From positions 124,001 through 188,000 of the forward strand of contig NZ_JAATWC010000003.1 in NCBI RefSeq assembly GCF_012979235.1: a DNA stretch of 64,000 nt. Direction: 5' to 3'. Positions 1 through 64,000 of this stretch are shown in pieces. Within the stretch, counting starts at the first letter, position 1, and the number at the start of each line of letters is the position of its first letter. The notes beneath the pieces were generated by a model. It did no database searches and was not told the origin of the DNA. It worked only from the letters and a program-made list of their open reading frames with translations. This DNA comes from Dissulfurirhabdus thermomarina (lineage in GTDB: Bacteria > Desulfobacterota > Dissulfuribacteria > Dissulfuribacterales > Dissulfurirhabdaceae). Made by a program: the position numbers and the translations under genes.

Positions 1-252
1 CTGGACGACATCCACGACGTGGCCCCGGGGGGCGGATCCCTGCTCGGCATCTTCGAGGCTCGGAAGGCCCGCCTGGAGGAGATCACCGCGGCGCTCCACC
101 GCATCGAGGCCGGCACCTTCGGCCGCTGCACCGACTGCGGGCGGCGGATCGAGGCGGACGACCTCCGGGACCGGCCGTGGGAACCCCGGTGCGCCGGGTG
201 CCGGGCCAAGGCCGCCGAGGCCGAAGGAGGGGAGGGTGAGGATGCCGGCTGA
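1..252 (+). CDS. DksA/TraR-family C4 zinc-finger protein, 5' end outside window
   Basis: The reading frame is already open at the first base, so the N-terminus lies upstream. The visible 83 residues end with a C4 zinc finger: CTDC, 17 residues, then CAGC. That spacing is the one used by DksA/TraR proteins, which bind the RNA polymerase secondary channel and tune transcription, often together with ppGpp. The preceding helix (ARLEEITAALHRIEAGTFG) fits the segment that leads into the finger in this family. The acidic coiled-coil tip that separates true DksA from general TraR/YbiI-type relatives is not visible, so no symbol is given. The stop overlaps the start of the next gene, which suggests co-transcription. 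Family membership is seen in the sequence; role is inferred. Confidence 0.8.
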   Translation: MDDIHDVAPGGGSLLGIFEARKARLEEITAALHRIEAGTFGRCTDCGRRIEADDLRDRPWEPRCAGCRAKAAEAEGGEGEDAG

Positions 253-778
253 GCCGCCCGGATGGCCGGGCCCAGATCTCCCCGACCCCGGCGCCTTCCT
301 CGCCGCCCGGCGGCGCATCGAGGCCTTCTTCGCCGCCGGGGAGGCCGCCGGGCTGCGCCGGCTGGGCCGGCGCCTCCTGGCCGCCTTCGAGGCGGTGGAC
401 CGCCCCATCCAGGCCCTCACCGCCGAGGTCTGCCCCTACTGCGGCAGCGTCTGCTGCAATCGGCGCCACGGGATCCCGGAGCGCGACGACCTGGTCGCCT
501 TCGCCGCCATGGGGCTCACCCCCCCCGGCTACCGCCTCGAGGGGGACCCCCGGGACCCGTGCGACTTCCTCGGCCCCCGGGGATGCCGGCTCCCCCGGGC
601 CGCCCGGCCCTTCCGGTGTACCTGGTACTTCTGCGACCCGCTCCGCCTCCACGTTGAAATCGCCCCCCCGGCGGAGTACCGTCTCCACGTGCGGCGCCTC
701 GAGTCCCTTGCGGCCGCCCGGCGGGAGCTGCTGGCCGCCTTCGAGGCGGCGTGGAAGGCGTCCGACCCCAGCCCATGA
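242..778 (+). CDS. YkgJ-type Cys-rich putative metal-binding protein
   Basis: A 178-residue protein with the Cys pattern of the YkgJ/CxxCxxxCC family: CPYCGSVCC near residue 63, then CDFLGPRGC, and later FRCTWYFC. These clusters are thought to hold Zn or an Fe-S centre; no reaction is established for the family. ATG at 242 is chosen because a GGAGGGGAGGG tract lies just upstream; a GTG two codons earlier is possible. The start overlaps the stop of the zinc-finger gene and the end overlaps the next ATG, so three genes appear translationally coupled. A second YkgJ-type protein is encoded at 3983. Function unknown. Confidence 0.75.
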   Translation: MPAEPPGWPGPDLPDPGAFLAARRRIEAFFAAGEAAGLRRLGRRLLAAFEAVDRPIQALTAEVCPYCGSVCCNRRHGIPERDDLVAFAAMGLTPPGYRLEGDPRDPCDFLGPRGCRLPRAARPFRCTWYFCDPLRLHVEIAPPAEYRLHVRRLESLAAARRELLAAFEAAWKASDPSP

Positions 779-1806
779 GATTCACCGCCAATCACCTCAC
801 CCTGCTCCGGATCCTGCTCCTCCCGCTCCCCTTCTTCCTGGTCTACGGGGGCACATGGGAGCGGATGGCGGCCCTCGCGGCGGCCACCCTCCTCGGGGTG
901 ACCGACTACGTGGACGGCGTGATGGCGCGCCGGCAGGGCGTCACCTCCCTCGGGAAACTCCTGGACCCCATCGCCGACAAGATCTTCGTGGCCGTGATCT
1001 TCCTCCCGCTGGTGGACCTTCGCATCCTGCCCCTCTGGATCCTCTGGCCCATCCTGCTTCGGGAGTTCCTGGTGACGGAGCTCCGCCGCTTCGGCTCCAA
1101 CGCCGAGACCCCCCTGAACGTCACGGAACTGGCCAAGGTGAAGACCACGGTCCAGATGACCGGGGCCGGGGTCATCCTCATCACCGCCACCTTCCCGGAG
1201 CGGGCCGTCCCCGCCACCCTCCTCGCGGCGGCCCTGGTCCTGGCCGCCGCGGCCGGGCTCGCCCGGCGGGTCCGGACCGGTGCCTTCCCCCGCCGGGCCT
1301 GGATCGGCATGGGCTTCGTGGCCCTGGCCCTGGCCATCCGCCTGGCCTGGGACGCCCGGACCTCGGTGGTGATCTACGGTGGGGTGATCCTCGCCATCAC
1401 CCTGGTCTCGGCCGCCGGCTACGTCCGGCGGGCCCTCCCGCCGCTCCGGCGCGCCGGGCTCCCGGGGCTCCTTTCGCTCCTCGCCACCCTGTCGCTCCCC
1501 CTGGTGGCCCTCGGGCTCCTGCCGCTGGCACCGGGGGCCACGGGCCTCGTCCTGTCCATCGTGTGCGTGGAGTTCGCCGCGCAGGCCCTGGACATCTGGG
1601 CCCTCCAGCAAGGCGCCGGGGATCTGTCGTGGATCAAGATCCGGCTGCTGGCCCCGGCGGCCCTGGCGGCCCTGGCCGCGGGGCTCGCCTGGATGCCGGT
1701 GGAGGACGCGGCCACCCTCTACCTGGCCTTCGCCGGGGCGGGGAGCTTCTCCTACGCCCTCTACGACTTCTGGCACCACCGGCGCCTGCTGCGCCGGGGG
1801 ATCTGA
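775..1806 (+). CDS. CDP-alcohol phosphatidyltransferase with extra C-terminal membrane domain
   Basis: An integral membrane enzyme of 343 residues. The CDP-alcohol phosphatidyltransferase signature is complete near residues 43-70: [10 protein letters not shown], then G, then LDPIADK, giving D-x2-D-G-x2-A-R, G and D-x3-D, which binds the metal and CDP moiety. Most likely it makes phosphatidylglycerophosphate from CDP-diacylglycerol (PgsA-like), but the acceptor alcohol cannot be read from sequence. PgsA is usually about 180-200 residues; here roughly 150 further residues rich in Leu/Ala/Val add about four or five membrane spans of unknown role. ATG at 775 overlaps the previous stop (ATGA), which favours it over the upstream in-frame codon at 751. 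Confidence 0.8.
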
Positions 1807-1873
1807 TCCCCGCGGCGGCCCCGGGGCCACATGGCCCTTGCGGCGGGTGCCGATCTTCACTATAAGGTTCGAC

Positions 1874-2983
1874 ATGTTGCGTCGAGCCGCCCCGGCGCCG
1901 GCCGAAACGTCCCCGGCGCCCGCCACCATCCGAGAAGAGATCGAGGCGCGCGAGCGCCAGGTCCTCTGCCCCCAGGCCTGCCTCAGCAGCGCCACCCGGG
2001 GCCGCCGCCGGCCGGTGGCGCCGTGCCCCATCCGGACCGCCTTCCAGCGCGACCGGGACCGCATCGTCTATTCCAAGGCCTTCCGCCGCCTCAAGCACAA
2101 GACCCAGGTCTTCCTCTCCCCCATGGGGGACCACTACCGGACCCGGCTCACCCACACCCTGGAGGTCTCGGAGATCGCCCGCACCATCGCCCGGGCCCTC
2201 CGGCTCAACGAGGACCTCACCGAGGCCATCGCCATGGGACACGACCTCGGCCACACCCCCTTCGGGCACGCCGGGGAGACCGTGCTCAACGAGATCGTCC
2301 CCGGCGGGTTTTCCCACTGCCAGCAGAGCCTCCGGGTGGTGGACCTCCTCGAGAACGAGGGCCGGGGCCTCAACCTCACCTACGAGGTCCGGGACGGCAT
2401 CCTGAAACACTCCAAGGGGTTCGGGGAGATCATCCCGCAAAACCTGGAGGAATGGGCCGCCACCCAGGAAGGCCGGGTCATGCGCCTCGCCGACGTCATC
2501 GCCTACCTCAGTCACGACCTCGACGACGCCATCCGCAGCGGCGTCATCTCGGCGGGCGACGTCCCCGGCCACCTCACGGACCTCCTGGGAGAGGGCCACA
2601 GCGCCCGGATCACCACCATGATCCGCGACGTCATCGAAAACACCCGGGTCGAGGACGGCGAGATGCACCTCGGGGTCAGCCCCGAGATGTACGAGGCCAT
2701 GCTGGAACTCCGGAAGTTCCTCTACGACAACGTCTACCGGGCGGCCCGGGTCCACGGCGAGTTCGAGAAGGCCCGGAAGATCCTCCGGGACCTCTTCGAG
2801 TACTTCCTGGACCACCCGGAGGCCTTCCGCCGCGAAAACCGGCGGCTCTTCGAGGGCGACATGGACGAGCTTTCGGAATCGGAGCCCTACGAGCGGCGGG
2901 TCTGCGACTTCCTGGCCGGGATGACCGACCGCTACGCCCAGAACCTCTACGAGAAGATCTTCATTCCTTCCCCCCTGGTCTGA
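1874..2983 (+). CDS. dgt: dGTPase-like HD-domain triphosphohydrolase
   Basis: Predicted deoxynucleoside triphosphate triphosphohydrolase, releasing tripolyphosphate from dNTPs to control pools. The 369-residue protein has the family layout: a conserved entry segment ([17 protein letters not shown]), the first metal-binding His in [10 protein letters not shown], and the HD pair in [16 protein letters not shown]; the second Asp probably lies in [13 protein letters not shown]. Length fits the dGTPase-like subfamily found in many bacteria. ATG at 1874 is used; an in-frame TTG at 1838 would add 12 residues. The 3' end overlaps the convergent SDR gene by 23 bp. Confidence 0.88.
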
Positions 2984-3824
2984 CCCCGCCGCCGAAGGTG
3001 GGCTCGCCGGGCGCCACCACCCCCCGGGGCCAGGGGCGGGCGGGCTCGCCCCCGAGGAGATAGCCCCCGTCCATCCGGATCACGGCCCCCGTGACAAAGG
3101 TGGCCTCGGCCACGAGGAACCGGACCATGCGGGCCACCTCCTCCACCCGGCCGGTCCGGCCGAGCAGCGTGTGGGCCAGGAGGGCCTCGCGGTCCGCCTC
3201 GGCCAGAAGCCCCCAGCCCCGGGTCCCCGGACCGTGGCGGGTCTCCACGAAACCCAGCATGAGCTCGTTCACCCGGACCTCCGGCGCCCCTTCCCGGGCC
3301 CAGGTCTCGGTGAGGGTGCGGATCGCCCGGTTGGCCAGGGCGTAGCCGTCGTTGAAGACCAGCCCCGCGGGGCCGGCGCGGCCCACGAGGCCGGCGATGG
3401 ACGAGAGGTTCACCACGGCGGCGCCCTCCCGGCGCTTGAGATGGGGGAGACAGGCCCGGAAGAGGGCCCACTTGGCCGTCACCGTGGTCCGGATCTCGAG
3501 GTCCCACTGCTCGGGAACGTAGGGCCCGTGCACCACGGGCCAGCCGCCCCGCTCGACGTTGTTGACCAGGATGTCGAGCCGGCCGAAGCGCTCCACCGCC
3601 GCCTCGACCACCCGGGCCGCCTCGTCTTCTTCCCGGAGATCCGCGGGCAGGGCGAGGTAGTCGGGCCCCGCCGCCCGCATGGCGCGGTGCAGGTCGTCGA
3701 GTTCGTCCAGCCAGTCGTAGTAGGGGAGGACACACCGGACCCCGTGCCGGGCCAGCTCCACCGCCACGGCCCTGCCGATGCCCCGAATCGCCCCGGCCAC
3801 CAGGGCCACCTTGCCGTCGAGCAC
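2961..3824 (-). CDS. Short-chain dehydrogenase/reductase-like protein with altered catalytic Lys
   Basis: An SDR-fold protein of 287 residues. The nucleotide-binding motif GAIRGIG (11-17), the NN pair (88-89) and the Ser of the NLSS segment (141-142) are present. The catalytic Tyr is at 161 but the usual YxxxK is YALAN, so position 165 is Asn instead of Lys. Since that Lys binds the nicotinamide ribose and lowers the Tyr pKa, ordinary dehydrogenase activity is doubtful. The C-terminus has the usual [15 protein letters not shown] at 3824 is chosen because AAAGGAGGCGGAGAC precedes it and it begins where SDR similarity begins; the ATG at 3938 would add unlikely sequence. Substrate unknown. Confidence 0.75.
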
Positions 3825-3982
3825 CGTCTCCGCCTCCTTTCGACCCGCCCTCCGGGTTTGCGAGGGCTCCGGGATTATATTAGTTTTCAGACAGCGTCGG
3901 GCCGGCGGCACCCCGCCCCGGCCGCCGCATCCATTCATCCCCCGCCCGGCGCCGCGCCGCCGGATCGTGAGGTCACCCCATC

Positions 3983-4786
3983 ATGTACGCCCCGAAAGAC
4001 AGACCGCAAGTCCTCGTACCCGTCCGGCTCGACCTGGACAGCACCTTCACCTTCGCCTGCCGCAAGGGCATGCCCTGTTTCACCCGGTGTTGCCGCGACG
4101 CGGGCATCATGCTCACCCCCTACGACGTCATCCGGCTCAAGCGGCGGCTGGAGCTCCCCTCCGACGAGTTCCTGGCCATCTACACCGTGCCGGGGCATAT
4201 CGAGAACACGGAGCTGCCCATCCCGGTGCTCAAGATGCTGGACGACGAGCACAAGACCTGCCCGTTCCTGGGGGACGAGGGCTGCAAGATCTACGACGAC
4301 CGGCCCTCCACCTGCCGATACTACCCCATCGGGGCCGGCATCTTCCACAACCACGACGCCGCGGGCAACGAGCGCTTCTTCGCCCTGGTCAAGGAAGGCC
4401 ACTGCCTCGGCCACGACGAGGCCCAGGAATGGACCGTGGCCCAGTGGCGGGAGGACCAGGGCCTTGCCGCCTACGACGAGGTCAACACCGGCTGGGTGGA
4501 ACTCATCCTCCGCCGGAAGTCCCTCGGCCCCTTCACCAACATCCCGGACAAGACGCTCCAGATGTTCTTCCTCGGCAGCTACAACGTCGACGCCTTCCGG
4601 CGGTTCGTGGAGGAGAGCGCCTTCCTCCGGATCTACGACGTCCCCGGCGACCGGCTCGCGGCCGTCCGGGAAGACGACGTGGCCGCCCTCCACCTCGCCA
4701 TGGACTGGCTGAAGACCACCCTCTTCGGCGAGGGGCTCCTCCGGCTCCGCGGCCAGGTGGCCGAGGCCCGGGAGGTGGAGGCCTGA
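3983..4786 (+). CDS. YkgJ-type Cys-rich protein
   Basis: A 267-residue protein with the CxxCC-type cluster of the YkgJ family: CRKGMPCFTRCC at about residues 30-41, then CPFLGDEGCKIY and RPSTCRYYPIG. This pattern is often described as a putative zinc- or iron-chelating domain. The rest, about 150 residues without further Cys clusters, is longer than in the first YkgJ protein at 242. It stands alone on the plus strand, followed by a tRNA gene. No enzymatic role is established and none is proposed. Confidence 0.72.
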   Translation: MYAPKDRPQVLVPVRLDLDSTFTFACRKGMPCFTRCCRDAGIMLTPYDVIRLKRRLELPSDEFLAIYTVPGHIENTELPIPVLKMLDDEHKTCPFLGDEGCKIYDDRPSTCRYYPIGAGIFHNHDAAGNERFFALVKEGHCLGHDEAQEWTVAQWREDQGLAAYDEVNTGWVELILRRKSLGPFTNIPDKTLQMFFLGSYNVDAFRRFVEESAFLRIYDVPGDRLAAVREDDVAALHLAMDWLKTTLFGEGLLRLRGQVAEAREVEA

Positions 4787-4801
4787 GGCCGGGCGGCGCG
4801 A

Positions 4802-4830
4802 TTGACACCCCCTGCCCCCTTTGCTATTTT
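4802..4830 (+). promoter_or_regulatory. Sigma-70 promoter of tRNA-Thr(CGT)
   Basis: TTGACA (4802-4807) and TATTTT (4825-4830) are separated by exactly 17 bases. The expected transcription start falls about 5 bases before the mature 5' end of the tRNA. Confidence 0.75.
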
Positions 4831-4841
4831 CGGGCTGCCCG

Positions 4842-4916
4842 GCCGGCATAGCTCAGTGGTAGAGCAGCTGATTCGTAATCAGCAGGTCTTCGGTTCAAAT
4901 CCGAATGCCGGCTCCA
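4842..4916 (+). tRNA. tRNA-Thr(CGT)
   Basis: A complete cloverleaf: acceptor GCCGGCA/TGCCGGC, D stem GCTC/GAGC, anticodon stem GCTGA/TCAGC with loop TTCGTAA giving anticodon CGT (34-36), T stem TTCGG/CCGAA with loop TTCAAAT, and encoded CCA. It reads the ACG codon. ACG is used heavily in the tuf gene of this window but much less in its neighbours. Confidence 0.95.
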
Positions 4917-4931
4917 GTGGAGACTCGGGCC

Positions 4932-6064
4932 ATGGCCGCCGCCATGGCCCTTTTTCGCGCCGGGAGACCGCCCCGGGCCGCCGCGCCCTGTCCCTCCTGC
5001 TCCTGGCCGCCGCCCTGTGGGCGGGCCCCGCGGCGGCCGCGGGGCCCGATCCCCCGGCGGACTGGAGCCGGCCGATCCGGGAGGGAGGCCGCTTCCGCAA
5101 CCCCGGCGAAGACGCCGGCAAGGGCGTCCTCGACTTCCTCCGCTGGCGCTGGGGGCGCCTCTGGAAGTCCATCCCCGGCCCGGAGGCCTACCGTTTCCCC
5201 CGGGTCCACGCCGACCCGTCCCGGCTCCGGGCCCCGGGGGACGCCCCCTCCGTCACATGGATCGGCCACGCCACGGTGCTCCTCCAGGTGGCGGGCCGGA
5301 ACCTCCTCACCGATCCCCACTTCTCCGGGCGGGCCTCTCCGGTGGGCTGGGCCGGCCCCCGCCGGGTGGTCCCCCCGGGGGTCCCGTTGGCGGATCTGCC
5401 GCCCATCCACGGGGTCCTGATCTCCCACGACCACTACGACTCCCTCGACCGCCCCACCATCCAGGCCCTCCTCCGGCGCCCCGGCGGCGGAGCCACGGTC
5501 TTCTTCGTACCCCTGGGCCTCGGCCCGTGGCTCCGGGACCTCGGGGCGCGCCGGGTGGTGGAGCTGGACTGGTGGGAGGCCGCCACGCTGGACGGCCTCC
5601 GCGTCACCGCCGTCCCCGCCAAACACTGGAGCAAGCGGGCCCTCCTCGGCCGGAACCGGACCCTCTGGGCGGGCTGGGTGGTGGAGGCCCCGGGCCTGCG
5701 GTTCTACTTCGCCGGCGACACGGGTTACGACCCCGCCCTCTTCCGCGAGATCGGCCGCCGCCTCGGGCCCTTCGACCTCGCCGCCATCCCCATCGGGGCC
5801 TACGAGCCCCGGTGGTTCATGGCCCCCTACCACGTGACCCCGGAGGAGGCCCTCCGCATCCACCTCGACGTGGGCGCCCGCCGGTCCGTGGCCATCCACT
5901 GGGGCACCTTCATCCTGACCGACGAGCCCCTGGACGAGCCCCCGCGACGCCTCGCCCGGGCCCGGGCCGCCGCCGGGCTCCCGCCGGGGGCCTTCGTGGT
6001 CCTCCGCCACGGGGAGACCCTGCGCCTCCCCGCCCCGGCGGCTCAGGCCACCCCCGGCCCATAG
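4932..6064 (+). CDS. MBL-fold metal-dependent hydrolase (NAPE-PLD/UlaG-like), start unresolved
   Basis: A metallo-beta-lactamase-fold hydrolase. The metal ligands are in SHDHYDSLD (HxHxxD), a His in KHW, the Asp of FAGDTGYD, and the final His of AIHWGTF. This order matches the NAPE-PLD/UlaG-like branch, which includes phospholipase D-type enzymes; the substrate is not determinable. The core is preceded by a convincing signal peptide (ALSLLLLAAALWAGPAAAA), but its frame has no ATG, GTG or TTG between the tRNA end and the core. The nearest ATG (4932) is in another frame and would supply a fitting positively charged n-region (FRAGRPPRA). A frameshift near 4950-4985 or a rare CTG start at 4988 is therefore likely. 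The 3' end overlaps the convergent tatD-like gene. Confidence 0.7.
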
Positions 6065-6804
6065 AGCCGCCGGGTATTGTCCAGGACCGCCTCGGCCACC
6101 GCCTCCGGGGCCACTGCCTTGATCTCCGCCACGGCCGCCACCACCAGCGCGGCGTTGGCGGGCTCGTTGCGCTCCCCCTGCCGGGGCCCCAGGACGGGGC
6201 TGTCCGTCTCGACCAGCAGGGCCGACAGCGGCAGGCGCCGGACGAGCTTCTGCTTCTGGCGGGATCGGACCACCGACGGGGGGATGGAGAAGAAATAGCC
6301 GGCCTCCACGGCGGGAAGGGCCGAGGCCGCCTTGCCGTCGAAGGCATGGAGCTGGACCCGCCGCGCCCCCCGCTCGAGCAGCATGGCCACGGCATGGCGG
6401 CCCGCCGACCGGGAATGGACGTTGAGCGGGAGGTCGAGCTCCAGGGCGAGGTCGATGAAGGCCGCGAAGACCCGGCGCTGGAGCTCCCGGGCCGGCGTGT
6501 CCGCCGCCAGGCGGAAGTCGAGGCCGACCTCGCCGATGGCGACGAGCCGGTCCCGCCGGCGCCGGATGAAGGCCGCCAGGGCCTCGGCGGCGGCCGCATC
6601 GGCCCGGCCCGGGTAGAGGCCGGCGGCCGGGCGAAGGACGGGGTGGCGCTCCGCCAGCGCGAGGTTCCGCTCGGCGTCGGCCAGGGTCTCGCCCACGGCG
6701 ATCACCGCCCGGACCCCGGCGGCCCGGGCGCGGTCCAGGACGGCCGCCCGGTCCGGGTCGAAGGCGGCATCCGCCAGGTGGGCATGGGTGTCGACGATCT
6801 CCAT
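6043..6804 (-). CDS. TatD-family metal-dependent DNase
   Basis: A 253-residue amidohydrolase-fold protein of the TatD family, which includes 3'-5' exonucleases acting in DNA repair. The metal ligands appear in order: DTHAHL at residues 5-10, Glu in GEVGLDF, His in NVHSRS, His in QLHAFDG, and Asp in ETDSP. The C-terminal DNTRRLYG matches the family ending. Length is typical (about 255-265). The gene converges on the MBL hydrolase with a 22-bp overlap and diverges from signal peptidase. Confidence 0.88.
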   Translation of the reverse strand: MEIVDTHAHLADAAFDPDRAAVLDRARAAGVRAVIAVGETLADAERNLALAERHPVLRPAAGLYPGRADAAAAEALAAFIRRRRDRLVAIGEVGLDFRLAADTPARELQRRVFAAFIDLALELDLPLNVHSRSAGRHAVAMLLERGARRVQLHAFDGKAASALPAVEAGYFFSIPPSVVRSRQKQKLVRRLPLSALLVETDSPVLGPRQGERNEPANAALVVAAVAEIKAVAPEAVAEAVLDNTRRLYGPGVA

Positions 6805-6870
6805 GGCGCCTGCGCCATCTTACACCGTCCCCCGCCGGGCCGGGGGTGGAAAAGGCGCCGGCCCGGGCCT

Positions 6871-7383
6871 ATGCTGGAGACGATGCGCGCGGCCGATCTC
6901 GCCAAGCGATGGCTCTTCCCGCCGCTCCGGCGGCGGGCCCTCCTCCGCATGGTCCTGGTGGCCGGCGGCGCCTGGCTGGTCTTCGGCCACGTCCTCCTGC
7001 CCGTCCGGATCCACGGCCGCAGCATGGAACCCACCTACCGCGACGGCGGCTTCAACCTCGTCTGCCTCCTCCGCTACCGCCGCTCGCCCCCGCAGCGGGG
7101 CGACGTGGTGGCGGTACGCCTGGCGGGCCGCCGCGTCCTCCTGCTCAAGCGGGTGGTGGCCCTCCCGGGCGAGACCGTGGCCTTCCGCGAAGGCCGGCTC
7201 CTGGTGAACGGCCGCCCCCTCCCGGAACCCTACGTCCGCTTCCGGGGAAGCTGGAATCTCCCGCCCCGCCGGGTCCGGCCCGGCCACTACTACCTGGTGG
7301 GCGACAACCGATCCGGCCCCATGGAGGCCCACGTCTTCGGCCAGGCCCCCGCGGAGCGGATCGTCGGGGGGCCCCTGTGGTGA
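6871..7383 (+). CDS. lepB: Signal peptidase I (S26 family)
   Basis: Predicted membrane-bound leader peptidase that removes signal peptides from exported proteins. One N-terminal membrane anchor (about residues 25-46) is followed by the catalytic Ser in GRSMEPT, the general-base Lys in LLKRVVALPGE, and the GDN box in YLVGDNRSGP. At 170 residues it is short, like Gram-positive or minimal proteobacterial forms with a single anchor. The last box reads PMEAHVFG instead of the common SxDSRxxG, a mild departure. ATG 6871 is used; ATG 6883 is also possible. The stop overlaps the next gene's GTG. Confidence 0.87.
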   Translation: MLETMRAADLAKRWLFPPLRRRALLRMVLVAGGAWLVFGHVLLPVRIHGRSMEPTYRDGGFNLVCLLRYRRSPPQRGDVVAVRLAGRRVLLLKRVVALPGETVAFREGRLLVNGRPLPEPYVRFRGSWNLPPRRVRPGHYYLVGDNRSGPMEAHVFGQAPAERIVGGPLW

Positions 7384-7874
7384 GCCGGCGCCGCCTGGTT
7401 CTCGGCCTCGCCGCTGCGGCCGTCGCCGCGGCCGCCGCCCTCTGGTACCCGACGGACGAACGCCGGGTGCGCCACCGATTTGAGCTCCTCGCCCGCTACG
7501 TCCAGAAGGACGCCGGGGAACCGGCCCTCGCCGGGGCGAACAAGTGCCGGCTCCTGGCCGACCTCTTCACCGACCCCTTCCGCCTCGAAGCCGGAGAAGA
7601 CGTCCCCTTCACCGAGTTCGCCCCCCGGGAGCTCGCCGCCCTGGCGGCGCGGGAACGCGCCCGCTGGCGCACGGTCTCCCTGCGGTTCCGGGACCTCCGG
7701 GTCGCCTTCCCGGAGCCGGGACGGGCCCGGGCCGACTTCAGCGCGGTCCTCGTCCTCGACCCCGGCGGCGGGCGGCCGGAATACGACGCCCGGGAGGGCG
7801 TCTGCGACCTGGTGGAGGCCGACGACGGGTGGCGCTTCCAACGATGCCGGGCGGTGGAGGTGCTGGAGCGGTGA
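7380..7874 (+). CDS. Small membrane-anchored protein of unknown function
   Basis: A 164-residue protein that starts with GTG overlapping the lepB stop, so it is probably translated with lepB. Residues 1-23 (SRRRLVLGLAAAAVAAAAA) form a signal peptide or anchor. The remaining 140 residues mix helices with a C-terminal strand-rich part (DFSAVLVLD, DLVEADDGWRFQRCRAVEV) that resembles the NTF2/SnoaL-like cone fold seen in many small periplasmic proteins. That resemblance is by eye only. No catalytic motif is visible. Confidence 0.6.
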   Translation: MSRRRLVLGLAAAAVAAAAALWYPTDERRVRHRFELLARYVQKDAGEPALAGANKCRLLADLFTDPFRLEAGEDVPFTEFAPRELAALAARERARWRTVSLRFRDLRVAFPEPGRARADFSAVLVLDPGGGRPEYDAREGVCDLVEADDGWRFQRCRAVEVLER

Positions 7875-7890
7875 CGGGCGGCGAAAGATT

Positions 7891-8007
7891 GATGGCGTCG
7901 CAAAAAAAGCGCGGGCTTCGGATGCGCTCGTCGTTGCGGCGCACCGAAAGTACGCCTCGTTCCTCGACATCCCCGCGCCTTGCATTCGGTTCTTTGGCTT
8001 GGCCATC
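7891..8007 (+). repeat. Dispersed palindromic repeat, copy 1
   Basis: Begins GATGGCGTCGCAAAAA, contains a central block around GTACGCCTCGTTCCTCGACAT, and ends near GGCCATCC. The inverse complement of 40862-40991 has the same start, the same central block and the same ending, and a truncated copy lies at 30688-30718. Such elements with terminal GATGGC(T/G)TCG(C/T)AAAAA are recalled from several deltaproteobacterial genomes. Confidence 0.75.
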
Positions 8008-8147
8008 CTTGCGCCTTGTCTTAATCAGAAAACTCACCGCTCCAGCCCCCGGAGAAATGGATTGCCCCCGGGCCATCGCCGCCCCCGCCCTCTGTGGTGC
8101 CGAGGGCGTCGATGGCGGGGCCGGAAAGAGCACGACGAATTGTCCGA

Positions 8148-8172
8148 GCCCCGCGAAGCGGGGCGGGTTTTT
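8148..8172 (+). terminator. Candidate rho-independent terminator
   Basis: GCCCCGC-GAA-GCGGGGC hairpin followed by GGGTTTTT. It lies about 275 bp beyond the last plus-strand gene, so it may end read-through from the lepB unit or belong to the repeat material. Confidence 0.45.
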
Positions 8173-8262
8173 CGTCGCGCCCGGCCCCGCCGAGACGCCG
8201 AGGGGACCCCGCCCCGCCTTGGCGGGCGGACGGGGCGCCACAGTGGGCTGCCCTCTCTTTTG

Positions 8263-8292
8263 GTTACTTTGGGCACGCAAAGAAAAAGTAAC
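8263..8292. repeat. GTTACTTT...AAAGTAAC inverted repeat element
   Basis: GTTACTTT and its inverse AAAGTAAC flank 14 bases, inside a context (CTCTTTTGGTTACTTT) that matches a sequence recurring in intergenic regions of many proteobacteria. Only one copy is in this window, so its repeat status rests on general knowledge. Confidence 0.45.
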
Positions 8293-8526
8293 GCCCGCCG
8301 CTTCAGGCGACGGCGGGCCCGCGCCCCCGGAACGGGGGACGGCCGCGATACCCTCGCGGATTAAAGCCCTCCGCCCCCCGCGCCGATGAGAAAATAAAGA
8401 CCGGCACTCCGGCCCCGGCAGAACCAGAATCACTTTTCGACCAGGGCGCCAGATTCCGGAGCGGTGAGGAAGCCCCCCGTCGGGATTCCCTGAGCGACCG
8501 GAGCGGCACCCACCTTGGAAAAAGGC

Positions 8527-10971
8527 TTATGGTTTCACCGGGACCGGAGGGCCGGTTTCGTCGTTCCGCTCCCCGCGAAGGCTCCACCCCGCCTCCGGGG
8601 CCACCGAGACCAGGTGGAGGTCCCGCTGCGGGAAGGGCACCACCACCCCCTCCTCCCGGAACCGCCTGTCCACGAACAGGCCGAGGTCGCTCCGGGTCTC
8701 CACCCGCCGGTTGGCGTCCCCGATCCAGCACCGGAGCTCGAAATCCAGAGAGCTCTCCCCGAACCCCCGGAAGACCACGTACGGCTTGGGCTCCGGCAGC
8801 ACCGCGGGATGCTGCGCCGCCGCCTCGAGCAGGATGCGCATCACCTCGTCGGTGTCGCTCCCGTAGGCCACCCCCACCGGGAGCGTGACCCGGGCCCGGC
8901 TGGTGGAGAGTGTCCAGTTGACCACCGTCTCCGAGACCAGCTGCGAGTTGGGGATGATGATCTCCGACTGGTCGTAGGTCTCCACCACGGTGGAGCGCAT
9001 GCCGATCCGTCTCACCACCGCCCATTCCCCGTTCTGCACGATGGTGTCCCCCACCTTGATGGGCCGCTCGAAGAGCAGGATGAGCCCGCTGACGAAGTTG
9101 TTCACCACGTTCTGGAGCCCGAAGCCGATCCCGATGCCGAGGGCGCCGGCCAGCACCACGAAGTGCTGCATCTCGACGCCGAGGAACCCGAGGGCCATCA
9201 CGAAGCCCACGATCACCAGGGCGTAGTGGAGGAGCCGCCTGATGGAATCCCGCACGCCGCGGTCGAGCCGACGGCGGGGGAAGACCTCCGCCTCGAGGAA
9301 GGCCTGGGCCCCCCAGGAACCGAGGAAGGCGAGGTAGAGGGCGAGCACCGCCGCGAGCACGGCCCGGAGGTCGAGGGAAAAGCCCCCGTAGGAGACGCCG
9401 AGCCCCATGACCGCTGCCCAGGCCTTGGCGGGCGATTCGTAGAGGCCCCAGACCTGGAGGAAGTAGAGGAAGGCCACCACCGAGACCACGGCGGTGAAGG
9501 CCTGGCGAAGGCGGGCCTCGAGGCCCTGGCGGATGCGGTGGGTGACCCCGGGCCGGGCCGCCAGGATCCGCCCCGTCAGGAAGCCGATTCCGCCCCTGCC
9601 GATCCGGATGAGCATGGCGGTGAAGACGCAGAGAAAGACGGACTTCGCCGTGGCCTCCACCAGCCGCGCGCCGAGTACGCTCCACCCGGCGCACTGGGCC
9701 GCCAGCGCCGAGCCGAGCAGCAGCGCCCCGGCCCGGAGCAAGCGGGCGTACCCCGTGGGGCCGCCGCCGTGGAAACGGTCGTTGTTCCGAGCAAGGACCA
9801 GGAAGAACGGCACCCCGGCCAGGCTCACCGCCACCAGGTAGAGCCGGTAGAGGGGCAGCGGCAGCGAGACGATCTGGAGGGCCACCGAGAAGAGCAGCAC
9901 CCCGGCGAGGAAGACGAGGCCCGCCCGCTTGTACGGGTTACGGACCAGGCCGAAGACGAGCCCGATGCCCGATGCCACCCCGGCGAACCAGACGGCGAGC
10001 CGCCAGAAGGCCGGCGGATTCTGGTAGAAGATGGAGAAGGCCGCAAGCGTCAGGAAGAACGCCGTGCTCCACGGCCGGTCCAGCACGAAGCCCCACTCCG
10101 GGGCCCCGGCGGCGTCCCGGTGGCGGCGGATGAAGAGGCCCAGGGCCAGGAGGACCAGCACCTGGACCCCGATCATCCAGCCCTGGCGCTCGAGGAAGTG
10201 GAGATCCACCCGGGCCGCCGCCACGAGGCCCTGGAGGGCGCGTTCCCGGAGTTCCGGGGTGAACTGCCGCCAATACTTGGCCCCGAAGAGGGAGGGGGCG
10301 TTCTTGCGGAAGGTCTGGCGCCGGAGGGCCGTGATGACCGCGTCCAGCTGCCCGGCCCGGGCCCGGGCCGCCTCGAGCACGGTGCTCACCCGGGTCTGGA
10401 GATCCACCAGGGGCACGGCGGCGCGCCGGACGTCCGCCAAGACGCCGGCCACCGCCCGCCGCACCCCCGGGAAGACCCCGGGCGGCGGACGAAGCCCCGA
10501 CCCGCGGAGGTGGGCCTCCCAGTCGCGGAAGTACCGGCCCCGGTCGCTCCACGCCCGCCGGATCGCCTCGAGCTCGGCCAGCCGGTCGGAGACCTGGTCC
10601 AGGACGCGGCGGGCGTCGCGGGTGAAGGCCTCGAGGCGTCCCTGGAAGTCGAGCAGGCGGTCCACGCTCCAGCCGGCCGGGTCTCCCTGCTCCGCCAGGC
10701 CCTTCTCCAGGAGGTCGTAGCGGGCCTTCAGCTCGTCGAGCTGCCGTTCGAGGTCGCGGAGATCGTGGAGCCGGAGGATCTCGGCCTTCGCCTTCGCGGC
10801 CTCGGCCCGGGCCTCGGTGGCCGCCGGGACCACCTGGTCGAGCCCCGGGAAGGCCGGGACCCCGGGCCCCGGACCCCGGGTCGGTTCAGCGGCGAAGGCC
10901 GGGGGGGCGGCGGCCCCGGCGAGCAGCACGCCGAGGAGGCACACCCGGCCGAGCCATGACCGAAGCGGCAT
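8527..10971 (-). CDS. Large MscS-family mechanosensitive channel
   Basis: An inner-membrane protein of 814 residues. A signal peptide (ending PPAFA) is followed by about 250 residues of periplasmic, largely helical sequence (LRDLERQLDELKARYDLLE is a coiled-coil stretch), then about ten membrane spans, then the MscS pore and beta domain: FGLQNVVNNFVSGLILLFER, VGDTI, and PNSQLVSETVVNW. The layout resembles MscK/YjeP-type channels that open under membrane tension to release solutes in osmotic downshock. ATG at 10971 gives the best signal peptide; TTG at 10989 sits immediately after the upstream chaperone stop. Likely co-transcribed with the J-domain gene. Confidence 0.87.
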   Translation of the reverse strand: MPLRSWLGRVCLLGVLLAGAAAPPAFAAEPTRGPGPGVPAFPGLDQVVPAATEARAEAAKAKAEILRLHDLRDLERQLDELKARYDLLEKGLAEQGDPAGWSVDRLLDFQGRLEAFTRDARRVLDQVSDRLAELEAIRRAWSDRGRYFRDWEAHLRGSGLRPPPGVFPGVRRAVAGVLADVRRAAVPLVDLQTRVSTVLEAARARAGQLDAVITALRRQTFRKNAPSLFGAKYWRQFTPELRERALQGLVAAARVDLHFLERQGWMIGVQVLVLLALGLFIRRHRDAAGAPEWGFVLDRPWSTAFFLTLAAFSIFYQNPPAFWRLAVWFAGVASGIGLVFGLVRNPYKRAGLVFLAGVLLFSVALQIVSLPLPLYRLYLVAVSLAGVPFFLVLARNNDRFHGGGPTGYARLLRAGALLLGSALAAQCAGWSVLGARLVEATAKSVFLCVFTAMLIRIGRGGIGFLTGRILAARPGVTHRIRQGLEARLRQAFTAVVSVVAFLYFLQVWGLYESPAKAWAAVMGLGVSYGGFSLDLRAVLAAVLALYLAFLGSWGAQAFLEAEVFPRRRLDRGVRDSIRRLLHYALVIVGFVMALGFLGVEMQHFVVLAGALGIGIGFGLQNVVNNFVSGLILLFERPIKVGDTIVQNGEWAVVRRIGMRSTVVETYDQSEIIIPNSQLVSETVVNWTLSTSRARVTLPVGVAYGSDTDEVMRILLEAAAQHPAVLPEPKPYVVFRGFGESSLDFELRCWIGDANRRVETRSDLGLFVDRRFREEGVVVPFPQRDLHLVSVAPEAGWSLRGERNDETGPPVPVKP

Positions 10972-10989
10972 CGGGAGGAAGGGACGCAA

Positions 10990-11931
10990 TCAGAGACCCT
11001 CGGCGGCCAGGCGATCCAGGAGCTCCCGCTGGGCCCGGGTGAGATGCTTGGGGACCTCCACCAGGATGCGGACGAACTGGTCGCCCCGGCCGCCGCCGCT
11101 CCGCGGAAGCCCTTTCCCCCGGAGGCGCAGCCGCTGCCCGCACTGGGTCCCCGCCGGGACCCTGAGCCGGACCTTCCCGCCGTCCACCGTGGGGACCTCG
11201 ATGTCCGTCCCGGTGCAGACCCGGCTGAAGGGGAGCACCTGGTCGATCTCCACGTCGGCCCCGTCCACCCGGAAGCGGCCGTCCCCCGCGACCCCGATCC
11301 GGAGGTAGAGGTCGCCCCGGCCGCCGGGGCCGGGGGCGCCCTTGCCGGGGATGCGGAGCCTGCGGCCCGGGGCGGTACCCCGGGGGATGCGCACCGAGAG
11401 CCGCTCCGGGCGGCCGCCCACCTGGATGGAGAGCACCTTCTCCCCCCCGGAGAGAAGTTCGCCCGGGGTGAGCACGAGGTCCAGCACCACGTCCTGGCCC
11501 CTGGGGGATCGGGCCGCCCCCGCCCCGGCCGCCGCGCCCCCGGCACCGGTGCGGAAGAGCTGGCTGAAGATCTCGTCGAAGGAGACGCCGCCCGCACGGC
11601 GGCCGCCGTACATGACCCGCCCGAAGACGTCGCCGCCGAAGCCGAGGTCCTGGAAGACGTCGGAGAAGTCGAAGTTGCGGAAGATGTCGTCGCGGGTATA
11701 GTGGCGGTGGAACTCGGCGGAACCGAAGCTGTCGTACTGCCGGCGCCTTTCCGGGTCGCTCAGGACGGCGTAGGCCTCGTTGACCTCCTTGAACCGCTCC
11801 TCGGCGGCCTTGTCGCCCTTGTTCCGGTCGGGGTGGTACTTGAGGGCGAGGCGCCGGTAGGCCTTCTTGATCTCCTCCGGGCCGGCGGTCCGCGACACCC
11901 CGAGTATCTGGTAGTAGTCCTTCTGGGCCAT
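10990..11931 (-). CDS. CbpA-like J-domain chaperone (class II, no zinc finger)
   Basis: A 313-residue co-chaperone predicted to stimulate DnaK ATPase and deliver substrates. The J domain spans residues 5-70 with HPD in [11 protein letters not shown] Gly/Phe-rich linker containing [10 protein letters not shown] follows, then two beta-barrel substrate domains (from about residue 150), each with a G-x-R-L-R-x-x-G-K-G motif. The CxxCxGxG zinc repeats of true DnaJ are absent, hence the CbpA/DjlA-class call. The [15 protein letters not shown] segment may be an additional docking helix. It precedes the MscS gene with almost no gap. Confidence 0.85.
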
Positions 11932-12057
11932 GGGGCGGTCTCTCGGAAAAAAACCGGCCTTGAGCCGGTGGCGGCGGTTGGCTATGCTGGCGGGAGGCGA
12001 AAGGCACCCGAAGGGCGCCTCGCCCTCCGAAACCCCGCGCCTTCGTCTCCAAAATTA

Positions 12058-12966
12058 ATGAGCCCCCCGCCAAAGTCAAGCCGCCCAGATCCCGCGCCCC
12101 GCGGGTTTCCGCTCCGCGCGGCGGCGCCCTTCGCCCCCTCGGGCCCGGTGGACCGGGCGAAGGCGGCGGCGGGCCTCCGCGTCCTCGAGCAGATGGGTCT
12201 CCGCGTCCTCGACCCCGGCCCCGGGGGGGGCGATCCCGCCCCCTTCCCCTACCTCGCCGGCACCGACGCGGACCGGGCCCGGACCTTCGAGGCCCTCTGC
12301 CGGCACCCGGAGGCGGACCTCGTCTGGTGCCTCCGGGGCGGCTACGGGTGCGGCCGGTGGCTCCCCCTGGTGGACTGGGCCGCGCTCCCCGGCCGGATGC
12401 CCCTGGTGGCGGGCTTCAGCGACGTGACCTTCCTCCACGCGGCCCTGGTCCGAAACGGCCGGCCGGCCCTCCACGCGCCGCTCGTGGCCACCCTCGACCG
12501 GACCGACGCCCCCTCGCGGGCGGCCCTGGCCGAATTCCTCCGGGCGGGGCGTCTCCCGGCCCTCTCCGGCCGGCCCCTCGCCCCCGGAACGGCCGAGGGG
12601 CCCCTCGTGGGCGGCAACCTCGCCTGCCTCTGCCACCTGGTGGGCACCCCCTTCGAGCCGCCCTGGACGGGGGCGATCCTCTTCATCGAGGACCGGGGGG
12701 AGCCTCCCTACCGGCTCGACCGGATGCTCACCCACCTGCGCCAGGCCGGGTGCCTCGCCGCCGCGGCCGGGGTGGCGGTGGGGCGGCTCACGGAGACCGG
12801 GGCCCCGCCGGACCTCCTCCGCCGGCTCCTGGCCGACCGGCTCTCGGACCTCGAGATCCCCGTGGTCACGGACCTTCCCGCCGGCCACGGGCCGGCCAAC
12901 GCCCCGCTCCTCCTCGGCGCCCCCTACCGGGTGGACGGCACCGCCGGGACGCTGGCACCGGCCTAG
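12058..12966 (+). CDS. ldcA: LD-carboxypeptidase (peptidase family S66)
   Basis: Predicted cytoplasmic enzyme that removes the terminal D-Ala from recycled murein tetrapeptides. In 302 residues it carries the family features: CLRGGYGCGRWLP, the nucleophile Ser in AGFSDVTFLH, the Glu of FIEDRGEPPYRLDRML, and the His of PAGHGPANAPL. The order Ser-Glu-His matches LdcA/MccF proteins; lack of an insert typical of MccF self-immunity proteins favours LdcA, though this is a judgement. ATG 12058 lies in a short divergent intergenic region opposite the chaperone gene. Confidence 0.82.
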   Translation: MSPPPKSSRPDPAPRGFPLRAAAPFAPSGPVDRAKAAAGLRVLEQMGLRVLDPGPGGGDPAPFPYLAGTDADRARTFEALCRHPEADLVWCLRGGYGCGRWLPLVDWAALPGRMPLVAGFSDVTFLHAALVRNGRPALHAPLVATLDRTDAPSRAALAEFLRAGRLPALSGRPLAPGTAEGPLVGGNLACLCHLVGTPFEPPWTGAILFIEDRGEPPYRLDRMLTHLRQAGCLAAAAGVAVGRLTETGAPPDLLRRLLADRLSDLEIPVVTDLPAGHGPANAPLLLGAPYRVDGTAGTLAPA

Positions 12967-12981
12967 CCGCCGGGCGGCCGA

Positions 12982-13362
12982 TCACTCCCCGGCCGGGATC
13001 TCCCGCTTCCGCGTCACCTCGGCCTTGATCCGATCGAGGGCCCGGGCCAGGGCCGCGATCACGCGCTCCCGGACGTCGCCGGCCACCCCGAGGAGCATGA
13101 CGTCCTCCCCCACCCGGAGCGTCCCCTCCCGGATCTCGGCCTCGGCGGCCACGATGCCCGGAAGCGCCCGGGTCTCGGCCAGGATCTCCGCCAGCCGGGC
13201 CCGGTCCACCCGGATCTCCACGGCCGAGACCGGGGTCCCGTCCCGGCTCGTCCCCCGGACCACCCCGTTGTGGACCAGGACCATCCCGGCCCGGTGGAGG
13301 TCCGGACGGTCCTTCAGACGCCGCAAGAAGGCGGAAATGTCAAAATATCCGGATCCTTTCAT
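12982..13362 (-). CDS. Divergent MoaE-like protein
   Basis: A 126-residue protein resembling the catalytic subunit of molybdopterin synthase: AGMVLVHNGVVRGTSRDG aligns with the family start, followed by the middle helix and a final DRIKAEVTRKREI where MoaE has Lys residues near WK(K)E. The HRxG segment that MoaE uses at the active site is replaced by REGTLRVGE. No MoaD is adjacent. It may be a specialised MoaE relative rather than the housekeeping enzyme. ATG at 13362 follows GAGGAGGGACTCGAC; the longer upstream frame is not convincing. It converges with ldcA, 15 bp apart. Confidence 0.6.
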   Translation of the reverse strand: MKGSGYFDISAFLRRLKDRPDLHRAGMVLVHNGVVRGTSRDGTPVSAVEIRVDRARLAEILAETRALPGIVAAEAEIREGTLRVGEDVMLLGVAGDVRERVIAALARALDRIKAEVTRKREIPAGE

Positions 13363-13469
13363 GTCGAGTCCCTCCTCACCGCGGACGATCCCGGGGATCC
13401 GGGTGCCCCGCTTCCCGAAAATCCGCGCCGCACCGGCCCTCCCAGGCGCCCGCGCCCCCCCCGGACGTA

Positions 13470-13498
13470 TTGACACCAGGCCGGAACCGTACTATGAA
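13470..13498 (+). promoter_or_regulatory. Sigma-70 promoter of the outer-membrane barrel gene
   Basis: TTGACA (13470-13475) and TATGAA (13493-13498) with 17 bases between. It lies about 70 bp before the ATG at 13566 and points at it, giving a short leader with an AAAGGAGAGA ribosome site. Confidence 0.75.
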
Positions 13499-13565
13499 AA
13501 ACCAGTTCGGCTAGGGTTAGGGGATTCATAATTCATCATCAACTTTTTTCAAAGGAGAGAGTGCG

Positions 13566-15095
13566 ATGAAGAAATTGTGGTTGGGACTCCTGGCATTCGG
13601 CTTCGTCCTTTCGTCCACGGCCTTCGCCGCCTCCAACGCCCAGCTCGAGGAACGGCTGAGCGACCTGGAGGAGCAGGTGGAAAGCCTGGCGACGGATAGC
13701 GCGAGCCGCCTCGACATCTCGGGCGACTTCCGCTTCCGGGCCGACTCCACCCGGGCCCACGTGGTCCGCTTCTACCAGTACAACCCCTTCGACGGCACCG
13801 TCTATGGCTCTCTCGGCGGTGCCATGTCCCCCATCACCACCCCCGGCACCGGCCCGCTGAACTACGGCAAGGTCCGGAACGACTCCCTCTTCACCAACCG
13901 CCTGCGCCTCAACCTCAAGGCCCACGCCACCGAGAACATCACCCTGAAGGCGCGGTTCACCATGTACAAGATCTGGGGCGAGGAATCCTCCGCCGTCACC
14001 GCCGGCCCGGTCTTCGGGATGAACGCCTTCACCTACGACCCGAACATCTCCCGCCGCCCCAACGACAACACGTTGCGGGTGGAGATGGCCTACGCCAACT
14101 GGACCAACATCTTCGGCCTCCCCATGTGGGTGTCCGTCGGCCGCCGGCCCACCGTGGACGGCCCGCCCATGCAGCTCAAGTACAACTATGACCGGCGCTA
14201 CGCCACCCCGGTGGCTCTGGGCGTCGACTGGACCTTCGACGGCGCCACCCTGGGCTACGCCTACAGCGCCCCCTGGCCCGGCAAGGTCCGGTTCTGCTAC
14301 GGCCGCGGCACCGAGGCGGGCTTCACCGGGCTCGATACCTTCGGCGCCTCCAACAACTTCAACGACGCCCTCCTCTACGGCCTGAGCTGGGACGTGATCA
14401 ACGACCCGGACGCCGAGATGTTCGCGAACATCCAGGCCTTCCGCGCCGAGGACCTGCCGAGCTACGTCTCCTACACGGTGGTGGATCCCTCGAACGGGTA
14501 CATCCTCTATGCCAACCCGAGCTTCGACTCGAGCGGCATGGGCTACCAGGTGGGGAACATCTACCACGTCTCGGGCGTCTTCATGCACAACCTCATGGGG
14601 ATCGACTACTTCGTGAGCGGCGGCCTCAGCCGCACCGACAACCACCTGCCGAGCCATGCGCCCCAGCCCGGCTTCCTCTCCGTGCCCGGCAACAACCAGG
14701 ACCACTGGGGCTGGGCCGTGTTCGTGGGCCTGCGCATTCCCGTGGAGGCCCTGAACAGCAAGCTCGGCCTCGAGTACAACCACGGCTCCAAGTACTGGAT
14801 CAACTTCACCCCGGCCGCCGACGACCTCTACCTCTCCAAGACGGCGACCCGCGGCGACGTGGCCGAGGTCTACTGGATCTGGGACATCCCGGACACCCCG
14901 CTCTCCAAGTACGGGAAGGCCTTCGTCCGCCTCGGCTACCAGTACTACTGGATCAAGTACACCGGCAGCGGCAGCTGGATGGGTCTCCCCGTGGACACGG
15001 ACAGCCCCAACCTCCAGAACCCGCTGTACGCCCAGATGTTCGCGCCGGTTGACCGCATGGACAACGCCTACTTCACCTTCGAGGTGAACTTCTAG
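13566..15095 (+). CDS. Outer-membrane beta-barrel protein (DUF3373-like)
   Basis: A 509-residue exported protein. The signal peptide ends STAFAA; next is a short coiled coil (AQLEERLSDLEEQVESLA), as in trimeric porin anchors, then a long run of alternating polar/aromatic strands ending in a C-terminal Phe (FTFEVNF), the outer-membrane barrel signature. Overall texture matches the DUF3373 family of porin-like proteins found in sulfur- and metal-metabolising Proteobacteria. One Cys, no heme motif. It has its own near-consensus promoter and a strong terminator, so it is monocistronic and probably abundant. The transported solute is unknown. Confidence 0.75.
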   Translation: MKKLWLGLLAFGFVLSSTAFAASNAQLEERLSDLEEQVESLATDSASRLDISGDFRFRADSTRAHVVRFYQYNPFDGTVYGSLGGAMSPITTPGTGPLNYGKVRNDSLFTNRLRLNLKAHATENITLKARFTMYKIWGEESSAVTAGPVFGMNAFTYDPNISRRPNDNTLRVEMAYANWTNIFGLPMWVSVGRRPTVDGPPMQLKYNYDRRYATPVALGVDWTFDGATLGYAYSAPWPGKVRFCYGRGTEAGFTGLDTFGASNNFNDALLYGLSWDVINDPDAEMFANIQAFRAEDLPSYVSYTVVDPSNGYILYANPSFDSSGMGYQVGNIYHVSGVFMHNLMGIDYFVSGGLSRTDNHLPSHAPQPGFLSVPGNNQDHWGWAVFVGLRIPVEALNSKLGLEYNHGSKYWINFTPAADDLYLSKTATRGDVAEVYWIWDIPDTPLSKYGKAFVRLGYQYYWIKYTGSGSWMGLPVDTDSPNLQNPLYAQMFAPVDRMDNAYFTFEVNF

Positions 15096-15135
15096 GCCAC
15101 CCTGCCGGTTCGCCGGCAAACGGCGGAACATCCCG

Positions 15136-15176
15136 AGGGGAGGAAGGGGCTTGACCCTTCCTCCCCTTTCTGTTTT
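15136..15176 (+). terminator. Rho-independent terminator after the barrel gene
   Basis: A 13-bp perfect stem (AGGGGAGGAAGGG with CCCTTCCTCCCCT) and a 6-base loop, followed by TTCTGTTTT. Confidence 0.88.
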
Positions 15177-15341
15177 AGAAGGCGGGGCGCCGCCCGAACC
15201 TTGGCGGCCCCGCCGGGGGTCGGGTCGTTGGACGGCCCGGCGAAGTGCCGGGCGCACGGCTCGGGAATGCCGGGGGACGAGGCGCGCCGGTAGGCGGCCT
15301 CCGGCGGCGCCATCGGGCCTTGAGACAAGGAGAGAGACACC

Positions 15342-15596
15342 ATGCCCCTCTACGAATTCACCTGCCGGAGCTGCGGCCACGAGTTCGAGCTGCTCCTCAT
15401 GAACCGCGACGAGATGGAGGCGGCCCGCTGCCCCATCTGCCAGAGCCCCGACGTGGGAAAGCTCATGAGCGCGGCCAACGTCGCCGTGGGGGAAGGGCGG
15501 CGGCCCGGGGCCGGAAGGCCCGGACCCACCGTCCAGCACCGGCGCTGCGGCGGCGGCAGCTGTACCAGCGTGGAGCTCCCGGGCCACAAGAAGTAA
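15342..15596 (+). CDS. FmdB-type zinc-ribbon regulatory protein
   Basis: An 84-residue protein starting MPLYEFTCRSCGHEFE, with CxxC at 9-12 and CPIC near 29-32, the zinc ribbon of the FmdB/CxxC_CXXC_SSSS family. The tail is Gly/Arg-rich and ends with another Cys pair (RRCGGGSCTS), typical for the family. A GACAAGGAGAGAGACACC ribosome site precedes the ATG. The family is often called regulatory but its target is undefined. Confidence 0.8.
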   Translation: MPLYEFTCRSCGHEFELLLMNRDEMEAARCPICQSPDVGKLMSAANVAVGEGRRPGAGRPGPTVQHRRCGGGSCTSVELPGHKK

Positions 15597-15687
15597 CGGC
15601 GCCGCGGTACGGCGGAAGGGTCGTGAAGGCGGGCGGCGCGGGCGCCGTACCGTGGAGAGGTGCCCCCCGGGGGGACGAACGAGCAGC

Positions 15688-16383
15688 CTACCTGGGTTCC
15701 AGCCGGGTCAACAGCACATCGAGGGTCTCGTCCTCGGTGCGCAGCCTCCGGCGCTTCATGCCGATGCGGTAGTCGCGCTCGCAGAGGGGCAGGAACTGGC
15801 CGAGGCTCCGCCGCCGCGCGTCGTGGGCCAGGTAGACGACCCCGCCCGGGGCGAGGTAGCGGCGGAAGACCCCGAGGAGCGGCTCGAAGAACTGCTCGTT
15901 GAAGAGCACCTCCGAGCCCAGGAGGACGTCGAAACGGCCCAGGTCCCGGGGGGCGAGCCAGTCCACCACCTCGAAGGCCGCGCGGTCCGCGCACCCGTTC
16001 ACCGCGGCGGAGACCCGGCCGAAGTCCAGGATCTCCTCCTGGTAGTCCGTGAGGGTCACCCGGTGGCCGAAGGCCGCCCCGGCCAGCCCCGTGACCCCGA
16101 GCCCCGCCCCGAGTTCCAGGAGGCGCCGGCCCGGGTCAGGCGGCAGCGCCGCCAGGAAGTCGGCCAGCACCACCGAGGCCTCCCAGATCTTCACCCAGAA
16201 GGGGAACTCCCGGGGGTTGGCGAAGACGTCCCGCCCCCCGATGAGGGGCTCCAGGTCCGCCACCCCGAGGACCTCCAGGGTCTTTCCGCCCACGGTCACC
16301 GTCTCGAACCCGAGGCGGTACTTCTTGGCGAGGCGCCGGTGGACGGGGCGGACCGCCTCGGGCACCTCGGTGACGGGCTTCAT
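15688..16383 (-). CDS. SAM-dependent methyltransferase (family 16-like)
   Basis: A 231-residue class I methyltransferase. The SAM site is [16 protein letters not shown] (motif I), with [11 protein letters not shown] (motif II region) and [19 protein letters not shown]. The preceding [16 protein letters not shown] and the SEVLFN segment match methyltransferase family 16 (METTL/EEF2KMT-like), many of which modify Lys side chains of proteins. That substrate class is inference. The gene follows rpoC by 65 bp and may be the last gene of that transcript. Confidence 0.75.
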
Positions 16384-16448
16384 GGGATCGTTCGTCTCCT
16401 TGGCCCGGGGGCGGGGCGGCGGACCGCCCCCGGCCGCTTCTTTCCGCC

Positions 16449-20588
<4,140 letters not shown>

Positions 20589-20650
20589 CGTCGTCTTCAC
20601 CCCTGTCGTGGTTGACGGAAAGGAGCGCGGTGCCGGGCCCGGGCCCCGCC

Positions 20651-23600
20651 CTACTCGAGCAGCTCGATGTCCAGGCACAGGCCCTGGAGTTCCTTGACCA
20701 GCACGTTGAAGGACTCGGGCAGCCCGGCCTCGAGGAAGTTGTTCCCCTTGACGATCTTCTCGTACATCCGGGAACGGCCCACCACGTCGTCGGACTTCAC
20801 GGTGAGGAACTCCTGCAGCGAGTAGGCGGCCCCGTAGGCCTCCATGGCCCAGACCTCCATCTCGCCCAGCCGCTGGCCGCCGAACTGGGCCTTGCCCCCC
20901 AGGGGCTGCTGGGTCACCAGGGAATAGGGCCCGGTGGACCGGGCGTGGATCTTGTCGTCCACCAGGTGGTGGAGCTTCAGCATGTACATGACGCCCACGG
21001 TCACGGGCTCGGCGAAGGGCTCCCCGGTCTGGCCGTCGTAGAGGGTGACCTCGCCGAGCTCGGACTGGCCCGCCTCCACCAGGAGATGCCGGATGGCGTC
21101 CTCCCGGGCCCCGTCGAAGACCGGGGTGGCCACCGGGATGCCGGCCTCCAGCTCCAGGGCCGTCTCGCAGACGCCATCGTCGTCCTTGCCCCCGATGAGG
21201 GCCTCGACCTCCTCCTTGGAATAGATGCGGGAGAGTTTTTCCCGGATCTCGGCCACCCGGCGCTCCCGGGCCAGCTGGGCCAGCTGGGCGCCGAGGTTCT
21301 TGGCGGCCCATCCGAGGTGCACCTCGAGGATCTGGCCCACGTTCATCCGGGACGGCACGCCCAGGGGGTTCAAGACGATGTCCACCGGGGTTCCGTCGGC
21401 GAAGTAGGGCATGTCCTCCATGGGCACGATGCACGAGACGACGCCCTTGTTGCCGTGGCGGCCGGCCATCTTGTCGCCCACCGAGAGCTTGCGCTTCATG
21501 GCCACGTAGACCTTGACCATCTTGATGACCCCCGGCGGCAGCTCGTCCCCCTTCTTGAGGCGCTCGATCTTGCCCTCGAAGTAGTTCTTGATGCGCGCCA
21601 CCTCGGCCTCGTACCAGGCCAGGGCCTCGCCGACGGCGGGCTCGATCTTCTTCTTGCCTTCCAGGGTGAGATCGCGGAGGCGGTAGACGGGGATCTTCTC
21701 GAGCAACTCCCGGGTGATCTTGGTGCCCTTGTCGAGGAGGACCTGGCCCTTGGCCCCCTTGATGGCCACCGCCGCCTTCTTCCCCACCAGGACGGACTCG
21801 AGCTTCTTGAGGGTGGTGCGGCGGATGACGGTGATCTCGTCCTCCTGGTCCTTGAGGATCTGGGCGATCTCGAGGTCCTCGATGGCCTTGGAGCGGGTGT
21901 CCTTCTCCACCCCCTTGCGGGAGAAGACCTTGGCGTCCACCACCACGCCCTCGATCCCCGGGGGGACGCGGAGGGAGGTGTCCCGGACGTCGCCGGCCTT
22001 CTCGCCGAAGATGGCCCTGAGGAGCTTCTCCTCCGGGGAGAGCTGGGTCTCACCCTTCGGGGTGACCTTGCCCACCAGGATGTCGCCGGCCTTCACCTCG
22101 GCCCCGATGCGGACGATGCCGCTGTCGTCGAGGTTCTTGAGGGCGTCCTCCCCCACGTTGGGGATGTCCCGGGTGATCTCCTCCTTGCCGAGCTTGGTGT
22201 CCCGCGCCTCCACCTCGAACTCCTCGATGTGGACCGAGGTGAAGACGTCGTCGCGGGCGATCCGCTCGCTGACCACGATGGCGTCCTCGAAGTTGTAGCC
22301 CCGCCAGGGCATGAAGGCCACCACCACGTTCCGGCCGAGGGCCAGCTCGCCCCGGTCGGTGCTCGGCCCGTCCACCAGGACCTGGCCCGCCCGGACCCGC
22401 TGGCCGGGCTTCACCAGGGGCCGCTGGTTGAGGGTGGTGGTCTGGTTGGACTTCTGGTACTTGGTCAGCTTGTGGATGTCCACCTCCACGGGGAGGCCCT
22501 GCTTCTCGTCCTCGTCGTAGGCCACCACGAGGCGCCGGGCGTCCACGTCCTCCACCCAGCCGTCGCGCCGGGCGATGACCGTCACCCCGGAGTCCCGGGC
22601 CACGTGGGTCTCCATCCCGGTGCCCACCAGGGGGGCCTCGCTCACCAGGAGCGGCACCGCCTGCCGCTGCATGTTGGACCCCATGAGGGCGCGGTTGGCG
22701 TCGTCGTTCTCGAGGAAGGGGATGAGCGAGGCGGAGACGCTCACCATCTGGTTGGGGGCGACGTCGATGTAGGTGATCTCCTCGGCGGGCACGATGACGA
22801 ACTCGCCACGGCGGCGGGCCCCCACCCGGTCGGCCACGATGCGCCCCTTCTTGTCCACCTCGGTGGTGGCCTGGGCGATGGTCTGGCCCTCTTCCTCGCT
22901 GGCGGTGAGGTAGACCACCTCCCCGGTGACCTTCCGGTCGACCACCTTGAGATATGGGGTCTCGATGAAGCCGTAGCGGTTGATGCGGCCATAGGTGCTC
23001 AGCGAGACGATGAGCCCGATGTTGGGCCCTTCCGGGGTCTCGATGGGGCAGATGCGGCCGTAGTGGGTGGGGTGCACGTCCCGCACCTCGAAGCCGGCCC
23101 GCTCGCGGGAAAGGCCGCCCGGCCCCAGGGCCGACAAGCGCCGCTTGTGGGTGACCTCCGAGATGGGGTTCGTCTGGTCCATGAATTGGGAGAGCTGGCT
23201 GGCCCCGAAGAATTCCTTGAGCACGGAGCTGACCGGCTTCGGGTTCACCAGGTCGTTGGGCATCAGGGTCTCGATCTCCTGGAGGGTCATGCGCTCCTTG
23301 ATGGCCCGCTCCATGCGCACGAGGCCGATCCGGTACTGGTTCTCGATGAGCTCCCCCACCGAGCGGACCCGGCGGTTGCCGAGGTGGTCGATGTCGTCCA
23401 CGGGCCCCTGCTGGTCCTTGAGCCGGACCAACTCCTTGACGGTCGCCAGGATGTCCTCGGGCCGGAGCGTCCGCTGGGTGAGCGGGGTGTCGAGGCCCAG
23501 CCGCTCGTTCATCTTGTAGCGCCCCACCTCGGAGAGGTCGTAGGTGTCGGGGTTGAAGAAGAGGGAGTGGAAGAACTTCTCCGCCACCTCGAGGGTCATG

Positions 23601-24739
23601 GGGCTGCTCGGCCGGAGCCGCCGGTAGATCTCGAGAACGGCCTCCTCCTGGCTCTGCGCCCGGTCCAGGAGGAGGGTCTCCCGCATGGAGGCGCTGACCC
23701 GGACGCCGTCGATGAAGAGGGTCTCGAACTCCCGGATGCCCTTCTCCCGGAGGAGTTCCAGGTCCTCCTGGGTGAGCGCCGTGTTGGCCGCCACGAGGAC
23801 CTCGCCGGTGGCGGTGTCCACGATGTCGCGGGCCACGATGCGGCCCAGGACGTCCTCCTCCACCACGGGCACCCGCTCGATGCCCTCCTCGGCGAGCCGG
23901 CGCAGCAGGGTCTTGGTGAACTTCCGATGCTTGCGCAGCAGGATGTCGCCCGTCCGGGGATGGGCGATCTCGACGGAGGTCCGCTGGCCGAGCAGGGTCT
24001 CGGGCTGGACCTTCCGGTAGAGGAGCTTCCCGTCCAGGTGGAAGACGTCCCAGTGGTAGAACTCGCGGAGGATGGCCTCGGCGTCGTAGCCCAGGGCCTT
24101 GAGCAGCGTGGTGACCGGGAACTTCCGGCGCCGGTCGATCCGGACGTAGAGGATGTCCTTGGGGTCGAATTCGAGATCCACCCAGGAACCGCGGACCGGG
24201 ATGATGCGGGCCGAATAGAGGAGCTTGCCGCTGGCGTGGACCTTGCCCTTGTCGTGGGCGAAGAAGACGCCGGGGGAGCGCTGGAGCTGGCTCACCACCA
24301 CCCGCTCGGTGCCGTTGATGATGAAGGTGCCGGTCCGGGTCATGAGGGGCACGGTGCCGAAGTAGATCTCCTGCTCCTTGATGTCCCGGATGCTCTGGAC
24401 GCCGCTTTCCTTGTCCACGTCGTAGGAAAGCAGGCGGACCACGATCTTGACCGGGGCCTCGTAGGTGGCGCCCCGGGAGAGGCATTCCTCCACGGTGTAC
24501 TTGGGCTCCCCGATGGAGTACTCCACGAACTCCAGGGAAGAGGCCCCGGTGAAGTCGGTGATGGGGAACACGCTCTTGAAGGCCGCCTGCATCCCGATGT
24601 CTTCGCGGGCCTCGGGAGCCACGTCGCGCTGCAGGAACTGGGCGTAGGAGACCCGCTGGAGATCGATCAGATTCGGGACGCCGACGGTCCCCTTGACCCG
24701 GCCGAAGTTCTTCCTGATCCGCTGCGTCTTTGTCGTCAT
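20651..24739 (-). CDS. rpoB: RNA polymerase subunit beta
   Basis: The 1362-residue beta subunit. Recognisable parts include the N-terminal [20 protein letters not shown], the rifampicin region ([20 protein letters not shown] followed by [12 protein letters not shown]), which looks wild type, and the C-terminal [20 protein letters not shown] clamp segment. ATG at 24739 yields the usual [11 protein letters not shown]; the upstream extension in the same frame is not conserved in character. A 241-bp gap to rplL contains a GC-rich palindrome (CGGCCGGCGCCGGCCG) where E. coli has an attenuator, but no terminator with a T run is evident. Confidence 0.97.
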
Positions 24740-24980
24740 CGAGTGTTCACCTCGGTGTCCCGCCGGGACACGCTGCAGTGGGAGGCGGCCCCGGGCTGGC
24801 GGGGCCGCCGGCATGTGGGCCCGCCCCCGGCCGGCGCCGGCCGGGAGACGATGCCGGGATTACGGCCGCCCCGAGGGAGAAAAGGCCGGGCGGAGGAGCG
24901 CCCCAGGGCAAACTCCCCCGCCCGCTTTCCACCCACGGCTGCAGGGCGAAAACCGTTCTTCAAACCCGGTGATCCGAGTC

Positions 24981-25367
24981 TTACTTGATCTCAACCTTGC
25001 CGCCGACCTTCTCGATCTGCTCCTTGATCTTCTCGGCCTCCTCCTTGGAGACCCCTTCCTTGATGGGCTTGGGAGCACTCTCGACGAGTTCCTTGGCCTC
25101 TTTCAGGCCGAGGCCGGTCAGGGCGCGGACCTCCTTGATGACCTGGATCTTCTGCCCGCCCGCCTCGGTCAGGATGGCGTCGAACTCCGTCTTCTCCTCG
25201 GCGGGCTCGGCGCCGCCGGCCGCCGCGCCGGGAGCGGCGGCGGCCACCGCCACGGGCGCGGCGGCGCTCACCCCGAACTTCTCCTCCATCTCCTTGACGA
25301 GCTCGGAGAGCTCGAGGACCGACATATTGGCAATGAATTCGATGACGTCTTCCTTGGTGATGGCCAT
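24981..25367 (-). CDS. rplL: Ribosomal protein L7/L12
   Basis: A 128-residue acidic stalk protein. The N-terminal dimer domain ([20 protein letters not shown]), an Ala/Gly/Pro-rich hinge (about 35-55), and the globular domain ([20 protein letters not shown] to KVEIK) are all intact. The stalk recruits translation factors to the ribosome. Codon use is strongly C/G-ending, like neighbours but unlike tuf. Confidence 0.97.
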
Positions 25368-25450
25368 GGTTTCCTGTCCTCCTGATCTCTAGGGCACCCC
25401 TCCGGGCGCAAAGGTTTCAACGTATCGTGGCGCCGCGGGCCGCACGGGCC

Positions 25451-25978
25451 TCAGGCGGCCTTCTTCTGTTCCTCCAGGGCCCGAAGCGCGTAGAGCAGCT
25501 TCCGCGGCACGGCGGCCAGCACCTGGACGAGGCCGGTGGGAACGGCCACCATGACGGAGAGCAGCTGGGCCAGGAGGACCTCCCGGCTCGGCAGCTTCGC
25601 CAGGGCCTGGACGCCGGCGGCGTCGATGCGGGCGCCGGCGAGCATCCCGCCCTTCACCTCGAGTTCCGGGTGGTCCTTGGCGAAGTCGGCCAGGACCTTC
25701 GCCACCGCCACCGGGTCGTCGTAGCCGATGGCCACGGCGTTGGGACCGGTGAACTCCTCGCTCATCCCGGCCACGGGCGTCCCCTCGACGGCCCGCCGGA
25801 GCAGGGTGTTCTTCACCACCCGGTACTCGGCGCCCGCCTCCCGGATCTTCTTCCTGAGCTCCGTCAGGGCCGCCACGTTCAAGCCGGTGAACCGGGTGGC
25901 CACCACGACGGCCGCCCGCGAGAAACGCTCGTGCAACTCCTCGACGATCTTTTCCTTTTCCGCTCTGGATACAGGCAA
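25451..25978 (-). CDS. rplJ: Ribosomal protein L10
   Basis: A 175-residue protein that anchors L7/L12 dimers to the ribosome. The typical start (SRAEKEKIVEELHERFSRA), VVATRFTGLNV, and VKNTLLRRA are present. The start is a TTG at 25978, preceded by AAGGGGGGAGATAGAC, which gives the normal family length; the upstream ATG at 26020 lies inside the leader RNA and would add 14 residues. L10-L12 complexes normally bind the leader of their own mRNA, and a matching structure is found at 26035-26100. Confidence 0.94.
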   Translation of the reverse strand: MPVSRAEKEKIVEELHERFSRAAVVVATRFTGLNVAALTELRKKIREAGAEYRVVKNTLLRRAVEGTPVAGMSEEFTGPNAVAIGYDDPVAVAKVLADFAKDHPELEVKGGMLAGARIDAAGVQALAKLPSREVLLAQLLSVMVAVPTGLVQVLAAVPRKLLYALRALEEQKKAA

Positions 25979-26034
25979 GTCTATCTCCCCCCTTCCGCCA
26001 TAGGCAGTTGATACCGCCAAAGGCAGAGGTCACA

Positions 26035-26100
26035 CCATGTCTCGGTAGGTCGGCCCTCCCGGGCCTCATTAAACACCGCCGGTGTACCTACTGTCTTTGA
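26035..26100 (-). promoter_or_regulatory. Ribosomal protein L10 leader (autoregulatory RNA)
   Basis: Read on the minus strand this stretch folds as an L10 leader: AGTAGGT pairs with ACCTACCGAG across two nested hairpins, ACACCGGCGGTGT and GGCCC-GGGA-GGGCC, with the unpaired TTTAATG between them. The paired GTAGG/CCTACC closing stem and the TTAATG strand are features of the known leader, whose kink-turn is bound by L10(L12)4 to repress rplJL. It ends about 60 bases before the rplJ TTG. Confidence 0.7.
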
Positions 26101-26349
26101 CATGTCCGGCGGGCCCACGCCCGCCCTATGTCCGCCCCGTCCCTTCCGGGCCGGGGGTCATACGCCTTCTTCAAGATGGGCTCGTCCACCCGGAACGACG
26201 TCTCCAAGGAGAAACGGCCGCCGATCACCCGGCCCCCGGCGCGGGGACGCCGGGGCATGGGCCACGCCGCACCGGCGAAAGGACCGGGACGCCGCGGCCG
26301 TTGCGGCGCCGCCGCTTTCCGGGCCGGCCGGGTCACCCCGGCCCGTTTC
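26101..26349 (-). other. rplA-rplJ spacer upstream of the L10 leader
   Basis: About 250 bp of GC-rich sequence. Just after the rplA stop there is a hairpin-forming stretch around GGCCGGGGTGACCCGGCCGG. No T run follows, so it is not called a terminator. A promoter for rplJL is expected here by analogy with E. coli, but no convincing -35/-10 pair was seen. Confidence 0.4.
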
Positions 26350-27054
26350 TCAGGCCGCGAGGTTCCGTACCTCCGTGGGATCGACCTTCACACCCGGCCC
26401 CATGGTGGTGGAGAGGGTGACGCTCTTGATGTAGGTTCCCTTGCTGGTGGACGGTTTCGCCCGCTGGAGGGCGTCGATGAGGGCCACGAGGTTGGCCCGG
26501 ATCCGCTCCTTGTCGAAGGAGGCCCGCCCCACCGGGGCGTGCACCACCCCGGCCTTGTCCACCCGGTAGTCCACCTTCCCGGCCTTGATGTCCTGGACGG
26601 CCTTGGCCACGTCCATGGTCACCGTCCCGGTCTTGGCGTTGGGCATGAGGCCCCGGGGACCGAGGATCTTCCCGAGCCGGCCCACCACGCCCATCATGTC
26701 GGGAGTGGCCACCACCTTCTCGAAGTCGAGCCAGCCGCCCTGGATCTTCTCCACCAGGTCCTCGGCGCCCACGTAGTCGGCGCCGGCCTCCTCGGCCTCC
26801 CGGGCCTTGTCGCCCTTGGCGAAGACCAGGACCCGCTGCTGCCGGCCCGTCCCATGGGGCAGGACCACCGCCCCGCGGACGTTCTGGTCGGCCTTGCGCG
26901 GGTCCACCCCGAGGACCACGGCGGCATCCACGCTCTCGTCGAACTTGGCGCTCTTGGTGGCGAGGACCAGCTCCACGGCCTCGTCGAGGCCGTAGCGGCG
27001 CCCGGCCTCCACCTTCTCCTTCAGGCTGCGATACCTCTTTCCGTGCCGTGCCAT
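26350..27054 (-). CDS. rplA: Ribosomal protein L1
   Basis: A 234-residue protein of the large subunit L1 stalk. The start [14 protein letters not shown] and the conserved blocks [27 protein letters not shown] and TMGPGVKVD are all present. In many bacteria L1 also represses its own operon. The gene follows rplK by 14 bp. Confidence 0.96.
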
Positions 27055-27068
27055 GGCGACAGCTCCTC

Positions 27069-27494
27069 TCAGTCCACGATCTCGATGCCCATGCTCCGGG
27101 CCGTCCCGGCCACGGTCCTCACGGCCGCCTCCATGTCGGCGGCGGTGAGGTCCGGCATCTTGGTCCGGGCGATCTCCTCCACCTGGGCCCGGGTCACCTT
27201 GCCCACCTTGTCGCGATTGGGCACGCCGGAGCCCTTCTCCACCTTGGCGGCCTTCTTGAGAAGGATGGCGGCGGGCGGGGTCTTCAGGACGAAGCTGAAG
27301 GACCGGTCCGCGTAGACCGTGATCAGGACCGGGATGATCATGCCGGCCTGGTCCTGGGTCTTGGCGTTGAAGGCCTTGCAGAACTCCATGATGTTCACCC
27401 CGTGCTGGCCCAGGGCGGGCCCCACGGGGGGGGACGGGTTGGCCTGGCCCGCCGGGATCTGCAGCTTGATGTATCCAGCGATCTTCTTGGCCAT
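27069..27494 (-). CDS. rplK: Ribosomal protein L11
   Basis: A 141-residue protein of the factor-binding centre. The N-terminal [35 protein letters not shown] and the C-terminal rRNA-binding half ending [10 protein letters not shown] match the family closely. Spacing to nusG is 60 bp. Confidence 0.97.
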
Positions 27495-27554
27495 CTCTTT
27501 CTCCTTTGCGCGCGGGACGCACCGGCGGCCGGCCGCCCGACGTCCCGCCCGTTG

Positions 27555-28088
27555 TCAGCTCACCTTCTGGACGTGGGCGAATTCCAGCTCCACCGGCGTG
27601 GCCCGGCCGAAGATGGAAACCATGACGCGGACCTTCCCCTTCTCGGGCTTGACCTCGTCCACCTCGCCGTGAAAGTTGGCGAAGGGGCCCTCCGTCACCG
27701 TCACCTGGTCGCCCTTCTGGAAATCATACTTGGGCACGGGCTTGAGGGCCCGCTCCTCCATCTGCTGGATGATGCGCTCGGCCTCCTCGTCCGGGAGGGA
27801 GACCGGGTTCTCCTGGCTCCCGATGAACCCCGTGACCTTGGGCGTGTCCTGCACCAGGTGCCACGTCTCGTTGTTGAGTTCCATCTTGACCAGGATGTAG
27901 CCCGGGAAGACCTTCCGCGACGAGGTGCGCCGCTCCCCCTTGACGATCTCCACCACCTTCTCGGTGGGAACCACCACCCGGGAGAAGTGCTGCTCCAGGC
28001 CGTGCTGCTTGATCCGCTCCTCGAGGGCCGCCTTGACCTTGTTCTCGAACCCCGAGTAGGTATGGACGATGTACCACTTGTGCGCCAT
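27555..28088 (-). CDS. nusG: Transcription elongation/antitermination factor NusG
   Basis: A 177-residue protein with the NGN domain ([31 protein letters not shown]) and the C-terminal KOW domain ([21 protein letters not shown]). NusG binds RNA polymerase beta' and links it to Rho or ribosomal S10. Located in the usual secE-nusG-rplK order. Confidence 0.96.
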
Positions 28089-28171
28089 GGTTGCTTAGGA
28101 CCCCCAGCCCGCGGAACGGGCCGCCACGCCCCCGGCGGGCACGCGGCGGCGGGAGGCATTCCGCGGCCGCC

Positions 28172-28498
28172 TCAGTAGAGTATCTTCGTGATGAGCCACG
28201 AGAGCACCAGGTCCGTCAACCCGAGGTAGGCGGTGAAGAAGAAGGTGATGGCCAGGACCGCCGCCGTGAGGGCGAGCGTCTCCTTCCGGGTGGCGAAGGT
28301 CACCTTCTCGAACTCCGCCCGGACCTCCCGGAGAAAGGTGAGAGTGGCCTGCACCCAGCCGACACCCGGCCTGGCGGGAGACGCGGTCTTGGCCTTGGCC
28401 GGCGCGGCGGGCGCCGCCCCCCGGCGGTCCGAAACGGCCGCCCGGCCCTTGCGGGCGCGTCCCTGCTTGCCCTTTCCGCCCTTCTTCCTCGTTCCCAT
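28172..28498 (-). CDS. secE: Preprotein translocase subunit SecE
   Basis: A 108-residue protein with one C-terminal membrane span (about 77-100) preceded by the amphipathic cytoplasmic helix FLREVRAEFEKVTFATRKET, the SecE signature that clamps SecY. The first 45 residues are Lys/Arg/Ala-rich and disordered, longer than in minimal one-span SecE. Confidence 0.92.
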   Translation of the reverse strand: MGTRKKGGKGKQGRARKGRAAVSDRRGAAPAAPAKAKTASPARPGVGWVQATLTFLREVRAEFEKVTFATRKETLALTAAVLAITFFFTAYLGLTDLVLSWLITKILY

Positions 28499-28542
28499 GG
28501 CGTCCTCCGGGTGACACCGTCACGGTGTCCCGGTCTGCAGGA

Positions 28543-28618
28543 TGGCAGGCCAGGAGGGACTCGAACCCCCAACACCCGGATTTGGAGTCCGGTGCTCTAC
28601 CATTAGAGCTACTGGCCT
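28543..28618 (-). tRNA. tRNA-Trp(CCA)
   Basis: Acceptor AGGCCAG/CTGGCCT, D stem GCTC/GAGC, anticodon stem CCGGA/TCCGG with loop CTCCAAA giving anticodon CCA, T stem with TTCGAGT loop, discriminator G, encoded CCA. It lies between rpmG and secE, its usual place in this cluster. Confidence 0.95.
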
Positions 28619-28641
28619 GCGCCTTTGCTTCGTCCGCCCCG

Positions 28642-28797
28642 CTACTTCCCCTTGGACTCCCGGTGCAGGGTGTGCCGCCGGTCGAAGGGGCAGTACTTCT
28701 TGAGCTCCAGCTTGTCCGGCGTGGTCCGCCGGTTCTTCGTGGTCATGTAGTTCCGGCGCTTACACTCGGTGCACGCCAGGCTCACGATCTCGCGCAT
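28642..28797 (-). CDS. rpmG: Ribosomal protein L33
   Basis: A 51-residue protein with four zinc-ligand Cys/His positions represented as CTEC near the N-terminus and one later Cys ([10 protein letters not shown]). [21 protein letters not shown] and [19 protein letters not shown] are the family blocks. The second CxxC is reduced to a single Cys, so this is a partly zinc-free variant. It is too short for most ORF lists. Confidence 0.93.
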
Positions 28798-28812
28798 GTC
28801 CCTGCCTCCTTG

Positions 28813-30003
28813 TTACTCGAGGATGGCGCTGACGACGCCGGCGCCCACCGTGCGGCCGCCCTCGCGGATCGCAAATCGGAGACCCTCCTCCATGGCGATC
28901 GGCTGAATCAGCTGAACCTCCATCGCCACGTTGTCCCCCGGCATCACCATCTCCACACCCTCCGGAAGCGTCACCACACCCGTCACGTCCGTCGTCCGAA
29001 AATAAAACTGCGGACGATACCCCGCAAAAAACGGCGTGTGACGACCACCCTCCTCCTTGCTCAAAATGTAAACCTCCGCCTTGAACCGCGTGTGCGGCGT
29101 GATCGACCCAGGCTTCGCCACCACCTGACCACGCTCCACCTCGTCACGCTTCGTACCCCGAAGCAATACACCTATGTTGTCACCCGCACGACCCTCGTCC
29201 AAAAGCTTCCGAAACATCTCGAGACCCGTGCACGTCGTCTTCTGCGTCGGACGAAGACCCACTATCTCCACCTCGTCCCCCACGTGGATCACACCCCGCT
29301 CCACTCGACCCGTCACCACCGTCCCCCGACCGCTGATGCTGAAAACGTCCTCAATGGGCATCAAAAACGGCTTGTCCACGTCACGCTCGGGCTCCGGGAT
29401 AAAATTGTCCAGCGCATCCATCAACTCCCAGATGCACTTCGTCTTCTCCTCGTCCTCCGGATTGTTCAGCGCCTCCAACGCGCTCCCCTTGATGATCGGA
29501 ACGTCGTCGCCCGGAAACTCATACTTGCTCAACAGCTCCCGAAGCTCCAACTCCACCAGCTCGATCAGCTCCGGATCGTCCACCATGTCACACTTGTTCA
29601 AAAACACCACAATCGCAGGAACTCCCACCTGCCGCGCCAACAAGATGTGCTCCCGCGTCTGCGGCATCGGACCGTCGTCGGCGCCCACCACCAAAATCGC
29701 ACCGTCCATCTGCGCCGCACCCGTGATCATGTTCTTGATGTAGTCCGCGTGACCCGGACAATCCACGTGCGCGTAGTGCCGCTTCTCCGTCTCGTACTCC
29801 ACGTGCGCCGTCGCAATCGTGATACCGCGCTCCCGCTCCTCCGGCGCCTTGTCAATCTCCTCAAACGGCGTGTGATCCGCCCACCCCTTCTTCGACAGCA
29901 CCGCCGTGATCGCCGACGTCAACGTCGTCTTCCCATGGTCAATGTGACCAATCGTCCCCACGTTCACGTGCGGCTTCGTACGCTCGAACTTCTTCTTGCT
30001 CAT
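28813..30003 (-). CDS. tuf: Elongation factor Tu
   Basis: A 396-residue GTPase that delivers aminoacyl-tRNA to the ribosome. The G motifs are intact: [24 protein letters not shown]. The gene lies downstream of four tRNA genes, as tufB does in E. coli. The codon choice is striking: GGT, CGT, ACG, GCG, CCG, TTG and TTT prevail, whereas rplL, nusG and rpoB favour GGC, CGG, ACC, GCC, CCC, CTC and TTC. The last 30 or so codons return to the local style. This could reflect gene replacement or expression-driven selection; see findings. A second tuf copy in the str operon would be expected elsewhere. Confidence 0.97.
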
Positions 30004-30102
30004 GGTCTGACCCCGCCTTTCCGATGGTGTTGGGCCCTCGGCGCCGGGCGCACCGCCCGCCGGGGCGTCCAGGGTGGATCTTCACCCGTTCCTGCCATGA
30101 CA

Positions 30103-30178
<76 letters not shown>

Positions 30179-30239
30179 GCCCCTTCGTTACCTTCGCCGT
30201 CCACGCCCCGCGCCCCCGCCCCGGGAGCCGGCGGCGTGG

Positions 30240-30316
30240 TGGAGCGGGAAACGGGACTCGAACCCGCAACCCTCAGCTTGGAAGGCTGATGCTCTGGCCA
30301 ATTGAGCTATTCCCGC
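30240..30316 (-). tRNA. tRNA-Gly(TCC)
   Basis: Acceptor GCGGGAA/TTCCCGC, anticodon stem TCAGC/GCTGA with loop CTTCCAA, anticodon TCC, T stem GCGGG/CCCGT, encoded CCA. Corresponds in position to glyT of E. coli. Confidence 0.95.
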
Positions 30317-30384
30317 TCAAAAAATGCATATGCCGCCATCTCCTGGCCTTGCCAGGATTCCGGCCGCATTGCCGTCCATTTTCG

Positions 30385-30469
30385 TGGTGGAGAGGGGAGG
30401 ATTCGAACCTCCGAAGGCGTCGCCAACAGATTTACAGTCTGTCCCCTTTGGCCGCTCGGGAACCTCTCC
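30385..30469 (-). tRNA. tRNA-Tyr(GTA)
   Basis: Acceptor GGAGAGG/CCTCTCC, anticodon stem ACAGA/TCTGT with loop CTGTAAA, anticodon GTA, a long variable arm as expected for bacterial tRNA-Tyr, encoded CCA. Length 85. Confidence 0.95.
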
Positions 30470-30487
30470 GTTCTTGTCGTGCCCGCG

Positions 30488-30563
30488 TGGAGCTGGCGAT
30501 GGGACTCGAACCCGCAACCTGCTGATTACAAATCAGCTGCTCTACCAGTTGAGCTACGCCAGC
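30488..30563 (-). tRNA. tRNA-Thr(TGT)
   Basis: Acceptor GCTGGCG/CGCCAGC, anticodon stem GCTGA/TCAGC with loop TTTGTAA, anticodon TGT, T stem GCGGG/CCCAT, encoded CCA. First gene of the tRNA-tuf unit, as thrU in E. coli. Confidence 0.95.
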
Positions 30564-30578
30564 CCGGCTGGACCGAAT

Positions 30579-30606
30579 ATAATAGCTTGGCCCGGCCAAA
30601 AAGCAA
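30579..30606 (-). promoter_or_regulatory. Promoter of the tRNA-tuf-secE-nusG unit
   Basis: On the minus strand TTGCTT (30606-30601) and TATTAT (30584-30579) are 16 bases apart, ending 15 bases before the first tRNA. No other promoter-like pair is near, so it probably drives the four tRNAs and tuf. Confidence 0.65.
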
Positions 30607-30687
30607 CCCCTTTCTGCCCGCTCCCGGCGCGGGACCCGCGCCCGGGGCAACCCCGCCGGCGGCCGCCGCGGCGGCCGGCAAGAAACG

Positions 30688-30718
30688 CAGCAGCCCACGG
30701 CTCTTTGCGACGCCATCA
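30688..30718 (-). repeat. Dispersed palindromic repeat, truncated copy 3
   Basis: On the plus strand the stretch CAGCAGCCCACGGCTCTTTG followed by CGACGCCATCA matches the terminal 30 bases of the copy at 40862-40991 (CAGCCCGCGCATTTTTTTG then CGACGCCATC). The rest of the element is not recognisable. It abuts the qmoC terminator. Confidence 0.55.
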
Positions 30719-30752
30719 AGAAGGGGCGGCACCGGTCGCCCAGTGCCGCCCC
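30718..30752 (-). terminator. Candidate terminator after qmoC
   Basis: Minus strand GGGGCGGCAC, a 10-base loop, GTGCCGCCCC, then TTCTTGAT. The stem is perfect over 10 bp but the T run is short. It lies 36 bp beyond the qmoC stop. Confidence 0.6.
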
Positions 30753-30787
30753 GTGGTTCGTTTCGGTGCCGTGCCGGCAGCTGCGGC

Positions 30788-31987
30788 TCAGTCGCCCTTC
30801 ACGTCGGCCGCCCACCGCTGGTGGACGTAGGCCGTGGTCCGGTAGAGGAGATGCCCGAACTTGGTGTAGGGCAAGGAGAGGAAGAGCACCGCCACGCACC
30901 CGAGGTGAAGGACGTAGACCGGGTACGCCACCGGCGCGAGGTTCATCCAGCGAAGGACCTCGGAGCCGAGGCCGGTGAGCCCCACCATGAGGATCAGCCA
31001 GATGAGGATCCAATCCTGGCTGGCGCTCTTGAGGTCGCCTTCGCGGGTCAGCCGGCTCCGCATCTGGAGCACCATCCAGGCCCCGCCGATGAGCATCACC
31101 GCCCCCAGGTTGGCCAGGAGCTTCACGGGGTGAAGCACCGGAAGCGGCGTCACCGGCCCGATCCAGCCCAGGGCCGCGTGGAAGAAGTCCTCCATGACAA
31201 AGTCGTAGTTGGTCACGATGAAGAGGAACAGGAAGGACCACAGGAGCCAGAGATGGCCCCGGGCCCGGTCCACCGTAACCCCGCACTTCTTGAACCGCTC
31301 GTGGCGGAAGATCTCCACGATGGAGGGCCAGAGGTACCTGCCGATGAGCGCCCCGAAACCCGGCCGGGGATAGGTCCCGGTGTAGGTGGTGGGGATGCCG
31401 GCCCCCACGTTGAGATCCGACCAGAAGTTCAGAACGCCCCTCGCGCTCACCACCAGGACGAAGAAGACCAGCGGGAGGAACATGGCATCGATGGGCAGCA
31501 CGCTCAGGAACTGCGAATACTCCACCTTCCCCTCCTCGTTCAAGGGGAAGGGGAAGGCATGCCCGGTGTGCTGGGACCAGAGCCCGGCCACCACCAGCAC
31601 CACCACCATGGCGGCCACCACCGCGGCCACCACTCCGCCGGGGTTACCGAGGAGATCGGCCAGGAACTTCGGCGTGGAATAGTGCCGGATGGCCTTGGAA
31701 CGCATGGCGCCCAGGACGTCGCCCGGCCGGGCGCCGCGGGGGCAGTAGGCCGTGCAGTCCGCGCACTGGTGGCAGAGCCACACGTCCGGGTCGCCGGCGA
31801 TGCGGTCCCCGAGCCCCCACTGCGCCCAGAGCATCTCCTTGCGCGGGAAGGGGCTCTCCTCCGTGGAGAGCGGGCAGACCACGGAACAGGTCGCGCACTG
31901 GTAACAGCGGTTGACCGTGTCCCCGCCGGCGGCCATGACCCCCTTGACGAAGGAAAGGTCCGGCTCGATTTTCTTGTATTCTCCCAT
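30788..31987 (-). CDS. qmoC: Quinone-interacting membrane-bound oxidoreductase subunit QmoC
   Basis: A 399-residue fusion of an HdrC-like ferredoxin domain and an HdrE-like cytochrome b membrane domain. Two [4Fe-4S] motifs occur early: CYQCATCSVVCP at about 28-39 and CHQCADCTAYCP at about 72-83. Six membrane spans follow, with His residues suited to bind b-hemes. QmoC connects the menaquinone pool to QmoAB and from there to APS reductase. Length and domain order match QmoC of sulfate reducers. It follows qmoB by 12 bp. Confidence 0.94.
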   Translation of the reverse strand: MGEYKKIEPDLSFVKGVMAAGGDTVNRCYQCATCSVVCPLSTEESPFPRKEMLWAQWGLGDRIAGDPDVWLCHQCADCTAYCPRGARPGDVLGAMRSKAIRHYSTPKFLADLLGNPGGVVAAVVAAMVVVLVVAGLWSQHTGHAFPFPLNEEGKVEYSQFLSVLPIDAMFLPLVFFVLVVSARGVLNFWSDLNVGAGIPTTYTGTYPRPGFGALIGRYLWPSIVEIFRHERFKKCGVTVDRARGHLWLLWSFLFLFIVTNYDFVMEDFFHAALGWIGPVTPLPVLHPVKLLANLGAVMLIGGAWMVLQMRSRLTREGDLKSASQDWILIWLILMVGLTGLGSEVLRWMNLAPVAYPVYVLHLGCVAVLFLSLPYTKFGHLLYRTTAYVHQRWAADVKGD

Positions 31988-31999
31988 TTGCGGTTCCTC

Positions 32000-34294
32000 C
32001 TACCAGCCTTTGAACGGGTTCGGCCCCATCTCGACCACTTCTTCCACGAACTCGTTGATGATCTCGGGCACCTTGTCGTATTCGTCGATGGCCACCTGGG
32101 CCAACTTCACCCGCTCGGGTTCCATTCCGAGGGAATTGAGGGTCTCCGCCACGTTCTCCATCCGGCGGTTGGCCAGCTCGCTGCCCTTGGCGAAGTGACA
32201 CTGGTAATCGTCGCCGAACTTGCAGCCGAGCAGCAAGACCCCGTCCATGCCGCTGGACATGGCGTCCTTGATCCAGGACACGTTCACGGAGCCCAGGCAC
32301 CGGACCGGGATGACCCGGGCCAGCGGCGACCAGGAGTGCCCCCGCTGGGCCGCCATGTCGATGGCCGGGTAGGCGTCGTTCTCGCAGGCGAAGACCACGA
32401 ACCGCAGCTTCTCCTCGTCGTCGTCCGGCACCTCGATGGACTTGATCATGGAGCCCACGAGGTCGATGTTGTAGTCCTTGAAGCCGATGATGCGCTCCGG
32501 GCAGGCCCCCATGCAGGTCCCGCACCGGCGGCACCGGGTGGGATTGGGCTTCGGCGTCCCCTTCTCGTCGTCGTCCAGGGCGCCGAAGGGGCACTCCTCG
32601 GTGCAACGCTTGCACTGGGTGCAGCGCTGGAAGTAGAAGTCGGGGTAGTCGAAGTCCCAGGTCCGGGGATGGACCGCGTGGCCCTCCTCCGCCGCCTTGA
32701 CGCACTGGACGCTCTTGAGCGCCGCCCCCGCCGCGTCCTCCATGGCCTCCTCGATGGTCATGGAACGGTGGACCCCCCCCGCGGCGTAGATGCCCGTCCG
32801 GCGGGTCTCGTAGGGGAAGCAGATGAAGTTCGAATCGCAGTAGCCGCCGAAGAGGTCGAGGTCGCGGAAGGCCGGGCCCTGGCGGTAGGCCAGGTTCACC
32901 ACCGCCTCGTCACGGGTGGTGGGCACCATGCCCGTGGAGAGCACCACCATGTCCACGTCCACGGCGATGTCCTCGCCGAGCAGCGTCTTTTCCACCTTCA
33001 CGGTGAGGCCGGAGCCGTTGTCCTCCACCTGGGTGACCGCCCCCTTGGTGAGGAAGATCCCCGGGTCGTCCTGGATCCCCTTATAGAAGTACTCGTACTT
33101 CCCCGGGGTCCGCATGTGCTGGTAGAAGACGTAGGCCTTGCCGTCCTCGGGGTGATCCTCCCGGACGTACTTGGCCTGCTTGAGGGCCACCATGCTGGTG
33201 ACGTGGGAGGCGTAGGGGAAGTCGGCGTCGTCGTCGGCACCGCCCGGGCTCTGGATGAAGGCCACGGACTTGGGAACCTGCCCGGCCTTGGCCATCTCCT
33301 CGAACTGGTGGTTGGTCACCACCTTGGCGTTGCCCCAGGCGAGGTGGGCGTACTCGCCCTCTCCGGGGACGTAGGGCTTCCAGCCGGAGGCCACCACCAC
33401 GGCGCCGAAGCGCTCGGCGTTGGGATCCACCTCCATGTAGTCCTTGCGCCCCTCGTTCTTGGCATCGTAGACCTTCTTCTGGTCCTCGGCGGAGAGCTCG
33501 TTCCCGTTCTCGTCGAGCTTCTCCTCGTCGGTGAGGGGAACCGGGGCGTCCCACTCGCTCTTGGTGCCGGCCGCCTTGAAGCTCACCCGGTAGTCGCCGG
33601 GGACGTTGGCGATGCGGGCGACCTCGGTCGAAAGCTTCACCTCGATGCGGTCGTCGGCCTCCACCCTGGCGATGAGATCCCCCACCACGGGGTCCACCAG
33701 GCCGGAATAATCCGGCCCCATGGGGAACTGCTTGCGGAGCTTGGCCGCGTAGCCGCCCAGCTGGCCCTCCCGCTCCACGATGGTGACAGGGTAGCCCGCC
33801 GCCGAGGCCTCGAGCGCCGCCGTGAGACCGGTGACACCGCCGCCGATCACCAGCACCCGGTCGCTCAGGGTCTCCGGCTTGTAGGGCTCGGGCATCTCGG
33901 CCTTCTCCATGCGCTTGACGGCCATCCGAATGTAGTCCTCGGCCAGTTCCTGGACGTGCTCCTTCAGGGCGTCGGCGTTTTCGGCGTCGGCCGGGATCTT
34001 GTGGCTCCAGGCCACCAGTTCGCGCAGCCCCACCTGCCAGAGGGCCACCCCGGGCAGGTCGAACTCCTTGAACTCGATCCGGGGCGAAACCCCCGCGAGG
34101 ATCACGGCGTTGACCCCCTCGCCCTCGACGTCCTGCTTGACCATGGCCACGCCCTCGGGCCCGTAGAGGTCGGGGTGGGCCTTGGCCACGGCGACTCCGA
34201 GGTCCCCGGTGGCGAGTTCCACCAGCTTGTCCACGTCCACGGCGTCGGCGATCCCGTCGCCGGTGTATATGTAGAGTCCGATCTTCTTCGACAT
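32000..34294 (-). CDS. qmoB: Quinone-interacting membrane-bound oxidoreductase subunit QmoB
   Basis: A 764-residue HdrA-like flavoprotein. An N-terminal part carries ILAGVSPRI, then the FAD site VIGGGVTGLTAALEA near residue 150. Two [4Fe-4S] motifs, CTQCKRCTEECPFG and CRRCGTCMGACPE, lie near 555-600. The C-terminal 120 residues resemble MvhD (VFACENDAYPAID, IPVRCLGSVNVSWI). This domain order is that of QmoB, which passes electrons between QmoC and AprBA. Its ATG overlaps the qmoA stop (TGATG), implying translational coupling. Confidence 0.95.
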   Translation of the reverse strand: MSKKIGLYIYTGDGIADAVDVDKLVELATGDLGVAVAKAHPDLYGPEGVAMVKQDVEGEGVNAVILAGVSPRIEFKEFDLPGVALWQVGLRELVAWSHKIPADAENADALKEHVQELAEDYIRMAVKRMEKAEMPEPYKPETLSDRVLVIGGGVTGLTAALEASAAGYPVTIVEREGQLGGYAAKLRKQFPMGPDYSGLVDPVVGDLIARVEADDRIEVKLSTEVARIANVPGDYRVSFKAAGTKSEWDAPVPLTDEEKLDENGNELSAEDQKKVYDAKNEGRKDYMEVDPNAERFGAVVVASGWKPYVPGEGEYAHLAWGNAKVVTNHQFEEMAKAGQVPKSVAFIQSPGGADDDADFPYASHVTSMVALKQAKYVREDHPEDGKAYVFYQHMRTPGKYEYFYKGIQDDPGIFLTKGAVTQVEDNGSGLTVKVEKTLLGEDIAVDVDMVVLSTGMVPTTRDEAVVNLAYRQGPAFRDLDLFGGYCDSNFICFPYETRRTGIYAAGGVHRSMTIEEAMEDAAGAALKSVQCVKAAEEGHAVHPRTWDFDYPDFYFQRCTQCKRCTEECPFGALDDDEKGTPKPNPTRCRRCGTCMGACPERIIGFKDYNIDLVGSMIKSIEVPDDDEEKLRFVVFACENDAYPAIDMAAQRGHSWSPLARVIPVRCLGSVNVSWIKDAMSSGMDGVLLLGCKFGDDYQCHFAKGSELANRRMENVAETLNSLGMEPERVKLAQVAIDEYDKVPEIINEFVEEVVEMGPNPFKGW

Positions 34295-35538
34295 CAGCCT
34301 GCCCTCCTCAACGTCTGAACGGCCTTGAGGGCCGCAGCGGTGGCGCTCTGCGCGGAGCTCACGACATCAATGGGCCGAAGTGCGCATCCGCAGGGAATGA
34401 TGCCCTCCTTGGGCACCACGAATCCGTCCTGGTCGTACTCGATCCCGGGTATCGCCTTGAGGGCCCCCGTGGGCTGCATGCCCGTGGCCAGGACGGCGAG
34501 GTCCACTTCCTGCTCGATCTTCCCGCCGCCGACGGCGTCTTCGGCCACCACCTTCACCGCCTTGGTGGCCGGGTCCTCGGAGACCTCCGCGACCTTGCCC
34601 TTGACGAAGTGGATCTTCTCGTCCTCCTTCACCCGCTTGTAGAAGTTCTCGTACTTGCGGCCGGGGGCGCGGATATCGATGTAGAAGACGTAGATCTCGG
34701 TGTCCGGGGACTGCTCCCGGAGGTACAGGGCCTGCTTCAAGGTGGCCATGCAACAGATGTAGGAACAGTAGGGGAGGTGATTCTCGTCCCGGGAGCCCGC
34801 GCACTGGACGAAGGCCACCGACTTGGGCTCCGCCTGGTCGGAGGGGCGGAGGATCTTCCCGCCCGTGGGTCCCGCCGGAGAGGCCATCCGCTCCACCATC
34901 ATGTTGGTGACCACGTTGGTGCAGCGGCCGAAGCCGAGGTTGTCGATCTTGCCCGCGTCGTAGGGCGCCCACCCGGTGGCCACGACGATGGCCCCCACGT
35001 TCAGGGTGACCGTCTCGGGCTGCTGGCCGAGGTCCACGTGGCCGGCCGGCATGGCGGCCTTGATGGCCTCGCCCTCCTCGGTGCCCGCCACCGCCGGGTC
35101 CACCACGCACTGGGCGGGGAAGGCCATGGGGTGCGGCATGTAGATGGGCTTGCGGGTGTCCATGCCGAAGTTGAACTCGTTGGGCACCTCGGTGGTGGCC
35201 GCGGCGGCCCCCGCCTCGCAGCTCGTGCACTGCGGGGTGGTGTAGCGGGGGTTGACCCGGACCCGGACCTCGTAGTTGCCGGGCCCCCCGGAGACCGATT
35301 CCACCTCGGCCAGGGTGTAGAAGGTGATGCGCGGGCTGGTCTTCACCCGCTTGAAGTTGATCTCGAGCCCACAGGTGGGGGGGCACAGCTTGGGGAAGTA
35401 CTTGTTCAGCTGGGCGACCCGCCCGCCGAGGTAACTCTGCCCCTCCACGATGTAGACGTCGTGTCCCATTTCGGCGGCCTCAACCGCGGCCGTGAGCCCG
35501 CTGAACCCGCCACCTATCACCAGTACGCTTCCACTCAT
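34294..35538 (-). CDS. qmoA: Quinone-interacting membrane-bound oxidoreductase subunit QmoA
   Basis: A 414-residue HdrA-like flavoprotein. FAD binding is shown by VIGGGFSGLTAAVEAAEMG at the N-terminus and by FGRCTNVVTNMMVERM and the C-terminal ATGMQPTGAL region. Cys residues LCPPTCGLE and CTSCEAG are candidates for an iron-sulfur site. It is the first qmo gene, 241 bp after aprA, with a hairpin terminator between them. It forms the soluble part of Qmo with QmoB. Confidence 0.94.
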   Translation of the reverse strand: MSGSVLVIGGGFSGLTAAVEAAEMGHDVYIVEGQSYLGGRVAQLNKYFPKLCPPTCGLEINFKRVKTSPRITFYTLAEVESVSGGPGNYEVRVRVNPRYTTPQCTSCEAGAAAATTEVPNEFNFGMDTRKPIYMPHPMAFPAQCVVDPAVAGTEEGEAIKAAMPAGHVDLGQQPETVTLNVGAIVVATGWAPYDAGKIDNLGFGRCTNVVTNMMVERMASPAGPTGGKILRPSDQAEPKSVAFVQCAGSRDENHLPYCSYICCMATLKQALYLREQSPDTEIYVFYIDIRAPGRKYENFYKRVKEDEKIHFVKGKVAEVSEDPATKAVKVVAEDAVGGGKIEQEVDLAVLATGMQPTGALKAIPGIEYDQDGFVVPKEGIIPCGCALRPIDVVSSAQSATAAALKAVQTLRRAG

Positions 35539-35683
35539 CTGCCGCTCCTTTTCCTCCGTCGAGATGACGTTCGACGTTCCGTGTTCCGGGGGGCCGGCCG
35601 GCCCGCCGGTGGTCCGCGGCCCGCCTGCCGCCGGCAGGAGGCCCGCCGAACACCGAGGAGGCGCCGGTCCCCGTCAGGATTTG

Positions 35684-35720
35684 CAAAAATGTCCAGGCGC
35701 CGGGAATCCGGCGCCTGGAC
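35684..35720 (-). terminator. Terminator between aprA and qmoA
   Basis: A perfect 13-bp stem (GTCCAGGCGCCGG with CCGGCGCCTGGAC) with a 4-base loop, followed on the minus strand by ATTTTTG. It would let aprBA be made in excess of qmoABC by partial termination; no promoter for qmoA was recognised in the 145 bp that follow. Confidence 0.85.
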
Positions 35721-35779
35721 ATCTTATTTTTTCGACAAAGGGGTCGCCTTTCCGATCGACCTCTCCATCTACCCGGCGA

Positions 35780-37768
35780 TTAGTCCGGGATGATCTTGTG
35801 CAGCTTCTTCTTGAAGGTGGACCACTCGCCGGTGTTGGGATCGTACTTCGAGTTCACGAAGCACTTCCAGCCACCCTCGTCCATGTCCACGTCGCTGACC
35901 GTGTTGTGGTCGCCGCGGTAGTAGAAGCCGGGGTAGCGGCTCTCCTCGCGGAACTGGATGTGGCGGAGGTGATCCTCCACGCACCAGATCCGGTGGAGGT
36001 TCTCCCAGGCCCGGAGCAGCTCGTGGAGCCCGCCGGCGGCCATCTTCTCGGAGTCTTCCCGCAGCCACTGGAGATGCCGCATGGCGATCTCGAGCAGCTT
36101 GCCGTTGGTCATGTAGTACGGGGACCAGCCGCCGCCGTACTCGTCGGTGTACTTCATCAGCCGCTCCATCATGTGGCGGGGCTTGATGTAGTTGGGGTTG
36201 ACCATCTCGGCGGTGGTCTTCTGGTAGTTTGCGTAGTAGTGGACCACCGGCTTGTAGATCTCGGCCTTGAGCTCGTCGGCGGAATCCTTGAGGGTCGGGG
36301 TGAAGTCCTTGTGGTCACGGATATAGCGGGCCATGGCCTTGGCGGCGATGCGGCCCTCGGCGTGGGATCCGGAGGAGAACTTGTGCCCGGAGGCCCCGAC
36401 GCCGTCACCGGCGGTGAAGAGCCCGTTCACCGTGGTCATCCGGTTGTAGCCCCACTTGTAGTCGTCGGGCACCCAGTCCTCATTGGGACCGCTCACCCAG
36501 ATGCCGCAGCAGCCGGAGTGGGAGCCGAGCATGTAGGGCTCGGTGGGCATGATCTCGGAGCCGACCTTCTCGGGCTCGATGTTCATGGCCGCCCAGAGAC
36601 CGGCCTGCCCCACGGACATGTCAAGGAAGTCCTCCCAGGCCTCGCTCTCGAGCTCCTTCCAGTAGCGCTTGAGGGCCTTCTCGTCCATGCCGGAGGCCTT
36701 CTTCTCCTCGAGGAAGGCGTTGAGCGCGGCGGCGGTGTCCATGTAGATGGGCCCGCGGCCTTCCTTCATCTCGAAGAGCATGAGGTGGTTGCGGAGACAG
36801 GTCGGGGTCACGGCGGCGTGGCCGTAGGGGGCGTACTTGTCGAGCTCGGCCTTGGCCTTGTCGCTCTTGACGTAGTGCTCGCCGAGCCCGTTGGTCACCG
36901 TAGCCTTGAAGAGGAGGAACCAGGCGCCCACCGGCCCGTAGCCGTCCTTGAACCGGCTCGGGGTGAAGCGGTTCTCCATCATGGTCATCTCGGCGCCCAC
37001 CTGCATGCACATGGTGTAGGTGGAGCCGGCGTTCCAGACCGGGTACCAGGCCCGGCCCTTGCCCTCGTCGGTGGCCCGCGGCCGGAAGATGTTCACGGCG
37101 CCGCCGCAGGCGACGATCATGGCCTTGGCCTTGAAGACGTGGACCTTGTTCTCGCGGACGCTGAAGCCCACCGCGCCGGCGATGGTGTTGGGCTTGTTGG
37201 CGTCGAGCAGCAGCTTCACGATGAAGACCCGCTCGAAGAGGTCGTAGCCCATCTCCTCGAGGGCGGCCTTGGCGGCCTCGGCGACGATGCACTTGTAGGA
37301 CTCGCCGTTGATCATGATCTGCCACTTACCGGTGCGGACGGGCTTGCCGCCCTCGGTGAGCTTCTTGCCCTCGTCGCCCTTCTGCTTCCAGATGGGCAGC
37401 CCCCACTCCTCGAAGTGGTGCACGGAGTCGTCCACGTGGCGGCCGAGGTCGAAGATGAGGTCCTCGCGGACAACGCCCATGAGGTCGTTGCGGACCATGC
37501 GGACGTAGTCGGCGGGGGTGTTCTCTCCGATGTAGGTGTTGATGGCGGAAAGACCCTGGGCCACGGCGCCGGAGCGCTCGAGGGCGGCCTTGTCGATGAG
37601 GGCCACCTTGGAGCCGGCGGGCATCCACTTGCCGATCTCCCAGGCGGCGCCGCAGGCGGCCATGCCGCCGCCCACGATGATGGCGTCGTACTCGTGCTCC
37701 TCGACGGGGACCTTGGACAGATCCGGCTCGGCCAGGAGTTCCCAGTTCGGTTTGTTGGGCAGTGCCAT
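35780..37768 (-). CDS. aprA: Adenylylsulfate reductase alpha subunit
   Basis: The 662-residue flavoprotein subunit that reduces APS to sulfite and AMP (or forms APS from sulfite in disproportionators and oxidisers). The FAD site YDAIIVGGGMAACGAAWEIG is at about 27-46; ERSGAVAQGLSAIN and the later SGCCGIWVSG, GDGVGASGHKFSSGSHAEG are family landmarks around the flavin and substrate pocket. The C-terminal part ends with the DNTxxxY-like YPGFYYRGDHNTVSD segment. Length is typical. It lies 45 bp after aprB and forms the AprBA heterodimer. Confidence 0.97.
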   Translation of the reverse strand: MALPNKPNWELLAEPDLSKVPVEEHEYDAIIVGGGMAACGAAWEIGKWMPAGSKVALIDKAALERSGAVAQGLSAINTYIGENTPADYVRMVRNDLMGVVREDLIFDLGRHVDDSVHHFEEWGLPIWKQKGDEGKKLTEGGKPVRTGKWQIMINGESYKCIVAEAAKAALEEMGYDLFERVFIVKLLLDANKPNTIAGAVGFSVRENKVHVFKAKAMIVACGGAVNIFRPRATDEGKGRAWYPVWNAGSTYTMCMQVGAEMTMMENRFTPSRFKDGYGPVGAWFLLFKATVTNGLGEHYVKSDKAKAELDKYAPYGHAAVTPTCLRNHLMLFEMKEGRGPIYMDTAAALNAFLEEKKASGMDEKALKRYWKELESEAWEDFLDMSVGQAGLWAAMNIEPEKVGSEIMPTEPYMLGSHSGCCGIWVSGPNEDWVPDDYKWGYNRMTTVNGLFTAGDGVGASGHKFSSGSHAEGRIAAKAMARYIRDHKDFTPTLKDSADELKAEIYKPVVHYYANYQKTTAEMVNPNYIKPRHMMERLMKYTDEYGGGWSPYYMTNGKLLEIAMRHLQWLREDSEKMAAGGLHELLRAWENLHRIWCVEDHLRHIQFREESRYPGFYYRGDHNTVSDVDMDEGGWKCFVNSKYDPNTGEWSTFKKKLHKIIPD

Positions 37769-37813
37769 ATCTCGAATTCCTCCTTGTCTCGTAGTCAGGC
37801 GCGGTGTCCCGGT

Positions 37814-38260
37814 TTACGCAAAGTCGGACGGCTTGCAGGTGGCCCGGCCGCCGTCACCCTCGGTGAAGAGCAGCTCGCTGTCCAGGGCGCTCGCATCCGG
37901 AGAGGGCTTGCCGGCGTAGGGCTTGATGGAGCCCTCGGGGGTGGTCCGGATGGGGAACTTGAACCGCTTCATGTTGCCGTTACGGAACTTCACGGTCCAC
38001 ATGATGGAATCGGTGCCCCGCATGGGCTGGACGTAGCCGCCCATGGGCGCGATGTCGGCGTAGTGCCGGACCTCGATGGCGCCCTGCGGGCAGATCTTCA
38101 CGCAGGAGTAGCACTCCCAGCACTGGTCCGGCTCCTGGTTGTAGGCCCTCATGGCGTCGGGGTTGAGCACCATGAGGTCGTTGGGGCAGATGTACATGCA
38201 GGCTGTCTTCTCCCCGCCTTTGCAACCGTCACATTTTTCCGGGTTGACAAAGCTTGGCAT
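37814..38260 (-). CDS. aprB: Adenylylsulfate reductase beta subunit
   Basis: A 148-residue ferredoxin-like protein with two [4Fe-4S] motifs: CDGCKGGEKTACMYICP near 10-26, which includes the insert typical of AprB, and CWECYSCVKICPQG near 48-61. The C-terminal tail, which wraps around AprA, contains VKFRNGNMKRFKFPIR. A strong GAGGAGGTAACC ribosome site precedes ATG 38260. First gene of the aprBA pair, 186 bp after sat. Confidence 0.97.
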   Translation of the reverse strand: MPSFVNPEKCDGCKGGEKTACMYICPNDLMVLNPDAMRAYNQEPDQCWECYSCVKICPQGAIEVRHYADIAPMGGYVQPMRGTDSIMWTVKFRNGNMKRFKFPIRTTPEGSIKPYAGKPSPDASALDSELLFTEGDGGRATCKPSDFA

Positions 38261-38446
38261 TGGTTACCTCCTCACGTCGCTTGGGTTGTTGGGTTTCCCC
38301 TGCTCTTGTTGCCCTCTACTTCTTCCTAAATATCGTTGCCCTGCCGTCCCACCTCCTTCCCCGCCGCAGAAACCGGATGCTTTCCAGGGAGCCGAGGGGA
38401 CGGCCTTCGGGCGGCCGGCATGGCGCCGGCCGCCCGACGTCGGGTG

Positions 38447-39712
38447 CTACTTGCCGGCCGGGATGTCCTCGAAGGCCCCCTTCTTGATCTTCACCTTCTC
38501 GGTGAGGTTGGCGTAGTAGTCGCGCAGGATCTCCAGCACCTCCGGGCGGCTGAATTCGGCGGGCACCTCGCCGCCCTCGCTCATGAGGCGGCGGAACTTG
38601 GTGCCGCTCACCACGCAGCGGTCTTCCTTGCCGTGGGGGCAAGTCTTGAGCGAGGCCATGCCGCCGCACTTGTAGCACCAGAAGGTCCAGTCGATCTTCA
38701 AGGGCTGGAGCTCCAGGGCGCCCGGCCACAGGCGGTCGTAGATCTCCTGAGCCTCGAAGAGGCCGTAGAAGTCGCCCACGCCGGCGTGGTCACGGCCGAT
38801 GATGAGGTGGGAGCAGCCGAAGTTCTGGCGGAAGATGCCGTGGAGCAAGGCCTCCTTCGGGCCGCCGTAGCGCATCTCGAGGGGATAGACCCCGAGCACC
38901 GTGCGCTCCTTGTTGAAGTAGTTGTCGATGAGGACCTTGTAGCACTCCATCCGCTTCTCGCCGGGGATGTCGCCGGGCTTGAGCTTACCCACCAGGGCGT
39001 GGATGAAGACGCCGTCCAGGACCTCCTGCGCGATCTTGCACAGATACTCGTGGGAGCGGTGGATGGGGTTCCGGGTCTGGAAGGCGGCCACGGTGCTCCA
39101 GCCGCGCTCCTCGAAGATCTTCCGCGCCACGGAGGGGTGCATGTAGGCCTCGCCGTACTTCTGGGCGAAGTCCTTCTCGGAGAGGGCCTTGATGGGGCCG
39201 CCGGCATAATACTTCGGGGCGTTCATGACCTGCTGGACCCCCGGATGATCCTCCAGGGCCACGTCCCAGAAGCGCTCGCTGTCGGCGCCGGCGCCCTTGA
39301 AGCAGAGCTCGCACTCCTTGCGCTTGTCGGGCTCCCAGATCTCCTCCACCTTCATGGTGGCCATGAGCTCGCCGGTCTCCTTGTCGTAGAGGGCGACCTC
39401 CTGGCCTTCCTTGATGCTCTTGCGGGTGTCCTCGTCGATGGCCAGGGTGACGGGCAGCGGCCACATGACGCCGGGGTCGACCTTGCGGAGCTTCATCTCC
39501 TCGATGCAGCCCTCGTAGTCGTCCTTCACCATGAAGCCGTTGAGGGGCGTGAAGGCCCCCATGCCCAGCATGAGGATGTCGCCCGACTCCTTGGAGGTGA
39601 TCTCCACCCGGGGCATCTTCTCCGCGCGCTTGATCTCGTCCTCGCGCTCCGCGCCCTTGAGCAGGAGGGGCATGAGCTGTTTCTTCGAGCCATGCGGGTT
39701 CACAAGTGCCAT
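38447..39712 (-). CDS. sat: Sulfate adenylyltransferase, dissimilatory cluster copy
   Basis: A 421-residue ATP sulfurylase that forms APS from ATP and sulfate, or ATP from APS and pyrophosphate. The substrate loop QTRNPIHRSH (212-221) and GRDHAGVGDF are intact. A C-terminal Cys/His group (CYKCGGMASLKTC) matches the structural metal site of Sat in sulfate reducers. It leads the sat-aprBA-qmoABC block and has a strong promoter with a leader of about 210 bases. A second Sat is encoded at 59446. Confidence 0.96.
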   Translation of the reverse strand: MALVNPHGSKKQLMPLLLKGAEREDEIKRAEKMPRVEITSKESGDILMLGMGAFTPLNGFMVKDDYEGCIEEMKLRKVDPGVMWPLPVTLAIDEDTRKSIKEGQEVALYDKETGELMATMKVEEIWEPDKRKECELCFKGAGADSERFWDVALEDHPGVQQVMNAPKYYAGGPIKALSEKDFAQKYGEAYMHPSVARKIFEERGWSTVAAFQTRNPIHRSHEYLCKIAQEVLDGVFIHALVGKLKPGDIPGEKRMECYKVLIDNYFNKERTVLGVYPLEMRYGGPKEALLHGIFRQNFGCSHLIIGRDHAGVGDFYGLFEAQEIYDRLWPGALELQPLKIDWTFWCYKCGGMASLKTCPHGKEDRCVVSGTKFRRLMSEGGEVPAEFSRPEVLEILRDYYANLTEKVKIKKGAFEDIPAGK

Positions 39713-40136
39713 GATCCTGGTTCTCCTTTCCGGTACTGGATTGAATTTTCGAGGGCCGCAATCCGCCCTCCCCGGGCGGCGCCCCCGGCGGCGTACCCCT
39801 TGCCGCGGGAACGCGCGGGGACAGGCCGATCGCTTTCCCGCGGCCTCGCGGTGCCGCGGCGACGGCGACCGCCCCAAACGAGGGGCATCGCCTACTGAAT
39901 CTCCACTCATTCCCGTAGAGTGGATTTATATTCGCGGCCCCTCGAAATGTCAAGAGGAAAGTCTGAAGATCGCCCCCGGGAACGGACTTGCGGCCCGGCG
40001 CTTGCCAGCCCCCGCCCACAGGGGCTATCGTGGAACATGCCCGGCGCGCGGACCGGCGGCGCCGGCCGGTGACGGCGCCCGCACCCCGCTGAATGACACA
40101 TCATTTACTACAGAGCCAGGGGACCTCCCCCGGCAC
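39713..40136. other. sat upstream region, divergent from mobA
   Basis: About 420 bp. It holds the sat promoter (39925-39953) and its leader, which is GC-rich with a CCGCGGCACCGCGAGGCCGCGG hairpin-prone stretch (39837-39858 on the plus strand, read inversely). The part from 39954 to 40136 shows no promoter or gene that can be supported. Confidence 0.5.
39925..39953 (-). promoter_or_regulatory. Sigma-70 promoter of sat
   Basis: Minus strand TTGACA (39953-39948) and TATAAA (39930-39925) with 17 bases between, one of the closest matches to consensus in the window. The start of transcription would lie about 205-210 bases before the sat ATG. Confidence 0.8.
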
Positions 40137-40769
40137 GTGCCACCCGTGACGCCACCCCGCGCCCTCTCCGCCCCCCCGCCCTGTACCGGGGCACTCCTCG
40201 CCGGGGGGCGGAGCCGGCGCTTCGGCAGCGACAAGGCCCTGGCCCCGTGGGGGAGCGGCCGCGTCATCGACGCCGTGGCGGCGGCCCTGAAGGCCGCCTG
40301 TCCCGAGGTCGTCCTGGTCACCAACCGCCCCGAGGCCTTCCGGGACCTCGGCCTCCGGTGCGTCCCGGACCGCCACCCCGGCGCCGGGCCCCTGGCCGGG
40401 CTCCAGGCCGCCCTCGCCGCCGCCCGCCACCCCCGCGTCTTCCTGGCGGCCTGCGACATGCCGCTCATCGACCCGGGCATCATCCGCTGGCTCACCGGCC
40501 TGCCCACCTGGGCCCCCGTGGTGATCCCCTGGCTGGAGCGAGGCCCGGAACCCCTCCACGCCGTCTACCACCGCTCCCTCCTGCCCCTGGTGGGAGGCCG
40601 GCTCGCGGCCGGCCGGCGATCCCTCCGGGAACTCGTGGAGATGGTCCCCCACCGGCGCGTCCGCCCGGAAGAATTCCCCGCAGACCCCACCCGTCTCCAG
40701 GCCGTTCTCGGAAACGCCAACACGCCGGCCGAGCTGGAGCGGCTCCGGCGCCTCGCCGCCGCCCCCTGA
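40137..40769 (+). CDS. mobA: Molybdenum cofactor guanylyltransferase
   Basis: Predicted enzyme that attaches GMP to molybdopterin, needed for DMSO reductase-type molybdoenzymes such as formate dehydrogenases. The nucleotide site LAGGRSRRFGSDKAL, the PDRHPGAGPLAGLQAAL block and ACDMPLID are the MobA signature. About 210 residues. GTG at 40137 or at 40146 may be used; an AGGGGA tract lies upstream. It stands alone without MobB or a molybdopterin synthase. Confidence 0.85.
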   Translation: MPPVTPPRALSAPPPCTGALLAGGRSRRFGSDKALAPWGSGRVIDAVAAALKAACPEVVLVTNRPEAFRDLGLRCVPDRHPGAGPLAGLQAALAAARHPRVFLAACDMPLIDPGIIRWLTGLPTWAPVVIPWLERGPEPLHAVYHRSLLPLVGGRLAAGRRSLRELVEMVPHRRVRPEEFPADPTRLQAVLGNANTPAELERLRRLAAAP

Positions 40770-40840
40770 CCCTTCCCGCCGGGGCCGCCGCCACGGGCGC
40801 CACCTGCACCGGGTGTGACGTCACAAAAGGCCCTGATTTG

Positions 40841-40991
40841 GATGGCTTCGCAAACCGGGGGGATGGCTCGGCAAAAATCGCCGCAGGCAAGGCGCGAGGA
40901 TGTCGAGGAAAGAGGCGCACCCTACGGTACCCGCAATGACGGGCGCATCCAAAGCACCGCCGCAGCCCGCGCATTTTTTTGCGACGCCATC
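40841..40991 (-). repeat. Dispersed palindromic repeat, copy 2
   Basis: The core is 40862-40991: on the minus strand it starts GATGGCGTCGCAAAAAAA, has the central GGGTGCGCCTCTTTCCTCGA, and ends GCCGAGCCATCC, matching copy 1. A further partial terminus, GATGGCTTCGCAAACC, sits at 40841-40856, as if a second element had been nested or cut here. Confidence 0.75.
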
Positions 40992-41138
40992 ATCGGCGCG
41001 TCGCCGACTTGGGGCAGACGGCCCCTTCGGGCGCCCCGGGGGGGCGGGGGGAGTCCGCCACGGAGGGCCATGCCCGCCCCGGGCCTGAATTTCCAGGCAA
41101 CTCGGCCCGATGCATCCCGAGGCCGCCACGGGCCCAGG

Positions 41139-41167
41139 TTGACAGCCGGCCCGTGCCCGGAGTAAAA
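41139..41167 (+). promoter_or_regulatory. Candidate promoter of the rpmH-rnpA unit
   Basis: TTGACA at 41139-41144 and a weak GTAAAA at 41162-41167, 17 bases apart. The following 15 bases, GCCGGCCCG included, repeat those after the TTGACA at 59119. Confidence 0.5.
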
Positions 41168-41250
41168 GGTGGGATTCCTGGAAACCGCGCCCCCGGCGCC
41201 GGCGGCGCCGGGGCCCAAGACGACGACAACGCCGAGGAACCAGACGCGCC

Positions 41251-41385
41251 ATGAAGAGAACCTTTCAGCCGAGTCTGACCAAGAGGAAACGTACCCACGG
41301 TTTCCGCCAGCGGATGAGCACCAAGGCGGGGCGGAAGGTCCTCGCCCGCCGGAGGGCCAAGGGCCGGAAGCGGCTGGCCGGCTGA
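41251..41385 (+). CDS. rpmH: Ribosomal protein L34
   Basis: A 44-residue highly basic protein, [20 protein letters not shown] then [20 protein letters not shown], the standard L34 sequence. It heads the rpmH-rnpA-yidD-yidC-jag-mnmE unit and is absent from lists limited to longer frames. Confidence 0.97.
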
Positions 41386-41423
41386 CACCGGCCCGCCGCC
41401 CGCCGGCGGACGGCCGCCGCGCC

Positions 41424-41804
41424 ATGGACGCCGCGCCCGGGGCCCGGCTCCGCAAGCGGGAACGCATGCGGCGCCGGGCGGACTTCGAGGCCGCCTACCG
41501 CTCCGGGCGCAGGATCCGGCTGCCCGGGCTCACCCTGGTCCTCGCCCCCAACGGTCTCCCCTTTTCGCGCATCGGGCTGAGCGCCAGCCGGAGGCTGGGC
41601 GGCGCGGTGAAGCGAAATCGGGCCAAGCGGGTCTGCCGGGAGATCTTCCGCCGGAACAAGGCCCTCTTCCCGCCGGGCCACGACGTGGTCTTCATCCCCG
41701 GCGCCCGCCTCCTGGAGATGTCCACCCGGGAACTGGAGGCGGCCATCGCCAGGGCCCTGGCGCGGGATCGGCGGCCGGCGGCCAGGAGGAACGAAACCCG
41801 ATGA
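41424..41804 (+). CDS. rnpA: Ribonuclease P protein component
   Basis: A 126-residue basic protein. The RNR signature is clear in [20 protein letters not shown], with the N-terminal [17 protein letters not shown]. It assists the RNase P RNA in 5' maturation of tRNA. ATG 41424 is used; the frame is open upstream, through rpmH, without a better start. Overlaps yidD by 4 bp. Confidence 0.92.
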
Positions 41805-42079
41805 CCCCCTCTGCACCAGCCCGCATCCTGGACGGCGCCCTGCGCGCCTACCAGCTTTTCCTCTCCCCGGTGCTTCCCGGGGCGTGCCGCTTCCACCCCA
41901 CCTGCAGCCGCTACGCCCGGGAGGCCGTCCGGCTCCACGGCGCCCGGCGCGGGCTCTGGCTCGCGGTGCGCCGGCTCCTGCGGTGCCACCCCTTCCACCC
42001 CGGCGGATACGACCCGGTGCCCCCGGGGCCCGGCGCCACCCGCCCCGAAGACACACCGGCCGCCCGCGGCTCGGCCTGA
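41801..42079 (+). CDS. yidD: Membrane protein insertion efficiency factor YidD
   Basis: A 92-residue protein with [20 protein letters not shown], then SRYAREA and [13 protein letters not shown], the YidD family pattern including its three conserved Cys. It is thought to aid YidC-mediated insertion at the inner membrane. ATGA overlap with rnpA. Confidence 0.93.
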
Positions 42080-42093
42080 GGCAGAGATTCTCC

Positions 42094-43725
42094 ATGGAAC
42101 AACGCACCCTGCTCGCCATCGTGCTCTCCGTACTGGTCCTGATGCTCTTCCAGTACTTCTTCGCCCCGCCGCCCCAGCCCCGGGTCCCGGCGCAAGGCCC
42201 GGCCGAAGCACCGGCCGCCGGGAAGACGCCGCCCGCACCGGCGGCGACCCCGGCACCGGCGGCGACCCCGGCACCGGCGGCGCTCGCCCCCGCACCGGCG
42301 CCGGCCGCGCCCCGGAGGCCGGCCCGGACCGTGACCGTGAAGACAGACCTCTACGAACTCGCCTTCACGGAGCTGGGCGGACGCCTGACGAGCTGCCGCC
42401 TCCTGCGCTACCGGGAGAGCGTAGCCCCGGACTCCCCGCCCCTGGAACTGGTCCGGGTGCCCGCCGCCGCCGCGCCCCTCGGGCTCCGGCTCGGCCAGGG
42501 CGGCCTCCTCGACCTCTCCGGTGTGACCTTCACCGCCGACCGGACCTCGGTGGAGCTGGGCACCGCCGAGGCGGCGGCCCTCCGCTTCACCGCCCCCCTG
42601 GCCGGCGGCGGCCGGGTGACCCGGACCTACACCTTCCACCGGGGCTCCTACCTGGTGGACATGACGGTGGAGGTCCGGGACGCGGCCGGGCACCCCGTCC
42701 CAATGCCGACGGAGGTGGACTTCGCAAGCCCCGCGGGCCAGAAAAACCGCTACACCTTCGCCGGCATCTCCTACTACACCCCGGACGGGCTCCAGGAGAT
42801 CAGGCTCAAGAAAGCGGGCGAGACCCACGACTACGCCGGGCCCCTGGAATGGCTCGGCCACGGCGACGTCTACTTCCTCTCCGCCGTCATCCCCGAGGGG
42901 GCCCCTTCCAGCCGGCTGCACCTCCGCCGCCTCGGGGAAGACCGGATCGAAAGCCGCATCGCCCCCGACTTCTCCGCCCCGCCCGCCCGGTTCCAGCTCT
43001 ATCTCGGGCCCAAGGAGATCGACATCCTGGCCGCCGCCGGCCACCACCTCGAAAAGGCCGTCAACTTCGGCTGGTTCGACCCCATCGCCCGTCCCCTCCT
43101 CTGGGTCCTCAAGTTCTTCCACCGGTTCCTGCACAACTACGGCGTGGCCATCATCCTGCTCACCGTGCTCATCAAGCTGCTCTTCTGGCCCCTGGCGCAC
43201 AAGGGCATGAAGTCCATGAAGACCATGCAGAAGCTGCAGCCCAAGCTGGCCAAGATCAAGGAGAAGTACGCCGACGACCGGGAGCGGATGAACCGGGAGC
43301 TCATGCAGCTCTACAAGACCTACAAGGTGAACCCCGTGGGCGGCTGCCTCCCCATGCTGCTCCAGATCCCCGTCTTCTTCGCCCTCTACAAGGTGCTGCT
43401 CCTGTCCATCGAGATGCGCCACGCCCCCTTCGCCCTGTGGATCAACGACCTTTCCGCCCCGGACCGCCTGATGATCCCCGGCGTCGAGATCCCCTTCCTG
43501 GGGGGGATCCCCGTCCTCACCATCCTCATGGGGGTCTCCATGTGGGCCCAGCAGAAGATGAGCCCCTCCTCCCTGGACCCGACCCAGGCGAAGCTGATGC
43601 TCTTCCTCCCCGTGGTCTTCACCTTCACGTTCCTCAGCTTACCGTCCGGGCTGGTGCTGTACTGGCTGGTGAACAACGTGCTCTCCATCGTCCAGCAGGC
43701 GGCCATCAACCGCCTCCCGGACTAG
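42094..43725 (+). CDS. yidC: Membrane protein insertase YidC
   Basis: A 543-residue Gram-negative-type YidC. The N-terminal span (about 6-22) is followed by a Pro/Ala-rich linker (about 30-75) built from near-identical 18-bp units, a large periplasmic beta domain, then five C-terminal spans beginning with the YGVAIILLTVLIKLLFWPLA segment containing the substrate-groove Arg/Lys position, and the cytosolic coiled coil AKIKEKYADDRERMNRELMQ. It inserts membrane proteins alone or with SecYEG. Confidence 0.95.
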   Translation: MEQRTLLAIVLSVLVLMLFQYFFAPPPQPRVPAQGPAEAPAAGKTPPAPAATPAPAATPAPAALAPAPAPAAPRRPARTVTVKTDLYELAFTELGGRLTSCRLLRYRESVAPDSPPLELVRVPAAAAPLGLRLGQGGLLDLSGVTFTADRTSVELGTAEAAALRFTAPLAGGGRVTRTYTFHRGSYLVDMTVEVRDAAGHPVPMPTEVDFASPAGQKNRYTFAGISYYTPDGLQEIRLKKAGETHDYAGPLEWLGHGDVYFLSAVIPEGAPSSRLHLRRLGEDRIESRIAPDFSAPPARFQLYLGPKEIDILAAAGHHLEKAVNFGWFDPIARPLLWVLKFFHRFLHNYGVAIILLTVLIKLLFWPLAHKGMKSMKTMQKLQPKLAKIKEKYADDRERMNRELMQLYKTYKVNPVGGCLPMLLQIPVFFALYKVLLLSIEMRHAPFALWINDLSAPDRLMIPGVEIPFLGGIPVLTILMGVSMWAQQKMSPSSLDPTQAKLMLFLPVVFTFTFLSLPSGLVLYWLVNNVLSIVQQAAINRLPD

Positions 43726-43744
43726 GCGCACCGGGAAGGGAAAG

Positions 43745-44500
43745 ATGACCGATCGACTCGAACCCCGAAGCGGCGAGGGCCGGGAGCCCCCCGCGGAATT
43801 CGAGGCCGACACCGTGGACCAGGCCGTGGCGGCGGCGGCCCGGAGCCTCGGCGTGGCCCCGGAGGCCCTCGAGGTCGAGGTCCTGACCCGGGGCTCCACC
43901 GGCCTCTTCGGGATCGGGGGGCGCAAGGCCCGCATCCTGGCACGGGTCGCGGCGGAGGCGGCCCTCCATCCCGCCGGGACACCCGCAGAGACCGCGGCGG
44001 GGGCGGCAGAGGCGCCCGGGGACCTCGGCGGCCGGGTCGCCGGGCTCTGCCGGGAGATCCTCGGCCGCGGCGGCTTCGAGGCCGAGGTGGCGGTGACACC
44101 CGACGGCAGCGACCTCCGGGTGGAGATCTCCGGCCCGGACGTCGGCCTGCTCATCGGGCGGGGGGGCCAGACCCTCGACGCCCTGGAGTACCTGCTCAAC
44201 CGCCTGGCCGGGCGCGGCGCGGAGACGTCGGCCCGCATCCGGCTGGACGCCGGCGGCTACCGGGAAAGACGGGCCCGCTCCCTCGAGGCCCTGGCCCGGC
44301 GCACGGCGGAAAAGGCCCTTCGGCTCCGCCGCCCGGTCTCCCTCCCCCCCATGCCGCCACGGGAACGGCGCATCGTCCACCTGGCCCTCCGCGACCACCG
44401 GGAGGTCCGCACCTGGAGCTCCGGGGAGGAACCCCGGCGGAAGGTGGTGGTCGGCCCCGGGCGGGACCGCCGGCCCCGGCACCGCCGCGGAGATTCGTGA
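43745..44500 (+). CDS. jag: RNA-binding protein Jag/KhpB
   Basis: A 251-residue protein with an N-terminal Jag-N domain (FEADTVDQAVAAAARSLG, LFGIGGRKARI), a KH-II domain (VGLLIGRGGQTLDALEYLLN), and an R3H domain (RRIVHLALRDHREVRTWS). Its family binds RNA and affects cell elongation and sporulation in Firmicutes. Located between yidC and mnmE as usual. The mnmE GTG overlaps its stop. Confidence 0.92.
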   Translation: MTDRLEPRSGEGREPPAEFEADTVDQAVAAAARSLGVAPEALEVEVLTRGSTGLFGIGGRKARILARVAAEAALHPAGTPAETAAGAAEAPGDLGGRVAGLCREILGRGGFEAEVAVTPDGSDLRVEISGPDVGLLIGRGGQTLDALEYLLNRLAGRGAETSARIRLDAGGYRERRARSLEALARRTAEKALRLRRPVSLPPMPPRERRIVHLALRDHREVRTWSSGEEPRRKVVVGPGRDRRPRHRRGDS

Positions 44501-45924
44501 GCGGCCGCGTCCTTCGAGACGGCGACACCATCGCGGCGGTGGCCACCCCGCCCGGCCCGGGCGGGATCGGCATCGTCCGGGTCAGCGGCCCCCTCGCCCC
44601 GGACCTCCTCCGCCGCCTCTTCCGGCCGGCCCGGCCCGGCGCCGGGACCGCCGGCCGCCGTCTCGCCTACGGGTGGGTGGTGGACCCCGCCGCGGGGGAA
44701 GTGGTGGACGAGGCCCTGGCGGTCCTCATGCCCGCCCCCCGGAGCTACACCCGGGAAGACGTCCTCGAGTTCCAGTGCCACAGCGGGCCGGCGGTGCTCC
44801 GCCGCGTCCTGGAACTCGTCCTCCGGGAAGGCGCGCGGCCGGCCGAGCCGGGGGAATTCACCCGGCGGGCCTTCCTCAACGGGCGGATCGACCTCGCCCA
44901 GGCCGAGGCGGTGCTGGATCTCGCCACCGCCCGGACGGAGGCCCAGCGACGGAGCGCGGCGGCCGGCCTCCGGGGCGACCTCGAAAGGCGCCTCGGCCCG
45001 GCCCGCGCGGCCCTCGTCCAGGTCCGGGCCGAGCTCGAGGCGGCCATCGACCACCCGGAGGAGGACCTCGACCTCGCCCCGCCCGCGGAGCTGCGCCGCC
45101 GCCTGGACGAGGCGGTCCGCCGCCCCGTCTCGGCCCTGATCCGCGCGCGGCGGGAAGGACGGGTCCACCGCGAGGGGGCCCGGGTGGTCCTGGCCGGGCG
45201 GCCCAACGCCGGGAAATCCAGCCTCTTCAACGCCCTCCTCGGCGAGGACCGGGTCATCGTCACCCCGGTGCCGGGCACCACCCGGGACGGGGTCGAGGAG
45301 ACGATCTCGCTGGGGGGGATCGCCGTGGTCCTGGTGGACACGGCCGGGATCCGGGCCCCCGCGGACGAGGTGGAGACCCTCGGGGTCGCCAGGGCCAAGG
45401 ACCGCGTCCGGGCGGCGGACCTCGTCGTCTGGGTCCTCGACGGGAGCCGCCCGCCGGAGGCCGGCGACCGGGAGGTCCGGGAGGCCCTTCCGCGGGATGG
45501 GCGGGTCTTCCCGGTGATCAACAAGGCGGACCTCTTCCCCGCCGGGGAGGAGACGCCGGTGGAGGCGTGGCTTCGGGGAAAAGCCCCCCCGGGCCTCCTG
45601 CCCGAGGACGCCCTGCCCGCCCCCCGCGTCTCGGCCCTGACCGGCCTCGGGCTGGAGGACCTCCGCCGCCGCCTGGAAGGGCGCCTCCTCGGGGGCGCCA
45701 CCGCCCCGCCCCCCTACGTCCCCAACGCCCGCCAGGCGGCGCTGCTCGAACAGGCCGAGGCCGCGCTGGGCCGGGCCGTGGAGACCCTGGAGCGGGGGCT
45801 CCCCCCCGAGATCACCGCCGTGGAGGTGGCCGAGGCCGCGGCCCGCCTGGACGAGATCTTCGGCCTCGACGCCGGGGGCGATATCCTGGACGAAATCTTC
45901 GGCCGCTTCTGTATCGGGAAGTAG
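44497..45924 (+). CDS. mnmE: tRNA modification GTPase MnmE
   Basis: A 475-residue protein that with MnmG modifies U34 of certain tRNAs. The N-terminal folate domain (PPGPGGIGIVRVSGP), a helical middle, the GTPase P-loop GRPNAGKSSLFN near residue 233, the switch TTRDGVEE, DTAGIR, NKAD, and the C-terminal FCIGK with its essential Cys are present. GTG start overlaps jag by 4 bp. Confidence 0.95.
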   Translation: MSGRVLRDGDTIAAVATPPGPGGIGIVRVSGPLAPDLLRRLFRPARPGAGTAGRRLAYGWVVDPAAGEVVDEALAVLMPAPRSYTREDVLEFQCHSGPAVLRRVLELVLREGARPAEPGEFTRRAFLNGRIDLAQAEAVLDLATARTEAQRRSAAAGLRGDLERRLGPARAALVQVRAELEAAIDHPEEDLDLAPPAELRRRLDEAVRRPVSALIRARREGRVHREGARVVLAGRPNAGKSSLFNALLGEDRVIVTPVPGTTRDGVEETISLGGIAVVLVDTAGIRAPADEVETLGVARAKDRVRAADLVVWVLDGSRPPEAGDREVREALPRDGRVFPVINKADLFPAGEETPVEAWLRGKAPPGLLPEDALPAPRVSALTGLGLEDLRRRLEGRLLGGATAPPPYVPNARQAALLEQAEAALGRAVETLERGLPPEITAVEVAEAAARLDEIFGLDAGGDILDEIFGRFCIGK

Positions 45925-45937
45925 GCCCGGACGAGTC

Positions 45938-48900
45938 TCACCAGGCCATGGGCCGCTGCCAGGCCGCCTTGAGTTCCGGGATCCCCTCCCGGAGGACGGC
46001 CCGCCCCCCGGCGTCCAGGCGCAGCTCCGGCGCCTCGGTGACCTCCCCCACCAGGGCGGCGCCCGCCTCGGCCGCCAGGGCCTCGAACTCGGCCCGGGCC
46101 CCCGGGGCCACCGTCACCACGAACCGGCTCTGGGACTCGCTGAAGAGCAGGACGTCGAGCCGGTCCACCCCCTCGGCCGGAACCGCCCCGAGGTCCACCG
46201 TCATCCCGAGCCCCCCGCTGAAGGCCGTCTCCGCCAGCGCGACCCCCAGGCCCCCGTCGGAACAGTCGTGGCACGAGGCCACGAGCCCCCGCCGGATGGC
46301 CTCGGAGAGGGCAAGGTAGCGGGCCCGGGCGGACTCGGTCCGGACCCGGGGGACGGCGTTCCCCACGAACCCGTGCCGGGCGGCGTACTCGGAGGCGCCG
46401 GTCTCCGGGTAGGTGACGCCCACGACGTAGACCAGGTCGCCGGGGCGCTTGGCGTCGAGGGTCACGGCCCGGCGGACGTCCGCCATGCGGGCCACCACGG
46501 AGAAGAGCAGGGTGGGGGGGATGGAGATCTTGACGCCGCCGATCACGGCGTCGTTCTTCATGCTGTCCTTGCCCGAGATGCAAGGGACGCCGTAGGCGGT
46601 GCACACGTCGTAGAGGGCGCGGTTGGCCCGGACGAGCTGGGCGAGCTTGTAGTGCCCGTCAGGGGTCTTCTCGGACTGCACCGGGTCGCACCAGCAGAAG
46701 TTGTCGAGGCCCGCCATGAGGTCGAGCCCGCCGCCCACGGCCACGGCGTTGCGGACCGCCTCGTCCACGGCACAGGCCGCCATGTGGTAGGTGTCGATGT
46801 CGCTGTAGCGGGGGCAGATCCCGTGGGCCACCACCAGCCCCTCGAAGGAATCGAGGTCGGGCCGGAGGACCGCCGCGTCGCTCGGGCCGTCGTGGGCCGC
46901 GCCGGCCAGCGGTTTCACCACGCTGCCGCCCTGGACCTCGTGGTCGTACTGGCGCACCACGTACTCCTTGCTGCAGACGTTCCAGCGGCCGAGGATCGCC
47001 CGGAGTTCCGCCCCGAGGTCCGCCGGCTCCGGGATCTCCGGCTCCTCGTGCCGCGGCGGCCGCCACTCGGCCCGGAGCTCGAGCCGCGGCACCCCGTGGT
47101 GCACGAAGTCCATGTCGAGGTAGGCCACCGTCCGCCCCTCGTAGAGGCAATGGAACACGCCGGAGTCGGTGAAGACGCCGAGGTCCGTGGCCTCCACCCC
47201 CATCTTGGCGGCCAGGGCCATGAAGGCCTCGAGCCGATCCGGAGGCACCGCCACGGTCATCCGCTCCTGGGCCTCGGAGAGGAGGATCTCCCACGGCTGG
47301 AGCCCCGGATACTTGAGGGGCGCCCGGTCGAGGTGCAGCTCGAAGCCGCCGGTCTCCTCGGCCATCTCCCCCACGGAGCTCGACAACCCCCCGGCCCCGT
47401 TGTCGGTGATGGAGTTGTAGAGGCAGAGGTCCCGGGCCCGGAGGAGGAAGTCGGTCATCTTCTTCTGGGTGATGGGGTCCCCGATCTGGACCGCCGTGGC
47501 GGGCGAACCCTCGTGCAGCTCCTCGGAGGAGAAGGTGGCCCCGTGGATGCCGTCCTTCCCGATGCGGCCGCCGCACATGACGATGTGGTCCCCGGGCCGC
47601 GCCCGCTTCTCGTGTCCCGGCCGGCCGCAGACCTCCAGGGGGATGACCCCGCCCGTCCCGCAGAAGACCAGGGGCTTTCCGAGGTAGCGCTCGTCGAAGA
47701 GGATGGAGCCGTTCACCGTGGGGATGCCGCTCTGGTTGCCCCCGTGCTCCACGCCCTCCCGGACGCCCTCGAAGATCCGCTTGGGATGGAGGAGCCCCTT
47801 GGGGAGTTCCCCGCGGTAGTCGGGCGGGCCGAAGCAGAAGACGTCGGTGTTGAAGACCAGCCGCGCCCCCATGCCTGTCCCGAAGGGGTCGCGGTTGACG
47901 CCCACGATGCCCGTCAGCGCCCCGCCGTAGGGGTCGAGGGCCGAGGGGCTGTTGTGGGTCTCCACCTTGAAGGCGACCCCGTAGCGGTCGTTCAGGCGGA
48001 TGACCCCGGCATTGTCCTTGAAGACGGACAGGCACCAGTCGTCCCCGCCGAGGCGGTCGCGGATCTCCTGGGTACCGCGGCGGATGTAGGTGTCGAAGAG
48101 GCCGTCGACGATCTCCTCGCGCCCGTCCTCGTCCCGGTAGGTGATGCGGGCGTTGAAGATCTTGTGCTTGCAGTGCTCCGACCAGGTCTGGCCCAGGACC
48201 TCGAGTTCCACATCGGTGGCCGCCCCGGAGAGACCCACCTCGCGGCGGCGGGCCAGCACGTCGGGCCGCCGGAAGTAGTCGCGGATGGCCTGCATCTCCT
48301 GGAGGTTCAGGACCAGCACCCGGTCGCGGGAGAGGCGGACGAGGGCCTCGTCGGAGAGGGCGCCGAGGTCCACCTCCTCCACCCGGACCTCGGTCCGACC
48401 GCTCACCCGGGGTACCTGATAGAGGGGATTCGGCCGGGCCGCCCACAGCTCCGCCAGTTCCGCGGCCGAGACCACCGTGGTCCGCTGGATGAGGTCGTTG
48501 GCGAGGAGCCCTTGGGCCAGGCGCTCGACGTCCTGCCGGGAGAGCTTCCCGTGGAGGCAGTACTGGCGGGCGGTGTAGACCCCCTCCTCCGGGCCCAGCC
48601 GCCGGCCCAGCAAGAGCTCCAGGGCCTCCCGGGCCGTTCGGCCCTCGTTGTCGGTGACGCCGGGGCGGAACCCCACCTCCACCAGCCATTCCCACGGGAA
48701 GGGCAGCTCCTGGGCCAGGGGACGGTTGACACCGTAGAGCTGGGTCACCGGATCCGAGAAGGGCCCTGCGGCGGCGGCCACTGCCACCTTCTCGCCCATG
48801 GCCGCGTCCACGAGGTAGACCTGGACCGTCCGGACGGCCTCCACGGCAAGGCCCAGGTCCTCCCGGGCCCGGCGGGCCGTCTTCTCCCCGAGGGCGTCCC

Positions 48901-48940
48901 GGAGGTGGGCCTTCAGCATGACTTCGATCCTGTGGGGCAT
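45938..48940 (-). CDS. purL: Phosphoribosylformylglycinamidine synthase, long PurL with PurS-like N-terminus
   Basis: A 1000-residue enzyme of purine synthesis converting FGAR to FGAM with ATP and glutamine-derived ammonia. Residues 1-160 contain two PurS-like segments (MPHRIEVMLKAHLRDALGEK and a second near TTVVSAAELAELW) before the PurL core: GQTWSEHCKHKIFNARI, FKVETHNSPSALDPYGG, GGRIGKDGIHGATFSSEEL, and CHDCSDGGLGVALAET. No glutaminase domain is present, so a separate PurQ is needed. Two AIRS-type repeats give the length. It converges on mnmE with 13 bp between stops. Confidence 0.92.
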   Translation of the reverse strand: MPHRIEVMLKAHLRDALGEKTARRAREDLGLAVEAVRTVQVYLVDAAMGEKVAVAAAAGPFSDPVTQLYGVNRPLAQELPFPWEWLVEVGFRPGVTDNEGRTAREALELLLGRRLGPEEGVYTARQYCLHGKLSRQDVERLAQGLLANDLIQRTTVVSAAELAELWAARPNPLYQVPRVSGRTEVRVEEVDLGALSDEALVRLSRDRVLVLNLQEMQAIRDYFRRPDVLARRREVGLSGAATDVELEVLGQTWSEHCKHKIFNARITYRDEDGREEIVDGLFDTYIRRGTQEIRDRLGGDDWCLSVFKDNAGVIRLNDRYGVAFKVETHNSPSALDPYGGALTGIVGVNRDPFGTGMGARLVFNTDVFCFGPPDYRGELPKGLLHPKRIFEGVREGVEHGGNQSGIPTVNGSILFDERYLGKPLVFCGTGGVIPLEVCGRPGHEKRARPGDHIVMCGGRIGKDGIHGATFSSEELHEGSPATAVQIGDPITQKKMTDFLLRARDLCLYNSITDNGAGGLSSSVGEMAEETGGFELHLDRAPLKYPGLQPWEILLSEAQERMTVAVPPDRLEAFMALAAKMGVEATDLGVFTDSGVFHCLYEGRTVAYLDMDFVHHGVPRLELRAEWRPPRHEEPEIPEPADLGAELRAILGRWNVCSKEYVVRQYDHEVQGGSVVKPLAGAAHDGPSDAAVLRPDLDSFEGLVVAHGICPRYSDIDTYHMAACAVDEAVRNAVAVGGGLDLMAGLDNFCWCDPVQSEKTPDGHYKLAQLVRANRALYDVCTAYGVPCISGKDSMKNDAVIGGVKISIPPTLLFSVVARMADVRRAVTLDAKRPGDLVYVVGVTYPETGASEYAARHGFVGNAVPRVRTESARARYLALSEAIRRGLVASCHDCSDGGLGVALAETAFSGGLGMTVDLGAVPAEGVDRLDVLLFSESQSRFVVTVAPGARAEFEALAAEAGAALVGEVTEAPELRLDAGGRAVLREGIPELKAAWQRPMAW

Positions 48941-49285
48941 GGTGCGCCTCCCCCTGCCGAGAGTGATGATGGCCCGGCGCCGGGGCCCCGGCCGGGCGGA
49001 ACCAGCATACCGCCCGGCCGCCCCCGTGTCATCCACCCGGCCCCGCCCCGCTCCGGCTTGCAGACCGGCCGGGGGGATGGTACGAGAGATGGGGCGATGC
49101 CGCCACGGCTCCAGCTCTTCTCCCCGGCTCCAAAACCTCCACGGAATGGCGCAACAAGCCGAAAAACACACCGGATGCGGAACGCGCCCCCCCGGGGGCC
49201 GGGTCGGCCCCGGGACCATGACGATGGCGGAGATCTCGACGGGCGCCGCCCCGCCCTTCGTCCCCCGGCCCGCGCCCGCCCGCCC
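48941..49285. other. Divergent intergenic region, purL/lptF
   Basis: About 345 bp between divergent genes. A GGGGGAGG ribosome site for purL lies next to it. No promoter pair, repeat or conserved RNA could be supported. Confidence 0.5.
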
Positions 49286-50383
49286 ATGAGCCTCCTCTTC
49301 CGCACCATCGTCAAGAACGTCGCCGTTCCCATCTGCTTCGCCATGGCGGCGCTCAGCGCCCTGCTGCTCCTCGGACGCCTGGTGCCGCTGCTCGAGACGC
49401 TGCTCCGGGCCGGGGTGACCCCGGGGGAACTCGGCCACTTCCTCCTGCTGCTCATCCCCACCTTCCTGGTGCTGGTGGTGCCCATGGCCTCGCTCATCGG
49501 CGTGGTGGTGGGTTTCCTCCGGATGTCCCGGGACAGCGAGGTCCTGGCGCTGCTCGCCTGCGGGGTGGGGCCGCTCCGGCTCGTCCTGCCCGTGGCCGCC
49601 GTGGCCCTGGTCACGTGGGCGGCCACCTTCGCCACCGCGGCCACCGTGCTCCCGATGTCGAAGAAGGCCACCGGCGCCTTCATCCGCAACCTCACCGAGC
49701 GGCGGATCGCCCGCGGGCTTCCGGAAAAGACCTTCCTCCTGCCCGTGCCCACCCTGGCCATGTACGTGCACAAGAGCCGGAAGAACGGGCGGATCCTCCA
49801 GGGCGTCTACATGGTGGACGCCCGGGACCTCAAGCACCTCCAGGTGGTCCTGGCGCGGTGGGGCGAAATCTTCAGCCGGCCGGGGAGCGGGGAGGTCATC
49901 CTCCGCCTCTCGGACGGGGTCTTCCACCCCGCCGAGGCCGACCCCCGGGTCTCCGACACCCTCTTCTTCCGCTCCTACATGCTGCGCCTCGCCTTCCGCG
50001 ACACGGGCGGGCTCCCGAGCCGCGGCGAGATGGGCCTCCGGGAGCTGGCCGCCTTCGCCGCCCGGCGGAACCTTGCGCCGGACGACCATCGCCGCTACGT
50101 GGTGGAACTCCACAAGCGGCTCGCCCTCCCCGTGGGGGCCTTCATCCTGACCCTCCTCGGGATGCCCCTCGGGATCCTCTTCGGCCGGACCGGCCTCTCC
50201 GGCGGCGTGGCCCTGGGCCTGGGCGCCTTCCTCTCCTACTACCTCCTGGTGGCCGTGGGCGCCAACCTCGCCGAGGCCGGGACCCTGCCCCCCGCCGCCC
50301 TCTGGGCGCCGAACCTCGTCTTCGCCGCCGCCACCGCCTGGCTCCTCCGGCACCTCCACCGGCGGGGGCCCGTCCGGGGCTGA
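49286..50383 (+). CDS. lptF: LPS export permease LptF
   Basis: A 365-residue inner-membrane protein of the YjgP/YjgQ family. Three spans, a periplasmic beta-jellyroll (about 140-250), then three more spans. With LptG and the LptB ATPase it extracts LPS from the inner membrane. Distinctive segments are GVVVGFLRMSRDSEVLAL and the ELHKRLALPVGAFILTLLGM near the second span group. It lies 3 bp before lptG. Confidence 0.88.
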   Translation: MSLLFRTIVKNVAVPICFAMAALSALLLLGRLVPLLETLLRAGVTPGELGHFLLLLIPTFLVLVVPMASLIGVVVGFLRMSRDSEVLALLACGVGPLRLVLPVAAVALVTWAATFATAATVLPMSKKATGAFIRNLTERRIARGLPEKTFLLPVPTLAMYVHKSRKNGRILQGVYMVDARDLKHLQVVLARWGEIFSRPGSGEVILRLSDGVFHPAEADPRVSDTLFFRSYMLRLAFRDTGGLPSRGEMGLRELAAFAARRNLAPDDHRRYVVELHKRLALPVGAFILTLLGMPLGILFGRTGLSGGVALGLGAFLSYYLLVAVGANLAEAGTLPPAALWAPNLVFAAATAWLLRHLHRRGPVRG

Positions 50384-50386
50384 GCC

Positions 50387-51460
50387 GTGACCGTCCTCAC
50401 CCGCTACCTCGCCCGGTTCTTCTTCTCCCTCCTCGCCGTGATCCTGCCGGGGCTGGCGGGCCTCTACCTCCTGGTGGAGGTCTTCGAACGGGTGGACGAC
50501 TTCATCGAGGCCCGGGTCCCGGCCCAGGTGACCCTGGCCTACTTCCTGCTCCGGACGCCGGAGATCCTCTCGCAACTCGCCCCCATGGCGGTGCTGCTGT
50601 CGGGCCTGCTCACCGTGGCGGTGCTCAGCCGCCACTCGGAGATCCTCGCCCTCCGGGCCCTGGGGGTGGCCCCGGGGCGGGTGGTCCGCCCCTTCCTCCT
50701 GGCCGCCGCCCTGGTGGGCGCCGTCTTCCTCGCGGCCGAGGTCTTCGTCGTGCCGCAGGCCGCCATGCGGGCCCAGCGGATCTACCAGGAGGAGGTCAGC
50801 CGGACCCCGCTCCTGGGCATCTGGCTCAAGGGCCGGCTCTACTACCACGGCGAGGGCTGCATCTGGACCCTCATGGTGGAGAACTGGGACGCGAGCCGGC
50901 TCCGCGACGTGCGGATCCTCTGCTTCGACCCGGGCTACCGGATGAGGGAATACCTGGCCGCGCGCCGGGCCGTCTACCGGGAGGGGGCCTGGCACTTCCT
51001 GGACGGGCAGGACAAGGTCATGACCCCCGGGGGGCTCGAGGTCCGACCCTTCAAGGAGATGGTGCGCCGCCTCCCGGAGACGCCGGAGACCTTCATCGCC
51101 GTCCGGGCCGCCCCCTCCGCCATGACGCCGGCGGAACTCTGGACCACCCTGCGCCGGCTCCAAGAGGCCGGCCAGCCCGCCGCCGAGGTGGCCACGGCCC
51201 TGGCGGCGGCGCTCCTCTACCCCTTTCTCGGGCTCAGCCTCCTCGCCATGGCCCTGCCGCTCATCCTCGCCCAGGACCGTGGCCACCTCGGCGTCGGGCT
51301 CGGCCTCGGCCTGCTCTTCGGCTTCGGCGCCTGGGTCCTCTGGAGCGCGGCCCTGATCCTGGGCCGGACCGGCGTCCTGCCCCCCGCCCTCGCCCCGCTG
51401 CTCGTCCACGCCCTCCTGTGGGGCGCGGGCTGGGGCCTGGTGAAGCGGCTCCGGTTCTGA
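50387..51460 (+). CDS. lptG: LPS export permease LptG
   Basis: A 357-residue partner of LptF with the same plan: spans at each end and a jellyroll between. TRYLARFFFSLLAVILPGLA and LTVAVLSRHSEILALRALG mark the family. Start is a GTG three bases after the lptF stop. LptG and LptF cannot always be told apart by eye; gene order and the RHSEILALRA motif support this assignment. Confidence 0.86.
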   Translation: MTVLTRYLARFFFSLLAVILPGLAGLYLLVEVFERVDDFIEARVPAQVTLAYFLLRTPEILSQLAPMAVLLSGLLTVAVLSRHSEILALRALGVAPGRVVRPFLLAAALVGAVFLAAEVFVVPQAAMRAQRIYQEEVSRTPLLGIWLKGRLYYHGEGCIWTLMVENWDASRLRDVRILCFDPGYRMREYLAARRAVYREGAWHFLDGQDKVMTPGGLEVRPFKEMVRRLPETPETFIAVRAAPSAMTPAELWTTLRRLQEAGQPAAEVATALAAALLYPFLGLSLLAMALPLILAQDRGHLGVGLGLGLLFGFGAWVLWSAALILGRTGVLPPALAPLLVHALLWGAGWGLVKRLRF

Positions 51461-51492
51461 CCGGGCGGGAAAGACGAGAAGGAGGCACCGAC

Positions 51493-52152
51493 ATGGCCAC
51501 GACACCTGCGAAGGCCGCGGCGCGGGAACGCGCCGCGCGGATCCTTTCGGCCCTGGAGGCCGCCTACCCCGGGGCCCGGATCGCCCTCCGCTCCGAGACC
51601 CCCTTCCAGCTCCTGGTGGCGGTGATCCTCTCCGCCCAGTGCACGGACGAGCGGGTGAACCAGGTGACCCCGGAGCTCTTCCGGCGCTTTCCCGACGCCG
51701 CCGCCATGGCCGAGGCCCCCCTCGAGGAGATCGAGGCCCTGGTCCGCCCCACGGGCTTCTTCCGCAACAAGGCCCGGAACATCCAGGCGGCCGCCCGCCG
51801 GATCGTGGAACGCCACGGGGGGGAGGTCCCCTGCCGGATGGAAGACCTGCTGGCGCTGCCGGGCGTGGCCCGCAAGACCGCCAACATCGTCCTCTACAAC
51901 GCCTGCGGCCGGGCCGAGGGGGTCGCCGTGGACACCCACGTCAAGCGACTCGCCGGCCGGCTCGGCCTCTCCGCCGAGACCCGGCCGGACCGCATCGAGC
52001 GCGACCTCATGGCCCTCTTCCCGAAGGAGAAGTGGGGGCCCCTTTCCTACCTCCTCATCGAGCACGGGCGGGCCGTCTGCCGGGCCCGCCGCCCCCTCTG
52101 CCCCCGCTGCCCGCTGAGACCGCTCTGCCCCTGGCCGGAGAAGACCGCCTGA
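51493..52152 (+). CDS. nth: Endonuclease III
   Basis: A 219-residue DNA glycosylase/AP lyase for oxidised pyrimidines. The helix-hairpin-helix LPGVARKTANIV carries the catalytic Lys (128), VAVDTHVKRLAGRLGL carries Asp (147), and the [4Fe-4S] cluster ligands are Cys 196, 203, 206 and 212 with spacing C-x6-C-x2-C-x5-C. A GGAGGCACCG ribosome site precedes the ATG. Downstream there is a bidirectional terminator. Confidence 0.95.
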   Translation: MATTPAKAAARERAARILSALEAAYPGARIALRSETPFQLLVAVILSAQCTDERVNQVTPELFRRFPDAAAMAEAPLEEIEALVRPTGFFRNKARNIQAAARRIVERHGGEVPCRMEDLLALPGVARKTANIVLYNACGRAEGVAVDTHVKRLAGRLGLSAETRPDRIERDLMALFPKEKWGPLSYLLIEHGRAVCRARRPLCPRCPLRPLCPWPEKTA

Positions 52153-52163
52153 AGCGGGCATGA

Positions 52164-52199
52164 AAAAGAGGCGGGGGCCCGAAGGCCCCCGCCTTGCGC
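52164..52199 (-). terminator. Bidirectional terminator between nth and the barrel gene
   Basis: Minus strand GGCGGGGGCC-TTCG-GGCCCCCGCC followed by TCTTTTTC, a textbook terminator with a TTCG tetraloop. On the plus strand the same hairpin is followed by TTGCGCTTT, so it can also end the nth transcript. Confidence 0.88.
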
Positions 52200-52218
52200 T
52201 TTCCACTCCTGCCAGGGC

Positions 52219-54561
52219 CTAGAACCCGTAGCTCACGTAGCCCATGACGGACTGGATCCCGGAATCCTGGTCCCCGTAGACGTAGGGCTGATCGTCCCGG
52301 AAGTAGTCGAAGTAGTAGTTCACCCCCACGCCGAGGGCCTCGGTCACCTTGTAGCTCACCCCGACGGTGACGTTGATCTCGTCGAAGTCGAGGTCGGAAT
52401 AGGCGTCGCTACCGTTGATGTAGGCCGTGTCATAGAGGTGCGGCTGGTTGGGGTTCACCGAGGACGTATCGAGGTCCAGCTTGGCGTCCCCGGTGGGGTA
52501 GATGCTGTTGAAGAAGAGGTCGCTGATCTCGCCGGTGCCGGTGGTCCAGCTCAGGTTGGTCTTCAGCGAGAGCTTTGGGACGGGCTTCACTTGGAGGCCG
52601 GCGACCAGGGTGCCGGCTTTCGTCTCGTATTCCATGTCCGTGTGTTCCGAACCATACTGGTTCGTTGTGATGAGGTTCGCTCACCCGTCGTAGACGGCGA
52701 TACAGTACATGGAATCGTACTGATCATAGAAATACGTGTACCCCACGTTGAAGACCACCTTTTCGCTCGGGGCGTAGGTGAGGTCCACGCCCCCGGTGAA
52801 GAGGTTCTGCTTCCAGTCGTTGCCGTCCACGTCGTCGTTCTGGGCGTAGCGGTACTTGGCGTGGAGGGCGGCGGTGAGGTTGTTCACCGGCGTCCACCCG
52901 GCCCGCAGGTTCACCTCGTGGGCGCTGTTGGCCTGGTTGGACCGGAAGGCGGTGCGCGCCTCGTAGATGGTGGGCCGATAGGACCGGCTGTAGTCGTAGA
53001 GGTCCGGGTTCGGCCCGCCGTAGGCGCCGAAGGAGTTGTCGGGGGTGCAGGAGGCCCGCTTCAGCCCGTAGGCGTCGTCCACCAGCTCGAACCGGTAGCC
53101 GAGGCGAAGGCGCAGGGTCCGCGTGGCCCGCCAGTCACCCGACACCTTGAAGGTGTGCTCCGTGGTCTCCCCGGGGACCGCCTCGTGGTTGTCCCGCTCC
53201 TCGAGCTGGTACTCGTAGCCGCCCCGAACGGTGAAGCGGGGGAGCGCCCGCCAGACCACGTCGAAGCCCGCGGTGGTGATGTCGAGGTCGTTGCCGGACT
53301 CGCGGACGTGGTCCCAGTACCCGGCGCCGAGCCCGTAGCCCTGGCTGAGGGTGGTGCTCCCGCCCAGGGGGATGGTGCCGGGATTCGGACGATCGTTCAC
53401 GTCCACGAAGACGTCGCTGTTGTCCATGGTCTGGTACTTGCCGTGGACCGTGAGGGAGAGGGCCCTGGAGAGCCGGCTGTGCCACCGCGCCATGACGGCG
53501 GTGCTCTCCAGCTCGAGCTCCTTGTCGAACTCGCCGCGCAAGGCGTCGTAGGCCCCGTCCGCCTCGTTGTTGGTGCTGGTGGAGTAGACCACCGCGGCGG
53601 TCAGGGTGTTGTGGGGGTCGATGTCCCACCGGGCCTTGGCCGTGTGGACGTCCTTGGTGCTGTCGGGCGTCCGGGCGAAGGGGAGGGCCCCCTCGGCGTT
53701 GTCGAACTGCAAGCGGTTGGTGAAGAGCCCGAAGTGGGTCGGCGCCGCCAAGGCGTTGTAGGTAAGGGAGAGCTCGTCGCTCTTGTCCTCGAACTCCCGG
53801 TGCATGTAGGAGTACTCCAGGGCGAAGGTTCCCATCCGGAGGCTCACCTTCGGGGTGTACTCGTTGGTGAGCTCGTGGACCTCCTTGCTCACCCCCACCA
53901 CGTGGCAGGCGGAGCACTTGCTCATGGTCCGGGCCTGCTCCATCCCCTCTCGCTTCTCGTAGCGATGGTCGAAGCCCACGGTGAGCATGGGCAGGGCGGG
54001 GACGTGGATCACCGCGCTGTTTCGCATCTCGGACCGGGTGATGGCGTACTCGTCCGTGGGGTTGAAGTCGGTGTGGTACACCGCCGCCGAACCCACGGTG
54101 CTCGGTGCCACCGGCGCCGTGAAGGGCGTCCCGGCCACGGGCCCGGCCACCGTGTTGCTGAAGATGTGCGCCTCCAGGTTGTCCAGCTCGTCGTGGCCCA
54201 GCTGGTGGAGGAAGCGGTTGTAGGTGGTCTTCACCGTGAGGATGCGGGCCAGGGAGAGGGCCCCCCCGTACTCCTGGTCGTCGCCGTCCTGGTAATGGGC
54301 GTCGGCGTCGAGGTCCACGAGGCCCGTCCGGAGGCTCACGTCACCGGCGAGGTCCACGGTGAGGTTCTTCTCGAGGATGCTGTTGTACTCGGCCGCGCCC
54401 TTGGCGGCGGACTCGTCCTCGTCCACGTCGTCCAGGGTCCAGGCCCCGCCGACGCTCACCCGCCCCTCGAGGGCCTTGCCCTCCTCGGAACGGGCCGGCG
54501 ACGCCGACACGAGGGCCAGGGCCAGGGCGGCCAGCAGTCCGATCCCTGCAATGCGTTTCAT
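52219..54561 (-). CDS. MtrB/PioB-like outer-membrane barrel, interrupted by an in-frame TGA
   Basis: A predicted porin that holds a multiheme cytochrome in the outer membrane. The signal peptide ends SASPARSE; about 26 alternating strands follow. The frame is broken by TGA at 52683-52681 after residue 626, yet the same frame continues for 153 codons to a normal barrel ending (YVSYGF). Full length would be 780 codons. The upstream part already lacks the last six or so strands, so the truncated product should not fold as a barrel. A hairpin 17-33 bases after the TGA (52648-52664) is considered below. Residues 216-220 read CSACH, a c-type heme motif, unusual inside a barrel. It follows the decaheme gene by 16 bp with a GAGGAGGTGAG ribosome site. 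Annotated as one gene; pseudogene status is not excluded. Confidence 0.72.
52648..52664 (-). other. Hairpin just after the in-frame TGA, possible SECIS-like element
   Basis: CGAACC-AGTAT-GGTTCG, 6-bp stem and 5-base loop with G at loop position 2. The loop begins 22 bases after the TGA, within the range described for bacterial SECIS elements. The stem is short, and similar hairpins occur by chance, so this is only a candidate. Confidence 0.25.
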
Positions 54562-54577
54562 CGGCTCACCTCCTCTG

Positions 54578-55570
54578 CTACCGGGTCAGGCCATGGCCGC
54601 CGCCGGGCACCGTCTGGGACGGCAGGTCGGAGCCATGCACCTGGGAATGGCACTGGGTGCACTTGGTCATGAAGGACTTCTGGAACCCGTGGTCCGTGGG
54701 CCCGATGGTGTTGGCCGGATCCCCGGGCGCAATCACCGTGGCCACGTCGTTGGAGGCCCGGGCCGCATGGAAATGGGCCTCGTGGCAGGTCAGGCACAGG
54801 AAGGGTTCCTGCTGGCGGAGGAGGTTGTTCGCCACGGTCCCGTGGGGGTCGTGGCAGATGAGGCAGTCTTCCACCACGGGGTCGTGCTCGAACACGAAGG
54901 GCCCCTGGTACCGGGTGTGGCAGTCGAGGCAGAGGTCGTTGACCCGCTCGTCGGTGTTCAGCATGCCGGGCACGGTATTGGCCGTCCCGTGGGGGTTGTG
55001 GCAGGAGGTGCAGACCATCTTCCCCTCTTTCAGGGGATGATGGGAGGCGAAGTAGCCCTGGGCGTTGACGTCCTGGTGGCAGCCCGCGCAGAGGTCGAGC
55101 TGCTTCTTGGCCAGCAGCCGCTTGTTCCCGTTGAGGTGCACCCGGTGGCAGGCGGTGCAGGCCACGCCGTTTTCGGCGTGGGCCGAGCCGGCCCAGTTCA
55201 TGTGGGGACCCACCTGGTGGCAGGTGGTACAGACGCCGGCCACCTCCTCGGCCTCCAGGCCTCCCTCGGTGAAGCGGAGGATCTTCTCCGTATCGCCCCC
55301 GCCCTCCACGTGGGCGGAGCCGGGGCCGTGGCACCCCTCGCACCCCGTCTTGTAGCCGCCAGGCACCTCGAAGGCGGCGATGCGCATGTGGACGTTGTTC
55401 CGGTCATGGGCGTAGCCCTCGTGGCACTCGAGGCAGGCCTCGCTCCCCACGTAGGCGGCGCCCGGCGCGACCGACGGGGCCTTGATGTAGTCGGCCCGCT
55501 TGCCGAGCATCTGGGCGCAGCCGATCAGGAGCACCAGACCGGCGGCCGGAACCAGCAATCTCTTGATCAT
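54578..55570 (-). CDS. Decaheme c-type cytochrome lipoprotein (DmsE/MtrA-like)
   Basis: A 330-residue exported cytochrome. The N-terminus MIKRLLVPAAGLVLLIGC has a lipobox with Cys 18, predicting a lipid-anchored protein. Ten CxxCH motifs are visible in order: CLECH, CEGCH, CTTCH, CTACH, CAGCH, CTSCH, CLDCH, CLICH, CLTCH, CTQCH. Number, spacing and size match the DmsE/MtrA group of decaheme cytochromes that insert into MtrB-type barrels. ATG at 55570 follows TTGGAGGGACATGGG. The barrel gene is 16 bp downstream, so both form an operon. Direction of electron flow and the partner are not known. Confidence 0.9.
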   Translation of the reverse strand: MIKRLLVPAAGLVLLIGCAQMLGKRADYIKAPSVAPGAAYVGSEACLECHEGYAHDRNNVHMRIAAFEVPGGYKTGCEGCHGPGSAHVEGGGDTEKILRFTEGGLEAEEVAGVCTTCHQVGPHMNWAGSAHAENGVACTACHRVHLNGNKRLLAKKQLDLCAGCHQDVNAQGYFASHHPLKEGKMVCTSCHNPHGTANTVPGMLNTDERVNDLCLDCHTRYQGPFVFEHDPVVEDCLICHDPHGTVANNLLRQQEPFLCLTCHEAHFHAARASNDVATVIAPGDPANTIGPTDHGFQKSFMTKCTQCHSQVHGSDLPSQTVPGGGHGLTR

Positions 55571-56169
55571 CCCATGTCCCTCCAACCTGTTGGATTCGAT
55601 TCCATCGACGGCACCCCCCGGCGGCGGCCGGGCGGGAGCCTCAAGGCTTCCATCACGGGCGATCCTTCTTCGGCGACTCCGGCGGTCTCACCTCCCTTCA
55701 CGTTCGGCCCCGACGGGAAGGGGCCTTCGCAGGGTGTCCCGCCGGCCCCGGCGGGAGGCGGCGGCTCCGGCGCGGCGCCCCTTTCGGGGGCCGTCGCGGG
55801 CATGGACGCGGGTCGAAGGTATTTCAGATCGGAAAAGTGAGAGCGGAGAAGATGGAGGGAAGATGCCGAAACGGCGGGGCCCGAAGGCCTCCAAGCACTG
55901 GAGCGCCCAGCCTGGGCAGGCGGGGCGATGTCAGACGCGGCGGCCGGACCGTCGCATCACGTCTCCCTCCCTGTCCGGGTGTGCCTCTCCCATGCCGCGG
56001 CGCCCGGAAGAGCCCAGCGGCGGCACACCTCTTGACGAATGTGGCAGAACGAGCCGCAGCTGTCAACCGGAACTTCCATGATTCACGCAAAAAACGGCGC
56101 CCGGTCCCAGGCATAAAAAAGGGGACCGGAAGACTCCGGCCCCCTGAGGCGTCCGTGGGGGAAAGCGGT
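55571..56169. other. Upstream region of the cytochrome operon, with serA terminator
   Basis: About 600 bp. The serA terminator is at 56113-56144. A minus-strand TTGACA (56066-56061) with a weak CACATT 17 bases on may be the cytochrome promoter, leaving a leader near 470 bases with hairpins such as CCCGCCGGCCCCGGCGGG (near 55740). No gene is supported. Confidence 0.4.
56113..56144 (-). terminator. Terminator after serA
   Basis: Minus strand GGGGCCGGAG-TCTT-CCGGTCCCC followed by TTTTTTAT; one G-T pair in the stem. It lies 25 bp after the serA stop. Confidence 0.88.
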
Positions 56170-57750
56170 CTAGAGCTCCACGGGGCGGGCCGAGGTCACG
56201 CCGTCCTGCTCCTGGAGCCGGGCGAGGACATCGGGGGAGACGGGCTCGTCCATGGTGAGGAGGATGACGTTCCGGTGGTGGCCCGTATCCTGCCCCACCT
56301 GCATGCGGGCGATGTTGACGCCCGCCTCGCCCAGGGTGAGGCCGATCCGTCCGATCACCCCGGGCCGGTCCTCGTTGTAGATGAGCAGCATGTGGCCCTC
56401 GGGGACGGCCTCGAGCCGGAAGTCGTTGATGCGGACCAGGCGCGGCTCCTTCTTGCCGAAGATGGTGCCGGCCACGAGGTTGGTGCCGCCGCCGGAGCGG
56501 ACGGTGACCTGGAGGAGGTTGGTGAAATCCTCCGAGGTCTGGCTCTTGGCCTCGGTCACCTTGATGCCGCGCTCCCGGGCCAGGATCGGGGCGTTGACGT
56601 AGTTGACCTCCTCCCGGAGATACGGGGCCATGAGCCCCTTCAGGACGGCCACGGTCACCGGCGCGGTGTCGTACTCCGCCACGTCGCCGAGGTAGCCGAT
56701 CTCCACCTCCTCCATGGCCCCGTCCTGCATGTTGGCGAGGAAGGCCCCGAGCTTCTCTCCCAGGCGGATGAATGGGCCGAGGCGGACGAGGGCCTCGCCG
56801 CCCACGGAGGGCACGTTCACGGCGTTGCGCACCTCGCCCTTGGTGAGGTAGGCCGCGATCTGGTTGGCCACGGCCACCGCGACGTTCTCCTGGGCCTCGC
56901 GGGTGGAGGCGCCGAGGTGCGGCGTGCAGATGAAGTTGTCGAGCCCGAGCAGGGGGTTTTCGAGGGTGGTGGGCTCCTTCTCGAAGACGTCCAGGGCGGC
57001 GGCGGCCACCTTGCCCGACTTCAGGGCCGCGTAGAGATCGGCCTCGTTGACGATGCCGCCCCGGGCGCAGTTGAGCACCATGACGCCGTCCTTCATCCGG
57101 TCGAAGAGGTCCTTGTTGAGCAGGCCCTTCGTCTCGGGGAGGAGGGGGGTGTGGACCGAGATGTAGTCCGCCCGGCGGCAGAGTTCGTCGAGGTCCACAA
57201 GCTCCACCCCCAACTTCTCGGCGAGGTCCGGGCGGATGTGGGGGTCGAAGGCCACCACCTTCATCCGGAGTCCCTGGACCAGCTCCGCCACGATGCTCCC
57301 GATGCGGCCGATGCCGATGATGCCCAGGGTCTTGCCGGCCACCTCCTGACCCTGGAAGCGCTTCTTCTCCCACTTCCCGGCCTTCATGGAGGCGGTGGCC
57401 TGGGGGATGTGCCGGGACATGGCCAGCATCATGGCCACCGTGTGCTCCGCCGCGGAGTTGGTGTTGCCCCCGGGCGTGTTCATGACCACGATGCCCCGCT
57501 TGTTGCAGGCCTCGATGTCCACGTTGTCGAGGCCGGTGCCCGCCCGGCCCACCACCTTCAGGCGGTCGGCGGCGGCCACCACCTCGGCGGTGACCTTGGT
57601 GTTGCTCCGGATGACGAGCCCGTCGGCGTCCTTGACGGCCTCGAGGAGGGCCTCCGGGGCGAGCCCGAGGCGCTCCTCCACCTCGAGGCCGGCCTGGCGG
57701 AGGATGTCGACGCCCTCCCGGGCGATGGGATCGGTGATGAGTACCTTCAT
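56170..57750 (-). CDS. serA: D-3-phosphoglycerate dehydrogenase
   Basis: A 526-residue enzyme starting serine synthesis by oxidising 3-phosphoglycerate. The NAD site GIIGIGRIGSIVAELVQGL, catalytic Arg in NCARGGIVNE, Glu and His in FICTPHLGAST, the intervening ASB domain and a C-terminal ACT domain (HMLLIYNEDRPGVIGRIGLT) are in order. The ACT domain suggests serine feedback, as in the long-form enzyme. It follows a class V aminotransferase by 126 bp, which likely performs a later step. Confidence 0.95.
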   Translation of the reverse strand: MKVLITDPIAREGVDILRQAGLEVEERLGLAPEALLEAVKDADGLVIRSNTKVTAEVVAAADRLKVVGRAGTGLDNVDIEACNKRGIVVMNTPGGNTNSAAEHTVAMMLAMSRHIPQATASMKAGKWEKKRFQGQEVAGKTLGIIGIGRIGSIVAELVQGLRMKVVAFDPHIRPDLAEKLGVELVDLDELCRRADYISVHTPLLPETKGLLNKDLFDRMKDGVMVLNCARGGIVNEADLYAALKSGKVAAAALDVFEKEPTTLENPLLGLDNFICTPHLGASTREAQENVAVAVANQIAAYLTKGEVRNAVNVPSVGGEALVRLGPFIRLGEKLGAFLANMQDGAMEEVEIGYLGDVAEYDTAPVTVAVLKGLMAPYLREEVNYVNAPILARERGIKVTEAKSQTSEDFTNLLQVTVRSGGGTNLVAGTIFGKKEPRLVRINDFRLEAVPEGHMLLIYNEDRPGVIGRIGLTLGEAGVNIARMQVGQDTGHHRNVILLTMDEPVSPDVLARLQEQDGVTSARPVEL

Positions 57751-57876
57751 TTCGAATGCGTCCTCGCTTCCTCAGCTATTTATTTCGGCGGCGGAGCGGA
57801 GGCCCCGCACCCGGACGGCCCCGCGCCGCAGCGGGTCATTCCCGCGGGGGCGGGCGGGGCCGCCGGCCGTGGCGGG

Positions 57877-59022
57877 TCAGGCCGCGGCACCCGCGAACCA
57901 GGCCTCGGCGGCGGCCACGCCTCGGCCCAGCTCCACGGGGTGGCCGAGCCGGTGGAGGGCCCGCTCCACGGCGGCCAGGGCCACCAGCATGTCCCACTCG
58001 TCGAGGTGCCCCATGTGGGAGATGCGGAAGATCTTCCCCTTGGCCTGGGCCTGCCCGCCGGCGATGGTGATACCGTACTCCTCGCGGAGGAGCTTCACCA
58101 CCTCCTGCCCGTCGATGCCCTCGGGGGCCCGAATCACCGTGACCGCCTCGGAGGGCGCCTCGGGGAAGAGGGAGAGCCCCAGGGCGCGGACCCCGGCGCG
58201 GGTCCCCTCGGCCAGCCGCCGGTGGTGCGCGAAGAGGGCCGGAAGGCCCACCTCGCGGACCCGGGCGAGGACCCGCTCGAGCCCGATGATGAGGGAGACG
58301 GCCGGCGTAAACGCCGTGGTCCGGCGGCCGAGCGCCTTGCGCTCCCGGCGGAAGTCGAAGTAGTAGCGGGGCTGCGTCGAGCGCTCCGCCAGGGCCCAGG
58401 CCTTCTCGCTCACGCTCACCATGGCCAGGCCCGGCGGGAGCCCGAGACTCTTCTGCGAGCCGGTCACCACCACGTCGAGACCCCAGTCGTCGGTGCGGAT
58501 GTCGTAGACGCCGAGCGCGCTGATGGCGTCCACCACCAGCACGGTCTCGGGGCGGGGGCGGACCAGCTCCCCCAGGGCCTCCACCGGGTGCTTGACGCCG
58601 GTGGAGGTCTCGTGGGCCTGGACGAAGACCGCCCGGGCCTCCGGGTGCGCCTCGAGGGCGGCGGCCACGTCCGCCGGGTCCACGGCCCGGCCCCAGGCGA
58701 CGTCCACGTTGACCGCCCGGACGCCGTAGGCCTCGCAGAGCTCCGCCCAGCGCTCGCCGAACTTCCCCCCCCGGACCACCACGGCGGTATCCCCGGGCGC
58801 GCAGAGGTTCGCCACCGAGGCCTCCATGCCCCCCGTGCCGGACGAGGCCAGGACCAGGACGTCGTTCCGGGTCTGGAAGAGGTACTTGAGCCCCCCCCGG
58901 ACCTCCTCCAGGATGGCGGAGAACTGGGGAGAGCGGTGGTGGATGATGGGCTCGGCCATCTTGAGCAGGACGTCCGGGGCCACGGCGACGGGTCCCGGCG
59001 CCATGAGGTACCGTTTCCGCAT
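57877..59022 (-). CDS. Class V aminotransferase (serine-pyruvate/alanine-glyoxylate type)
   Basis: A 381-residue PLP enzyme. The start RKRYLMAPGPVAVAPDVLLK, the FQTRNDVLVLASSGTGGMEA block and the PLP Lys in VTGSQKSLGLPPG define the serine-pyruvate/alanine-glyoxylate group. Beside serA it probably supplies the transamination of serine synthesis, possibly acting in place of SerC; substrate is inferred only from context. ATG 59022 follows AAAGGAGCCC. Divergent from the second sat across a palindromic promoter region. Confidence 0.85.
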   Translation of the reverse strand: MRKRYLMAPGPVAVAPDVLLKMAEPIIHHRSPQFSAILEEVRGGLKYLFQTRNDVLVLASSGTGGMEASVANLCAPGDTAVVVRGGKFGERWAELCEAYGVRAVNVDVAWGRAVDPADVAAALEAHPEARAVFVQAHETSTGVKHPVEALGELVRPRPETVLVVDAISALGVYDIRTDDWGLDVVVTGSQKSLGLPPGLAMVSVSEKAWALAERSTQPRYYFDFRRERKALGRRTTAFTPAVSLIIGLERVLARVREVGLPALFAHHRRLAEGTRAGVRALGLSLFPEAPSEAVTVIRAPEGIDGQEVVKLLREEYGITIAGGQAQAKGKIFRISHMGHLDEWDMLVALAAVERALHRLGHPVELGRGVAAAEAWFAGAAA

Positions 59023-59077
59023 GAAAAGGGCTCCTTTCCCATGGCTCCCCGGCGCTGCCGGGGAACCAGCGGACATC

Positions 59078-59147
59078 GTTATCGCCAATCCGGCTGGCTC
59101 TGTCAAGGGCGGCCGCCCTTGACAGCCGGCCCGGCCTTTGATAGCGA
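59078..59147. promoter_or_regulatory. Divergent promoter pair on a 26-bp palindrome
   Basis: CTGTCAAGGGCGG-CCGCCCTTGACAG (59100-59125) is a perfect palindrome. Each half ends in a -35 box: TTGACA at 59119-59124 on plus, TTGACA at 59106-59101 on minus. Seventeen bases out, the minus side has GATAAC (59083-59078); the plus side has GATAGC (59140-59145), one base closer. They point to the aminotransferase and to the second sat. Confidence 0.6.
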
Positions 59148-59445
59148 ATGACTGTGGAATCCGGCGAAAGACCTTTTCTTGAGGTCTATAACCTTTAGAC
59201 ACGGAGATATTCGGGCTGTCGGCTAATTTTCATCGAGATTAAGTATCTTTTCTCCCGAAATCTCCATCCACGGGAGGTCCGGATGCGGCCTCCGACCGCC
59301 ATCCACCGGGGAGACCCTGCTCTGCCGCAGGGCACGCGCCGTCCGCGGCATCCCGCCCGGCCGCCCCGCCCCCCCTGAGGCCGCGACCCCGGCAAGCGGC
59401 CCCCATCGGAAACGGCATCCCACTATTCGGCCAAGGAGGCGGAAA
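59148..59445 (+). other. Long leader of the second sat
   Basis: About 300 bases from the presumed start to the ATG. The first 120 bases (59150-59270) are much richer in A and T than anything nearby, the rest is GC-rich. There is an inverted GACC/GGTC pair (59170-59184) and a GAGATT/AAATCTC pair (59235-59267). No known riboswitch is recognised. Short frames look random. Confidence 0.4.
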
Positions 59446-60705
59446 ATGGCGGAAATCGGACATGGCGGCAAGGAGATCGTGGAACGGATCCTCCCCCCGG
59501 GGGAGGCCGCCCGCGCCGTGGAGGGGCTCACCCCCTACCCGGTCCGGGACCAGATCGCCAACGAGGTCATCGACATCGCCTACGGGTGGTTCACCCCGCT
59601 CGAGGGCTTCATGGGACGGGCGGACGCCGACTCCGTGATCCGGAAGATGGAGCTCGCCGACGGCACCGTCTGGAGCATCCCCATCGTCTTCGACATGAGC
59701 GAGGCGGAGATCGCCGAGTACGGCGTCAAGGAGGGCGGCCGGCTGCTGCTCACCTACCAGGGGAACCCCCTCGCCATCCTCGACGTGGAGGAGATCTGGA
59801 CCTACGACATGGAGGAGATGTGCACCGCCATCTTCGGCACCGCCGAGATGAAGCACCCGGGGGTGGCGCGCACCTGCGGCTACAAGGAGAAGTTCATCGG
59901 GGGCAAGGTCACCCTGGTCAACCGGCCCCGGATCAACCCCGTCTTCGAGCCCTATTTCATCCCGCCCCTGGAGATGCGCCGGCGCTTCCGGGAGAAGGGC
60001 TGGGCCGCCATCGTGGTGCACCAGACCCGGAACGTCCCCCACACGGGGCACGAGTGGCTCATGAAGGGCGCCTGGGCCCAGGCCTACGGGGGGCTCCCCA
60101 TCGAGCGGCCCATGGTGGGCGTCCTGGTCAACGCCATCATCGGCCAGAAGCGCAAGGGCGACTACATCGACGAGGCCATCATCCTGTGCCAGGACGAGCT
60201 CCGCAAGGCGGGCTACTTCGGCGACCACAACCACATGACCTCCCTCACCTTCTGGGACATGCGCTACGCCGGGCCGAAGGAGGCCGTCTTCCACGCCTGC
60301 ATCCGGGTCAACCTCGGCTGCACGCACCACATGTACGGCCGCGACCACGCCGGCGTGGGCGACTACTACGACCCCTACGACGCCCACCGGCTCCTGCAGA
60401 GCATCCCCAAGGAGAAGCTCAACATCACGCCGGTCTATTCCATGAACTGGCTCTACTGCCCCCACTGCGGGGAGATCACCTCGGAGGGACTCTGCAACCA
60501 CAAGTCCGAGTGGCAGAAGTTCAGCGGGACCCTCATCCGGAGCATCGTCATGGACGGCGTCAAACCGCCGCGGCTCATCTTCCGGCCCGAGGTCTTCGAC
60601 CTCGTCATGGAATGCGCGGACCGCTACGGGTTCGGTTCCCCCTTCGTCACCGACGAGTACCTCGCAAAGCGGACCCCGGTCTTCACCATCCCCCCGCTGG
60701 GCTGA
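59446..60705 (+). CDS. Sulfate adenylyltransferase, second divergent copy
   Basis: A 419-residue ATP sulfurylase paralogue. QTRNVPHTGH (193-202) provides the two His of the substrate loop, and GRDHAGVGDYY the second nucleotide loop; a Cys group (CPHCGEITSEGLC) near the C-terminus resembles the zinc site of archaeal and Aquifex-type enzymes. Sequence differs widely from the copy at 38447. An AAGGAGGCGGAAA site precedes the ATG. It may serve assimilation, or the APS-to-ATP direction in disproportionation; neither is shown by sequence. Confidence 0.92.
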   Translation: MAEIGHGGKEIVERILPPGEAARAVEGLTPYPVRDQIANEVIDIAYGWFTPLEGFMGRADADSVIRKMELADGTVWSIPIVFDMSEAEIAEYGVKEGGRLLLTYQGNPLAILDVEEIWTYDMEEMCTAIFGTAEMKHPGVARTCGYKEKFIGGKVTLVNRPRINPVFEPYFIPPLEMRRRFREKGWAAIVVHQTRNVPHTGHEWLMKGAWAQAYGGLPIERPMVGVLVNAIIGQKRKGDYIDEAIILCQDELRKAGYFGDHNHMTSLTFWDMRYAGPKEAVFHACIRVNLGCTHHMYGRDHAGVGDYYDPYDAHRLLQSIPKEKLNITPVYSMNWLYCPHCGEITSEGLCNHKSEWQKFSGTLIRSIVMDGVKPPRLIFRPEVFDLVMECADRYGFGSPFVTDEYLAKRTPVFTIPPLG

Positions 60706-60737
60706 AGCCGCGGCCGACAAGGAAGGAGCACAGCGCC

Positions 60738-61055
60738 ATGGCGGAAGAAAAGTTCCCCATCAACATATGGGTCAACGAGGAACGCTACCAGAAGCTCCAC
60801 GAGGCGGAGCTCGCCCACCTGTGCCAGGAGAAGCTGGCGGGCATGAAGGTCATCCAGGTCTTCGCCACCGAGGCCCAGAAGGACCGGATCCTGAAGCTCT
60901 TCCCCACGGCCAAGTTCGACGCCTCCACCACCCGGAGCATCGAGCTGCTGCCGCGGAAGGTCAAGGACGCCATCTTCGACATGGTGGTCCGGAAGAAAAA
61001 GGTGGACGTCCTGGAGGACTTCCTCAACGAGTACGAGGCCTCGGGCGGCGCCTAG
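60738..61055 (+). CDS. Small Sat-linked protein of unknown function
   Basis: A 105-residue soluble protein, 32 bp after the second sat with a GGAAGGAGCACAGC ribosome site, so probably one transcript. No signal peptide. It is charged, with alternating strands and helices: FPINIWVNEERYQKLHEAEL, MKVIQVFATEAQKDRIL, KVDVLEDFLNEYEASGG. Three-part alpha/beta texture suggests a compact domain, one Cys only. It converges with hyuB, overlapping 4 bp. No family is recognised. Confidence 0.75.
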   Translation: MAEEKFPINIWVNEERYQKLHEAELAHLCQEKLAGMKVIQVFATEAQKDRILKLFPTAKFDASTTRSIELLPRKVKDAIFDMVVRKKKVDVLEDFLNEYEASGGA

Positions 61056-62653
61056 CGGGGGCCTCCACGCCTCCCGGGAGGCGGCGCGCCCCAGCCGCCG
61101 CCCCCCGGGGTGCGCACCTCGAGCACGTCGCCGGGCGCAACCTGGATCACGACCTTCCCGGGCAGCACCCGGGTCCGCCCGCCGGAGGCCGGGAAGTAGA
61201 GGTTCCGGCCCCGGAGGCCCGGGCCGCCGCCCCGGAGGCCCCAGGGGGCCAGGCGCCGCCGCTCCGTGAGGAGCGTCACGGTGGCGGGCTCGAGGAACCG
61301 GTACCGGCGGACGATGCCCTCCCCGCCGCGGAAGGCCCCCCGCCCGCCGGAACCCCGGCGGAACCCGTAGCGTTCCACCCGGAAGGGATAGGCCTGCTCC
61401 AGGGCCTCCACCGGGGTGTTGCGGGTGTTGGTCATGTGGACCTGGACCCCGGAGAGGCCCGGCACGCCGGGCCCCGCCCCCATCCCGCCCCCGATGGTCT
61501 CGTAGTAGGCGTACCCACTCCCCCCGGCACCGCCGCCCGGCCCGCCCACGGCCACGTTGTTCATGCTGCCGCAGGCGGCGGCGGGGACCCGGTCGGGCGC
61601 CGCCTGGGCCAGGGCGCCGAGGAGGCAGTCCACGATGCGCTGCGAAGTCTCCACGTTCCCCGCCGCCACGGGGGCGGGAGGGCGCGCGTCGAGCAGGCTG
61701 CCCGGCCGGGTCCGGACCTCGATGGGGCGGAGCGAGCCGTGGTTGAGGGGGTAGTCGCCGCCGGCCAGGCAGAAGAAGACGTAGGCCACCGCGGAACAGG
61801 TGACGCTCCGGACGGTGTTGAGCCCCGTCTCCACCTGGCCGGCGCTGGCCCCGAAGTCCACCACCGCCTCGTCGCCCCGGACCAGCAGCCGGACCCGGAT
61901 GGGGACGGGGCGGGAGCCGAGCCCGTCGTCGTCCAGGGCGTCCTCGAAGCGGTACTCCCCGTCCGGCAGGGCCGAGACGGCGGCCCGCATGACCCGCTCC
62001 CCGTAGTCGAGCAGCGGCGGCAGCTTCCGGCAGAAGGACTCCGGGCCTTCCCGGCCGACGAGGTCGAGGAGCCGGCGCCGGCCCCGTTCCAAGGCGGCGA
62101 GCTGGGCCCGGAGGTCCCCTTCCCGCTCGGCGGGGTTCCGGACCCGGGCGAGAAAACCGTCGAGGACCTCCCGGTCGAGCCGCCCGCCGCGGACCAGCGC
62201 CACCGGGGGGATCCGGACGCCCTCGTCTTCGATCCGCCGGGCCAGCCCCATGGACCCCGGCGTCCGCCCGCCGACGTCGGCGTGGTGGGCGCGGGTGACG
62301 AGGTAGAAGAGGGGCTCCCGGTCCGCCGCCCCGGCGAAGACCCCCGCCACCAGGGTGAGGTCGGGCAGATGCGTGCCGCCCAGGAAGGGGTCGTTGGTGA
62401 GGACCACGTCCCCCGGCCCCGGCCGGCGGCGGGCGAGGACGCGCTCCACGGTGAGCGGCATGGCCCCGAGGTGCACGGGGATGTGCGCCGCCTGGGCGAG
62501 CAGCCGGCCCGCCCCGTCGAAGACCGCGCAGGAGAAATCCCGCCGCTCCTTGATGTTGGCGGAGAAGGCGGACCTCTGGAGGACGATCCCCATCTCCTCC
62601 GCCACCGACGCCAGCTGGCGGTTGACCACCTCGATGTCCACGGGGCTCACCAT
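61052..62653 (-). CDS. Hydantoinase/oxoprolinase subunit B
   Basis: A 533-residue HyuB-family protein, the partner of HyuA in ATP-dependent hydrolysis of cyclic amides (hydantoins, 5-oxoproline) or in acetone carboxylase-like enzymes. FSANIKERRDFSCAVFD, NDPFLGGTHLPDL, HHADVGGRTPGSM and the Gly-rich ETIGGGMGAGPGVPGLSGVQ with HMTNTRNTP are typical. The C-terminal GLRGGGPG and VRTPGGGGWG are also family features. It lies 22 bp after a histidine kinase gene. Confidence 0.88.
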   Translation of the reverse strand: MVSPVDIEVVNRQLASVAEEMGIVLQRSAFSANIKERRDFSCAVFDGAGRLLAQAAHIPVHLGAMPLTVERVLARRRPGPGDVVLTNDPFLGGTHLPDLTLVAGVFAGAADREPLFYLVTRAHHADVGGRTPGSMGLARRIEDEGVRIPPVALVRGGRLDREVLDGFLARVRNPAEREGDLRAQLAALERGRRRLLDLVGREGPESFCRKLPPLLDYGERVMRAAVSALPDGEYRFEDALDDDGLGSRPVPIRVRLLVRGDEAVVDFGASAGQVETGLNTVRSVTCSAVAYVFFCLAGGDYPLNHGSLRPIEVRTRPGSLLDARPPAPVAAGNVETSQRIVDCLLGALAQAAPDRVPAAACGSMNNVAVGGPGGGAGGSGYAYYETIGGGMGAGPGVPGLSGVQVHMTNTRNTPVEALEQAYPFRVERYGFRRGSGGRGAFRGGEGIVRRYRFLEPATVTLLTERRRLAPWGLRGGGPGLRGRNLYFPASGGRTRVLPGKVVIQVAPGDVLEVRTPGGGGWGAPPPGRRGGPR

Positions 62654-62675
62654 GGGCCGCCTCCGCCCGCCCCCG

Positions 62676-63809
62676 TCAAGGGCGCTCCGCCTCGTCCCCG
62701 CCGTCGCCGATCCGGCGCACGCGCACGGCACGGCGCCGCTCTCCGGGAAGGGAAAGCCGCACCTGGGTCCCCTTGCCCTGGGTGGACTGGATCCCGATGC
62801 GCCCCATCTGCTCCTCCATGATCCGCCGGGCGAAGGTGAGCCCCATCCCCACCTGGCCCGTCCGGGTGGTGAAGAAGGGGTCGAAGACCAGGGGGAGGTT
62901 CGCCGGAGAGATCCCCGCGCCGGAGTCCGAGACGGTGATCACGCAGGCCCAGGGGCTCCGTTCCGGGGCCGCCACCTCGAGGACGACGGGCCGGGGCCCC
63001 TCCCGTCCCTCGTAGGCCTCGCAGGCGTTTCGGACCACGGCTTCCACGGCCATCACCATGAGGTCCGGGTCGGCCATGACCCGCCGCCCTTCCAGCCCCT
63101 CGCCCACCGTGACCTCCAGTGTACCGCCGTGGCTCTCCACGAGGCCCCGCACCGCGGCGGTCACCTTGGCCAGCAGCCGTTCCACCCGGATCGGACGGAG
63201 CTCGGCCCGCGGCAGCCGGATGAAGGCCGTCAGCGTGGCCAGCAGTGCCTCCAGCCGCGAACTCTCGTTGAGGATCACCTGGACGTACTCGTTCTGCGGC
63301 TGGTGCCGACGGGCCAGCCGCCGGGCGAAGCCGCCGATGGCCTGGATGGGGTTGCGGATCTGGTGGCTGATGTCCTCGAGCATCCGGCCCAGGAAGGCGA
63401 GGCGCTCGGAACGGCGCATGACTCGCTCGAGGTGCTTGAGGCGCGAGACGTCCTGGACGGCGAGCACCACCACGTCGGCCCCGTCCCAGCGCCCGGGGGT
63501 GGTGGACAGGAGCCCGATGAAGGCCGCCCCGTCCGGGCGGCGCACCATGGCCTCGCCCTCGAAGCCCCCCCGGCGCCGGGTGAGTTCCAGGATGTTGTGA
63601 CAGAGGATCTCCTGGTCCTCCGGCAGGAAAAAGTCCCGGAAGTGCCGGTCCCGAAGCCCCGAGGCGGGCTCCCCGAAGACCCGGGCGGCGGCGGCGTTGG
63701 CCCGAAGGACCTCGCCGTCGCCGGCCACCAGCAGCAAGGGGACGCCGAGCCGGTCGAGGACCTCCCACCCCGCGCGGATGTCCGGCGCCTCAGTTCCCGT
63801 CTCCGTCAT
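62676..63809 (-). CDS. PAS-domain sensor histidine kinase
   Basis: A 377-residue soluble kinase without membrane spans. A PAS domain (about 12-125, LLVAGDGEVLRANAAAARVFG) precedes the phosphoacceptor His 149 in LEDISHQIRNPIQAIGG. The ATPase part has the N box VVRNACEAY, G1 SDSGAGI, F box FDPFFTTR and G2 GMGLTFARRI. No receiver domain and no response regulator in view, so its partner is elsewhere. It sits between hyuA and hyuB in the same direction, overlapping hyuA by 20 bp. Confidence 0.9.
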   Translation of the reverse strand: MTETGTEAPDIRAGWEVLDRLGVPLLLVAGDGEVLRANAAAARVFGEPASGLRDRHFRDFFLPEDQEILCHNILELTRRRGGFEGEAMVRRPDGAAFIGLLSTTPGRWDGADVVVLAVQDVSRLKHLERVMRRSERLAFLGRMLEDISHQIRNPIQAIGGFARRLARRHQPQNEYVQVILNESSRLEALLATLTAFIRLPRAELRPIRVERLLAKVTAAVRGLVESHGGTLEVTVGEGLEGRRVMADPDLMVMAVEAVVRNACEAYEGREGPRPVVLEVAAPERSPWACVITVSDSGAGISPANLPLVFDPFFTTRTGQVGMGLTFARRIMEEQMGRIGIQSTQGKGTQVRLSLPGERRRAVRVRRIGDGGDEAERP

Positions 63810-64000
63810 GGCGCTCCCCCTCCCGTTCCATGAGGACGTGGCCGCCGTCCAGGACCCGGGCGCCCCACCCCGGCGGCAGGAGCAGGGTCGTGAAATCGTC
63901 CAGCACCAATGCCGGCCCCGAAAGCCGCTCCCCCGGCCGGAGCGCCGCCCGGTCGAGGAGCAGGGCGCTTCGGGGGCCGCCCTCGAACTCCACGGGGGCG
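63790..64000 (-). CDS. Hydantoinase/oxoprolinase subunit A, 3' end only
   Basis: The last 70 codons of a gene that runs beyond the window. RPGERLSGPALVLDDFTTLL and GWGARVLDGGHVLMER match the C-terminus of HyuA, which carries an ATP-grasp-like/ASKHA domain upstream. It is the first visible gene of a hyuA-kinase-hyuB run and its stop lies inside the kinase start. Confidence 0.75.
   Translation of the reverse strand, partial: APVEFEGGPRSALLLDRAALRPGERLSGPALVLDDFTTLLLPPGWGARVLDGGHVLMEREGERHDGDGN

Follow-up and report, generated by a model that had tools for sequence, protein, structure and literature searches.

Selenoproteins of the MtrB/PioB type have already been catalogued. They are listed as "MtrB/PioB family outer membrane beta-barrel protein" (PMC9312934, 2022) and as "GSU2204 family CXXCH-containing protein" (PMC13188914, 2026), with no redox motif given in either case, and the NCBIfam profile NF041027 bears the name "GSU2204 family CXXCH-containing (seleno)protein". 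In Geobacter sulfurreducens, GSU2203 and GSU2204 were up 2.68-fold and 2.36-fold on hematite, and 1.65-fold and 1.53-fold on magnetite, respectively (PMC4070692). Our literature search found no paper studying the function of the GSU2204 family. The first-pass annotation had regarded selenoproteins among outer-membrane barrels as something new; given these three entries they are not, and the barrel gene described here is a further member of a known, almost unstudied selenoprotein family.

The window (the whole stretch of DNA that was analysed, 64,000 nucleotides) contains on its minus strand a frame of 626 codons (54561-52681; 52681..54561 (-), 626 aa in the list of open reading frames) that stops at the TGA 52683-52681. 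Beyond this TGA, 153 further in-frame codons lead to a terminal Phe and to the TAG 52221-52219 without any frameshift, exactly as first described. When the TGA is read as U, the product has 780 residues with U at position 627, and gene calling without Sec support cuts this protein at residue 626. The profile NF041027 is matched with 573.7 bits (cut-off 350) over positions 2-580 of 580, and the last residue matched is 626, which immediately precedes the Sec. The Pfam family MtrB_PioB (PF11854) is detected with 72.1 bits (gathering threshold 23). The AlphaFold model (mean pLDDT 78, pTM 0.74) is a 26-strand barrel in which the part encoded after the TGA forms the last five strands. Among the solved folds, the model is closest to the Mtr-complex protein MtrB (6r2q_B; E 2.3e-26, TM 0.64/0.76), which is also matched by the family profile at the sequence level (E 1.8e-6). 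The coordinates of the features are given in Table 1.

Table 1. Features of the barrel locus, in window coordinates.
Feature	Position	Strand	Observation
Full-length selenoprotein gene, MtrB/PioB-type 26-strand outer-membrane barrel, GSU2204 family	52219..54561	-	780 codons + TAG, Sec at residue 627
In-frame TGA, codon 627, interpreted as selenocysteine	52681..52683	-	TGA 38/45, Cys 6/45, Gly 1/45 distinct homologues
bSECIS apical hairpin, CGAACC/GGTTCG stem (52664-52659 with 52653-52648), AGTAT loop (52658-52654)	52648..52664	-	Stem conserved across 37 distinct rows, with compensatory changes; no such stem seen in Cys and Gly forms
CSACH (Cys216-His220), the barrel's one c-haem binding motif	53902..53916	-	Cys/Cys/His invariant in the family
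His119, invariant, at the end of strand 5 predicted to be extracellular; candidate distal ligand of the haem	54205..54207	-	
Cys620, seven residues before Sec	52702..52704	-	In most, not all, Sec forms
GSU2203-family decaheme c-type cytochrome (DmsE/MtrA-like), forming a two-gene unit with the barrel gene	54578..55585	-	Directly upstream; NF041028 472.5 bits, cut-off 325

Homologues were collected in two overlapping sets, namely the matches of NF041027 (found in 34 of the 46 genomes of the class) and 39 loci obtained by searching named genomes with sequence patterns; together they provide 45 distinct homologues reaching the TGA site. The residue at this site was not selected for, because the search patterns omitted the TGA codon and the NF041027 profile stops just before it. 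The tblastn alignments reveal that the homology continues across the TGA. The codon is TGA in 38 homologues, Cys in six (five TGC and one TGT) and Gly in one (GGA), whereas Trp was found in none of the 45. This comparison had been suggested to separate selenocysteine from a TGG change, and Cys occupies the site in six of the seven homologues without TGA. The residue preceding Sec is always Gly, and the following one is Ala or Gly in the TGA forms. Many Deltaproteobacteria bins have a TGA form, Desulfuromonadales among them, and so does a Nitrospirae bin; some of these forms are only about 26-28% identical. The Cys forms are represented by five Candidatus Aminicenantes loci and by one paralogue in the genome G002. 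Downstream of the TGA, the dN/dS values range from 0.03 to 0.35 (eight pairs) and are similar in size to the upstream values where the upstream dS is unsaturated; the codons after the TGA are under purifying selection.

Three explanations had been left in competition by the first-pass annotation: recoding, a fresh nonsense mutation and a base-call error. The last two are excluded, as 38 distinct homologues have kept the TGA, and selenocysteine recoding is strongly supported. A pseudogene in which TGG had recently become TGA would show a single in-frame TGA with no frameshift, as is the case here, but it would account neither for TGA at the same codon in such distant homologues, nor for the lack of Trp in any of them, nor for the purifying selection on the downstream codons. 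Likewise, an error of base calling or assembly could be suspected in a draft assembly of 34 contigs, but the identical TGA is present in independently assembled genomes.

The hairpin CGAACC-AGTAT-GGTTCG begins at the 17th base past the TGA, and both its sequence and its location agree with the initial description. Folded as a single sequence it does not stand out from shuffled versions (z = -0.55; 50 of the 200 do as well), so that it becomes significant only through the comparison of homologues. The 38 TGA sequences were aligned without reference to structure. In this alignment, the six-pair stem and the five-base loop are kept, and the second base of the loop is always G. Over the 37 distinct rows, 91.0% of the hairpin cells are paired (75.3% in shuffles), 22 cells are changed on both sides in a compensatory manner (4.1 after shuffling), and covariation reaches 0.400, compared with 0.108 for the shuffles and at most 0.168 for the slid controls. 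RNAalifold, run without a given structure, recovers the helix of the hairpin with five of the six pairs and one pair across the loop. On inspection, the Cys and Gly forms showed no equivalent stem at this place in their DNA. The covariation across homologues refutes the earlier opinion that such a short stem was likely due to chance. The distance of the hairpin from the TGA and the G of the loop match the bacterial SECIS model.

The GC3 of the barrel gene is 0.96 upstream, 0.77 at codons 605-660 and 0.94 in the downstream part. Local codon use had been said to be kept after the TGA; this is correct over most of the downstream part, but not in the dip. This dip (window positions 52582-52749, around the TGA and the hairpin, in a gene where GC3 is otherwise about 95%) fits an extra RNA constraint, and is a possible signature for locating such recoding sites.

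An internal ATG at 52635 starts an ORF of 138 aa in the list of open reading frames, and would suit a regulated truncation or a pair of proteins, translation stopping at the TGA and the C-terminal part being made separately or never. We judge this very unlikely, since the barrel of 26 strands is continuous and the TGA falls at the tip that joins its strands 21 and 22, the Cys- and Gly-coding homologues form one uninterrupted chain, and the covarying hairpin has the position and the loop G of a bSECIS. Partial termination at Sec codons when selenium is scarce is expected for selenoprotein genes.

The genome of the barrel gene contains selA (603 bits), selB (378 bits) and a tRNA-Sec(UCA) (selC, 75 bits), the three genes that had been proposed as a check, and selD (383 bits) as well. 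The tRNA was called by both Rfam RF01852 and ARAGORN. A tRNA with a UCA anticodon could in principle bear another residue, such as Trp or Cys, and act as a suppressor at this UGA; the assignment of the UCA tRNA that was found as tRNA-Sec by the two programs, the presence of selA, selB and selD and the covariation of the SECIS-like hairpin make this extremely improbable. SelB was found in 43 of the class's 46 genomes. Among the genomes examined for the distant loci, all eight that carry a TGA form have SelB, and so does the Gly-form one, but none of the five Aminicenantes genomes that carry a Cys form does. There was no SelB match in three TGA-form genomes, G007, G008 and G044 (completeness 90%, 66% and 83%, respectively), and incompleteness may explain this absence.

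The characters by which a bacterial selenoprotein is recognised in sequence data were observed, namely a conserved TGA with Cys alternatives, a bSECIS hairpin and selA, selB, selC and selD. From these sequence comparisons, we consider it almost certain that the TGA at codon 627 is a selenocysteine codon in a member of the GSU2204 family. The gene would then give one selenoprotein of 780 residues: SelB, on the hairpin located 17-33 nt past UGA-627, would bring Sec-tRNA(UCA), and the ribosome would insert Sec.

Several observations were made on individual genes. Two copies of SelD are present in the genome of the barrel gene, and one of them, located outside the window (L051, G000:C10:60502-61425), has its own in-frame TGA; it is probably a Sec-containing SelD, a form known from other bacteria. 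The Gly homologue (L020:1087-3300 / L077:5980-8193) has an unrecognisable hairpin and retains the CXXCH and His119. Since SelB is present in the genome of this Gly homologue, Sec is dispensable in at least one lineage. The paralogue of G002 (L039:930-3356; G002:C2:679000-683500) is divergent (about 23% identical) and has Cys in place of Sec, and the same genome also has a Sec form. Finally, one gene copy (L040:1047-5057; G037:C8:68000-74500) is broken by about 1.9 kb between the positions that correspond to codons 498 and 527. The long frame of this copy was considered as a domain inserted in frame into an extracellular loop; this was rejected, as the stops and masked bases of this segment indicate an interrupted copy.

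In nearly all homologous loci examined, the barrel gene directly follows a gene whose product has ten CXXCH motifs, or nine in one copy, and the assignment of this upstream gene to NF041028 (GSU2203 family) was confirmed in five loci. As for an MtrC-like extracellular multihaem cytochrome, none is encoded nearby: over about 4.5 kb, the loci examined have no multihaem gene other than the upstream one. The barrel and the upstream decaheme cytochrome together probably constitute an MtrAB-like transmembrane electron conduit.

The multi-alignment of 35 sequences (down to 23% identity) has few invariant positions, among which are His119, Cys216, Cys219, His220, Ser422, Arg536, Asn575 and Gly626. Position 627 is Sec or Cys in 34 of the 35 sequences, and the CXXCH contains the only invariant Cys pair of the family. 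Cys620 was examined as a selenenylsulfide partner of the Sec (C-x6-U). It is replaced by Tyr or Phe in four Sec forms and by Ala or Ser in all Cys forms, and an obligatory selenenylsulfide between Cys620 and Sec627 is therefore unsupported. The topology was deduced by counting the strands of the model from either end, both termini being taken as periplasmic. According to strand parity in the AlphaFold model, the residues 119, 216-220, 422, 536 and 627 are on the predicted extracellular side, the pLDDT being below 50 at residues 216-218 and 625-632, in the loops that carry the CXXCH and the Sec.

On the basis of this model, we tentatively propose, with less than even confidence, that the barrel is a surface redox enzyme and not a passive sheath, where a c-haem bound by the CXXCH (perhaps with His119) and Sec627 would form one extracellular catalytic site electrically linked to the periplasmic decaheme cytochrome. 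This site would lie at the outer opening of the barrel, with the CXXCH at residues 216-220, and would exchange electrons with the decaheme cytochrome; Sec627 would take part in a redox reaction whose other partner, an acceptor or a donor, is extracellular. The point of importance is the location of the Sec, which like the CXXCH is predicted to be extracellular, rather than the recoding itself. If this placement is true, selenium chemistry would take place at the cell surface inside an electron conduit.

No difference was found between this protein and the GSU2204 family defined by NF041027, of which it is another member. With MtrB/PioB (PF11854; 6r2q) it shares the barrel fold, with 26 strands in the model, and the adjacent DmsE/MtrA-like decaheme gene, but the identity with MtrB (6r2q) is about 15% in the structural alignment. 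Contrary to MtrB/PioB, the barrel has its own CXXCH and a Sec, and no MtrC-like gene is adjacent. ExtKL of Geobacter (NF040886) is likewise a predicted selenoprotein, whose gene lies in an electron-transfer cluster that also encodes a porin and multihaem cytochromes (PMC5877670). However, ExtKL is itself a five-haem cytochrome, whereas the Sec described here sits in the barrel.
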